This document shows, in pieces, positions 1 through 37,256 of a stretch of DNA of 37,256 nt (position 1 is its first letter; each line of letters opens with the position of its first letter). The position numbers and the translations under genes were made by a program. Under the pieces are notes generated by a model. The model was not told the DNA's origin. It ran no database searches and saw nothing but the letters and a program-made list of their open reading frames with translations. The stretch lies in the IMG/VR virus record IMGVR_UViG_3300032893_000175, positions 1 to 37,256 of that record; one strand, given 5' to 3'. Source of the DNA: a virus.

Positions 1-197
1 GAACCCGCAAACGATGACCGCGAACGCCGGGGAGGCGGTCGAGGTGCTGATGGACAAGGTCCTCGGCCAGTTCGACGACCTGACGAACATCACGCTCGCC
101 GGCGCCGCCCAGGCGGCCGTCCTCCCCATGGAGATCCAGGGCTTCCCGGTGTCCACAGCGGACAAAACGTGGCTCTGTTTTGTTGCTACTATACGGG
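1..197. repeat. Left copy of terminal direct repeat
   Basis: Identical to 37060-37256 except A128 versus G37187, which changes a Met to a Val codon. It either marks a circular assembly overlap or is a true short terminal redundancy. The coding frame is continuous through it. Confidence 0.95.
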
Positions 198-223
198 CAA
201 GGACCCTCTACCAGATATCATGA
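1..223 (+). CDS. Tail terminator / tail-completion-like protein, C-terminal part (gene opened by the contig ends)
   Basis: This is the downstream piece of the gene that starts at 36821; the reading frame continues across the circular junction and stops at TGA 221-223. Joined, the protein is 153 residues. It sits just after an HK97 gp10-like gene and just before the tail tube gene, which is where tail-terminator or neck proteins are normally encoded. The visible sequence (VEVLMDKVLGQFDDLTNIT, then a beta-rich tail VEIQGFPVSTADKTWLCFVA) fits the small alpha/beta fold of that group, but I assign it by position and size. The ATG at position 14 is internal, not a start. Confidence 0.7.
   Translation, partial: NPQTMTANAGEAVEVLMDKVLGQFDDLTNITLAGAAQAAVLPMEIQGFPVSTADKTWLCFVATIRARTLYQIS
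184..192 (+). promoter_or_regulatory. Possible extended -10 promoter before the tail genes
   Basis: TGCTACTAT lies inside the end of the preceding gene, 27 bases upstream of ATG 220. It resembles the TGCTAnnnT elements found elsewhere in this genome. There is no clear -35. Support is only motif resemblance and position. Confidence 0.3.
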
Positions 224-432
224 GCATCGAAAAGCCACCCCGCGACACCATGATGAAAGCGCCCCCGGCGAAGAAGTCCTACCACTTCTCCGGGGACGGC
301 GTGTGGGAAGCGCAGAGCATCCTCGCGTCGTCCATCGAGGAGGCGGAGAAGACGTGGAGGGAGACGCGGACGCTCGTCGGCGGGAAAGCCGGGGAGCCCG
401 GGGAGATTACCAAGCCTAGCGAACAGCCATGA
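220..432 (+). CDS. Small tail-region protein of unknown function (70 aa)
   Basis: The start is ATG 220, which overlaps the previous stop (ATGA). A longer frame from 169 exists but would overlap the tail gene deeply. The protein starts MSIEKPPRD and is charged and Pro/Lys-rich at the N terminus. The middle (WEAQSILASSIEEAEKTWRE) looks like an amphipathic helix. No family is recognised. It lies between the tail-completion gene and the major tail protein and overlaps the latter by ATGA, so translational coupling and a role in tail building are likely by context only. Confidence 0.7.
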   Translation: MSIEKPPRDTMMKAPPAKKSYHFSGDGVWEAQSILASSIEEAEKTWRETRTLVGGKAGEPGEITKPSEQP

Positions 433-1619
433 GCGCACAAAAAGGAATCGGGCGGCTGATACAGATCGGGCTCAAGAAGGAGGGCACGCGCGGGACCGCG
501 GAGAGCTCGGCGGCCTACTGGAACCCGTGGAGCGACCTCACGCTCGACGAGAAGAAGGAGTTCGCGGCCGACGACCAGAGCTACGGCCGCATCGAGGACA
601 ACGTCGCGTTCGCGCAGGTGAAGAAGTGGGCGCAGGGGGCGCTCACCGGCATCGTGGGCGACCAGACCATCGGGCTCATCCTCTACTCGCTCTTCGGCGG
701 ATACGGCGTCTCGGGGCCGTCCGACAGCGCGTACACGCACACGTTCACGATCGCGCAGAGCGCCCAGCACCAGTCGCTCACGCTCTTCAAGCACGACCCG
801 CTCGCCGCGGCGGACTACAGCTACGCGAACGGCGTCGTCGAGAAGCTCGACCTCGACTTCGCGCTCAAGCAGTTCGTCAAGTACACCGCCTCGATACTGT
901 CGCTCTCTGGCGCGGCGCAGAGCACCTTCACCCCGTCGACGACGACCGAGAACCGGTTCCTGCCGCAGTACATCGCCGCGAAGTTCGCCGGCTCCTACGG
1001 CGGCGTGACGGGCTCCCTGACCGCGACCGGCACGGCCTCCTCGACCGTCCACGTGACCGCCTGCAGCATCAACCCGCAGAAGTACCTCAAGGTGGGCATG
1101 ACCGTCACCGGCACGAACATCCCGGCGAACACGACGGTGGCGAAGATAGTGAGCTCGACCGCCTACGACCTCTCGCAGGCGACCTCGGGCGCGATCGGCA
1201 CGCAGACCTTCGGGCCGGTGACGATCAAGCTCCGCGCGCTCAAGCTCTCGTTCAACCAGAACGTCGAGGCGCAGGAGGTACTCGGGAGCGTCTCGCCGGC
1301 GGACTTCCTCAACAAGGAGTTCTCCATCGACGGGAGCTTCGAGGCGATCCTGCAGAACGAGTCCGACTTCAAGGACCAATTCATGCTCCCGACCCCGCTC
1401 GCGGTGCGGTTCGACGTCGCGAACAGCGACGTCCTCATCGGCACGAGCTCGACGCCGGAGCTCTACATCGACCTCGCCTCGATCACGCTCCAGGAGTACG
1501 GCACGCCGTACAAGGTGGGGGAGCTCGTCTACCAGCAGGTCAAGTTCAAGGCGAGCTACTCGCTCGCCGACACCCTGCTCGGCAAGGCGGTGCTCGTGAA
1601 CTCGGTGTCGACCTTTTAG
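429..1619 (+). CDS. Major tail (tube) protein with inserted beta domain
   Basis: A 396-residue protein in the classic slot before the tail-assembly chaperone. Residues about 1-190 and 263-396 look like one tail-tube fold, with a SLFGGYG turn, a beta-rich core and a final FKASYSLADTLLGKAVLVN strand region. Residues about 196-262 form a separate module (VGMTVTGTNIPANTTVAKIV, then LSQATSG) that recurs in the head-tail connector encoded at 35286. Such modules are often exposed, domain-like insertions on virion proteins. The start overlaps the previous stop (ATGA) and has no Shine-Dalgarno sequence. Tube assignment rests on gene order, size and beta-rich character. Confidence 0.8.
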   Translation: MSAQKGIGRLIQIGLKKEGTRGTAESSAAYWNPWSDLTLDEKKEFAADDQSYGRIEDNVAFAQVKKWAQGALTGIVGDQTIGLILYSLFGGYGVSGPSDSAYTHTFTIAQSAQHQSLTLFKHDPLAAADYSYANGVVEKLDLDFALKQFVKYTASILSLSGAAQSTFTPSTTTENRFLPQYIAAKFAGSYGGVTGSLTATGTASSTVHVTACSINPQKYLKVGMTVTGTNIPANTTVAKIVSSTAYDLSQATSGAIGTQTFGPVTIKLRALKLSFNQNVEAQEVLGSVSPADFLNKEFSIDGSFEAILQNESDFKDQFMLPTPLAVRFDVANSDVLIGTSSTPELYIDLASITLQEYGTPYKVGELVYQQVKFKASYSLADTLLGKAVLVNSVSTF

Positions 1620-1638
1620 CAAATAAACCAAGCTCGCC

Positions 1639-1965
1639 ATGGAAAGAGAGAAGAAGACGGTGAAGATCGGGTCCCACGACCTCGTCCTGAACGCGTACGT
1701 CACCGGCCGCGAGGCGAACGAGCTCAAGCGCGTGCTCTTCGGGAGCGTGAACGTCGCCGTCGAGGGGGACACGACGAAGGCATCGAACATCTCGGGGGCG
1801 GTGCTCGTCCAGCAGGAGGAGAAGGCCATCGAGATGCTCGTCGTCTCGCTCGACGGGAGCGCGGAGAACGTGCTCGCGCGCGTCCTCGACCTGCCGGAGG
1901 CGGAGTACGCCCAGGTCGTCGAGGCGGTGAACGCGATCCGCGTCCCTTTCGAGAAGGAGAAGTAG
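1639..1965 (+). CDS. Tail assembly chaperone, short form (lambda gpG-like)
   Basis: A 108-residue protein between the tail tube and tape-measure genes, the position of gpG in lambda-like phages. It begins MEREKKTVKIGSHDLVLNAY and is mostly alpha/beta and acidic toward the C terminus. Its last codons contain a slippery heptamer, CCCTTTC at 1944-1950 in the correct phase, followed after 6 bases by a 9-bp hairpin that includes the stop codon. Family knowledge says such proteins bind the tape-measure protein and recruit tube subunits. The start has an A-rich leader and no Shine-Dalgarno sequence. Confidence 0.85.
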   Translation: MEREKKTVKIGSHDLVLNAYVTGREANELKRVLFGSVNVAVEGDTTKASNISGAVLVQQEEKAIEMLVVSLDGSAENVLARVLDLPEAEYAQVVEAVNAIRVPFEKEK

Positions 1966-2147
1966 GGAGCGCCTGGAGCCGCTACTTCTCGCACAACATA
2001 GTCACGTTCCCCGAGCAGGTGGAGGCGGTCCTCTGCCGCGAGATGGGGTGGACGCACCAGGAGTACCTCGACCAGCCGGTCGGGTTCGTGGCTATCCTCA
2101 GCGGCCTCATGCGCGCGGAGGCGGAGCGGGCTAAAATGACGCCATGA
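1639..2147 (+). CDS. Tail assembly chaperone, -1 frameshift fusion (lambda gpGT-like)
   Basis: A -1 slip at CCCTTTC (1944-1950) joins the first 104 residues to 65 residues read from 1950 to TGA 2145-2147, giving about 169 aa. The extension contains AWSRYFSHNIVTFPEQV and GWTHQEYLDQPVGF, then a helix ending RAEAERAKM, similar in size and style to the T domain of gpGT proteins. It has no start of its own and fills the otherwise empty 178-base gap before the tape-measure ATG (2144), which it overlaps. The long form normally binds the tape-measure protein and is made at a low ratio to the short form. Confidence 0.85.
1944..1990 (+). promoter_or_regulatory. Programmed -1 frameshift signal
   Basis: The slippery heptamer C CCT TTC (1944-1950) matches X XXY YYZ. 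A 6-base spacer follows, then GAGAAGTAG (1957-1965) pairs perfectly with CTACTTCTC (1982-1990) around a 16-base loop. The zero-frame stop TAG lies in the stem. This is the standard arrangement for a stimulated -1 shift. Confidence 0.88.
2132..2137 (+). promoter_or_regulatory. Possible -10 element before the tape-measure gene
   Basis: TAAAAT lies 6 bases before ATG 2144, a spacing that would start transcription at or next to the start codon. It also codes for part of the gpT-like domain, so chance is possible. Confidence 0.3.
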
Positions 2148-3481
2148 ACTCGACGGTCCAGATCGTCCTCCAGCTCGTCGACCAGGCGAGCTCCGGCCTC
2201 TCCGGGGTGACGGGGGCCATCGAGAACAACAGGAAGGCCATATCCGACCTCGCCATCGGCGCGGGCGTCGTCTCCGCGGCCTTCATAGCGTTCGCGAAGT
2301 CGTCCATCGACGCGTACTCGGAGAGCGAGGACATCGTCGCGCAGCTGAACGCTGTGCTGACCTCCACGAAGGGGGTCGCGGGCGAGACCGCGGACGCCGC
2401 GATCAATCTCTCGAAGTCGCTCGAGTCGACGACCAAGTACAGCGACGAGGCGGTGCTCTCGACCGAGAACCTGCTCCTCACGTTTACCGCCATAAAGTCG
2501 AGCGTCATGCCGCAGGCGACGCAGACCGTACTCGACATGGCGACCGCGCTCGGCGAGGACACGAAGGATGCCGCGATCCAGCTCGGCAAGGCGATGCAGG
2601 ACCCCGTCCTCGGCGTCACCGCGCTCCGGCGCGTCGGCGTGGACTTCAGCAAGGACCAGCAGGCGGTCATCAAGTCCCTCGTCGACACCGGCCAGAGCGC
2701 GAAGGCGCAGCAGCTCATCCTCGCGGAGCTCAACCGCGAGTTCGGCGGCTCCGCCGCGGCCGCCGCGGACACCTACGCCGGCAAGATGGCGCAGCTGCAG
2801 AACCAGATAAACGACGCGCAGGAGGAGATCGGCAAGGCGCTCATCCCGGTGCTCCTGCAGCTCCTCACCGCCATCGTGCCGATCGTCACCAAGGTCTCGG
2901 AGTGGATACAGGAGCACCCTGAGCTCTCGAAGTGGATCATCCTCATCGGCGGCGGCGTCACGACCCTCACGGCGGCGCTCGCCGCCTTCGCGCTCGTCCT
3001 CCCCGGCATCATCGCCGGGCTCGGCCTCCTCGGTACCGCCGTGGCGGCCGCCTTCCTTCCGGTCACCGCGGGCGTGGCGGCCGTCACCGCGCTCATCGCG
3101 GCGTTCAAGCAGTTGCAGACCTTCATAAACGGCGGCGGATTCAAGGGCGTCACCGCCGGAAACTTCCTCAGCGCGCTCGGCGAGAACCTGTCGAACCCGC
3201 TCTCCATGCTCAAGACGCTCGGCATACCGGGCTTCGCGGAGGGCGGCGTGGTCGCGGGGCCGACCCTCGCGATGGTGGGCGAGTCCGGGCCGGAGGCCAT
3301 CATCCCGCTCTCCGCGCTCGGAGGCGGCTCGACCATCGGGGGAGTGGGCGCCGGGCGGGGAGGGGTCACCGTGAACATAACCGGCGGCTACTACCTCGAC
3401 CGCTCGGCGGCTACCGAGATCGGCAATGCGCTCGCGACGCTCGTCGGGAAGCAACTCAAGCTCCGCAACTACGCGACCTAG
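2144..3481 (+). CDS. Tape measure protein
   Basis: A 445-residue protein that scaffolds the tail tube and sets tail length. The N-terminal half is helical and Ala/Ser-rich (VDQASSGLSGVTGAIEN onward). Hydrophobic segments lie at about 264-325 (WIILIGGGVTTLTAALAAF and following). Near the C terminus comes the tape-measure signature FAEGGVVAGPTLAMVGESGP followed by EAIIPL. At the usual rule of roughly 0.15 nm per residue the tail would be near 65-70 nm, which is short. There is no peptidase or lysozyme domain in it. It overlaps the frameshifted chaperone by 4 bases and precedes the baseplate genes. Confidence 0.9.
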   Translation: MNSTVQIVLQLVDQASSGLSGVTGAIENNRKAISDLAIGAGVVSAAFIAFAKSSIDAYSESEDIVAQLNAVLTSTKGVAGETADAAINLSKSLESTTKYSDEAVLSTENLLLTFTAIKSSVMPQATQTVLDMATALGEDTKDAAIQLGKAMQDPVLGVTALRRVGVDFSKDQQAVIKSLVDTGQSAKAQQLILAELNREFGGSAAAAADTYAGKMAQLQNQINDAQEEIGKALIPVLLQLLTAIVPIVTKVSEWIQEHPELSKWIILIGGGVTTLTAALAAFALVLPGIIAGLGLLGTAVAAAFLPVTAGVAAVTALIAAFKQLQTFINGGGFKGVTAGNFLSALGENLSNPLSMLKTLGIPGFAEGGVVAGPTLAMVGESGPEAIIPLSALGGGSTIGGVGAGRGGVTVNITGGYYLDRSAATEIGNALATLVGKQLKLRNYAT

Positions 3482-3484
3482 CCC

Positions 3485-4927
3485 ATGACGCCCGTCTACA
3501 TCAAGGTGGCCGGGTCCGACGTCTCCTCCGCGGTCAACTGGCGCGACGTCGACCTCGTCTCCGTGCTCACCAAGGAGGTGTCGACGCTCTCGTTCAGCGT
3601 GAGCAAGGCGATCGGGGACTCCTCGATAACCGCCCCGGCCATCGGGGACGCGGTCGAGCTCCACGACTCCTCCGGCATCGTCTTCGGCGGCACGGTCACG
3701 GAGGTCGAGGTCACGGTCTCGGGGCTCCGGGTGCAGTACCTCGTCCACTGCACGGACTACAGCTACCTGGCGGACGGGACGCTCGTGCACAAGAACTACG
3801 CCGGCGAGGACCCGGCCGACATCGTCGCCGACCTCTTCGCGACCTTCGCTTCCGGCAAGGGGTTCACCACGACGCACGTCCAGCGGGCGAACTTCCTCGT
3901 GCCGAGCATAAAGTTCAACTACCAGCCGTTGACGAAGTGCCTCGAGTCGCTCGCGAAGCTGATCGGGTGGGACTGGTACATCGACCCCGGCAAGGACGTG
4001 CACTTCTTCCTCGGCGACGTCGCGGACGGCGTGGGCGACAACGGCGCGGCGCCGATCATCGTCGACAACGCGGGCGGCAACTCCGGCGCGGATATCGAGT
4101 GGAACTCGCTCGACGTCGACCTGAACCTCCAGAACCTCCAGAACAGCGTCTACGTCATCGGCGGCAACTACGCGAAGGTGTTCACCGCCACCACGACCCC
4201 CGACACGTACAAGACCGACGGGGTGACCCAGGTGTGGTCGCTCGCCTACCCCTACACCGCCTCGAAGCTCGTCGTGACGCTGAACGGCACGCCGCAGAGC
4301 GTCGGCGTCGACGGGACGGACCCGCCCTCGAGCGTGCAGGTGCTCTACAACGACGCGAACCGCAACATAAAGTTCACCGCCGGCGCCCCGACCTCCGGGG
4401 AGACGCTGAAGGCCTTCGGCGAGGCGCAGGTGCCGATCGTCGCGCACGCGGGCGACTCGGCCTCCATAACCGCGTACGGCGAGCACCAGAGCGTCATCAA
4501 GGACTCGAAGATATCGACCGTCGCGGAGGCGCAGGCGCGCGCCAAGGCGGCCATCCTGCAGTTCGGGCACCCGGTCTACACCGTGCGGGTCACGACGCTC
4601 GTGCCAGGGTGCGCGATCGGGCAGGGGATATTTGTCGACCTTTCGGACCTGGGGATAAGCCGGTGGCTCGTGATAAAGCGGGTCGAGGCGACCGTCAGGA
4701 ACCCGGGCTCCTCGGCGCGGCTCGCGTACCAGCTCGAGTGCACGGGGAGCGACAACGTGACCTACGTGGACATCATGACCCTGCTCCTCCAGCAGGAGGC
4801 GGCGCAGACGCAGGTGGACGACAGCACCATCAACGAGAACCTCGAGGTGGCGCCCGAGGAGGACCTCGAGGTGGCCGAGGCGCTGTCCCAAACCTCCTAC
4901 CCGTCGCTCCCCGCGAGCTGGGGGTAG
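3485..4927 (+). CDS. Baseplate hub / tail-tip protein
   Basis: A 480-residue protein encoded 3 bases after the tape measure, where siphophages place distal tail or hub proteins. The N-terminal 130 residues are beta-rich (VYIKVAGSDVSSAVNWRDVD, FGGTVTEVEV). A segment like those of gp27/gpD-type hubs follows (YAGEDPADIVADLFATFA, LIGWDWYIDPGKDVHFF), and the end is acidic and helical. These are features of hub proteins that ring the tail tube end. I cannot distinguish Dit-fused from Tal-type architecture by eye. The start ATG 3485 follows TAG CCC directly and has no Shine-Dalgarno sequence. Confidence 0.7.
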   Translation: MTPVYIKVAGSDVSSAVNWRDVDLVSVLTKEVSTLSFSVSKAIGDSSITAPAIGDAVELHDSSGIVFGGTVTEVEVTVSGLRVQYLVHCTDYSYLADGTLVHKNYAGEDPADIVADLFATFASGKGFTTTHVQRANFLVPSIKFNYQPLTKCLESLAKLIGWDWYIDPGKDVHFFLGDVADGVGDNGAAPIIVDNAGGNSGADIEWNSLDVDLNLQNLQNSVYVIGGNYAKVFTATTTPDTYKTDGVTQVWSLAYPYTASKLVVTLNGTPQSVGVDGTDPPSSVQVLYNDANRNIKFTAGAPTSGETLKAFGEAQVPIVAHAGDSASITAYGEHQSVIKDSKISTVAEAQARAKAAILQFGHPVYTVRVTTLVPGCAIGQGIFVDLSDLGISRWLVIKRVEATVRNPGSSARLAYQLECTGSDNVTYVDIMTLLLQQEAAQTQVDDSTINENLEVAPEEDLEVAEALSQTSYPSLPASWG

Positions 4928-4929
4928 GG

Positions 4930-4938
4930 TGCTATCAT
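4930..4938 (+). promoter_or_regulatory. Extended -10 promoter (TGCTATCAT)
   Basis: GGTGCTATCAT lies just after the hub gene stop in a 32-base intergenic gap and 21 bases before ATG 4960. It shares GGTGCTA with four other late promoters in this genome. Confidence 0.55.
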
Positions 4939-4959
4939 TTTCTCGATAACCAAAACGCA

Positions 4960-5559
4960 ATGGAAACAAGAACACCAAGGCAGTACTCCTCGGCGTGGCC
5001 GGTCCTCCTCCTCAAGCGGCTCCTCCACACCAGGCTCGGCGCGCGCGTCGGCTTCGCGCTCGGGCTCCGCGGGTTCAACAGCGTCGGCGCCGTGGTCGTG
5101 CGCGCGAACCCGAAGTGGTACCAGCGCAGGGTCGTGCATCTCGGCTTCGCGTACAACTCGCGCGTGAACAAGGGCGCCGACCTCATCGCGTCGCTCGTCA
5201 CCGGCGCGGCGCAGAACTCCATATCCTCGCCGCTCCCGCCGAAGTACATCGCGCTGGCCGACACCTCGACCATCACGCCGGACAAGACCGACACCACGCT
5301 CGCGCACGAGACGTCCGCGTCCGGCATGACGCGCGCGCTCGGCACGCAGGCGAACTACACCGGGCCGTCCGCGCTCGACGGCGCGGCCTCCTACACGGTG
5401 AGCAAGACGTTCACGGCGGGCACGAGCGTCACCATATACGCGGCGGCGCTCTTCGACGCGAGCTCCTCCGGCAATCTCTTCGTCGAGGCCAACCTCGGGA
5501 GCGCGGCGATCCTCGCCTCGAGCGACCAGCTCACGGTCACCTGGACGGTGAACCTCTAG
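4960..5559 (+). CDS. Tail tip / fibre-type structural protein
   Basis: A 199-residue protein. After a basic N-terminal region (about 1-65) comes NKGADLIASLVTGAAQNS, then a beta-rich domain with PDKTDTTLAHE and ending ASSDQLTVTWTVNL. This C-terminal pattern is familiar from small phage tail and fibre proteins of the 'TxPxxTDTxLA' type. The protein encoded at 6640 repeats the same plan (RGMDLLVQWLVSGLNSS, STTDTALATP), so the two are probably paralogues. A larger upstream open frame exists, but ATG 4960 is chosen because it follows a promoter-like TGCTATCAT and an intergenic gap. Confidence 0.7.
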   Translation: METRTPRQYSSAWPVLLLKRLLHTRLGARVGFALGLRGFNSVGAVVVRANPKWYQRRVVHLGFAYNSRVNKGADLIASLVTGAAQNSISSPLPPKYIALADTSTITPDKTDTTLAHETSASGMTRALGTQANYTGPSALDGAASYTVSKTFTAGTSVTIYAAALFDASSSGNLFVEANLGSAAILASSDQLTVTWTVNL

Positions 5560-5561
5560 CC

Positions 5562-5744
5562 ATGAAGGATATCCTCAGGAGGATGCTCAAGAGGGAGCAC
5601 AAGCTCAACAAGACGTTCTCCTACGCGGTGGGGGACATCACGCTCTCGTTCACGCTCCGGGTCGACGTGAAGGACGAGCTCGAGGACTTCAAGCGGATGA
5701 TGGAGGTGGCGATGGCCGACATCGACGAGGAGCTCGCGAAATAA
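5562..5744 (+). CDS. Small helical tail-region protein (60 aa)
   Basis: ATG 5562 follows the previous stop after 2 bases. The protein begins MKDILRRMLKREHKLNKTFS, has a short beta segment (YAVGDITLSFTLRVDV) and ends in an acidic amphipathic helix (KDELEDFKRMMEVAMADIDE). No family is recognised. It sits between two tail-fibre-type genes with gaps of 2 and 3 bases, so it is probably co-translated with them. It could be a chaperone or a minor structural component. Confidence 0.7.
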   Translation: MKDILRRMLKREHKLNKTFSYAVGDITLSFTLRVDVKDELEDFKRMMEVAMADIDEELAK

Positions 5745-5747
5745 GGC

Positions 5748-6614
5748 ATGGCCTACGCCGTCGACTTCTTCCTGGTGGGCGGAGGCGCTGGCGGCGGGTC
5801 CGGCTCCGGGAGGAACGGCGGCGGCGGCGGCGGCCGCATACTCACCGGGACGGATTCGCTCGCGGCGGGGGCGTACCCCGTGGTGATAGGCGCCGGCGGG
5901 GCGACCGACACGAACGGGGGAGACTCGACGTTCAACGGGCACACCGCCCTCGGCGGCGGCCGCGGAGCGAACGCGAGCAACAGCGCGGGGAACGGCGGCT
6001 CGGGCGGCGGCGGCAGCGACGCGCATATCTTCGCCGGCACGGCCGACAACAGCGACGGCGGCATAGGCAGCGACGCCGGCGACGGCGAGGGCACGTTCGG
6101 CGGCGGCGGCGGCGGCGGCGCGACCCAGCCGGGGGTGCGCTCCATCGACTCGCCGAACGGCGGCTCGGGCGGCGACGGCCTCCACTCCTCGTTCAGCGGG
6201 ACCGCCGTGTGGTACGCCGGCGGTGGCAAGGGGAACTCGACCAGGACGCCGGTCTCCGGCCAGGGGAGCGGGAGCGGGAGCTACGGCGGCGGCGGCGACT
6301 ACAGCGCGGCGGGCGGGCCGGGGCTCCTCATCCTGCGCGCGCCGCTCGGGACGGTGAACGCCTCCGGCGGCACGCACTCGAGCGACTCGACCTACGACTA
6401 CTGGACCTTCACCTCGGGCGCCACGTTCACGCTCCACGAGCTCTTCTCCGCGAGCCTGAGCGTCTCGATGATGAACTCGGCCTCCCGGCTCGCGACCGTC
6501 GGCCGGGCCGGCGTCTTCGCCCGGACGCTCGCCGACTCGATCATGAACGCCGCGCTCCGGTTCGTCCTCCTGAACAAGAAGTCGATACGCTGGGGATTCT
6601 TTACCTGGTCGTGA
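5748..6614 (+). CDS. Glycine-rich tail fibre / adhesin-like protein
   Basis: A 288-residue protein. After the strand AYAVDFFLVGG, residues about 8-205 are dominated by Gly runs (GGGAGGGSGSGRNGGGGGG), interleaved with short hydrophobic turns such as AYPVVIGAGGATD and GPGLLILRAPLG. This layout is known from phage receptor-binding tips and glycine-rich fibre domains, where Gly-rich stretches form stacked polyglycine helices. The last 70 residues are of different composition (HELFSASLSVSMMNSASRL). It belongs to the tail-fibre block between 4960 and 7975. The larger exported protein encoded at 28076 has a similar Gly-rich domain. Confidence 0.7.
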   Translation: MAYAVDFFLVGGGAGGGSGSGRNGGGGGGRILTGTDSLAAGAYPVVIGAGGATDTNGGDSTFNGHTALGGGRGANASNSAGNGGSGGGGSDAHIFAGTADNSDGGIGSDAGDGEGTFGGGGGGGATQPGVRSIDSPNGGSGGDGLHSSFSGTAVWYAGGGKGNSTRTPVSGQGSGSGSYGGGGDYSAAGGPGLLILRAPLGTVNASGGTHSSDSTYDYWTFTSGATFTLHELFSASLSVSMMNSASRLATVGRAGVFARTLADSIMNAALRFVLLNKKSIRWGFFTWS

Positions 6615-6623
6615 CCGGCCTGG

Positions 6624-6632
6624 TGCTATACT
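6624..6632 (+). promoter_or_regulatory. Extended -10 promoter for a leaderless transcript
   Basis: TGCTATACT is a near-consensus extended -10. Exactly 7 bases separate it from ATG 6640, so transcription would begin at the start codon. It shares GGTGCTA with other late promoters. It lies in the 25-base gap between two tail genes. Confidence 0.65.
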
Positions 6633-6639
6633 CGATGCC

Positions 6640-7209
6640 ATGACAGAAGTCGCCGTCAAGGAGCCCTCCGGGATACGCGGGATGGTGACGGTCCGCCGCC
6701 ACCCTGCCGGGACGGTCGCGGAGCTCCGGCGGCTGCACCGGGAGGGCAGGCACTTCGAGGCGCTCGCGCTCCTCAAGCACGGCGACGTCGTGGCGCGCGA
6801 CCACAACATCGTGGTGCAGAGCGCGAGCCGCGGCATGGACCTCCTCGTCCAGTGGCTTGTGAGCGGCCTGAACTCGTCGCTCGCGTACCCGGTCGGGCCC
6901 CAGTGGGGCGAGATAGGGACGGGGACCGCGACCCCCTCCACGACCGACACGGCGCTCGCAACGCCCGTCGCGCGCGCGCAGCTTTCGTACGCCTCCGACA
7001 TATCATTCAACGAGGCGCAGCTGCAGTTCTTCTTCGCCGACGGCCAGCTCGCGGACGGCATCTACCACGAGTTCGGCACGTTCGTCTCGACGTCGAGCGT
7101 CGTCGGCGACGGGCAGCTCTTCAACCGCGCGCTCTTCTCCTCGCCGTACTCGAAGACGAGCGGGAACGACACGACGGTGGAGGTCGACTTTACGCTGGCT
7201 AACGCATAA
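6640..7209 (+). CDS. Tail fibre-type structural protein
   Basis: A 189-residue protein. The N-terminal part carries MVTVRRHPAGTVAELRRLH and LALLKHGDVVARDHN. From about residue 67 it follows the same plan as the product of 4960: RGMDLLVQWLVSGLNSS, then GTGTATPSTTDTALATP and a beta-rich end (GNDTTVEVDFTLANA). Small phage tail proteins of this kind usually attach fibres or form part of the tip. The start is fixed by a strong extended -10 element 7 bases upstream, which implies a leaderless message. It is followed after 4 bases by another tail protein gene. Confidence 0.7.
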   Translation: MTEVAVKEPSGIRGMVTVRRHPAGTVAELRRLHREGRHFEALALLKHGDVVARDHNIVVQSASRGMDLLVQWLVSGLNSSLAYPVGPQWGEIGTGTATPSTTDTALATPVARAQLSYASDISFNEAQLQFFFADGQLADGIYHEFGTFVSTSSVVGDGQLFNRALFSSPYSKTSGNDTTVEVDFTLANA

Positions 7210-7213
7210 AACC

Positions 7214-7975
7214 ATGAGATCATCTGCGGCGACGGCAGGGGGCACGGGGTACGCGACGGACTACAACTACCTCCGCGCCGACGCGCAGGCGGCGAGCTGG
7301 CTCCTCGTGCACCAGAAGTCGAGCCCGGGCATGGGCGTCACGATCGAGGCCGGCGTGTGCTACATCGGCGGCACGAAGGTCTCGTACGCCGGCGGCAACT
7401 CGGGCACCATCACGGCGCCGGTCTCGAATCCGCGCATCGACCTCGTCACCATCGACTCCTCGGGCACCATCGGAATCACGACCGGCACCGAGAACGCGTC
7501 GCCGACCGCGCCGACGTACCCCGCGAACAAGGTGGTCCTCGCCGAGATCTACAACGTGACCGGCGAGACCATCATCTACGACAACGCGAACCAAACGATG
7601 GGGCAGGGGTACATCACCGACGTGCGCCCGTTCGTGCAGAGCGTCGACCCGACGCAGTCGGACCTCTCCTCGCAGTCGCTCCAGACCCTTTACACGAACA
7701 ACACCGGGCGCGCGCAGCTCCACGTGGTCACCATCGCCATCACGGGGAACAACGGCGCGGCGACCGTCACGGCGACCATCGACGGGACGGGCGGCTCGCC
7801 GGTCGGCACGACGGTGTGCGAGCAGTCCGTAAACAACCCGGCGGCGACGGCGCTCGTCATGGAGGTGGTGCTCACCTTCCTCGTGAAGGTCGGCGGCACG
7901 TACTACATCGACAAGGCGGTGACCGGCAGCTCCTCTGTCGGCAGCGTCGTCGCGTGGCGGGCCATCAGCTTCTAG
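7214..7975 (+). CDS. Tail fibre/baseplate protein with C-terminal beta domain
   Basis: A 253-residue protein. Residues 1-145 resemble N-terminal regions of phage fibre proteins: the segment ATDYNYLRADAQAA, then IEAGVCYIGGTKV and ANKVVLAEIYNVTGET, then YITDVRPFVQS. Residues about 159-253 (NNTGRAQLHVVTIAIT, VVLTFLVKVGGTYYI, VAWRAISF) form a separate beta domain that recurs in the early membrane protein encoded at 12827. It probably adopts a jelly-roll or beta-sandwich fibre-tip fold. It is the last tail gene before the lysis genes and is spaced 2 bases from the next gene. Confidence 0.7.
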   Translation: MRSSAATAGGTGYATDYNYLRADAQAASWLLVHQKSSPGMGVTIEAGVCYIGGTKVSYAGGNSGTITAPVSNPRIDLVTIDSSGTIGITTGTENASPTAPTYPANKVVLAEIYNVTGETIIYDNANQTMGQGYITDVRPFVQSVDPTQSDLSSQSLQTLYTNNTGRAQLHVVTIAITGNNGAATVTATIDGTGGSPVGTTVCEQSVNNPAATALVMEVVLTFLVKVGGTYYIDKAVTGSSSVGSVVAWRAISF

Positions 7976-7977
7976 CC

Positions 7978-8346
7978 ATGAACCCCGACATCCCGCCGCT
8001 TCCGGAGAACGACCACGACACCATCGTGGCGCTCTGGACCATCGTCAACCGCGCGGTCACCGACATCCGCGACCTCCACAAGGACATCGCCGGCGTGCAG
8101 GGGAGCATCAACGCCTTCATCCTCGGCATCGACAAGAAGATCGGGGACGCGGTCGACAAGCTGGAGATCAAGATAAGCGCGGCGATGGAGGGGCACAACA
8201 AGGACGACGCGATCTCGCACGGCGCGTTCGACCGCCGGCTCCGCTTCCTTGAGCGCTACGTGTGGGTGGCGGTCGGCGGCATCGGCATCCTGAACCTCCT
8301 CGTCCTCTCCGGGGTGCTACACTTGACGAACCTCACCAACCCATGA
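7978..8346 (+). CDS. XhlA-like coiled-coil membrane protein, lysis accessory
   Basis: A 122-residue protein with a soluble N-terminal helix region (about 15-90, including DIRDLHKDIAGVQGSINAFI and KIGDAVDKLEIKIS) followed by one membrane segment at about 95-113 (VWVAVGGIGILNLLVLSGV). That architecture matches XhlA/hemolysin-type proteins that sit beside endolysin genes in many phages and act with holins. The stop overlaps the endolysin start (ATGA), tying it to lysis. A baseplate function is less likely because of the C-terminal membrane anchor. Confidence 0.65.
   Translation: MNPDIPPLPENDHDTIVALWTIVNRAVTDIRDLHKDIAGVQGSINAFILGIDKKIGDAVDKLEIKISAAMEGHNKDDAISHGAFDRRLRFLERYVWVAVGGIGILNLLVLSGVLHLTNLTNP
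8315..8323 (+). promoter_or_regulatory. Extended -10 promoter (TGCTACACT) before the endolysin
   Basis: GGGTGCTACACT lies inside the end of the preceding gene, 19 bases before ATG 8343. It matches the promoter at 22311-22319 in ten consecutive bases. It probably gives the endolysin an extra start of transcription. Confidence 0.5.
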
Positions 8347-9146
8347 ACAACACCTGCGAGGAGGGGCAGCCGTTCGGGGCGAACTACAACGGGTCGTACG
8401 CGGCCGCGCACCTCGCCGGCCACACCGGCCAGGACTGGACCTGCGGCTTCGGCACGCCGATCCGCTCGCCCTACGAAGGGACGATATACAAGGTCCTCAC
8501 CAAGGAGCGCCCGGCGGCCGACGGCTCGGGCTTCACGGGCGTATTCATGATCGTCGACAACGGCATCGAGCTCTTCGAGTGGCTCGAGGGGCACTGCGAC
8601 CCGTCCGTCGCGCCCAGCCAGCGCGTCCTCAAGGGCGACGTGATCGGGACCGAGGCGAACCACGGCGAGGTGTTCGTCGGGAACAAGCAGATCACCCTCG
8701 CCATGCAGGCGGCCGGGGACAAGCGCGGAAGCCACCGTCACTACCAGAAGCGGCCGGTGTACCGCTCGCGGACGCTCACCCGGCCGTGCCTCTCCTCGAA
8801 CACCGACGAGAACGGCTCGTACCTCGACCCCCAGGGCTTCTACTATCCAATCTTCGACTACTTCAACGGCTACAACGGCTGCGTGGACCCCGCCCTGCCG
8901 ACCTTCAGGCGCGACCTGACGCTCGGGGCGTCCGGCTACGATGTCTTCGTCCTGCAGCGTTTTCTGGCCTCACAAGGCCTGTTTCACGTGGAACCCACCG
9001 CCTTCTTCGGGCCGGTCACCCAGCAGGGGCTCTCGGCCTGGCAGAAGGCGCACGGCATAGAGCCAACGCTCGGGTACTTCGGGCCGAAGTCCCGGGCGGC
9101 GATCGCCGGCTACATGCTCCCCGCGCCCGACCTCGGCCATGCGTAG
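8343..9146 (+). CDS. Endolysin: M23 zinc endopeptidase with peptidoglycan-binding domain
   Basis: A 267-residue enzyme likely to cut peptide cross-links in peptidoglycan. The M23 (LAS) motifs are visible: H27-TGQ-D31, and the H-x-H pair H131-R-H133, with an additional H84 in the usual intermediate region. Residues about 190-258 form a PG_binding_1-like repeat domain (LTLGASGYDVFVLQRFLASQ, FFGPVTQQGLSAWQKAHGI, GYFGPKSRAAIAGY). There is no signal peptide, so release needs a holin, and candidate membrane proteins flank it. The start ATG 8343 overlaps the upstream stop. The repeat wording (LGxxGxDVxxLQxFLxSxG) is familiar from Patescibacteria secreted proteins, which is one of the host hints. Confidence 0.85.
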   Translation: MNNTCEEGQPFGANYNGSYAAAHLAGHTGQDWTCGFGTPIRSPYEGTIYKVLTKERPAADGSGFTGVFMIVDNGIELFEWLEGHCDPSVAPSQRVLKGDVIGTEANHGEVFVGNKQITLAMQAAGDKRGSHRHYQKRPVYRSRTLTRPCLSSNTDENGSYLDPQGFYYPIFDYFNGYNGCVDPALPTFRRDLTLGASGYDVFVLQRFLASQGLFHVEPTAFFGPVTQQGLSAWQKAHGIEPTLGYFGPKSRAAIAGYMLPAPDLGHA

Positions 9147-9154
9147 CGGAGCCT

Positions 9155-9239
9155 AGGAGCCCGGGCGGGACGGTGGCGGGAGTGCGAGCCTCTCGTCCCC
9201 GGATCCACCCGCCCGGACTCCTGCGCTTCGCAGGCCTTT
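9155..9239. terminator. Inverted repeats between endolysin and holin candidate
   Basis: AGGAGCCCGGGCGGG (9155-9169) is complementary, with one mismatch, to CCCGCCCGGACTCCT (9208-9222). A second hairpin, CCTGCG-CTT-CGCAGG (9220-9234), overlaps its end and is followed by CCTTT. Together they fill most of the 111-base gap before ATG 9258. They could be a leaky terminator, attenuator or processing site. Confidence 0.5.
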
Positions 9240-9257
9240 AGAAGTACCAAAAACGCC

Positions 9258-9581
9258 ATGTTCAAGAAGACCCTCGCCGCCCTCGACAACCTCCTGCACT
9301 GGGTACTCGCCTCGTCGGCGAACCCGGAGGAGGCCTCGCTCACGATCAAGGGGATCCTCGTCGGGGCGGTCCCCGCGGCCATGTTCCTCATCGGGCTCGC
9401 GCACGTCGACATCGGCTCGGACCAGGTGAACGCGCTCGTCGACTCCGTCGCGCAGTTCGTCGAGTCCTTCCTCGCGCTCGTCGCCGCGGCCATCACGACC
9501 TACGGCATCGCCCGGAAGATACTCATCTCGATATTCGGCCTCCTCAAGCCGAGGGACGAGTCGGACGGGGCGGCGGAGTAG
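9258..9581 (+). CDS. Holin candidate (two-TM small membrane protein)
   Basis: A 107-residue protein with two hydrophobic segments, about 30-48 (IKGILVGAVPAAMFLIGLA) and 67-92 (around SFLALVAAAITTYGIARKI). The N terminus is short and amphipathic, and the tail is charged (KPRDESDGAAE). Size, topology and the position right after the endolysin fit a class II-type holin, which would form membrane lesions that let the endolysin reach the wall. No specific holin family is recognised. The start has an A-rich leader (CCAAAAACGCC) and no Shine-Dalgarno sequence. It is followed by a hairpin terminator. Confidence 0.65.
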   Translation: MFKKTLAALDNLLHWVLASSANPEEASLTIKGILVGAVPAAMFLIGLAHVDIGSDQVNALVDSVAQFVESFLALVAAAITTYGIARKILISIFGLLKPRDESDGAAE

Positions 9582-9595
9582 CCGCGCACCCGCCG

Positions 9596-9630
9596 GGAAA
9601 GCCCTCGCGCACCCGCGGGGGCTTTCCTTT
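9596..9630 (+). terminator. Rho-independent-like terminator after the lysis genes
   Basis: GGAAAGCCC (9596-9604) pairs perfectly with GGGCTTTCC (9619-9627) across a GC-rich 14-base loop, followed by TTT. It separates the late operon from the next cassette. Confidence 0.7.
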
Positions 9631-9643
9631 CGCGGGCTGGGGA

Positions 9644-9649
9644 TATACT
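9644..9649 (+). promoter_or_regulatory. -10 promoter element of the moron cassette
   Basis: GGATATACT contains TATACT at 9644-9649, just downstream of the terminator and 38 bases before ATG 9688. No TG extension is present, unlike most promoters here. Confidence 0.55.
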
Positions 9650-9687
9650 GGGGACGGAGACCATTGACACAAGAAGGAGGTGCTCCG

Positions 9688-9930
9688 ATGCGACTGAAAT
9701 GCCACGACTGCGGCGCGGAGTTCGATACCCGGACGAAGCAGCCGTTCTCGAATCACAAGACCATGCAGCCCGGCGAGAGGTACCACACCTTTTGCTCGGT
9801 GAAGTGCCAGGCGAACGCCGAGAAGAAGGTGAAGCTGGCTCGGTTGAACCGGCCGCATCTTGCAACGGTGAACGGTCATCAGACTGATGACTATGCGACC
9901 GTGAACACGAAGGCCGAGAGGCTGTTCTAA
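9688..9930 (+). CDS. Small zinc-ribbon protein (80 aa)
   Basis: The start is ATG 9688 because AAGGAGG lies at ideal spacing before it; this is one of only two strong Shine-Dalgarno sequences in the window. A TTG at 9664 would extend the frame but has no ribosome site. The protein has C5-HD-C8 and C36-SVK-C40, a likely zinc ribbon, followed by a basic stretch (EKKVKLARLNRP) and a less ordered end. Function is unknown. It is the first gene of a promoter-terminator cassette shared with the protease gene at 9942. Codons are somewhat more AT-rich than those of the neighbours. Confidence 0.75.
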   Translation: MRLKCHDCGAEFDTRTKQPFSNHKTMQPGERYHTFCSVKCQANAEKKVKLARLNRPHLATVNGHQTDDYATVNTKAERLF

Positions 9931-9941
9931 CGGAGGAGACC

Positions 9942-10553
9942 ATGCGTACCAAGACCGTGTTCCTCGCGCTTCTCCTGCTCGCCGGTTGCGCCACCAACGC
10001 CCCGGTCAAGCAGGAGCTCGCCAACTCGGTGCTCCTCGACGGCGACGACGACTCGTGCTCCGGCACGGCGGTGAGCGACCGGCTCGTGCTCACCGCGTAC
10101 CACTGCCACGTCATCACGAACATCGTGGCGTACCAGGAGTATCCGACAATCACCAAGCACGCGTTCATCCGCGTCGTCAAGTCCGACGAGGCGAGCGACC
10201 TCATGCTCCTCGAGTTCTCCCCCGGCTTCGTGCCGGTCGAGCTCGCGGGCGACGACGACCGCCCGCAGATCGGCGACCCCATCCAGCTCGTCGGTTGCCC
10301 GATGGGGCACTGCAACACCGTCACGGAGGGCTACATCTCCGCGCTCCTCGACAAGAAGCACGACAAGTTCGTGTTCTCTGCGGCGGCGTTCCCGGGCGGC
10401 TCGGGCGGCGGGGTCTTCTGGCACGGGAAGCTCATCAGCGTCCTGCAAGCCATCGGGTACGAGCAGTTGAACCCGATAAGCCAGAACTACGCCCCCAGCA
10501 TCAGCTACGGCTCCACGCTCGAGGCGTTCCGGGCGTTTGTCAAGGGGATGTGA
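9942..10553 (+). CDS. Lipoprotein trypsin-like serine protease
   Basis: A 203-residue protein with a type II signal peptide: KTK-type n-region, FLALLLLA, lipobox LAGC with Cys16. The chymotrypsin-fold triad is visible: H54 in LTAYHC, D86 in ASDLMLLEF and S154 in FPGGSGGGVF. C39, C55, C119 and C124 could form disulfides. It is probably a membrane-anchored, exported peptidase (S1 or DegP-like core without PDZ). It is preceded by a clear Shine-Dalgarno sequence (GGAGGAG) and followed by a strong terminator. Such a gene has no role in virion assembly, so a role in the infected cell envelope is likely: exclusion of other phages, host-surface change, or help with lysis. The target is unknown. Confidence 0.85.
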   Translation: MRTKTVFLALLLLAGCATNAPVKQELANSVLLDGDDDSCSGTAVSDRLVLTAYHCHVITNIVAYQEYPTITKHAFIRVVKSDEASDLMLLEFSPGFVPVELAGDDDRPQIGDPIQLVGCPMGHCNTVTEGYISALLDKKHDKFVFSAAAFPGGSGGGVFWHGKLISVLQAIGYEQLNPISQNYAPSISYGSTLEAFRAFVKGM

Positions 10554-10572
10554 ATGCGGAAAACGCGGCGAA

Positions 10573-10602
10573 GGAGAGACGCGGAAACGTCTCTCCTTTT
10601 TT
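10573..10602 (+). terminator. Strong Rho-independent terminator
   Basis: GGAGAGACG (10573-10581), loop CGGAAA, CGTCTCTCC (10588-10596), then TTTTTT. It closes the protease cassette 19 bases after the protease stop codon. Confidence 0.92.
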
Positions 10603-10802
10603 GTTCGCAGGCGGCCAGGGGCAGGGGGCTGCTCGCATCGTGTCTCTCCGTACGGATCGTTCTCATGTCCGTACAAAATTGCGGCTCGTGCGGCGCGTGT
10701 CCCGGCATGCGGGGATCTATGTTCCCGCCGTGGAATCCCCTGACCGGCGCGCCTCGAAAGGAACCGGCAGCCGGGGCGTCGAGGCCCCCTCCCTCTGGCA
10801 AC
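10603..10802. other. Region between the moron terminator and the minus-strand gene
   Basis: No secure gene is seen. It contains a 7-bp hairpin, GTACGGA (10649-10655) with TCCGTAC (10667-10673), and a short GGGGC/GCCCC stem near 10775-10790 that could end the minus-strand transcript. A weak Cys-rich open frame begins at 10665 and is listed separately. Confidence 0.4.
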
Positions 10803-11108
10803 CTACTTTTTAACGAACCTTCCGTGCTCGTCGCGCGGGTTGCGGATCCGCGCCCAGCGCGTATTCGACGCGTGGCTGGCGCGGGCGCTCCGCTCCCTCG
10901 GGGAGCGGGCGGCCTGCGATGCGCGGCCCGCGATCGCCGCGGCCTCCCGTGCGGTGAGCTCCTTCTTTTTCGTGCTCATGAGAGAGAGGATAGCACGAAT
11001 GCGGACGCGTGGGAAAGGGGGTGTGGACAACGGGCTTGCATGCGGACGCGTGGGCATGGTACAGTCCCGGCGTCGGGTTTTAGCAGGGGCCGCACCCTGA
11101 CGACATAA
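10665..11108 (+). CDS. Doubtful Cys-rich open frame
   Basis: ATG 10665 opens with MSVQNCGSCGACPGMRGSMF, a Cys/Gly/Pro-rich start that looks non-random, and a weak ACGGAT sits 7 bases upstream as in the leaderless genes of this phage. The frame then runs through the opposite-strand gene at 10803-10979 and the operator region, where it becomes Arg-rich and looks like shadow coding. It may be a short gene whose end I cannot place, or chance. No function is suggested. Confidence 0.2.
   Translation: MSVQNCGSCGACPGMRGSMFPPWNPLTGAPRKEPAAGASRPPPSGNLLFNEPSVLVARVADPRPARIRRVAGAGAPLPRGAGGLRCAARDRRGLPCGELLLFRAHEREDSTNADAWERGCGQRACMRTRGHGTVPASGFSRGRTLTT
10803..10979 (-). CDS. Small basic protein, the only minus-strand gene (58 aa)
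   Basis: The start is ATG at 10979 reading leftward; the -10 element TGCTATCCT lies exactly 7 bases upstream, so the message would be leaderless. A longer frame to 11114 is rejected because it crosses the promoter. The protein is strongly basic and Ala/Ser/Arg-rich: MSTKKKELTAREAAAIAGRA, then ARASHASNTRWARIR and DEHGRFVKK. The first part could be a short helix-turn-helix, but I cannot confirm it. Its position, divergent from the early operon and next to the operator copies at 10999 and 11040, suggests an early regulator, possibly autoregulated. Confidence 0.7.
   Translation of the reverse strand: MSTKKKELTAREAAAIAGRASQAARSPRERSARASHASNTRWARIRNPRDEHGRFVKK
10987..10995 (-). promoter_or_regulatory. 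Extended -10 promoter on the minus strand (TGCTATCCT)
   Basis: Read on the minus strand, TGC TATCCT ends at 10987, and 7 bases separate it from ATG 10979. A copy of the operator-like repeat (10999-11016) lies immediately upstream. Confidence 0.65.
10999..11057. promoter_or_regulatory. Two operator-like repeats at the divergent early promoters
   Basis: ATGCGGACGCGTGGG occurs at 10999-11013 and again at 11040-11054; the second extends to ATGCGGACGCGTGGGCAT, differing from the perfect palindrome at 14326 at two symmetric positions. One copy abuts the minus-strand -10, the other the plus-strand -10. Between them TGTGGACAA (11022-11030) is a DnaA-box-like sequence on the minus strand. Likely binding sites for a regulator. 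Confidence 0.7.
11057..11065 (+). promoter_or_regulatory. Early promoter (TGGTACAGT)
   Basis: Extended -10 TGG TACAGT directly follows the operator copy at 11040-11057. TTGCAT at 11036-11041 could be a -35 with an 18-base spacer. The leader to ATG 11126 is about 55 bases, A/C-rich just before the start (ACACACACCTACCCACC). Confidence 0.6.
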
Positions 11109-11125
11109 ACACACACCTACCCACC

Positions 11126-11263
11126 ATGAGACAGACGGACCAGATGACGCGCCTCGAGCTCTTCCAGGAGCTCGCCGGGTACGCGCATCCCACGTGGTAC
11201 CAGCTCGTGTTCGGATATACGACGCCGATGCTCCGCGCGCTCGTGGCCTACTATCGCCACTAG
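11126..11263 (+). CDS. Small early protein (45 aa)
   Basis: First frame after the early promoter. It begins MRQTDQMTRLELFQELAGYA and ends in a hydrophobic, aromatic stretch (WYQLVFGYTTPMLRALVAYY). Codon use matches neighbouring genes (GAGCTC, CTCGTG). No family is recognised. The aromatic tail could be a membrane-associated helix or a protein-binding helix. There is no Shine-Dalgarno sequence. Confidence 0.5.
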   Translation: MRQTDQMTRLELFQELAGYAHPTWYQLVFGYTTPMLRALVAYYRH

Positions 11264-11299
11264 CGCTTTCGTTTTATTTACCCACTCACACACCAAGCA

Positions 11300-11443
11300 A
11301 TGAAAAGGTTGACAGAATCGCAAGTCGAGGAGATCCGCACGCTCCACCGCGAGGGTTGGAGCGAGCGCGAGATCGCTCGCAAGATGGGCTGCTCGCGCAG
11401 CGCGGTATGGGCCCGTCTGCAGACGGCTAAGTCGGCGCGCTAG
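11300..11443 (+). CDS. Small helix-turn-helix protein (47 aa)
   Basis: The protein is essentially one resolvase/Hin-type HTH: MKRLTESQVEEIRTLHREGW leads into SEREIARKMGCSRSAVWARL, where EIARKMG is the first helix and SRSAVWARL the recognition helix. The start ATG 11300 follows an A/C-rich leader (CACTCACACACCAAGCA). The stop lies 1 base before the Sak4-like gene. A DNA-binding role is likely, and it is one candidate for binding the ACGCGT operators nearby. There is no catalytic domain, so it is not a recombinase. Confidence 0.75.
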   Translation: MKRLTESQVEEIRTLHREGWSEREIARKMGCSRSAVWARLQTAKSAR

Positions 11444-11444
11444 T

Positions 11445-12395
11445 ATGGCGGCCGCAATCAGAAAGGCCGAACGGCAGAAGGCGAAGCTCCGGCTCGCGCT
11501 CGCGGGGCCGTCCGGCTCCGGCAAGACGATGAGCGCGCTCAAGCTCGCGCGCGGCGTCGTCGGGCCGGAGGGGCGCATCTGCATGATCGACACGGAGCGC
11601 GGCTCCGGCGACCTCTACGCGGGGCTCACCGACTACGACATCATCACGCTCGCGCCGCCGTTCAAGCCGTCGGCGTACGTCGAGGCGCTCCACGACGCGG
11701 AGGCGGCGGGCTACGACATCATCATCGTCGACTCGCTCTCGCACGCGTGGATGGACGAGGGCGGGCTCCTCGACCAGGCAGACAAGATGGAGGCCTCGGG
11801 CAAGAACCGCTTTACCATGTGGGCGGAGCTCACGCCGCAGCATCGCGCGCTCGTGAACGCCCTCCTGCAGAGCCCGAAGCATCTCGTCGTGACCATGCGC
11901 TCCAAGCAGGAGTACGCGCTCGAGAAGGACGAGAAGACCGGGAAGAATCGGGTCCGCAAGCTCGGCATGGGCGTCGTCCAGCGCGACGGCATCGAGTACG
12001 AGTTCACGGTTCTCCTCGACATCGAGCAGAACCACCACGCGCACGCGAGCAAGGACCGCACGGCCATGTTCGACGACGAGATCTTCCTCATCGACGAGAA
12101 GACCGGCCAGCGGCTCGCGACGTGGCTGAACGAGGGCAAGGATGCGCCGCCCGAGAAGGCGAAGAGCGCCGCGGAGGAGCTCTCCCCGGCGAAGAAGCGC
12201 ATCCTCATCGGCGACCTCATGGACGAGCTCGGCTCGCCGATCCGCGGCGCGGACGCGGAGCTCGCGCGCTCGGCCATCATCGCGAAGACGGGACTCGCGC
12301 CGAGCGAGGAGAACCTCGCCGAGATCATCACCCGCCTCGAGACCATCAAGCTGACCGGCAGGCACGAGGGCGCGGGGGAGGAGATCCACTACTAG
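11445..12395 (+). CDS. Sak4-like RecA-fold ATPase (single-strand annealing/recombination)
   Basis: A 316-residue P-loop protein. Walker A is GPSGSGKT at residues 21-28, and a Walker B-like strand YDIIIVDSLSHAW lies near residue 90. The motifs MIDTERGSGDLYA and HLVVTMRSKQEY match phage nucleotide-binding proteins of the Sak4/AAA_24 group, RecA-fold ATPases that aid single-strand annealing in phage replication and repair. The C-terminal 70 residues are helical and charged. It is the largest early gene, 1 base after the HTH gene and 3 bases before a coiled-coil gene that often accompanies such ATPases. Confidence 0.8.
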   Translation: MAAAIRKAERQKAKLRLALAGPSGSGKTMSALKLARGVVGPEGRICMIDTERGSGDLYAGLTDYDIITLAPPFKPSAYVEALHDAEAAGYDIIIVDSLSHAWMDEGGLLDQADKMEASGKNRFTMWAELTPQHRALVNALLQSPKHLVVTMRSKQEYALEKDEKTGKNRVRKLGMGVVQRDGIEYEFTVLLDIEQNHHAHASKDRTAMFDDEIFLIDEKTGQRLATWLNEGKDAPPEKAKSAAEELSPAKKRILIGDLMDELGSPIRGADAELARSAIIAKTGLAPSEENLAEIITRLETIKLTGRHEGAGEEIHY

Positions 12396-12398
12396 CGT

Positions 12399-12830
12399 AT
12401 GGCGAAATCAAAGCTCGCGCAGCTCAAGGAGCTCGGCGAGGCGCTGTACCTCCTGCGCCGCGAGATCGAGGTCGTCGAGGCCGAGTCGAAGGCGGTGCTC
12501 GACCCGCTCAAGAGGAGGAAGGACGAGCTGCAGGAGGAGATGCGCGCCCTGTTCGGCGAGGTCGGGCTGGCGAGCATCAAGAACGAGGCCGGGGAGACGA
12601 TCTCCGTGGTCCCGAAGAAGGAGTACGTCGTCGTGAACGAGATCTACGCCCTCCCGTGGGCGAAGGAGCACGGCGCGGTGCGCATCGACTCGCGGCTCCT
12701 CGCGCAGAAGCTCTCCGCGATGGAGCCGGAGAAGGTGCCGGCCGAGGCGTTCCAGCTCGTCGAGTCGAGCTATATCAGCGTGCGTAAACCCGCCCCTCCG
12801 AAGAAGGAGGGCGGCACCAACGAATCATGA
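12399..12830 (+). CDS. Coiled-coil phage protein, Gp157-like
   Basis: A 143-residue protein whose first 50 residues form a likely coiled coil (LKELGEALYLLRREIEVVEA, then VLDPLKRRKDELQEEM). A small alpha/beta domain follows (IKNEAGETISVVPKKEYVVV, IDSRLLAQKLSAM). This resembles siphovirus Gp157-type proteins, which usually neighbour recombination ATPases; their biochemical role is not settled. The stop overlaps the next start (ATGA). A hairpin (12791-12813) sits in its last codons and could act as an attenuator. Confidence 0.6.
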   Translation: MAKSKLAQLKELGEALYLLRREIEVVEAESKAVLDPLKRRKDELQEEMRALFGEVGLASIKNEAGETISVVPKKEYVVVNEIYALPWAKEHGAVRIDSRLLAQKLSAMEPEKVPAEAFQLVESSYISVRKPAPPKKEGGTNES

Positions 12831-13357
12831 AAAACAGCAATCGCTTGTTCTGGTCGGTGCTCCTTATCGCGATCCTCGGCGTGGTGTTCGGCGGCGTGTG
12901 GCAGGCCGTAGACGACCACAGGCGGACCGCCGAGGCTGACTGGGCGCCGGGGCAGGGCTCGTCCGGCGAGCTGACGCCGAGTCCGGCGACCACCACCACG
13001 TTCGTCGTGTACCGCGAGCCGTCGGTGAGCTACATCCAGCGCCCGGACTTCGAGATCCACCCGAACACGTCGGGGCGGGCGGAGCTCATGGTCGTCACTG
13101 TGGCGCTCACGGTCGGCGACGCGAAGGGCGACCGCGGCTCCGCGACCGTGTGGATGGAGTCCGGCGACACGGTTCCGTACGGCACGACGCAGTCGGAGGC
13201 GTCGCTCTCCCTCGACACGCCGGGAGGGGCGCAGGAGACGCAGGAGGTCGTCCTGACGGCGCTCGTGCCCGCCGGCTCGACCTACCAGCTGAACTCCGAG
13301 GGCACCGGGGCGTACCGCATCGGCCAGATAGTCAACTGGGCCGTCTACGGCCTATGA
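12827..13357 (+). CDS. Membrane-anchored protein sharing a C-terminal domain with a tail fibre protein
   Basis: A 176-residue protein with an N-terminal signal anchor (about 8-27, FWSVLLIAILGVVFGGVWQA), a Pro/Ser/Thr linker, and a C-terminal beta domain (about 78-176). That domain is clearly related to residues 159-253 of the tail protein encoded at 7214: NTSGRAELMVVTVALT matches NNTGRAQLHVVTIAIT, and EVVLTALVPAGSTYQL matches EVVLTFLVKVGGTYYI. The protein would place a fibre-like domain outside the membrane of the infected cell early in infection. Superinfection exclusion by receptor blocking is a reasonable inference. It overlaps both neighbours by ATGA. Confidence 0.75.
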   Translation: MKNSNRLFWSVLLIAILGVVFGGVWQAVDDHRRTAEADWAPGQGSSGELTPSPATTTTFVVYREPSVSYIQRPDFEIHPNTSGRAELMVVTVALTVGDAKGDRGSATVWMESGDTVPYGTTQSEASLSLDTPGGAQETQEVVLTALVPAGSTYQLNSEGTGAYRIGQIVNWAVYGL

Positions 13358-13614
13358 TCGCCCGCCAGGAGTCGGTGAAGGTCGTGTACGGCGCGCTCGA
13401 CACGCTCTTCGCGCGGCCGCTCGCGGCCATCGTCAACGGCGGCAGGGACCCGGCGATATACCGGCTCACCCGCCTCTCGTCCGACGAGATCGCGAACCTG
13501 CTCGAGACGGGCGACCCGGACAAGGACCCGCCCGTCGTGCGCACCGGGAACGCGGGCATCGCGGCCGACGAACCGAGGGGCGCCGGCGGGGGCGGCGAGG
13601 GAAGCCATGGCTAG
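13354..13614 (+). CDS. Small early protein of unknown function (86 aa)
   Basis: ATG 13354 overlaps the previous stop. It begins MIARQESVKVVYGALDTLFA and has a helical first half (RDPAIYRLTRLSSDEIANLL). It ends in a Gly/acidic tail (GAGGGGEGSHG). No family is recognised. It overlaps the next gene by 8 bases, which suggests coupled translation within the early operon. Confidence 0.65.
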   Translation: MIARQESVKVVYGALDTLFARPLAAIVNGGRDPAIYRLTRLSSDEIANLLETGDPDKDPPVVRTGNAGIAADEPRGAGGGGEGSHG

Positions 13615-13846
13615 GCTCGACCGCGGCAGCGGCCTCTCGGGGCTGAGTTCCGACTATAGCTCGAAGAAGTGCCCCGGCGGTCCGCACATGAAGACGACGA
13701 TCAGGCGGGTGCGCCAGTCCGTCGCGCCCATCCTCGGGTCGCTCGAGCAGCGCGAGATCCTCGGCGCCGAGGCGGACGTGTGCCTCAAGGGCGGCTGCCG
13801 GCACTACACCGACATGAGCAGGGTTCCTAACTGGAGGCTGGCATGA
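13607..13846 (+). CDS. Small early protein (79 aa)
   Basis: Overlaps its neighbours at both ends (8 and 4 bases). The protein has a Ser/Gly-rich start (MARLDRGSGLSGLSSDYSSK), a basic helix (MKTTIRRVRQSVAPILGSLE) and a Cys/His cluster (DVCLKGGCRHYTD) that might bind a metal. No family is recognised. It is part of the run of small, tightly packed early genes between 12.8 and 14.2 kb. Confidence 0.6.
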   Translation: MARLDRGSGLSGLSSDYSSKKCPGGPHMKTTIRRVRQSVAPILGSLEQREILGAEADVCLKGGCRHYTDMSRVPNWRLA

Positions 13847-14079
13847 ACCGCGAAACGTTCGCCGCCGTGCTCTTCGTCTCGGTGTGCACCTCGCTCGGCA
13901 TCTCCTTCCTGGTGTACGCGGTCCGCGAGGACGCGAAGGTGCGCTGCTACGAGGAGGCGGACTTCGCCAGGGCCAACCCGCGCTTCTTCGTGTACCAGAG
14001 CGAGTTCGACCGGTGCGCGAAGAGCGGCGTGAACATACCAGCGGTCATAAGCCAGGACTTCCATGAACCACAGCGTTAA
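13843..14079 (+). CDS. Small membrane protein (78 aa)
   Basis: One N-terminal membrane segment at about 6-26 (FAAVLFVSVCTSLGISFLVY) is followed by a short charged domain with two cysteines (KVRCYEEADFAR, FDRCAKSG). Topology would place the C-terminal domain either outside or in the cytoplasm; the charges around the segment do not decide. It is the second membrane protein in this early cluster, after the one at 12827. No family is recognised. Confidence 0.6.
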   Translation: MNRETFAAVLFVSVCTSLGISFLVYAVREDAKVRCYEEADFARANPRFFVYQSEFDRCAKSGVNIPAVISQDFHEPQR

Positions 14080-14236
14080 AAACGGGATCCCGGGCACCTA
14101 CGTCTGCGTCGAGACGGACTGCGGCAAGGAGTTCGAGATCACGGAGGAGGACCTGCACCGGTGCAGCGTGAACGGCTGGAAGCCGCCGCTCCGGTGCTCT
14201 ACGTGCCGGCACAAGCGGCGCCCGAAGGTCCACTGA
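14063..14236 (+). CDS. Small zinc-ribbon protein (57 aa)
   Basis: Too short for ordinary gene calling, but it has a clear pattern: a first Cys pair (CVETDC, residues 15 and 20), FEITEEDLHRC, and a second pair CSTC followed by RHKRRPK. This looks like a zinc ribbon of the type found in small nucleic-acid-binding proteins. The start ATG 14063 lies inside the preceding gene by 17 bases. It is the last gene before a hairpin and the promoter of the replication initiator. Confidence 0.65.
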   Translation: MNHSVKNGIPGTYVCVETDCGKEFEITEEDLHRCSVNGWKPPLRCSTCRHKRRPKVH

Positions 14237-14249
14237 TCGGTTCTCCCGA

Positions 14250-14272
14250 GGCCCCGGATGCGAAGCGGGGCC
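14250..14272 (+). terminator. GC hairpin after the first early operon
   Basis: GGCCCCG (14250-14256) pairs with CGGGGCC (14266-14272), flanked by partly complementary TTCTCCC and GGGAAAA. No T-run follows, so termination strength is uncertain. Confidence 0.4.
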
Positions 14273-14287
14273 GAAGGGAAAACTGAG

Positions 14288-14348
14288 TTGTGCACAGCTT
14301 TCCCACAGGCTTATCAACTAACGCAATGCCGACGCGTCGGCATAGAAT
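14288..14348 (+). promoter_or_regulatory. Promoter/operator region of the replication gene
   Basis: DnaA-box-like TTGTGCACA (14288-14296) and TTTCCCACA (14299-14307) precede a perfect 18-bp palindrome, ATGCCGACGCGTCGGCAT (14326-14343). A -10-like TAGAAT (14343-14348) overlaps its last base. ATG 14360 follows 11 bases later, so the leader would be about 5 bases. A protein on the palindrome would directly cover the promoter. Confidence 0.75.
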
Positions 14349-14359
14349 AGGCGCGACGA

Positions 14360-15070
14360 ATGTACTACATCACGATCAGCAACGGGCTCCTCAGGGACGG
14401 CCACCGGAAGCGGATGGGCTCGGCCGTGTGGGAGTTCATGTGGCTCATCGACAAGGTGACCCGGATCGAGGCGAACGGGAGCGGCGTGGTGCTCGGCGGC
14501 AAGCCGGTGAAGCTCGAGGAGATCGCGGAGGCGCTCGAGGTCCACGCCGTCACCGTCTCGGAGAACCTGTCGAAGCTCGAGGAGGAGGGGTACATCAAGA
14601 AGACGGTCGCCCCGTACGGCCTCGTGCTGCGCGTGATGAAGATGAAAAAGAGGTTTAACCAGAAGGCTAAACCTGCCCCGGCCGGCGAGGAAATGGCTAA
14701 ACCTCGCAAGGAAAAGGCTAAACCTAATAAGACAATAGCAGTAGACAAGACAGTAGATACCGCGGCGGTCGCCGCGGCGGTTCAAAGATTCAACATGCAG
14801 GAGACCAAGGCGAAGTGGTACGCGGGGACGGACGTCACGTTCCAGCTCCTCGCGTGGTTCTTCGACCGGAAGGGGCTCTGGCCGCGCCTCGACTCGCGGG
14901 CGAAGGTCAACGCGGCCGTGCAGCGGCACATCCGGGCCGCGCGCACGATCGTCCGCGCCGAGTGGACGCAGGCGGAGTGCTCGCGGGCGCTCGCCAAGAT
15001 GCTCGAGGCGAACCCGAGGATGCGGGACGAGTGGACCCTCGAGACCCTGGTAAAATACCTAACGAAATAA
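14360..15070 (+). CDS. Replication initiator, lambda O-like, with internal iterons
   Basis: A 236-residue protein. Residues about 20-95 form a winged helix-turn-helix (VWEFMWLIDKVTRI, VKLEEIAEALEVHAVTVSEN, EEEGYIKKTV), typical of phage replication initiators. A Lys/Pro linker with three AKP words follows (about 103-122), then a helical C-terminal domain (FNMQETKAKWYAGTDVTFQL, EWTLETLVKYLTK) that may recruit a host helicase or loader. The linker DNA holds repeated GGCTAAACCT, as iterons do inside the lambda O gene. No helicase, primase or polymerase is encoded, so host replication proteins are presumably used. Confidence 0.65.
   Translation: MYYITISNGLLRDGHRKRMGSAVWEFMWLIDKVTRIEANGSGVVLGGKPVKLEEIAEALEVHAVTVSENLSKLEEEGYIKKTVAPYGLVLRVMKMKKRFNQKAKPAPAGEEMAKPRKEKAKPNKTIAVDKTVDTAAVAAAVQRFNMQETKAKWYAGTDVTFQLLAWFFDRKGLWPRLDSRAKVNAAVQRHIRAARTIVRAEWTQAECSRALAKMLEANPRMRDEWTLETLVKYLTK
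14651..14760. other. Candidate replication origin: iterons plus AT-rich segment
   Basis: GGCTAAACCT occurs at 14665-14674, 14695-14704 and 14716-14725, with an inverted near-copy AGGTTTAACC at 14651-14660. The following 35 bases (14726-14760) are unusually AT-rich for this genome and could unwind. The arrangement within the initiator gene mimics lambda-type origins. Confidence 0.55.
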
Positions 15071-15074
15071 AACC

Positions 15075-15230
15075 ATGATTCACACGAGCAAGCAGATCTG
15101 GCTCGACCAGCGCGGGGGAAGGACGCTCGAGGACGTCCTGGTCGACCACGCGGGCGGCGGCGAGTACGTCACCATGCGCGGCGAGCGGGGCGACATCGTG
15201 AGGGTGTTCCTGCCCTCCCACCTGCTATGA
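15075..15230 (+). CDS. Small early protein (51 aa)
   Basis: Begins MIHTSKQIWLDQRGGRTLED after an A-rich leader (ATAAAACC) and ends VRVFLPSHLL. The composition is mixed, probably a small beta-rich fold (YVTMRGERGDIVRVF). The stop overlaps the next start (ATGA at 15227). Codon use fits the surrounding genes. No family is recognised. Confidence 0.55.
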   Translation: MIHTSKQIWLDQRGGRTLEDVLVDHAGGGEYVTMRGERGDIVRVFLPSHLL

Positions 15231-15673
15231 CCGACATCCCGCGGTTCAAGAACGAGAAGCAGGAGGCGCCGGTCCCGGTGCGGCGCGTGTACCTCGACAG
15301 CGAGCTCGCCGAGTTCGAGGAGGAGGTCCGCGGCCACATGCGCGAGCACCCGGGCGCGAGGGGGCGCGAGTACGCCGAGCGCGTGCTCTGCCTCGCCGGC
15401 GGGGGGCGCATGGGCGAGTACATGGGGCGCGCGGTCATGTACGCGCACCCGCTCCAGCAGCCGGCCGCGGCCGACAAGGTCGAGCAGTGGAAGCGGTGGC
15501 ACGCGCGCACGTTTCCGTTCGACCGGCTCCGCGCGTACGACGAGTGGCACCGGCAGGATTGCGAGGTGAAGGAGGCGAAGCGGTCGGACGCCGAGAAGGC
15601 GGTCGCGCGCGACGCAGCCATGCGGGACATATACCCGACGGAGGAGGTGAACCCGGAGGACATCCCGTTCTGA
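15227..15673 (+). CDS. Early protein of unknown function (148 aa)
   Basis: Mostly helical and charged. The N-terminal section has VYLDSELAEFEEEVRGHMRE, the middle has a Gly-rich turn (CLAGGGRMGEYMGRAVMY), then KVEQWKRWHARTFPFDRLRA and an acidic end (PTEEVNPEDIPF). I do not recognise a domain. It overlaps the previous gene by 4 bases and is 2 bases from the next, so it is an operon member downstream of the replication initiator. Confidence 0.65.
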   Translation: MTDIPRFKNEKQEAPVPVRRVYLDSELAEFEEEVRGHMREHPGARGREYAERVLCLAGGGRMGEYMGRAVMYAHPLQQPAAADKVEQWKRWHARTFPFDRLRAYDEWHRQDCEVKEAKRSDAEKAVARDAAMRDIYPTEEVNPEDIPF

Positions 15674-15675
15674 AC

Positions 15676-15957
15676 ATGGACGACGCGCAGCAGAAGGCGG
15701 CGAGGCGGGAGCACATGGACCGGATATTCGCCGCGGTGAGCAAGCGCAAGACCCTCATGACGAACGAGTGGCTCGAGGGGTTCGCCGCCGGCGTGTCGCT
15801 CGCGATCGGCGCGTTCGAGGCGCACGGGAGCTTCGGGGACGCGCGGCGCGACCTCGTCCGCGACGGGACCATCGCGCTGAACGTCGCCGAGGACCGGCGG
15901 AAGGCCGCCCGGGCGGCCGCGGGGTTGTCCACAGGCGATACGGACGCGTTCGCATAG
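15676..15957 (+). CDS. Small helical early protein (93 aa)
   Basis: Begins MDDAQQKAARREHMDRIFAA, with a helical middle (LMTNEWLEGFAAGVSLAIGA) and an Ala/Arg-rich end. A longer upstream frame exists but overlaps the previous gene fully, so ATG 15676 is used. Its last codons contain the DnaA-box-like and operator-like sequences for the next promoter. No family is recognised. Confidence 0.6.
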   Translation: MDDAQQKAARREHMDRIFAAVSKRKTLMTNEWLEGFAAGVSLAIGAFEAHGSFGDARRDLVRDGTIALNVAEDRRKAARAAAGLSTGDTDAFA

Positions 15958-15969
15958 GCGTGGTAGCAT
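15925..15969 (+). promoter_or_regulatory. Promoter/operator for the 15977 operon
   Basis: TTGTCCACA (15925-15933) is a DnaA-box-like sequence. Four bases on comes ATACGGACGCGTTCGCAT (15938-15955), a degenerate copy of the 18-bp operator. The extended -10 TGGTAGCAT (15961-15969) follows, 7 bases before ATG 15977, giving a leaderless message. Confidence 0.7.
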
Positions 15970-15976
15970 GTACGGC

Positions 15977-16462
15977 ATGAGCAAGTACAGCGGGAGCATG
16001 AGCATCATCGACTCGGATGGAAACGTCGCGTTCGAGCGCGAGTTCACGCAGGACGAGGTGGTGGAGATTCTCCTGAAGGAAATGGAGAAGGTCGGCGGCC
16101 GACCCGTCGGGACGATGCTCGGCTTCCCGGTGAGAGTGACGAAGGAGCCCGCCGGCTCGCCGCTTCCGGCGCGCCGCGTCGCGAAGAAGGACGAGGACGC
16201 CGGAAGCGGCCACGCGTGCTGCGGGTCGAAGGGGAGCCGGCACAAGAAGGGGTGCGCGAACGCCGGGACTTCGGCGGCCGGACGGAAGGCCGCAGGAAAG
16301 GGCGGCGCCGGGAAGTTCAGCGAGCCGACGTACCACGCCATCAAGACGCTGCAGACGAAGGACATGACGGCGACGGAGATCTCGAGGAGCAAGGGGTTCG
16401 ACCATGCCGAGGTAGTGCGGATCATGGAGTCTGGCAGCTACGGCGAGTACATGAAGTCATGA
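15977..16462 (+). CDS. Putative DNA-binding regulator with Cys cluster (161 aa)
   Basis: ATG 15977 is chosen over ATG 15968 because the latter overlaps the -10 element. The N-terminal part is an acidic alpha/beta region (SIIDSDGNVAFEREFTQDEV). The middle carries HACCGSKGSRHKKGC, a possible metal site, then a basic Ala/Gly linker (GRKAAGKGGAGK). The C terminus looks like a helix-turn-helix (AIKTLQTKDMTATEISRSKG, FDHAEVVRIMES). It has its own operator-bearing promoter, so autoregulation is plausible. Target unknown. Confidence 0.6.
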   Translation: MSKYSGSMSIIDSDGNVAFEREFTQDEVVEILLKEMEKVGGRPVGTMLGFPVRVTKEPAGSPLPARRVAKKDEDAGSGHACCGSKGSRHKKGCANAGTSAAGRKAAGKGGAGKFSEPTYHAIKTLQTKDMTATEISRSKGFDHAEVVRIMESGSYGEYMKS

Positions 16463-16983
16463 AAAACGCGGCCTTCGTACCGGACGTGTGCCCGCACTGC
16501 ACGCAGACCACGAACTACGAGATGACTCTCGACCGCGGGACCGCGCTCATCGTGCTCGCCATCGCGAACGCGGTCCGGCGGCTCGGCAGGAACCGGGTGC
16601 ACGTCGCGGACGAGATGCTCGCGCAGCACGATGGCGGCAGGAGCTTCGCCGAGATGGTCGGCGCGGGCTACATGACGCCGAAGATGTACACGAACGTGAG
16701 CCGCGCGCGCCGGCACGGCCTCGTCGCGTTCGCGGAGGGGCGCGGCGGCGGCGAGTACCTTCTCACGAGGAAGGGCGCGGCGTTCCTGCGGGGCGAGCTC
16801 GTCCCGAGGATGGCGGTCGTCAGCAAGGTCACCGGGCACAACTCGGGGTACTGGCCGGAGGGCGGAACAGTGCGCGTCGGCGAGCTCCTCAAGCGGGACG
16901 CGCCGATGTGGGCGGGTGCGATACGGGACTCGGTGGAGTACCTCGGCGGCCAGCCGGAGGAGTTCACGCCGGCGATGGTATGA
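16459..16983 (+). CDS. Zinc-finger / winged-helix protein (174 aa)
   Basis: Begins with C11-PH-C14 in a short N-terminal zinc-ribbon-like segment. A likely winged helix follows (ALIVLAIANAVRRLGRNRVH, YMTPKMYTNVSRARRHGLV, GGGEYLLTRKGAAFLRGEL). This is the common plan of small phage transcription factors. It overlaps both neighbours by ATGA. I cannot name a family; regulation of later genes is an inference from domain type and place. Confidence 0.6.
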   Translation: MKNAAFVPDVCPHCTQTTNYEMTLDRGTALIVLAIANAVRRLGRNRVHVADEMLAQHDGGRSFAEMVGAGYMTPKMYTNVSRARRHGLVAFAEGRGGGEYLLTRKGAAFLRGELVPRMAVVSKVTGHNSGYWPEGGTVRVGELLKRDAPMWAGAIRDSVEYLGGQPEEFTPAMV

Positions 16984-17174
16984 AAAACGTCGTCCTCATC
17001 AACGACGGCTTGCTGCGGTTTCTTAAAAAGTATCCGCACCAGGCAGAAGGCGAGACCGGGCGGATGCTTTTGCGGGCGTCTGCATCGAAATCTCGAAGGC
17101 GCGTTGACGAACAAAAAGCGATGCTTTGCTTTTTTGTGGACGACGGCAGACCGGAGCTTATGCAAACGCCATGA
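16980..17174 (+). CDS. Small early protein (64 aa)
   Basis: Overlaps its neighbours by 4 bases on each side. Begins MKNVVLINDGLLRFLKKYPH, has a basic middle (ASASKSRRRVDEQKAM) and an acidic end. The region is lower in GC than the rest of the genome (AAAAAGTATCC, TTTTTTGTGG), which marks the start of a mosaic stretch reaching about 18.6 kb. No family is recognised. Confidence 0.6.
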   Translation: MKNVVLINDGLLRFLKKYPHQAEGETGRMLLRASASKSRRRVDEQKAMLCFFVDDGRPELMQTP

Positions 17175-17569
17175 GCATTTTTGAAAAACTCAGGATTTTC
17201 GGAGGGAAGAAGCCGGCGGCTCCGGCGCTCCGCGAGTACGACGACCCGCCCTTCCCCATGCTCCCGCGCTTCGTCGTGGAGAGGGCGGTGGACGGCGGGT
17301 GGCCGTTCGGCGGCAACATCGGGCCGCAGCAGATCCTCGACATCCGGCTCTTCCGCGCTCTCGCAAAAGGACGGGCGACCGGGCATGTGTTCATGAAAGC
17401 GAACGACCTGAGTTTCGCGGAAGGCGACGAAGCCGCGGCGCTCGAGATGGCGCACAAAGCCTACGAGTTTTATCTCGACTTCGACTGGTCGAGCGTGAAG
17501 GACCATGACGGGATGGAGCGTGCGGCCGGGCAGGCGCGGGCGTTCTGGTCTAAACTTCTTCGCGTATGA
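17171..17569 (+). CDS. Early protein of unknown function (132 aa)
   Basis: ATG 17171 overlaps the previous stop; an upstream ATG at 17126 lies within the preceding gene and is not used. Begins MSIFEKLRIFGGKKPAAPAL, then FPMLPRFVVERAVDGGWPFG and helical segments (LDIRLFRALAKGRATGHVFM, ALEMAHKAYEFYLDFDW). Codon use mixes the GC-rich style of the phage with AT-richer codons. No domain is recognised. Confidence 0.6.
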   Translation: MSIFEKLRIFGGKKPAAPALREYDDPPFPMLPRFVVERAVDGGWPFGGNIGPQQILDIRLFRALAKGRATGHVFMKANDLSFAEGDEAAALEMAHKAYEFYLDFDWSSVKDHDGMERAAGQARAFWSKLLRV

Positions 17570-17817
17570 CCTACACCTTCACCTCGGCGCCGCGCACCAC
17601 CGCCGGAGGGCGGCATGTGTGGATCGACACCTCGCTCGGGTTCCCGGTGCGGAAGCCGTTCGGCGTGGCGGTGCGCGCGATCCGCTCGCAGATGCGGCAG
17701 GAGGCGCATGAGGAGGCCGTGGAGGAAGTCCGCCGGCTCCCGTGGTTGAAGCGGCTGTGGCTGCGCGTCCGGTTGTGGCAGGCGAAGCGCGAGCTCAGAA
17801 AACTGAAAAAGCCATGA
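17566..17817 (+). CDS. Small basic early protein (83 aa)
   Basis: Begins MTYTFTSAPRTTAGGRHVWI with a short beta region, followed by a long basic amphipathic helix (EEAVEEVRRLPWLKRLWLRV, then RLWQAKRELRKLKKP). The helix could bind nucleic acid or the membrane surface. It overlaps both neighbours by ATGA. No family is recognised. Confidence 0.55.
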   Translation: MTYTFTSAPRTTAGGRHVWIDTSLGFPVRKPFGVAVRAIRSQMRQEAHEEAVEEVRRLPWLKRLWLRVRLWQAKRELRKLKKP

Positions 17818-18122
17818 GCTCTCACCTCGAACAAGCGATTAGGGATGCGGTGGAGAAGGGAGGGTACGATGGCCGTGGCGATTTCCTAAATCATGTCCTT
17901 CTCGTCGAAAAACGCGTTGAACAAATGTGCAAAGAGCCTGAACGGTATCTCCTCGACCTCGCCTTCTGGCGTGCGCTCGGGAAGGCGAGGAAGTGGGGTA
18001 GGTATGCTCAGCACGACGGGAAGCGCGTGATTCAGAAGGGCGTATGGCAACATAACTGGCACCGCCTCATAGACCACCTCGCGTCCGGTGCCGACATTGA
18101 AAGCTTCTTCGCTAGCCTATGA
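17814..18122 (+). CDS. Early protein in a low-GC mosaic segment (102 aa)
   Basis: Begins MSSHLEQAIRDAVEKGGYDG. The helical middle has VLLVEKRVEQMCKEPERYLL, then DLAFWRALGKARKWGRYAQH. It ends IDHLASGADIESFFASL. Unlike most genes here it uses ATT, AAA and GAT codons freely, indicating recent acquisition. No family is recognised. ATGA overlap links it to both neighbours. Confidence 0.65.
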   Translation: MSSHLEQAIRDAVEKGGYDGRGDFLNHVLLVEKRVEQMCKEPERYLLDLAFWRALGKARKWGRYAQHDGKRVIQKGVWQHNWHRLIDHLASGADIESFFASL

Positions 18123-18607
18123 ACCACGAACCAAAGTGTTGCGAGAACCCAAAGTGGAGCGGCGGATACCTCGACGTAGCGTGTGTGATTAAAAGATGTA
18201 TTTGTGGTGCTCCGATGCTCGCAACCAACCCTCCGAAAAAAGAGGGATGGGAAGAAGAGTTTGACGATTACTTCGGGCATCTCGTCTTAGGGACTTTGTC
18301 TGGAGACGAGAAAAGTCCTGTCTTCGTGAACAACGAGCTGGAAGTGCCGCGACTAAAGAATTTCATCCGCACCCTCCTCGCACAGGCTACGGAGAAGTCC
18401 GATAAGCTCGTCGAAGCAATCCACCTGTACAATACGGACGCGGTAAAAGCTCTCGCACAGGCTAGGAGTGAGGGGAGGAATGCGGCGGTGGATGCAATCC
18501 TCGCGCGATTCCCGAAAGAAGATACCGAGGAAAACTGGGTAGCGTTCGCGCAGATTTATAAGGTGAATGACATCGTGGAAGCCGCCCGTAATGACACTAG
18601 CCTATGA
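18119..18607 (+). CDS. Early protein in a low-GC mosaic segment (162 aa)
   Basis: Begins with a Cys-rich part (PKCCENPKWSGGYLDVACVI, KRCICGAP) that may bind zinc. An acidic region follows (GWEEEFDDYFGHLVLG), then a long helical region (LKNFIRTLLAQATEKSDKLV, EAARNDTSL). The RNFIRTLLAQ-type helix and following residues are common in small phage proteins of unknown role. Codons such as AAA, GAA and ATT contrast with the rest of the genome. ATGA overlap with the RusA-like gene. Confidence 0.65.
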   Translation: MNHEPKCCENPKWSGGYLDVACVIKRCICGAPMLATNPPKKEGWEEEFDDYFGHLVLGTLSGDEKSPVFVNNELEVPRLKNFIRTLLAQATEKSDKLVEAIHLYNTDAVKALAQARSEGRNAAVDAILARFPKEDTEENWVAFAQIYKVNDIVEAARNDTSL

Positions 18608-19029
18608 TCGAGGTCTCCTTCGTCGTCCGCGGCAACCAGGAGAACCCGGAGGGGAACCCGGTGCCGTACCAGCGCACGCTGAACCACTCGTGGACGAGGG
18701 CGGCGACGCGGTACCGCGACTGGCAGGAGTACGTGCGCGCCGAGTTCTCCCGGTCCGCGAAGATACGGCACGCGCCGGGCGAGCACCCCGAGGAGGCCGT
18801 CGACATGGCGCGCGGGGCGGTGAAGATCCCGCCCGGGCACGAGGCCGAGGTGGAGCTCCAGGCAGTGTTCGGGAGCGGCGCGCGCGGCGACCTCGACAAC
18901 GTGCTCAAGGGGATCCTCGACGCGCTCTTCGAGCAGGACCGCGACGTCGTCCACGTCGAGGCGACGGCGATGCGCGGGAGGAAGGGGCTGGTCGCCGGGC
19001 GGATTACAATAACCGAGGCAATGCAATGA
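18604..19029 (+). CDS. rusA: RusA-type Holliday junction resolvase
   Basis: A 141-residue protein. The diagnostic motif is GDLDNVLKGILDALFEQD at about 95-112, with D96, D98, N99, K102 and D106 in the expected RusA spacing, and a following strand VVHVEATAMRGRKG. RusA enzymes are dimeric metal-dependent nucleases that cut four-way junctions, and in phages they trim replication intermediates before packaging. Length is close to the family norm of about 120-140. The N-terminal section (YQRTLNHSWTRAATRYRDWQ) fits too. GC content returns to the genome norm here. Confidence 0.85.
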   Translation: MIEVSFVVRGNQENPEGNPVPYQRTLNHSWTRAATRYRDWQEYVRAEFSRSAKIRHAPGEHPEEAVDMARGAVKIPPGHEAEVELQAVFGSGARGDLDNVLKGILDALFEQDRDVVHVEATAMRGRKGLVAGRITITEAMQ

Positions 19030-20228
19030 CCGACCTGACCTGGCGCACGGAGCGCCGCCGCATCTCCGACCTCGTGCCGCACCCGAACAACCCGCGCAAG
19101 ATGAGCGAGGAGCAGGTCGAGCAGCTGCGCTCCTCCATCGAGCGGTTCAACCTTGTCGAGATCCCGGCCATCGACGCGGACAACACCATCCTTGCCGGGC
19201 ACCAGCGGCTCAGGGTGATGCAGCTCATCGGCCGCGGGGAGGAGGAGGTCGAGGTGCGCGTGCCGAGCCGGCCGCTCACGCCGGAGGAGCGCGACGAGTA
19301 CCTGATCCGCAGCAACAAGAACGTGGGCGAGTGGGACTTCGACCTACTCGCAAACTTCGATGAGCCGATGCTTCTCGCAACCGGCTTCTCAAAGGTGGAG
19401 CTCCACGAACGCTTCGGCCTGCAGGGTCCCGCGACCGAGGACGATTTTGATGAGGAATCCGAGCGCGATGCCGTCTCGGACGCCAAAAGCAAACTGGGCG
19501 AGGTCTACCAGCTCGGCCGGCATCGACTGCTGTGCGGCGATTCGACCGACCCGGCGCAGGTGGCGATCCTGATGGACGGAGCGAAAGCGGATATGGTCTT
19601 CACCGACCCGCCGTACAATGTCAACTATACCTACGCGAAGTACGAGTCGCTCAACAAACCGCGCCGAAAGAAATTCATGCATGGCGGAGCTATTTTCAAC
19701 GACAACATGCCTCCGAAAGAGTTCGAGGCGTGGCTCGGCAAAGTCTTCAAAAATGCCTACGATTTCAGCACTGACGAATCACCGGCGTACGTCTGCCACT
19801 CAACCTCCACCCAGGAACAGTTCTTCCATGCTCTTGCGGATGAGGGCTACCACTACTCGCAGACGATACAGTGGATCAAAGAGCGATTCATCCTCGCGAT
19901 GGGCCAGGACTTCCACCGGGTGTGCGAGCCGATGTGGTATGGGTGGAAAGAAGGCAAAACACGCTTCACGAACAAACTGATGACCCGGGCGATGAACGTG
20001 TGGCATCTCACCGAGATGCCGCTTGAGGAAGCTCGCGAGGTGATCCTGCGTGAACACGCGGACGACCTTCTTGAGGAAATCGATGCATGGCCTATCCCGC
20101 GCGATAAGAGCGCTGACTACCAGCACCCGACACAGAAACCGGTGCGCCTCCCCGCAATCGCTATCCGCAAGAGCTCGCCACCCGAAGGCCGCATACTCGA
20201 TTTATTCGGCGGGGGGGTGCGACGCTGA
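19026..20228 (+). CDS. ParB-like/DNA methyltransferase, reading frame broken at a G7 tract
   Basis: As read, 400 residues. Residues about 11-80 are a ParB/sulfiredoxin-like domain (RISDLVPHPNNPRKM, ILAGHQRLRVMQ). The methyltransferase part has TDPPYNVNY (DPPY at 194-197), QHPTQKPV near 366-373 and the start of the SAM motif DLFGGG. DPPY before FGG is the beta-class order of N6-adenine or N4-cytosine enzymes. The frame fails at seven Gs (20211-20217); one more G restores FGGGGATLIAAEQLGR and a further 39 residues to TAA 20342-20344, giving 439 aa. From about 19330 on, codons are more AT-rich than in neighbours, a sign of transfer. Specificity unknown. Confidence 0.8.
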   Translation: MTDLTWRTERRRISDLVPHPNNPRKMSEEQVEQLRSSIERFNLVEIPAIDADNTILAGHQRLRVMQLIGRGEEEVEVRVPSRPLTPEERDEYLIRSNKNVGEWDFDLLANFDEPMLLATGFSKVELHERFGLQGPATEDDFDEESERDAVSDAKSKLGEVYQLGRHRLLCGDSTDPAQVAILMDGAKADMVFTDPPYNVNYTYAKYESLNKPRRKKFMHGGAIFNDNMPPKEFEAWLGKVFKNAYDFSTDESPAYVCHSTSTQEQFFHALADEGYHYSQTIQWIKERFILAMGQDFHRVCEPMWYGWKEGKTRFTNKLMTRAMNVWHLTEMPLEEAREVILREHADDLLEEIDAWPIPRDKSADYQHPTQKPVRLPAIAIRKSSPPEGRILDLFGGGVRR

Positions 20229-20344
20229 TCGCCGCGGAACAGCTCGGCCGCACTGCCTACCTCATGGAGCTTGACCCCGGCTACTGCGACGTGATCCGCA
20301 AGCGGTGGGCGCGGTACAACAATGAAAGCGAGGAACTGACCTAA
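20211..20344 (+). pseudogene. Out-of-frame C-terminal end of the methyltransferase
   Basis: Read from GCG 20219 the sequence encodes ATLIAAEQLGRTAYLMELDP, then GYCDVIRKRWARYNNESEEL and stop, the normal end of this methyltransferase family. It has no start of its own. It is reached only by gain of one G (or loss of two) in the tract, or by a frameshift during expression. Confidence 0.8.
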
Positions 20345-20357
20345 ATAGCTTGGTGCG

Positions 20358-20366
20358 TGCTATCCT
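20358..20366 (+). promoter_or_regulatory. Extended -10 promoter before the terminase genes
   Basis: TGCTATCCT is the same nine-base element used by the minus-strand gene at 10979. It is 27 bases before ATG 20394, in a 49-base intergenic gap, and probably starts the late packaging operon. Confidence 0.6.
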
Positions 20367-20393
20367 AAACATGCCAACGCAGGCCGCTCGAAT

Positions 20394-20915
20394 ATGCCGA
20401 CCATTGCAAAAGAGAACGAGATTTTTTACCTCGCGAACGTGCGGCAGCTCCTCGCTATAGACCCCGACATGCCTGTCCGCGAGATGCAGCGCCAGCTCGC
20501 AGAGAACGGCCTCGACCTTCACCGCGATTACCTCACCAAGCTCATCGCAAAGCACCGCCGCGCGCAGGTGCACCGGCTCGACCGGCGTACGCAGAAAATA
20601 GCTATCGCGCAGATACATGACGTTCTCACCGAGACGACGCGGCGCATGTGGCCTATCCTGCTCTCACAAAAAACAACTGCGAAGGAGCGCATCGCCGCAG
20701 CAAGCGAGATCCGCGAGGCGCACCACCTCGCGTACAGGCTCATGCAGGAGGCCGGGTACTTCGAGCCGCCGAAGCTCGGCACGGTCGAGGTGCATGTGCA
20801 TGACGCGACGGTCGAGGGGCTTCTGTCCGACATACGCCGGCTGTGGGAGGCGCCGGTCGCGGGGTTGCCGGAGCAAGGCCATGGAGACGCTGGCGCAGGG
20901 GAAGCCGGGGCCTGA
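20394..20915 (+). CDS. Terminase small subunit (probable)
   Basis: A 173-residue helical protein immediately before the large terminase. It begins MPTIAKENEIFYLANVRQLL and has a likely helix-turn-helix (MPVREMQRQLAENGLDLHRD, YLTKLIAKHRR), followed by a long helical region (TTAKERIAAASEIREAHHLA). Small terminase subunits bind packaging sites with such N-terminal HTH domains and oligomerise by helices. Its end overlaps the large-subunit start by 35 bases. No sequence family is certain, so position carries much of the call. Confidence 0.65.
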   Translation: MPTIAKENEIFYLANVRQLLAIDPDMPVREMQRQLAENGLDLHRDYLTKLIAKHRRAQVHRLDRRTQKIAIAQIHDVLTETTRRMWPILLSQKTTAKERIAAASEIREAHHLAYRLMQEAGYFEPPKLGTVEVHVHDATVEGLLSDIRRLWEAPVAGLPEQGHGDAGAGEAGA

Positions 20916-22299
20916 CGTCGCGGCCGTGCGCGCCGCGCTCCGCCGCGACCTCGCGGGCTTCTACGGCGTCTACATGCGCAAGCCGTCGTTCGTGCCGCTC
21001 GCGCCGATGCACGCGCAGATGTGCGCGGTGCTCCAGGACGAGAAGCTGCCGCTCGTGGAGGTGCTCGGCTTCCGCGGCTCCGCGAAGTCGACCATCGGCT
21101 CGACCGCGTTCGCGCTGTGGGCCGCGCTCGAGCGTCCGGACCTCTACCCGTTCATCGTGCTCATCGCCGACACGGCGCGGCAGGCGGGCCTCAAGATAGA
21201 CGCCATCAAGTCCGAGCTCGAGACGAACGCGCTCCTCATCGAGGACTACGGGTACCAGCCGCCGCCGGCGCACGAGGAGTTCAAGGACAACTGGCAGGCG
21301 AAGAACATCGTGCTCGCGAACGGCGTGCGCGTGATGGCGTTCTCCCGCGGCCAGAAGATACGCGGCATCCTCCACCGCGAGCACCGGCCGAAGCTCGTGA
21401 TCGTGGACGACCCGGAGGACCTCGAGTGGATCCGCACGGACGAGAACCGCGACAAGACCGAGCGCTGGTTCACCGGCGAGGTCATCCCGGCGATGGACGC
21501 GAAGGCCAGCAAGCTCGTCTTGCTCGGCAACTTCCTGCACAACGACGCGCTCATCGCCCGGGTGCAGCGCAACCCGCTCTTCCGCTCGTTCGCGTTCCCC
21601 GCGGCCGACGACGCCGGAAACCCGCTCTGGCCGTCCGTGTACCCCGACAAGGCGGCGCTCGACCGCCAGCGGCAGAAGGTAGGCGAGGTGGCGTGGCAGC
21701 GCGAGTACATGCTCCGCGTGGTCTCGGAGGAGGGGCAGGACGTCCGCGAGTCCGACATCCACTTCTACGACGAGCTCCCGTTCAACGACGGCAACAGCCT
21801 CGCGCACGGCGTCGACCTCGCCATAAGCACGAAGGAGAGCGCCGACTGCACCGCTGTCGTCTCCGGCGAGCTCGCGTGGCCGGCGGGCAAGCTCGAGATT
21901 TACATATACCCGCACCCGGTCAACCGGCGCATGAGCTTTCACGACACCATCGACGCGCTCGACAACCTGCGGCACTCGAGCAGGATGGCGAGCGAGTTCT
22001 TCGTCGAGGCCGTGCAGTACCAGAAGGCGGCCATCGAGGAGATGGAGCGCCGGGCGTTCGGCGTCACCGCCATGGTTCCGATCAAGGACAAGCGCGCCCG
22101 GCTTCGCGTCGCGGCGCGCTACATCAAGAACGGGACCGTCAAGTTCCCGCGGACGGGGTGCGAGGACCTCGTCATGCAGCTGCTCGGCTTCGGCATCGAG
22201 AAGCACGACGACCTCGTGGACGCGCTCGTGTACCTCATCCTCGGCGCGGCGGGCGACGCCATCGAGGCGCCCGTTGTCCACTACGTCGAGCGGAACTGA
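20881..22299 (+). CDS. Terminase large subunit (packaging ATPase-nuclease)
   Basis: A 472-residue protein. ATPase motifs: Walker A GFRGSAKST at 63-71, Walker B LVIVDDPED at 172-180 and a coupling-type motif LLGNFLHND near 214-222. The RNase H-like nuclease follows, with D312 in HGVDLAISTKESADCT and the C-terminal KHDDLVDALVYLI acidic pair. The enzyme drives DNA into the procapsid and cuts the concatemer. The start ATG 20881 is preferred because upstream residues in the longer frame are Arg/Ser-rich shadow sequence of the small subunit. Length fits compact terminases. Confidence 0.92.
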   Translation: METLAQGKPGPDVAAVRAALRRDLAGFYGVYMRKPSFVPLAPMHAQMCAVLQDEKLPLVEVLGFRGSAKSTIGSTAFALWAALERPDLYPFIVLIADTARQAGLKIDAIKSELETNALLIEDYGYQPPPAHEEFKDNWQAKNIVLANGVRVMAFSRGQKIRGILHREHRPKLVIVDDPEDLEWIRTDENRDKTERWFTGEVIPAMDAKASKLVLLGNFLHNDALIARVQRNPLFRSFAFPAADDAGNPLWPSVYPDKAALDRQRQKVGEVAWQREYMLRVVSEEGQDVRESDIHFYDELPFNDGNSLAHGVDLAISTKESADCTAVVSGELAWPAGKLEIYIYPHPVNRRMSFHDTIDALDNLRHSSRMASEFFVEAVQYQKAAIEEMERRAFGVTAMVPIKDKRARLRVAARYIKNGTVKFPRTGCEDLVMQLLGFGIEKHDDLVDALVYLILGAAGDAIEAPVVHYVERN

Positions 22300-22302
22300 C
22301 CC

Positions 22303-22319
22303 TTGACGGGTGCTACACT
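22303..22319 (+). promoter_or_regulatory. Promoter before the portal gene (TTGACGGGTGCTACACT)
   Basis: Extended -10 TGCTACACT ends 10 bases before ATG 22330. It is preceded directly by TTGACG, giving TTGACRGGTGCTA, which recurs at 29918. The TTGAC is far too close to serve as a normal -35. Confidence 0.65.
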
Positions 22320-22329
22320 CGGGGCATCT

Positions 22330-24630
22330 ATGCCCGACTGGATTTCTCGAGCGTTCGGGGGCGCGTCGGTGAAGGAAACGCCTCGCCGCGTCGAGGGGAT
22401 AACCGCCGCCGGCGCGGTCGTCGTGCGCGACGAGCGCGGCAGGGCGAAGGCGGAGATCCCGGGCGCGTCCACGAAGGCCGAGACGCTCTCGAGCGACCCG
22501 CTCGCCATATACAAGCCGGACGGCGCGAAGCACGTCTCGGCCGCGAAGGCGCTCGGCAACTTCTCCGGCTGGAGCTACCCGGCGGTCAACGCGATCGCGC
22601 GCGAGATAGGCCATATCCAGTGGCGCCTCTACCAGATCAAGGGGAAGGACCACGTCGAGCTCGACGACCACGAGCTCCTCGACCTCCTCGACGGCGTGAA
22701 CGAGTTCCAGACCGGCATCGAGCTCCGGTACGTCACCGCCGCGCACCTCGAGCTCACCGGCAACGCGTACTGGCTCCTGCTCGGCAAGGATGGCGGGCCG
22801 GTGAAGAGCGAGGACGAGAAGCCGCAGAGCATCCACGTGCTCTCGCCGGGGCGCATCCGGGTGAAGGTGAACAAGCAGTCGTTCCCGTACAAGCTCGAGG
22901 CGTACGAGTACACCCAGGACGGCGTCATCTACCGCTTCCAGACGTTCCAGGTGCTCCAGCTGCGCTACCCCGACCCGCTCGACCCGTTCGTCGGCATCGG
23001 CGTGCCGCAGGCAATCCCCGTGTGGATCGACAGCGACAACTACCTGATGGAGTATAACCGCAAGTTCTTCCTGAACGGCGCGGCGCTCGGGCTCTTCATC
23101 GCGACGCAGACGAACGTCGAGGGGACGCTTGAGCGCATAAAGGCGGGGATGAAGAACGAGTACGCCGGCGTCGAGAACTCGCACAAGATCCCGGTCATGC
23201 CGAAGGGCGTCGAGATCAAGAGCGTGGGGGCGACGAACAAGGACATGGACTTCGCGAACCTCGCCGACGTCACCCGCGACCGCATCCTCGCCGCGTATGG
23301 AGTCAGCAAGACCATCCTCGGGACGGCCGAGAGCGACACGAACCGGTCGACCGCGGAGACGGCCGACTACGTGTTCAGCAAGCGCACCATCCGGCCGAAG
23401 CTGCTCATGATCCTGTCGTTCCTGAACGAGCGCCTCGTGCCGCTCTACGGCGACGACCTCTACCTCACCTTCATCGACCCGGTGCCGGAGGACAAGGCCG
23501 CGCGCACGACCGAGATGCAGGCTGCGGTGGCGAACGCGCCGGTCATGAGCGTGAACGAGGCGCGCAAGAACTTCATGGGGCTCGGGCCGGTCGAGGGCGG
23601 CGACAAGGTGATGGTCCCCGCCGCGCTCACCGAGCTCGGCTCGACCGAGACGCCCGACGGCGAGAGCGCGGCGCCCCAGCTCGTCCGCACCGTCGACGGC
23701 CGGTTCGCGAAGGGCATGCGCGTGAGGAAGGGCGGCAAGACGGTGTTCAGCGCGAGCAGGAGCCTGCGCGCCGAGCTCACCGACGCGTTCGCGAGGAAAC
23801 TCGAGGGGAGCGAGGAGCTGTTCTCGACGAAGAGCGTCAGGGACCTGACGAAGGCGGAGTACATGGAGCACTACAAGCGCTTCGAGGCGCGCACGAACGT
23901 CGCGCGCACCGAGCTCGCGCAGGCCTTCCGGGACGTGAACCGCCGGCAGCGCGCGGAGGTCGAGGAGCGGCTCCCGGACGCGGCCGGGGTGTCGAAGGCC
24001 CTCGGCGACCTCTTCGACCTTACGAAGTGGATCGGCATCACGGTCGACCTCGCGACGCCCGTCCTCGAGGCGCTCACGAAGGACGAGGCTGCGGCGGCGT
24101 TCAGCATGATCGGCGTGAACGCTTCCGACATCCTCGCGAAGCCGGACGCGGCGAAGACGCTCTCCGACGGCATAGAGAAGATGGCGCGGAGCTACAACGA
24201 GACGACGCTCGCGAAGCTCAAGGACACGCTCTCCGACAAGCTCTCGCAGCCGCAGGGCACGAGCCTGCAGGAGCTCACCGACGCGGTCTCCGACGTGTAC
24301 GACTTCGCCGACGAGCGCCGCGCCGGCCTCATCGCCAAGACCGAGGCGTTCCGCGCCGCGAACTGGGCGAACAAGGAGGCGTGGCAGCAGAGCGGCGTCG
24401 TGAAGACGCTCGTGTGGTACACGGCCGAGGACGCGACGGTGTGCGAGTTCTGCGCCGGCATGGACGGGACTGAGATCGACGTGACCGACAACTTCTTCGA
24501 CGAGGGCGACACGGTGCTCGGCGTCGACGGCGGCTCGATGGACGCGGACTACGGGGACATCGGCGGGCCCCCGCTCCACCCCGACTGCCGGTGCTACATG
24601 CGCCCGGGCGAGATAAGCGTCGACGAGTAG
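22330..24630 (+). CDS. Portal protein fused to MuF-like minor head protein
   Basis: A 766-residue protein. Residues about 1-420 match HK97-type portals (WSYPAVNAIAREIGHIQWRL, HLELTGNAYWLLLGKDGG, SKTILGTAESDTNRSTAETA). Residues about 430-766 form a MuF/minor capsid domain, with the final signature VWYTAEDATVCEFCAGMDG and LHPDCRCYMRPGE holding four cysteines. Portals form the dodecameric DNA gateway; MuF proteins join the portal inside the procapsid. The two are usually separate genes, but fusions occur. ATG 22330 is preferred over the upstream frame start at 22303, which lies in the promoter. Confidence 0.88.
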   Translation: MPDWISRAFGGASVKETPRRVEGITAAGAVVVRDERGRAKAEIPGASTKAETLSSDPLAIYKPDGAKHVSAAKALGNFSGWSYPAVNAIAREIGHIQWRLYQIKGKDHVELDDHELLDLLDGVNEFQTGIELRYVTAAHLELTGNAYWLLLGKDGGPVKSEDEKPQSIHVLSPGRIRVKVNKQSFPYKLEAYEYTQDGVIYRFQTFQVLQLRYPDPLDPFVGIGVPQAIPVWIDSDNYLMEYNRKFFLNGAALGLFIATQTNVEGTLERIKAGMKNEYAGVENSHKIPVMPKGVEIKSVGATNKDMDFANLADVTRDRILAAYGVSKTILGTAESDTNRSTAETADYVFSKRTIRPKLLMILSFLNERLVPLYGDDLYLTFIDPVPEDKAARTTEMQAAVANAPVMSVNEARKNFMGLGPVEGGDKVMVPAALTELGSTETPDGESAAPQLVRTVDGRFAKGMRVRKGGKTVFSASRSLRAELTDAFARKLEGSEELFSTKSVRDLTKAEYMEHYKRFEARTNVARTELAQAFRDVNRRQRAEVEERLPDAAGVSKALGDLFDLTKWIGITVDLATPVLEALTKDEAAAAFSMIGVNASDILAKPDAAKTLSDGIEKMARSYNETTLAKLKDTLSDKLSQPQGTSLQELTDAVSDVYDFADERRAGLIAKTEAFRAANWANKEAWQQSGVVKTLVWYTAEDATVCEFCAGMDGTEIDVTDNFFDEGDTVLGVDGGSMDADYGDIGGPPLHPDCRCYMRPGEISVDE

Positions 24631-24632
24631 CC

Positions 24633-27600
24633 ATGGCGACGAAGAACCAGCTGCCGAGCACGGGCGTCCTCCTGGTGGCGGGGGCGCTCGCGTTCGCGTG
24701 CGCGCTCCTCCTCCTGTGGGCGCCGGCGCGCGCCTCGGCGAGCGTCTGCTTCATACCGAACGGGTGCACCGGCACGTCGACCGCGCCCGCGTACGGCCAG
24801 ATACTCATCGGGGGCAAGAGCGGCGAGTACGAGCTCGTCGCGAGCTCCACGCTCGGGTCCGCGGGGGGCGTGACGAGCGTGTTCGGCCGCACGGGCGTCG
24901 TCACGGCGCAGAGCGGCGACTACAGCACCTCGCTCGTGCCCGAGGGGTCGAACCTCTACTGGACCGACGCGCGCTTCGACGCAAGGCTCGCGGCCACCAC
25001 GAGCCTGCCGAACATCGCGACGCTCGCCGGGCTCTCGCTCCCGTGGGCGCAGCTCATCGGCGTGCCGGCGCTCTTCTCGACGACGTCCGCCGACTACTGG
25101 AAGAGCGTCAACAACTTCTTCTCGACCACGAGCGCGAACTACTGGCTCACGACCAAGTCGACCTCCGACCTTGCGGAGGGCTCGAACCTCTACTACACGA
25201 GCGCGCGATCGCTTGCGGACTTCATCACGAACCTCGCGGCGACGACGAGCGTCAAGAGCATCACCACACTGCCGTCGCTCTCGCTGCCGTACAGCCAGCT
25301 CACGGGCGCGCCGGCGACCTTCGCGTATCCATTCCCCTCGAACGCAACCTCCACCGAGCTCACGTTCAGCTCTGGCGTATCCTCCGCCGGCCTTTTCTTC
25401 AACGGCATTTCGAGCAACTCCATCGACCACGGAGCGGCGTGGGACTACACCGACCCGGGCGTGCGCCTTCGCATGCCGAGCACCGAGCCGTTCACAATTG
25501 ACAATCAAGGAAGCTCTGCTCTGCTGTTTTACATCGCGGGAGACACGGGGAAGGTTCGCCTCGGGCAATACGGCGGCGGCTCCATCACGGGAACTCCTGC
25601 CTATAATCTCGTGGAGGATTCCTCGGGGAACGTCATCGAGACGGCATTGCCTTCTGCCGGCGCTCCTTATCCATTTCAACTCTCCGGCAACGCAACCTCC
25701 ACCAAGACGCAGTTCAACGGGGGACTGACCGCCTACGCCACATCGACCATCGGAGCGGGCGCGCAGGCGACCGGACTAACTATCAACGGCGGCGCAACCA
25801 CCACACTCCTCTCGATACTCAGTGGAGGCTTCGTCTCGCTCGCCTCATCGACCCTGCAAAACTTCACGGGAATAAACGCCACAACGACGAACGCGACCAC
25901 CACCTCGCTCTTCGCGACGACAGCCTCGACCACAAGCCTCTACCTCGCCACCGGAGCCGGGATCCTGAAGGCGGCCGCGTCCGGCCTCGTGGGGGTCGCC
26001 GCGGCGGGCACCGATTACGTGACCGGCTCGGGCACGTCCGGCCACTGCGTCCAGTGGGGCGCGTCGAACTCGCTCGCGGACGCCGGGAGCGCGTGCGGAA
26101 GCGGAGGAAGCGGCGCGCCGTACCCGTTCCAGCTCGCGGGGAACGCCACCTCGACCCTGACCCAGTTCAACGGCGGGCTCACCTCGTACGCCACGACGAC
26201 GATCGGCGCCGGCGGCCAGACCACCGGGCTCACGGTTGACGGCGGCGCCACGACGACCGGGAGCGCGCTCTTCTCAAGCTCCACCGGCACCACGACCATC
26301 ACGAACGCGCTCCAGCTCGGCTCGACCGCCGCGAACCACCAGCTCACCGCGGTCGCCGGCCAGACCTACTCGAACTCGGTGTCCGTGGGAGGCGCGTGGA
26401 ATCTCACCAACACGAGCAACGACGGCGCCGGCCTCGTCGTGTACACGAACCACGCATCCGGCGCGACTGGACGCCTCCTTTCTGTCGACTGCAACAGCTC
26501 CACCTTCGACCAGAACTGCTTCAACCTCCAGAGCAGCGGAACGGCGTCCGCCTTCAATCTTTCCGCCGCCCCCGCCGGGCTCGGCGCGTTCAAGTGGGCG
26601 GCGTCCGGCGCGGGCGACGCGAACTCCTCCGGCGTGTCGCTCGACGCGTCTACGAACAGCTTCCTCGGCGCGGCGATGTTCGTGAAATGCGGCGCGGGAA
26701 CCAACTGCTACACCATCACCGACTCGGCATCGAACTCGATACTGCGCTTCCTCGGTAACGGGAACTTCGGCATCGCGCAGGGAAGCCCGATCGCGACGTT
26801 CCAGGTCGGCAACGTATTCATGCTCTCGACGACGACCGCCTCCTCGACCCTGCTCGGGAACATCAACATCGTCGGGAACTCTACGACGACGAACGCGACC
26901 ACCACATCATTCGCGATCTCGGGCATCGCCTCGAGCCTCCTCAAGACGAACGCGAACGGGTCAGTCGTGCCGGCGGCGGCAGGCACCGACTACGACACCT
27001 TCGCCTGGCCGTTCACGGTCAACACCGGCTACGTCTCCACCACGACCGCGCTCGGCCTCTTCGCCTCGACCACGATCGGGAACGGCGCCGCGGCCGGAGG
27101 CCTGACCGTGAGCGGCGGCGCGACGACGACCGGGCTTTCGATACTCACCGGCGGGTTCCTCGCCTCGGCGTCCTCGACGCTTCAGAACTTCACCGGGCTC
27201 AACTCGACGACCACGAATGCAACCTCGACGACCCTCTTCGCCACTACCGCCTCCACGACCAATCTCTACCTCGCCACCGGCAACGCCATGCTCAAGGTGT
27301 CGTCTGGAAAGGTGTCCGCCGCGGCAAACGGGACTGACTACACCCTCATGTCGGCGAACACCTGCACCAACCAAGTGTTCACCGCGGTCACGGCGTCGGG
27401 CGGTACGACCTGCTCGACCGTGAGCAACGCTATGCTCGCGAACTCGACCATAGGCGCGACCAGCCCGAACTCGACGCTCACGGTGGGGTCCGCGGCGTCG
27501 CTCGGCTCGACGTTCACGCTCGACCTCAACCTCGCGAACGCGAACCACTGGACCGCGAAGCAGACGCTCGACGCGGCGTCCACGACCGCGATCACCGCGT

Positions 27601-28073
27601 CGGGCGAGCTGGTCGTCCCGAACGGCACGAACCCGACGATCGCGAACGCCGGAGAGATCGGGGTGAACACGACCCAGGCGTCGTCCTCCCTGCGCTTCTA
27701 CGACGGGACCGCCGAGCGCGTCCTGAACACGATAGTCTCGAAGCCGCTCACGTACGCGTCGTCGACGCTCTCCGGCCTCGGCGGGTACGGCGCGAGCGGG
27801 ACGACGACGGTCCCGGTGATGAACAACCTGCGCCCGATGCGCGTCTACAGCTTCTTCTGCCGCACCGACGTCGGGACGGCGTGGGTGGGCTTCGGCTCCG
27901 GCACCGCGACGACCACCGAGATCCAGTGCACGACCGGCGGCACCGAGTCCGGCGTCCTCTCGACCAACAACACGTTCACCATCCGCCAGAACTTCATGGT
28001 CGACGTCGGCCGCGAGGGGTCGAACCCGAACCTCATCACCATCACGGCGGACATGCAGGACACCGCCGACTAG
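24633..28073 (+). CDS. Large exported Ser/Thr/Ala-rich repeat protein (surface or fibre-like)
   Basis: A 1146-residue protein with an N-terminal Sec signal (hydrophobic about 11-30, VLLVAGALAFACALLLLWA; AxA near 34-36). The rest is low-complexity beta-type sequence with repeated words: PYPFQLSGNATST, GGATTT, SSTLQNFTG, TTTNATTTSLFATTASTT, LYLATG, GTDY. At least three related modules are seen (DNA near 25660-26030, 26110-26300 and 27000-27350). Phage fibre stalks and Patescibacteria surface proteins look like this. A signal peptide on a virion protein is unusual, so display on the infected cell is possible. The segment near 25330-25720 has AT-richer codons than its flanks. Confidence 0.8.
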   Translation: MATKNQLPSTGVLLVAGALAFACALLLLWAPARASASVCFIPNGCTGTSTAPAYGQILIGGKSGEYELVASSTLGSAGGVTSVFGRTGVVTAQSGDYSTSLVPEGSNLYWTDARFDARLAATTSLPNIATLAGLSLPWAQLIGVPALFSTTSADYWKSVNNFFSTTSANYWLTTKSTSDLAEGSNLYYTSARSLADFITNLAATTSVKSITTLPSLSLPYSQLTGAPATFAYPFPSNATSTELTFSSGVSSAGLFFNGISSNSIDHGAAWDYTDPGVRLRMPSTEPFTIDNQGSSALLFYIAGDTGKVRLGQYGGGSITGTPAYNLVEDSSGNVIETALPSAGAPYPFQLSGNATSTKTQFNGGLTAYATSTIGAGAQATGLTINGGATTTLLSILSGGFVSLASSTLQNFTGINATTTNATTTSLFATTASTTSLYLATGAGILKAAASGLVGVAAAGTDYVTGSGTSGHCVQWGASNSLADAGSACGSGGSGAPYPFQLAGNATSTLTQFNGGLTSYATTTIGAGGQTTGLTVDGGATTTGSALFSSSTGTTTITNALQLGSTAANHQLTAVAGQTYSNSVSVGGAWNLTNTSNDGAGLVVYTNHASGATGRLLSVDCNSSTFDQNCFNLQSSGTASAFNLSAAPAGLGAFKWAASGAGDANSSGVSLDASTNSFLGAAMFVKCGAGTNCYTITDSASNSILRFLGNGNFGIAQGSPIATFQVGNVFMLSTTTASSTLLGNINIVGNSTTTNATTTSFAISGIASSLLKTNANGSVVPAAAGTDYDTFAWPFTVNTGYVSTTTALGLFASTTIGNGAAAGGLTVSGGATTTGLSILTGGFLASASSTLQNFTGLNSTTTNATSTTLFATTASTTNLYLATGNAMLKVSSGKVSAAANGTDYTLMSANTCTNQVFTAVTASGGTTCSTVSNAMLANSTIGATSPNSTLTVGSAASLGSTFTLDLNLANANHWTAKQTLDAASTTAITASGELVVPNGTNPTIANAGEIGVNTTQASSSLRFYDGTAERVLNTIVSKPLTYASSTLSGLGGYGASGTTTVPVMNNLRPMRVYSFFCRTDVGTAWVGFGSGTATTTEIQCTTGGTESGVLSTNNTFTIRQNFMVDVGREGSNPNLITITADMQDTAD

Positions 28074-28075
28074 CC

Positions 28076-29968
28076 ATGAGACGGTACGCGGCCATCGCGC
28101 TCGTCATCCTCCTCTCGACCGGCGTCGTGTTCTACGAGGCCGGGCTCAACCGCGCGTTCGCGACGACGTGCGTCTCCGGCACGCCGGTCGGCGGCAACTG
28201 CCAGGTCGTCCTCGACAGCGGGTCCGGGACAGGCAACCAGACGTGGACCGTGCCGAGCGACTACTCGGCGCTCGTGAAGATCGAGTGCGTGGGCGCCGGC
28301 GGCGACGGGGTGAAGAGCGGCACGGCGCAGCGCCCGGGGCCCGGCGGCGGCGGCGGCGCGTACGCCTCGACGACCGTCCTCAAGATAACCGAGACGGAGA
28401 CCACCTCGACGACGTGGACCGCGCCGAGCGGCGTGACGGCCGTCACGATAAAGGCCTGGGGCGGCGGCGGCGGTGGTGGTGGCGCAGCGAACTCGGCGAT
28501 TTTGGGAGGCGCCGGCGGTGGCGGAGGCGCGTACAGCGAGAGCGACAACGTTTCGGTCACTCCAGGGAACTCATACACGATCACGGTCGGCAAAGCTGGA
28601 ACGGCTGGCGCGCAGTCATCCTCCGGGAATGCCGGGGATGGTGGAGACTCGATGGCAATCTCAAGCTCGACCGTGCTCGCCAAGGGCGGCGGCGGCGGCG
28701 CGAACCAGTCCTCGGCCGTCGCCAGCGGCGGCGCGGCCGCTTCCGGCGCGGGAAACACCAAGACGAGCGGCGGCAATGGCGCGGGCGGTGCTTTCGCGGC
28801 CGGCGGCGGCGGGGGCGGATCGGGCGGGGACACTACTGGCGGCGGGAACGCGTCCGGGACCACGGGCGGGTCGGCGGGGACGACGAACGGCGTGGCAGGC
28901 GCGAACGCGGACGCCGCGGGCTCCGCGTTCGGCGGAGGCGGCGGCGGAATCAGTGCTTCAAATACGGGCGACGCCGGCGGCGCGGGGCGCGTCACTCTGA
29001 CGTACCAGAAGACGCTCTCACCCGGCGACTCGGTCTCGTATTCGATCGGCGCGAACGCGACGACCACCGCCGGGACCGCGGCGAATCAGACCTATCTGGG
29101 GAACACCACGGCCGCAAGCTCCGCGATCGCGTGCGACTACGGCCGGAAGTCGTCGAGCGCGACGGCCGGCGGGGCCGGGGGCTCGATCGCGAACTCCATC
29201 CCGTCCTCCGACACTTCGACCGGAGGCTCGTACGCGGGCGGAAACGGGGGCTCGGTCACCAACAGCAACGGGCGCGCTGGCTCAGGCGGCGGCGGCTCCG
29301 GCGGGCCAACGGGACCCGGCAAGAACGGCGGCAACGGCGCGAGCAACACGAACATAAACAACGGCGGCGGCGGCGGCGGCTCGAACGGCGGATCCTCGAC
29401 CGCAGGCACGAACGGACCGACGAGCGGAACCACGGGCGGCAACGGAGGCCAGGGAACGAGCGGAAGCGGCCAGGGAACCGGCGTGGCGGGGTCGGACGGC
29501 AACAACGCGACTATCGGCGGCGGCGGCGGCGGCGGCGGAGTCAACCCGACGTCCGGCGGCGCGGCGCACAACGGCGGCAACGGCGGCATGGACACCGCGT
29601 TCGACGCGAGCCACGGCGCGAGCGGCGCCGGCGCGGGCGGCGCGGGTGCGACGACCACGAACGCGCTCGGCGGGAACGGCGGGAACGGGGGCACCTACGG
29701 CGGCGGCGGCGGAGGAGGCGGAGGATCCGGCTCGGGCGGCACGAACGGGTCGCTCGGCGCGGGCGGCGACGGGGTGATCGTGATCCTGTATACGCCGGCC
29801 GCGTCCCCCCCCGCGTCCTCCGGCGGCCTCCAACAGGTGAACCTCTCTTTTCCGTTCTCGCTCGCCTTCCCGCCGGTCCGCGCGCGGTTGTCCACACGCG
29901 CGACAGCGCGGCGGCGCTTGACAGGTGCTAGGATGGGCGCATCGGGAGCTCGCGCCGGTGGAACCTAA
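28076..29968 (+). CDS. Exported glycine-rich protein
   Basis: A 630-residue protein with a Sec-type signal peptide: RR n-region, AAIALVILLSTGVVFY, cleavage about after AFA29. Beta segments (QTWTVPSDYSALVKIECVGA, TWTAPSGVTAVTIKAWGGG) alternate with long Gly/Ser/Asn/Ala-rich stretches typical of glycine-rich adhesion proteins and of phage fibre tips. The product of 5748 has the same style without a signal. The last 35 residues are Arg-rich and may be non-native: DNA near the end holds a DnaA-box-like sequence and a promoter. It overlaps nothing and follows the previous gene by 2 bases. Confidence 0.75.
   Translation: MRRYAAIALVILLSTGVVFYEAGLNRAFATTCVSGTPVGGNCQVVLDSGSGTGNQTWTVPSDYSALVKIECVGAGGDGVKSGTAQRPGPGGGGGAYASTTVLKITETETTSTTWTAPSGVTAVTIKAWGGGGGGGGAANSAILGGAGGGGGAYSESDNVSVTPGNSYTITVGKAGTAGAQSSSGNAGDGGDSMAISSSTVLAKGGGGGANQSSAVASGGAAASGAGNTKTSGGNGAGGAFAAGGGGGGSGGDTTGGGNASGTTGGSAGTTNGVAGANADAAGSAFGGGGGGISASNTGDAGGAGRVTLTYQKTLSPGDSVSYSIGANATTTAGTAANQTYLGNTTAASSAIACDYGRKSSSATAGGAGGSIANSIPSSDTSTGGSYAGGNGGSVTNSNGRAGSGGGGSGGPTGPGKNGGNGASNTNINNGGGGGGSNGGSSTAGTNGPTSGTTGGNGGQGTSGSGQGTGVAGSDGNNATIGGGGGGGGVNPTSGGAAHNGGNGGMDTAFDASHGASGAGAGGAGATTTNALGGNGGNGGTYGGGGGGGGGSGSGGTNGSLGAGGDGVIVILYTPAASPPASSGGLQQVNLSFPFSLAFPPVRARLSTRATARRRLTGARMGASGARAGGT
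29888..29934 (+). promoter_or_regulatory. Promoter with DnaA-box-like sequence upstream
   Basis: TTGTCCACA at 29888-29896 is followed by TTGACAGGTGCTAGGAT at 29918-29934, the same TTGACRGGTGCTA block as before the portal gene. The -10 would be TAGGAT (29929-29934), 47 bases before ATG 29982. It overlaps the end of the Gly-rich gene. No ACGCGT operator copy is present here. Confidence 0.6.
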
Positions 29969-29981
29969 AAACGATTTCACC

Positions 29982-30290
29982 ATGAACCAACTGGTAAACG
30001 GAAACCTGGCGCTCACCTCCACCTCGCACGAGTACTCCATCACCGTCCCGGCGGGAGCGCGCGGCCTGCGCTTCAACGTCCGGCCGAACGCCGACAGCGC
30101 GAAGGTCTACTGGTACCTCGCATCCGTGGGCGACACGGATGTCACCGGCCAGAGCACCGTTCCGTGGAACACCATCGGCACTGGCGGCCCCACCGAGGAG
30201 CAGTTCCAGGGCGCGCTCCACGGCGGCCAGAAGGTATATTTCCAGACGTCGCACTCGAGCGAGGTGCTCGAGTACTCCTACATAATCTAA
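29982..30290 (+). CDS. Small beta-rich protein (102 aa)
   Basis: ATG 29982 is chosen over an in-frame GTG at 29925, which is part of the promoter. The protein has repeated beta segments (TSHEYSITVPAGARGLRFNV, AKVYWYLASVGDTDVTG, KVYFQTSHSSEVLEYSYII) and no signal peptide. It could be a fibre-associated or capsid surface protein. It has the same expected transcript as the membrane protein 8 bases downstream. No family is recognised. Confidence 0.65.
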   Translation: MNQLVNGNLALTSTSHEYSITVPAGARGLRFNVRPNADSAKVYWYLASVGDTDVTGQSTVPWNTIGTGGPTEEQFQGALHGGQKVYFQTSHSSEVLEYSYII

Positions 30291-30297
30291 AAAATCC

Positions 30298-31098
30298 ATG
30301 CCACTCTACACGAAGATCGTCGGGCTGGTCGCGGGCGGGGTCGCGGTCGCCGTCTTCGGCAGCACCATCATCGGCGCGAACTACTCGGGCGCCGTCCTCC
30401 ACCACCTCGTCGACACGACGAACGGCACGACCACGGCGACGGCCGTCGTCCCGAACGCGCCGAACTGGGCGTACGGGCAGCCGCTCCCCACGCCGTACAT
30501 ATCGAGCACCGCGACGTCCTCGCACGCGAACGCGGCGTCCGGCCTCGCCTCCTCGACCTCCTACACGTTCCAGGTCGCCGCCATCGGCCTGAACGGCGGC
30601 ACGACGACGCTCTCGAGCCCGGCAACCGTCACGACCGACGCGTCGACCACCCAGCCGCGGCCGGAGGACATCATAATCAAGTGGGCGGCGGTCCCCGGCA
30701 CGGCGGGCTACGCGGTGTACTTCGCGACGAGCTCCGCAATCACCGCCGCGAACTCGCAATACTTCTACTCGACCACCACGGGGCAGTACGACTTCTCGAC
30801 CTCCACCGGAAGCCTCGCAGGGTACTACGCCGGGACGGACTCGACGGCGTTCCGCACGCTCCTGAGCCCGACCGGGACGAGCTACATCGCCGGCGGCTCG
30901 GACACCTCGACCTCCACGGCGCTCGCGAGCTCCTCCGCGCTCGAGGTCACGGGCTCCATCCGCGTGCAGCAGAAGGCCACGACGACGAACGAGGTCAACT
31001 GCTACGCCGCGATCAACGGGCAGATGTTCTTCAACGCCGCGAACGGGCACCTTTGGATATGCGAGGGCGCGGGCCCGACGTGGACGCTCGTTAAATAA
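30298..31098 (+). CDS. Membrane-anchored Fn3-like surface protein
   Basis: A 266-residue protein. The N terminus has a hydrophobic segment at about 6-26 (KIVGLVAGGVAVAVFGSTII), either a signal anchor or uncleaved signal. A fibronectin-III-like section follows (SGLASSTSYTFQVAAIGLNG, IIIKWAAVPGTAGYAVYFAT), then a Ser/Thr-rich stretch. The end resembles phage-fibre C termini (GQMFFNAANGHLWICEGAG, then PTWTLVK). It is the third membrane- or Sec-targeted protein of this block, encoded just before the prohead protease. A cell-surface or virion-surface place is possible. Confidence 0.7.
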   Translation: MPLYTKIVGLVAGGVAVAVFGSTIIGANYSGAVLHHLVDTTNGTTTATAVVPNAPNWAYGQPLPTPYISSTATSSHANAASGLASSTSYTFQVAAIGLNGGTTTLSSPATVTTDASTTQPRPEDIIIKWAAVPGTAGYAVYFATSSAITAANSQYFYSTTTGQYDFSTSTGSLAGYYAGTDSTAFRTLLSPTGTSYIAGGSDTSTSTALASSSALEVTGSIRVQQKATTTNEVNCYAAINGQMFFNAANGHLWICEGAGPTWTLVK

Positions 31099-31105
31099 AA
31101 CCGCC

Positions 31106-32878
31106 ATGAAAACCACCATGCTGAGGCTGACCGAGGAAGTTGCCGCGAAGATCGCGGAGCGCGTGAGGGCGTGGGAGCCCGAGAGGGAGCTCGAGGGGCT
31201 CTCGTACGCCGACGTCAAGGACGGGACGAGTGAGAAGGCGAAGAAGCTGCAGGAGAAGAACGGCACCTTCGACGTCATCATCTCGACCGAGTCCGTGGAC
31301 CGCGCGGGCGAGATCGTGCGCCAGGACGGATGGGACCTCAAGAACTACAAGAACAACCCGGTCGTGCTATGGGGCCACGACTACTACTCGCTCGGCGTCG
31401 GCGTGTGCCTCGACCTCTACAACACGACGTACCGCGGCGTGCCGGCGCTCGGCGCGCGCGGCGTGTTCTACTCCGCCGACATCAACCCGCTCGCGCAGCA
31501 GGTCCGCGCGATGTACGACTTCGGCATCAAGATGGGCGTCGGCGCTGGCTGCACGACCTCCGTCGGGTTCATCCCGAAGGAGTTCGACCCGAAGGACCAG
31601 AACGTCATCACCCGCGCCGAGCTCCTCGAGTTCAGCTTCGTGCCGGTCCCCGCGCAGCAGGACGTCGGGCCGGCCGCCGGCCGCGCGATCACCGTGGCCG
31701 AGGCGAACGAGCTCGGGCTCGACGTGTTCGCGCTCCGGGCGAAGGGCATGGAGTTCGCCGAGAAGGCGCCGGAGGTCTCCGAGAAGGGCGGCGAGGTGGG
31801 CGACGCGTGCGAGATGGACGACGGCACGCCGGGCGAGCTCATGACCGACCCGAACGACCCCGACGGGGCGCTGGTGTGCCTCCCCACCGGCAAGGCCGTC
31901 ACGGACGCGGGCGACGAGCCGAACGACAACCCGGCCGCCAAGAAGCTCACCAAGGCGGTCATGGGCGAGCAGTCCCGCCACGCGAAGGCGATCGCCAAGT
32001 GCTTCAAGGCCTTCGGGGAGAAGATGGACGCAATGCCGAAGCCCGAGGACGGCGACACGGAGGAGCAGAAGTCGCGGAAGGCGGACGGCGCGGGCAGGCT
32101 CGTGAAGGAGCTCAAGGGCGCCATCGCCGACGAGCACGACTTGCACCGGGCGAAGAACGTCGCCGCGTTCCGCGCGTACGAGCCGGACGAGACCGAGCAG
32201 AAGGATTTCGATAACGAGGCGCACCTCAAGGCGCTCAAGGCGGAGCACGACGACTACGAGGCGAAGTGCGGCGCGTCGTTCAAGGAGTTCGCCGAGAAGA
32301 TGAAGGGCGAGGAGGACGGCGAGGCGACCGACCACGCGGACTGGATCACGAAGGAGTTCCAGCACCACGGCGACAACCATACGCTCGGCGTCGTGAAGTG
32401 CGCGAAGGCGATGTGCGAGGCCTTCGGCGAGGGCGAGGAGGCGGAGGAGAAGACCCTCAAGGGCATGATCGAGGACGCGGTGTCCGAGCAGCTCGCCGAG
32501 CAGCAGGAGTGGAACGCCAAGTGGCAGAAGCTCAACCCGATACTCGACATCTTCGACGCCTTCATCAGCGCGTACTTCTCGGACGGGGTGAAGGCCGCCG
32601 ACCTCGACGCGCTCGTGAAGGAGCTCGTGGACATGCTCCAGGGCCACACGAAGGGCGCGCTCGCCGACCGTGTGAAGGCTGGGCCGCACCTCGTATTCCG
32701 GTCGTCCGTGCGGATAGTGCTTATAGAAGAGAAGGGCGGGCAACGCGCCTCTGGGGGCGACGACTTCACGAAGTTCGTCGACGCACGCGACCTTGCACGC
32801 TCCCTCACTGGGCATCTTCACAAGTTCCTCGCAGAGTCGAATGAGGGCCTGAAGAATTATCACCACAGGGAGAAATAA
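31106..32878 (+). CDS. Prohead serine protease (HK97 gp4/XkdF-like) fused to a long C-terminal region
   Basis: A 590-residue protein. The S78-type protease domain (about 50-205) has VLWGHDYYS with H91, GAGCTTSVGFIPKEF, and AELLEFSFVPVPAQQD with probable nucleophile S177. Around 231-262 lies a small module GDACEMDDGTPGEL with a later Cys (LVCLP), repeated in the gene at 34258. Residues about 275-590 are charged and helical and could be a scaffold, as HK97-like phages lacking a separate scaffold need one. The enzyme clips capsid N termini and itself during maturation. About 2.5 times the size of HK97 gp4. Confidence 0.85.
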   Translation: MKTTMLRLTEEVAAKIAERVRAWEPERELEGLSYADVKDGTSEKAKKLQEKNGTFDVIISTESVDRAGEIVRQDGWDLKNYKNNPVVLWGHDYYSLGVGVCLDLYNTTYRGVPALGARGVFYSADINPLAQQVRAMYDFGIKMGVGAGCTTSVGFIPKEFDPKDQNVITRAELLEFSFVPVPAQQDVGPAAGRAITVAEANELGLDVFALRAKGMEFAEKAPEVSEKGGEVGDACEMDDGTPGELMTDPNDPDGALVCLPTGKAVTDAGDEPNDNPAAKKLTKAVMGEQSRHAKAIAKCFKAFGEKMDAMPKPEDGDTEEQKSRKADGAGRLVKELKGAIADEHDLHRAKNVAAFRAYEPDETEQKDFDNEAHLKALKAEHDDYEAKCGASFKEFAEKMKGEEDGEATDHADWITKEFQHHGDNHTLGVVKCAKAMCEAFGEGEEAEEKTLKGMIEDAVSEQLAEQQEWNAKWQKLNPILDIFDAFISAYFSDGVKAADLDALVKELVDMLQGHTKGALADRVKAGPHLVFRSSVRIVLIEEKGGQRASGGDDFTKFVDARDLARSLTGHLHKFLAESNEGLKNYHHREK

Positions 32879-32893
32879 CAGACCTTTCCAGTT

Positions 32894-34159
32894 ATGGAAA
32901 AAGCAGCACTCAAGGAGCTGATGGTCTCGGTTTTCGACGAGACCCTCAAGGAGAAGCTCGCCCCGGCGGTCGGGCAGATCGCGGCGCAGACCGCGAAGGA
33001 GACCGTCGAGAAAATGCGCCTCGAGCGCATCAAGTTCGGCAAGGACCGCACCGGCCTCACCGACAAGCAGAAGAAGGACTTCGTCCTCGTCGCGCAGAAG
33101 GCGATGCTCGGCCAGCTCGGCGCCATCGACACGAAGGCGAACGAGGCGCTCATCGAGGAGCAGGACAACCGCGGCGGATACCTCGTGTCCCGCGAGATCG
33201 CGGACGCGATCATGCGCATCGCGGCGTCCGTCGGCACCATCATGAGCCAGGCGGCGAAGTGGGAGATGACGAGCGATGAGCTCTCCGTCCCGAACTACAC
33301 CGGCTCGTTCCTCAAGGGCGCCTACCTTGGCGTGGACGCCCCGGGAACGGTCACCGGCCTCACGTTCGGCCAGGCGCAGCTCATCGTGAAGAAGTGGCAG
33401 CTCGCGTTCGTGGTCGGCAACGACCTCCTCGCGGACGCCTCGGTGAACGTCGCGGACTGGCTCCTCTCCCTCGCGGGCGAGGCGATGGCGAACATGATCG
33501 ACTACCAGGGCTTCGTGGGCGGAGCCGCGACCGGCGACCCGTTCCTCGGCATCCTGAACTACCCCTCGACGACGACCATCGACGAGACGGGAAGCAAGGT
33601 CTCGAGCTACGTGCTCCCGACCGGGTCGACCACGTTCGCGAAGTTCGCGGTCATGGACGACGCGGCGGCGATGATCGCCGACCTCGAGGAGAGCGTCGCC
33701 GACGGCGCGGACTTCTACATGCACCGTACGGTGTGGGCGAAGCTCCGCACGCAGAAGGACGGCAACGGCAACTACATCCTCCCGTTCGCGGGGTGGGCGC
33801 GCCCGGAGCCGGCGATCGAGGACTTCCATGGCGGCGGACCCATCCAGCCGGCCGGCGAGATCCTCGGCAAGAAGGTCTACACGAACCGCCACCTCCCGGC
33901 AGTCGGGGACGCGGGCACCATCGCGGACCGCGGCAGCTTCACGGACGGCGCGAGCAACCCGTTCATCATCCTCGGCAACCTCAAGGCGTTCGCCTTCGGG
34001 GACAAGGGCGAGATGCGCGTCAACCAGTTCGAGTCGGGCTCGTTCGGCGGCAAGGAGATCGCGCTCGCAGACCAGCGCGGGCTGACCTACAAGCACCGCC
34101 ACGCGCTCAGCCTCGTGCTTCCGCGCGCGATCGTCGTCGGCAAGACGGCGGCGTCCTAG
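32894..34159 (+). CDS. Major capsid protein (HK97 fold)
   Basis: A 421-residue protein. The N-terminal 100 residues are helical and charged (MEKAALKELMVSVFDETLKE), like a delta/scaffold domain to be removed by the protease. The mature part has HK97-style wording: RGGYLVSREIADAIMRIAA, LTFGQAQLIVKKWQLAFVV, VNVADWLLSLAGEAMANMID, GDPFLGILNY, and a final HALSLVLPRAIVVGKTA. This is the usual capsid shell protein. It follows the protease gene by 15 bases. Confidence 0.92.
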   Translation: MEKAALKELMVSVFDETLKEKLAPAVGQIAAQTAKETVEKMRLERIKFGKDRTGLTDKQKKDFVLVAQKAMLGQLGAIDTKANEALIEEQDNRGGYLVSREIADAIMRIAASVGTIMSQAAKWEMTSDELSVPNYTGSFLKGAYLGVDAPGTVTGLTFGQAQLIVKKWQLAFVVGNDLLADASVNVADWLLSLAGEAMANMIDYQGFVGGAATGDPFLGILNYPSTTTIDETGSKVSSYVLPTGSTTFAKFAVMDDAAAMIADLEESVADGADFYMHRTVWAKLRTQKDGNGNYILPFAGWARPEPAIEDFHGGGPIQPAGEILGKKVYTNRHLPAVGDAGTIADRGSFTDGASNPFIILGNLKAFAFGDKGEMRVNQFESGSFGGKEIALADQRGLTYKHRHALSLVLPRAIVVGKTAAS

Positions 34160-34224
34160 CTCAGCGATCCCGCGCGCGCCGGGCGCCGGGTAAACGGCGC
34201 ACGGCGTTCGGGGGAAAAGTGAGC

Positions 34225-34230
34225 TAGACT
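34225..34230 (+). promoter_or_regulatory. Possible -10 element before 34258
   Basis: TAGACT in GTGAGCTAGACTATC lies 27 bases before ATG 34258 in a 98-base intergenic gap. It lacks a clear TG extension and -35. Confidence 0.3.
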
Positions 34231-34257
34231 ATCAGGGTTCCTAGCACCAAATCCGCC

Positions 34258-34623
34258 ATGGACAACGACGAGAACAAGGCACCGGAGGACCAGGCAGCGC
34301 CGGAAGCGGCGCCGCAGGACGCCCCCGAGGCTGAAACACCGGCCCCCGAGGCGCAGGACGCCCCGGAAGGCCAGCAGGACGCCCCGGAGCAGCCGGAGAG
34401 CCGCCAGGAGGCCCAGGACGCCCCCACGACGAGCGCGGACGCCCCAGGGCCGCGCGAAGGGGACGCCTGCACCACGACCGACGGCCGCCCCGGCAAGCTC
34501 GAGCCGCTCAGCGGCGGAGGCTTCACCTGCACCGCGGTTCCCCAGCCCGGCGACGCGTGCGTCACCGCGGGCGGCGCCCCGGGAACGGTGGACATGGACG
34601 GCGCCTGCCTGGTGAACGAATAG
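34258..34623 (+). CDS. Pro/Glu/Ala-rich protein with paired GDAC modules (probable head accessory)
   Basis: A 121-residue protein. Residues 1-65 are disordered, acidic and built from repeats of QDAPE (for example EAQDAPEGQQDAPEQPESRQ). The C-terminal half has two small modules: GDACTTTDGRPGKL ending in FTCTAVP, and GDACVTAGGAPGTV ending in GACLV. The same module lies inside the prohead protease (residues 232-260), which suggests a shared partner in the head, possibly the capsid. It sits directly after the capsid gene where decoration proteins are often found. Function is unproven. Confidence 0.65.
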   Translation: MDNDENKAPEDQAAPEAAPQDAPEAETPAPEAQDAPEGQQDAPEQPESRQEAQDAPTTSADAPGPREGDACTTTDGRPGKLEPLSGGGFTCTAVPQPGDACVTAGGAPGTVDMDGACLVNE

Positions 34624-34696
34624 GGGTATCAGCGCCGCGGAGCCACCCCGCTCCAGCCGCCGGATCGACCGCGGCCAGGCCAAAACGAATCGAACC

Positions 34697-35209
34697 ATGC
34701 GAAACAACCCATACGACGACACGATGCAGATCAACAGCTTGAGCTCAAGCGTCGCGCTCGTCTCGTACACGGGAAGCTCCGCCGTGAAGCACTCGGGAAT
34801 CGACACGCAGGTGGCGAACCCGATCGAGTCGCTCATGATCCACGTCCGCGCCGAGATCGCGTCCGGCACGCCGGACGCCGCGACCCTCGCCTGGAAGCTC
34901 CAGGAGTCGGTCGACGACGTCGACGGCGACTACGCCGATGCGACCGACAACACGGGCACGGTCATCGGCGCGACGCTCGACGTGCACACGGCCGCGAAGG
35001 ACAGCTACGCGCGCGTGGAGGGCATCGGGTTGAAGAACACGAACCTCTCCGCGGCGCCGTACGGCGGCCGCAAGCGCTGGCTCCGCGTCGTCTGCACCCC
35101 GGCCTTCACGAACGGGACGTCGCCTGCAATCCTGGCGCACGTGCAGCTGATCGCGGCTCCGGCCTCCGGCCAGCAGCTCCCGGTCCGCACGACCACCAGC
35201 AACACGTAG
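34697..35209 (+). CDS. Head decoration-type structural protein
   Basis: A 170-residue protein with an all-beta look (ALVSYTGSSAVKHSGIDTQV, ESLMIHVRAEIASGTPDAAT, RKRWLRVVCTPAFTNGT). Such small beta proteins encoded between the major capsid and the connector genes are usually virion decoration or head-fibre proteins. The start has an A-rich leader (CCAAAACGAATCGAACC) and no Shine-Dalgarno sequence. A weak stem (CTCGCTCGCGTC / GACACGAGCGGCGACGAG) occurs in the 76-base gap after it. No family name is assigned. Confidence 0.65.
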   Translation: MRNNPYDDTMQINSLSSSVALVSYTGSSAVKHSGIDTQVANPIESLMIHVRAEIASGTPDAATLAWKLQESVDDVDGDYADATDNTGTVIGATLDVHTAAKDSYARVEGIGLKNTNLSAAPYGGRKRWLRVVCTPAFTNGTSPAILAHVQLIAAPASGQQLPVRTTTSNT

Positions 35210-35285
35210 TTGCTTCCTCGCCTCGCTCGCGTCTTCCTTCTGAGGACACGAGCGGCGACGAGGGCACAACCTCGGAACCCTACCC

Positions 35286-36392
35286 ATGCTCATCATCGGC
35301 GAAATCGTCGCAGGATCCGGCACGACGTTCACCCTGGCGCACACGCCGGTGGCGAACTCGCAGGCGATATACGCCGGCACCCGCCTCATCGAGGGGTCCG
35401 ACCAGGACTACACCATAAGCGGCGCGGTCATCACGATCGTGAACGGCGGGAGCTACCCGGCCGGCTCCATCGTCGCCGACTACGCGACCTCCTCGAGCAA
35501 CCTCGTCCAGAGCGGCAACGACATCCTCTCGCCGCTCGCGCTCACCACGCTGCAGCGCGTCAAGGACATCCTCTTCGACCCGGGGAAGACGGTGGACCTG
35601 ACGGGGTGCTCGCTCACCTCCTCGAGCGTCGACGTGACCGGCGTGACGGTGCCGAACGGCAAGGCGATACAGGTCGGCCAGACCGTCTCGGGCACGGGCG
35701 TCCCGGCCGGGACGACCATCGCGGCCATCATCAGCGCGACCGAGATCCACCTCTCGCAGGCGGCGACCGCCACCAACACCGGGCAGACGCTCACCGTACT
35801 CGACCAGCCGGTCAACTACGACGGCCTCCTCATCCGCTATATAAATTGGGCGACGCACTGGATCAACAACGAGTGCAACCGCGTCTTCGTCCAGCAGACC
35901 TACGTCGACGACACGTACTCCATCACGAAGCCGTCGCAGAGCGTCCTGAAGCTCCGCCAGTGGCCGGTGTTCATCCTCTCGCGCCTGCAGTGGCGCGCCG
36001 GAACGCCGACGAACCCGAACTGGACGGACTTCATCGCCGACCAGTACGAGCTCATCGACCCGACCACCGACCCCATCACGGGCGACGTCTACTACCCGAA
36101 GGGGCTCGTCCGGGTGTACGGCGTCCTGCCGCGCATCTACAACAACATGGTCCGCGCGACCTACACCGCGGGCTATCCGGTGAACTGGAGCGACGCCGAG
36201 GACGGGGACAACCACATGCTCCCCGGCGACATCACGAACGTCTGCGAGAACATGGTCGTGCGCCGCTTCAAGCGCCGCCTCTTCGCCGGCAAGACGAGCG
36301 AGTCCATCGAGGGCGCGACGACCACGTGGAGCCGCGACCTCGACACCGAGGACCGCGAGGTGCTCGCGCAGTACAAGGACCTCTACTTCTGA
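35286..36392 (+). CDS. Head-tail connector with added beta domains
   Basis: A 368-residue protein. The C-terminal part (about 178-368) looks like a head-tail adaptor (DGLLIRYINWATHWINNECN, YPVNWSDAEDGDNHMLPGDI, NMVVRRFKRRLF). The N-terminal 70 residues are a beta domain (MLIIGEIVAGSGTTFTLAHT, DYTISGAVITIV). Between them, about 105-172, lies a module (VGQTVSGTGVPAGTTIAAII, HLSQAATATNTG) repeated in the tail tube protein. Connectors join the portal to the tail. The extra domains make it about three times longer than HK97 gp6-type adaptors. Confidence 0.75.
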   Translation: MLIIGEIVAGSGTTFTLAHTPVANSQAIYAGTRLIEGSDQDYTISGAVITIVNGGSYPAGSIVADYATSSSNLVQSGNDILSPLALTTLQRVKDILFDPGKTVDLTGCSLTSSSVDVTGVTVPNGKAIQVGQTVSGTGVPAGTTIAAIISATEIHLSQAATATNTGQTLTVLDQPVNYDGLLIRYINWATHWINNECNRVFVQQTYVDDTYSITKPSQSVLKLRQWPVFILSRLQWRAGTPTNPNWTDFIADQYELIDPTTDPITGDVYYPKGLVRVYGVLPRIYNNMVRATYTAGYPVNWSDAEDGDNHMLPGDITNVCENMVVRRFKRRLFAGKTSESIEGATTTWSRDLDTEDREVLAQYKDLYF

Positions 36393-36394
36393 AC

Positions 36395-36817
36395 ATGGAG
36401 TACCGCGTAAAAGTCAAGGGGCAGGACGAGCTTCTCGCGAAGCTCCGGGAGGCGCCGGCCGCCATCGGCCCCATCCTGCAGCGCGCCCTCCTGGCCGGCC
36501 AGGCGGTCCTGGCGAAGCACACGACGCGCGACACGGTGCCGTGGCGCACCGGGTTCCTCACGCAGAGCTTCCGTGCGCGCATGGAGGCGCTCAGGCTCAC
36601 CTGGTACCCCACGGCGAGCTACGCGCCGTACGTCGAGCTCGGGCACAGCCAGCAGGTCGGCCGGTACGTGCCCGCCATAGGCGCGCGGCTCGTCCAGCCG
36701 TTCGTGAAGGGCAACAGGTTCATGGAGCGCATCGTGCGGAGCGCGCAGGGCGAGATCGACGACACGTTCGAGAGGGCCGGGCAGCTCATCGCCGAGGCGC
36801 TCTCGACCGGAACCTGA
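36395..36817 (+). CDS. HK97 gp10-like tail completion / head closure protein
   Basis: A 140-residue protein with the gp10 family pattern: YRVKVKGQDELLAKLREAPA, a long helix, then VPWRTGFLTQSFRAR, and the diagnostic APYVELGHSQQVGRY. These proteins complete the neck and join head and tail. The start ATG 36395 is 2 bases after the connector stop. Length agrees with the family. Confidence 0.85.
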   Translation: MEYRVKVKGQDELLAKLREAPAAIGPILQRALLAGQAVLAKHTTRDTVPWRTGFLTQSFRARMEALRLTWYPTASYAPYVELGHSQQVGRYVPAIGARLVQPFVKGNRFMERIVRSAQGEIDDTFERAGQLIAEALSTGT

Positions 36818-36820
36818 TTT

Positions 36821-37256
36821 ATGGCGAACGCCAACCTCGCTCAGACCATCAAGCAGCAGATCCTCGTCCGCCTCCAGGCGCTCAAGGCGGCCGGCGCCAT
36901 CAGCTCCATAGCCGAGCTCGAGGAGCAGGCGAACCCGCTCAAGATCGAGCCCGACAACGGCTACCCGCTCGCGGTGTGCGCGATGCCGGAGGTGACGAGC
37001 GACTACGCCGACCAGGCGAACAACCTGCGCGTCTACGTCTTCAACATCCTCGTCGTGATGAACCCGCAAACGATGACCGCGAACGCCGGGGAGGCGGTCG
37101 AGGTGCTGATGGACAAGGTCCTCGGCCAGTTCGACGACCTGACGAACATCACGCTCGCCGGCGCCGCCCAGGCGGCCGTCCTCCCCGTGGAGATCCAGGG
37201 CTTCCCGGTGTCCACAGCGGACAAAACGTGGCTCTGTTTTGTTGCTACTATACGGG
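36821..37256 (+). CDS. Tail terminator-like protein, N-terminal part (continues at base 1)
   Basis: ATG 36821 is 3 bases after the gp10-like gene. The visible part encodes MANANLAQTIKQQILVRLQA and following residues through CFVATIR; the frame continues in bases 1-223, giving 153 residues in total. N-terminal helix, central beta strands (YPLAVCAMPEV, NLRVYVFNILVVMN) and a further helix suit the tail-terminator alpha/beta fold. Position between the gp10-like and tail tube genes supports it. The G37187 copy encodes Val where base 128 encodes Met. Confidence 0.7.
   Translation, partial: MANANLAQTIKQQILVRLQALKAAGAISSIAELEEQANPLKIEPDNGYPLAVCAMPEVTSDYADQANNLRVYVFNILVVMNPQTMTANAGEAVEVLMDKVLGQFDDLTNITLAGAAQAAVLPVEIQGFPVSTADKTWLCFVATIR
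37060..37256. repeat. Right copy of terminal direct repeat
   Basis: Same 197 bases as 1-197 apart from G37187 for A128. Joining the copies yields a 37,059-bp circle with an uninterrupted gene across the join. Confidence 0.95.

Follow-up and report, generated by a model that had tools for sequence, protein, structure and literature searches.

Predicted operators of one phage-encoded regulator at four early promoters of a putative Paceibacteria phage

Four 18-bp sites that share an ACGCGT core, one at each of four early promoters of a phage genome, are probably the operators of a single phage-encoded DNA-binding protein, most likely a dimeric repressor of the early genes. Patescibacteria phages are almost all uncultured, and our search of the literature found no paper on the control of transcription in these phages or in their hosts. 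The four predicted operators, together with their small candidate proteins, make up a concrete early-gene circuit that is open to in-vitro tests.

The window, that is, the whole stretch of 37,256 bp analysed here, is a phage contig from an IMG/VR virus record with a GC content of 66.7%. Direct repeats of 197 bp, 99% identical, lie at its two ends, and the genome is therefore probably complete at about 37.06 kb. It encodes tail-tube, tape-measure, terminase, portal/Mu-F, head-protease and major-head proteins, and related phage records show 39-62% identity in the portal and 46-74% in the capsid protein. The capsid alignment placed relatives mainly in Patescibacteria MAGs, those of Kaiserbacteria, Nomurabacteria and Taylorbacteria among them, and from this the host very probably belongs to the class Paceibacteria. 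Comparison of the phage AAA protein gave no indication of the host. Contig PKVY01000081.1, which is binned as Acidobacterium sp. and is possibly mis-binned, also has a capsid gene belonging to this group of Patescibacteria phages. Other genes in the window include a fusion of a ParB-like domain with a DNA methyltransferase (18567-20228; phrog_498, phrog_620) and, adjoining the early region, a trypsin/HtrA-like protease (9942-10553) in which LLAGC is a putative lipoprotein signal.

A sequence-only reading of this DNA had described a family of four palindromes, one of them perfect. All four sequences are present where they had been placed (Table 1), and the site at 14326 indeed pairs at nine of nine dyad positions. 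The family resemblance holds for the sites at 11040 and 15938, which each pair at seven of nine, but the site at 10999 is hardly palindromic (5/9) and consists of one good half-site, turned towards its minus-strand -10, and one poor one. A symmetric matrix made from the four sites scored them at 26.3, 25.2, 23.9 and 21.5 bits, against 9.7 bits for the next-best position in the window; the genome scan that could have refuted the motif, by equally good matches in coding regions, thus showed nothing comparable elsewhere. When each site was omitted from the matrix in turn, it still fell among the first four ranks. The half-site ACGCGTNSGCAT occurs six times in the window, every time within one of the four sites, whereas 0.06 occurrences were expected and 300 order-3 Markov sequences gave two at most. 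Near-identical dyads are found at each of the four early promoters and nowhere else in the window. One of them, at 15938, is also coding, as it lies within the last codons of the ORF 15676-15957 rather than between genes.

Table 1. Predicted regulatory elements and associated genes (window coordinates).
Feature	Position	Strand	Evidence or remark
Predicted operator TTTCCCACGCGTCCGCAT (minus-strand reading), leftward promoter	10999..11016	-	single good half
Predicted operator ATGCGGACGCGTGGGCAT, rightward early promoter	11040..11057	+	
Predicted operator ATGCCGACGCGTCGGCAT, initiator gene promoter	14326..14343	+	perfect palindrome
Predicted operator ATACGGACGCGTTCGCAT, 15977 operon promoter	15938..15955	+	
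-10 TATCCT, extended (TGC)	10987..10992	-	consensus match only
-10 TACAGT, extended (TGG)	11060..11065	+	consensus match only
-10 TAGAAT	14343..14348	+	consensus match only
-10 TAGCAT, extended (TGG)	15964..15969	+	consensus match only
DnaA-box-like TTGTCCACA	11022..11030	-	sequence match
Degenerate DnaA-box-like TTGTGCACA	14288..14296	+	more weak copies at 14299, 14311
DnaA-box-like TTGTCCACA, 39 bp upstream of TAGCAT	15925..15933	+	sequence match
DnaA-box-like TTGTCCACA, 41 bp upstream of extended -10 TAGGAT (29929)	29888..29896	+	
58-aa basic protein, leaderless-type start	10803..10979	-	7 nt past -10
47-aa HTH protein, candidate regulator	11300..11443	+	Pfam HTH_38 E 4e-8
Replication initiator / helicase loader, winged helix	14360..15070	+	phrog_7498 E 3e-25
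Four GGCTAAACCT iterons in initiator gene, probable replication origin	14651..14725	+	
161-aa candidate regulator gp15977, leaderless-type start, HTH-like bundle at C-terminus	15977..16462	+	

Every site had been said to lie within 8 bases upstream of a -10 element, and this was confirmed, the distances running from a 1-bp overlap to 8 bp. Read along the direction of transcription, the half-site ACGCGTNSGCAT points towards the -10 at all four sites. At 14326 its end, CGGCAT, overlaps TAGAAT by one base; at 11040 two bp intervene (GGGCAT-GG-TACAGT), at 10999 six bp on the minus strand (CCGCAT-TCGTGC-TATCCT), and at 15938 eight bp (TCGCAT-AGGCGTGG-TAGCAT). Three of the four promoters carry an extended -10 (TGn). 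Their -35 hexamers are poor, which would explain why a sigma-70 scan called no promoter at the four sites. The start codons of the 58-aa gene and of the 15977 gene (ATG) lie 7 nt past the -10 and that of the initiator gene 11 nt past it, suggesting that two of the mRNAs are leaderless and one is nearly so; in the 11126 unit the leader measures about 55 nt. The sequence-only reading overlooked these starts, as well as a second element that the promoters have in common.

A protein bound at the core promoter, touching the -10 or just upstream of it, would exclude RNA polymerase, and four units would be co-regulated in this way: the leftward 58-aa gene, the operon 11126-14236, the operon that begins at 14360 with the initiator gene, and the 15977 operon. 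Steric repression appears the most likely mode of action because the sites lie against or within the -10 region at a spacing that varies by 9 bp; the 9-bp spread alone does not separate a repressor from other roles. The sites are of unequal quality, the one at 14326 being a perfect dyad and the one at 10999 little more than a half-site, and their affinities may differ accordingly. Between the starts of the sites at 10999 and 11040 there are 41 bp, or about four helical turns, a spacing at which proteins could bind cooperatively across the divergent region.

The encoded proteins bear on this proposal in both directions. Two of the operons under the proposed control encode predicted HTH proteins, which supports the reading of the sites as repressor operators, and the regulator is probably either the 47-aa HTH protein or gp15977. 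With either of them the circuit would be autoregulatory. The 47-aa protein gave a weak match, which is not significant, to the KorA/ArdK plasmid repressors (E 0.03). In gp15977 the C-terminal HTH-type helical bundle was modelled with fair confidence (pLDDT about 86); a fold search with the model returned no significant match. Against the proposal are the absence of a visible dimerisation domain from the 47-aa protein, the failure of our search to find relatives of gp15977, and the absence of the motif from related phages. The 58-aa protein, put forward at first as a third candidate beside these two, showed no detectable DNA-binding or other family. The original suggestion of a single regulator for four early promoters has good support from the motif statistics and from the uniform placement of the sites. 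A tRNA-Arg called by ARAGORN at 10868-10952, antisense within the 58-aa gene, has no Rfam support and is probably false.

Because the perfect site at 14326 adjoins the initiator gene, we considered whether the palindromes are sites of the initiator gp14360 itself, serving as origin or in autoregulation, as O-type initiators act on dyads of about 18 bp. The winged helix of gp14360 and its helicase-loader/O-like homology would agree with this. However, the initiator gene holds iterons of its own: GGCTAAACCT has four matches in the window against 0.68 expected, and all of them lie within 75 bp in the part encoding the initiator linker, where they overlap the stretch of the early region that is richest in AT. 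At the corresponding place in the gene, two relatives that share the N-terminal domain carry repeats that differ from these (L003, 545-616; L004, 8339-8399), and they have no ACGCGT dyads. The initiator therefore probably binds sites other than the palindromes. Moreover, the iterons are clustered by AT-rich DNA, as those of O-type initiators are, whereas the four palindromes are scattered across 5 kb. These data make the initiator an unlikely owner of the palindromes and suggest a lambda-type origin inside its gene. The structure model of the initiator was of too poor a quality for use, and a GC-skew minimum at 10.5 kb was dropped as evidence for an origin, as relatives show no matching pattern. 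In a probable initiator gene of another phage (L007, 12181-12230) we noted two copies, 32 bp apart, of the palindrome GTTACGCGTAAC, which has the ACGCGT core found in the window and different arms.

A second alternative is that the palindromes are activator sites, at which a phage protein beside the -10 helps the polymerase at promoters with poor -35 hexamers, possibly in the manner of MerR. In favour of this, the conserved half always faces the -10. Nevertheless, a distance that varies from overlap to 8 bp is a poor fit to activation, and the site at 14326 overlaps the -10 itself, so that we regard this role, too, as rather unlikely.

If the phage instead made use of the sites of a host regulator, one would expect promoters that otherwise keep the host layout, which they do, but also host genomes with the same sites. 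None of 384 host-class genomes contained any match to ATGCNNACGCGTNNGCAT, and the sites did not correspond to a host regulon, SOS-like or other; a host regulator is thus largely refuted and very improbable. The same absence is as expected for a phage-specific regulator. Chance resemblance in DNA of this GC content, for which one could cite that the ACGCGT core itself is not enriched in the window (20 seen, 23.5 expected), is refuted by the half-site count and by the 12 bits that separate the fourth site from the best match after it, and hardly deserves credence.

Conservation in relatives, which had been named as a check on the motif, was not found. Among 15 related records, a search for exact or near copies gave one match with two mismatches, which is no better than the control. 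The viral collection contained no record with motif and box together, and the strict palindrome occurred there in two contigs only, with no visible relation or promoter context. When each relative was searched for palindrome families of its own, none rose clearly above its own Markov null, the exception being a small excess in G004. The relatives reached, among which the records nearest to the window may be missing, share at most 72% identity with the window in any early protein, and the absence of the motif from them is therefore weak counter-evidence to the proposed phage operators.

Dispersed operators of a phage repressor are of an already known kind. In phiC31, conserved inverted repeats are bound by the c repressor, and there, as proposed here, palindromic operators of about 17-18 bp are dispersed over the early region near early promoters and would answer to one repressor. 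The phiC31 sequence is unrelated, however, and the window has four sites only and candidates for the regulator. The plasmid repressors KorA and ArdK are small HTH proteins, each with palindromic sites at more than one promoter, which resembles the arrangement of the small HTH candidate and its putative sites, although the operator sequence differs and the 47-aa protein departs from these repressors as described above. In the Cluster A mycobacteriophages L5 and Bxb1, one repressor acts at many dispersed sites whose consensus differs between phages of the group; each genome has 24-34 of these stoperators, which are asymmetric 13-mers and for the most part lie away from promoters (PMC3029335). 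A single phage repressor with dispersed sites is likewise what we propose here, but the window has four dyads, all at promoters, and does not show the asymmetric, intergenic sites in one orientation that mark stoperators. With the pR/O/oriLambda arrangement of lambda the window shares iterons and AT-rich DNA in the initiator gene and DnaA-box-like sequences upstream of the initiator promoter, whereas homology of the initiator to O is weak (phrog_678, E 0.002), the operators are unrelated to OR, and a role of DnaA is putative here. DnaA is known to activate ori-lambda and is a known transcription factor (PMC8203912).

The second element of the promoters is a DnaA-box-like sequence upstream of the -10. 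Of the three copies of TTGTCCACA in the window, the one at 11022 starts 38 bp, the one at 15925 39 bp and the one at 29888 41 bp before a -10. The copy at 11022 is placed symmetrically between the divergent -10s, each of which lies 38 bp from the far edge of the box. The promoter at 14326 has degenerate boxes only. Box and palindrome are separable, since the comparison promoter at 29888 has the box without the palindrome. The form TTGTCCACA fits a TTWTNCACA-type 9-mer, and most host cases have TTATCCACA, the canonical DnaA box. In the phage clade, TTNTCCACA was found 17 times, and in nine cases a -10-like hexamer follows it at 36-41 bp; among 11 occurrences of reversed or scrambled motifs, none was so followed. 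Phage records G006 and G007 show this recurrence of the box upstream of -10s.

The same layout was found in the host class. In 167 kb of sequence from a Taylorbacteria genome, at least six of seven copies of TTATCCACA precede such a -10, and at one of these promoters the interval between box and -10 holds the palindrome GTGAACGTACGTTCAC, a close variant of which occupies that interval in a Nomurabacteria genome. In two Patescibacteria genomes (L120, 7338; L084, 1528), the space that separates TTATCCACA from the -10 contains an SOS-like palindrome, GTGAACGNNCGTTCAC; this filling of the same interval supports the reading of the phage sites as putative operators. Across 55 Paceibacteria genomes, TTATCCACA-N18-48-TATAAT occurred 159 times, whereas the backward pattern and a scrambled box before the same TATAAT each occurred 5 times, an enrichment of about 30-fold over the scrambled control. 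The spacing between box and -10 in the 150 cases listed peaks at 39 bp, with smaller peaks near 31 and 50 bp, which is the helical phasing expected for a protein that touches the polymerase. In a phylum-wide sample made up mostly of other genomes, the enrichment was far lower (30 versus 9 backward).

From the identity of the boxes we infer that DnaA may be the factor acting at them. We tentatively suggest that Paceibacteria and their phages could have one promoter design in common, where a DnaA box, TTNTCCACA, helically phased at about 31, 39 or 50 bp before the -10, supports promoters with a poor -35; DnaA, or another protein with its specificity, might then be a widely used activator, and the phage would slot its own repressor operator between box and -10. 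Such a class-wide element is a more unusual result than the operators. If true, it would give a rule for locating promoters in Paceibacteria genomes, and early transcription in the phage, together with a set of host genes, could be linked through it to the replication initiator. In phage record G006, a gene on the minus strand (about 36578-36460) encodes a 40-aa ribbon-helix-helix-like protein and starts 6 nt past a -10; further upstream are TTATCCACA and the dyad GTGGCG-C-CGCCAC, the same layout with a different type of regulator.
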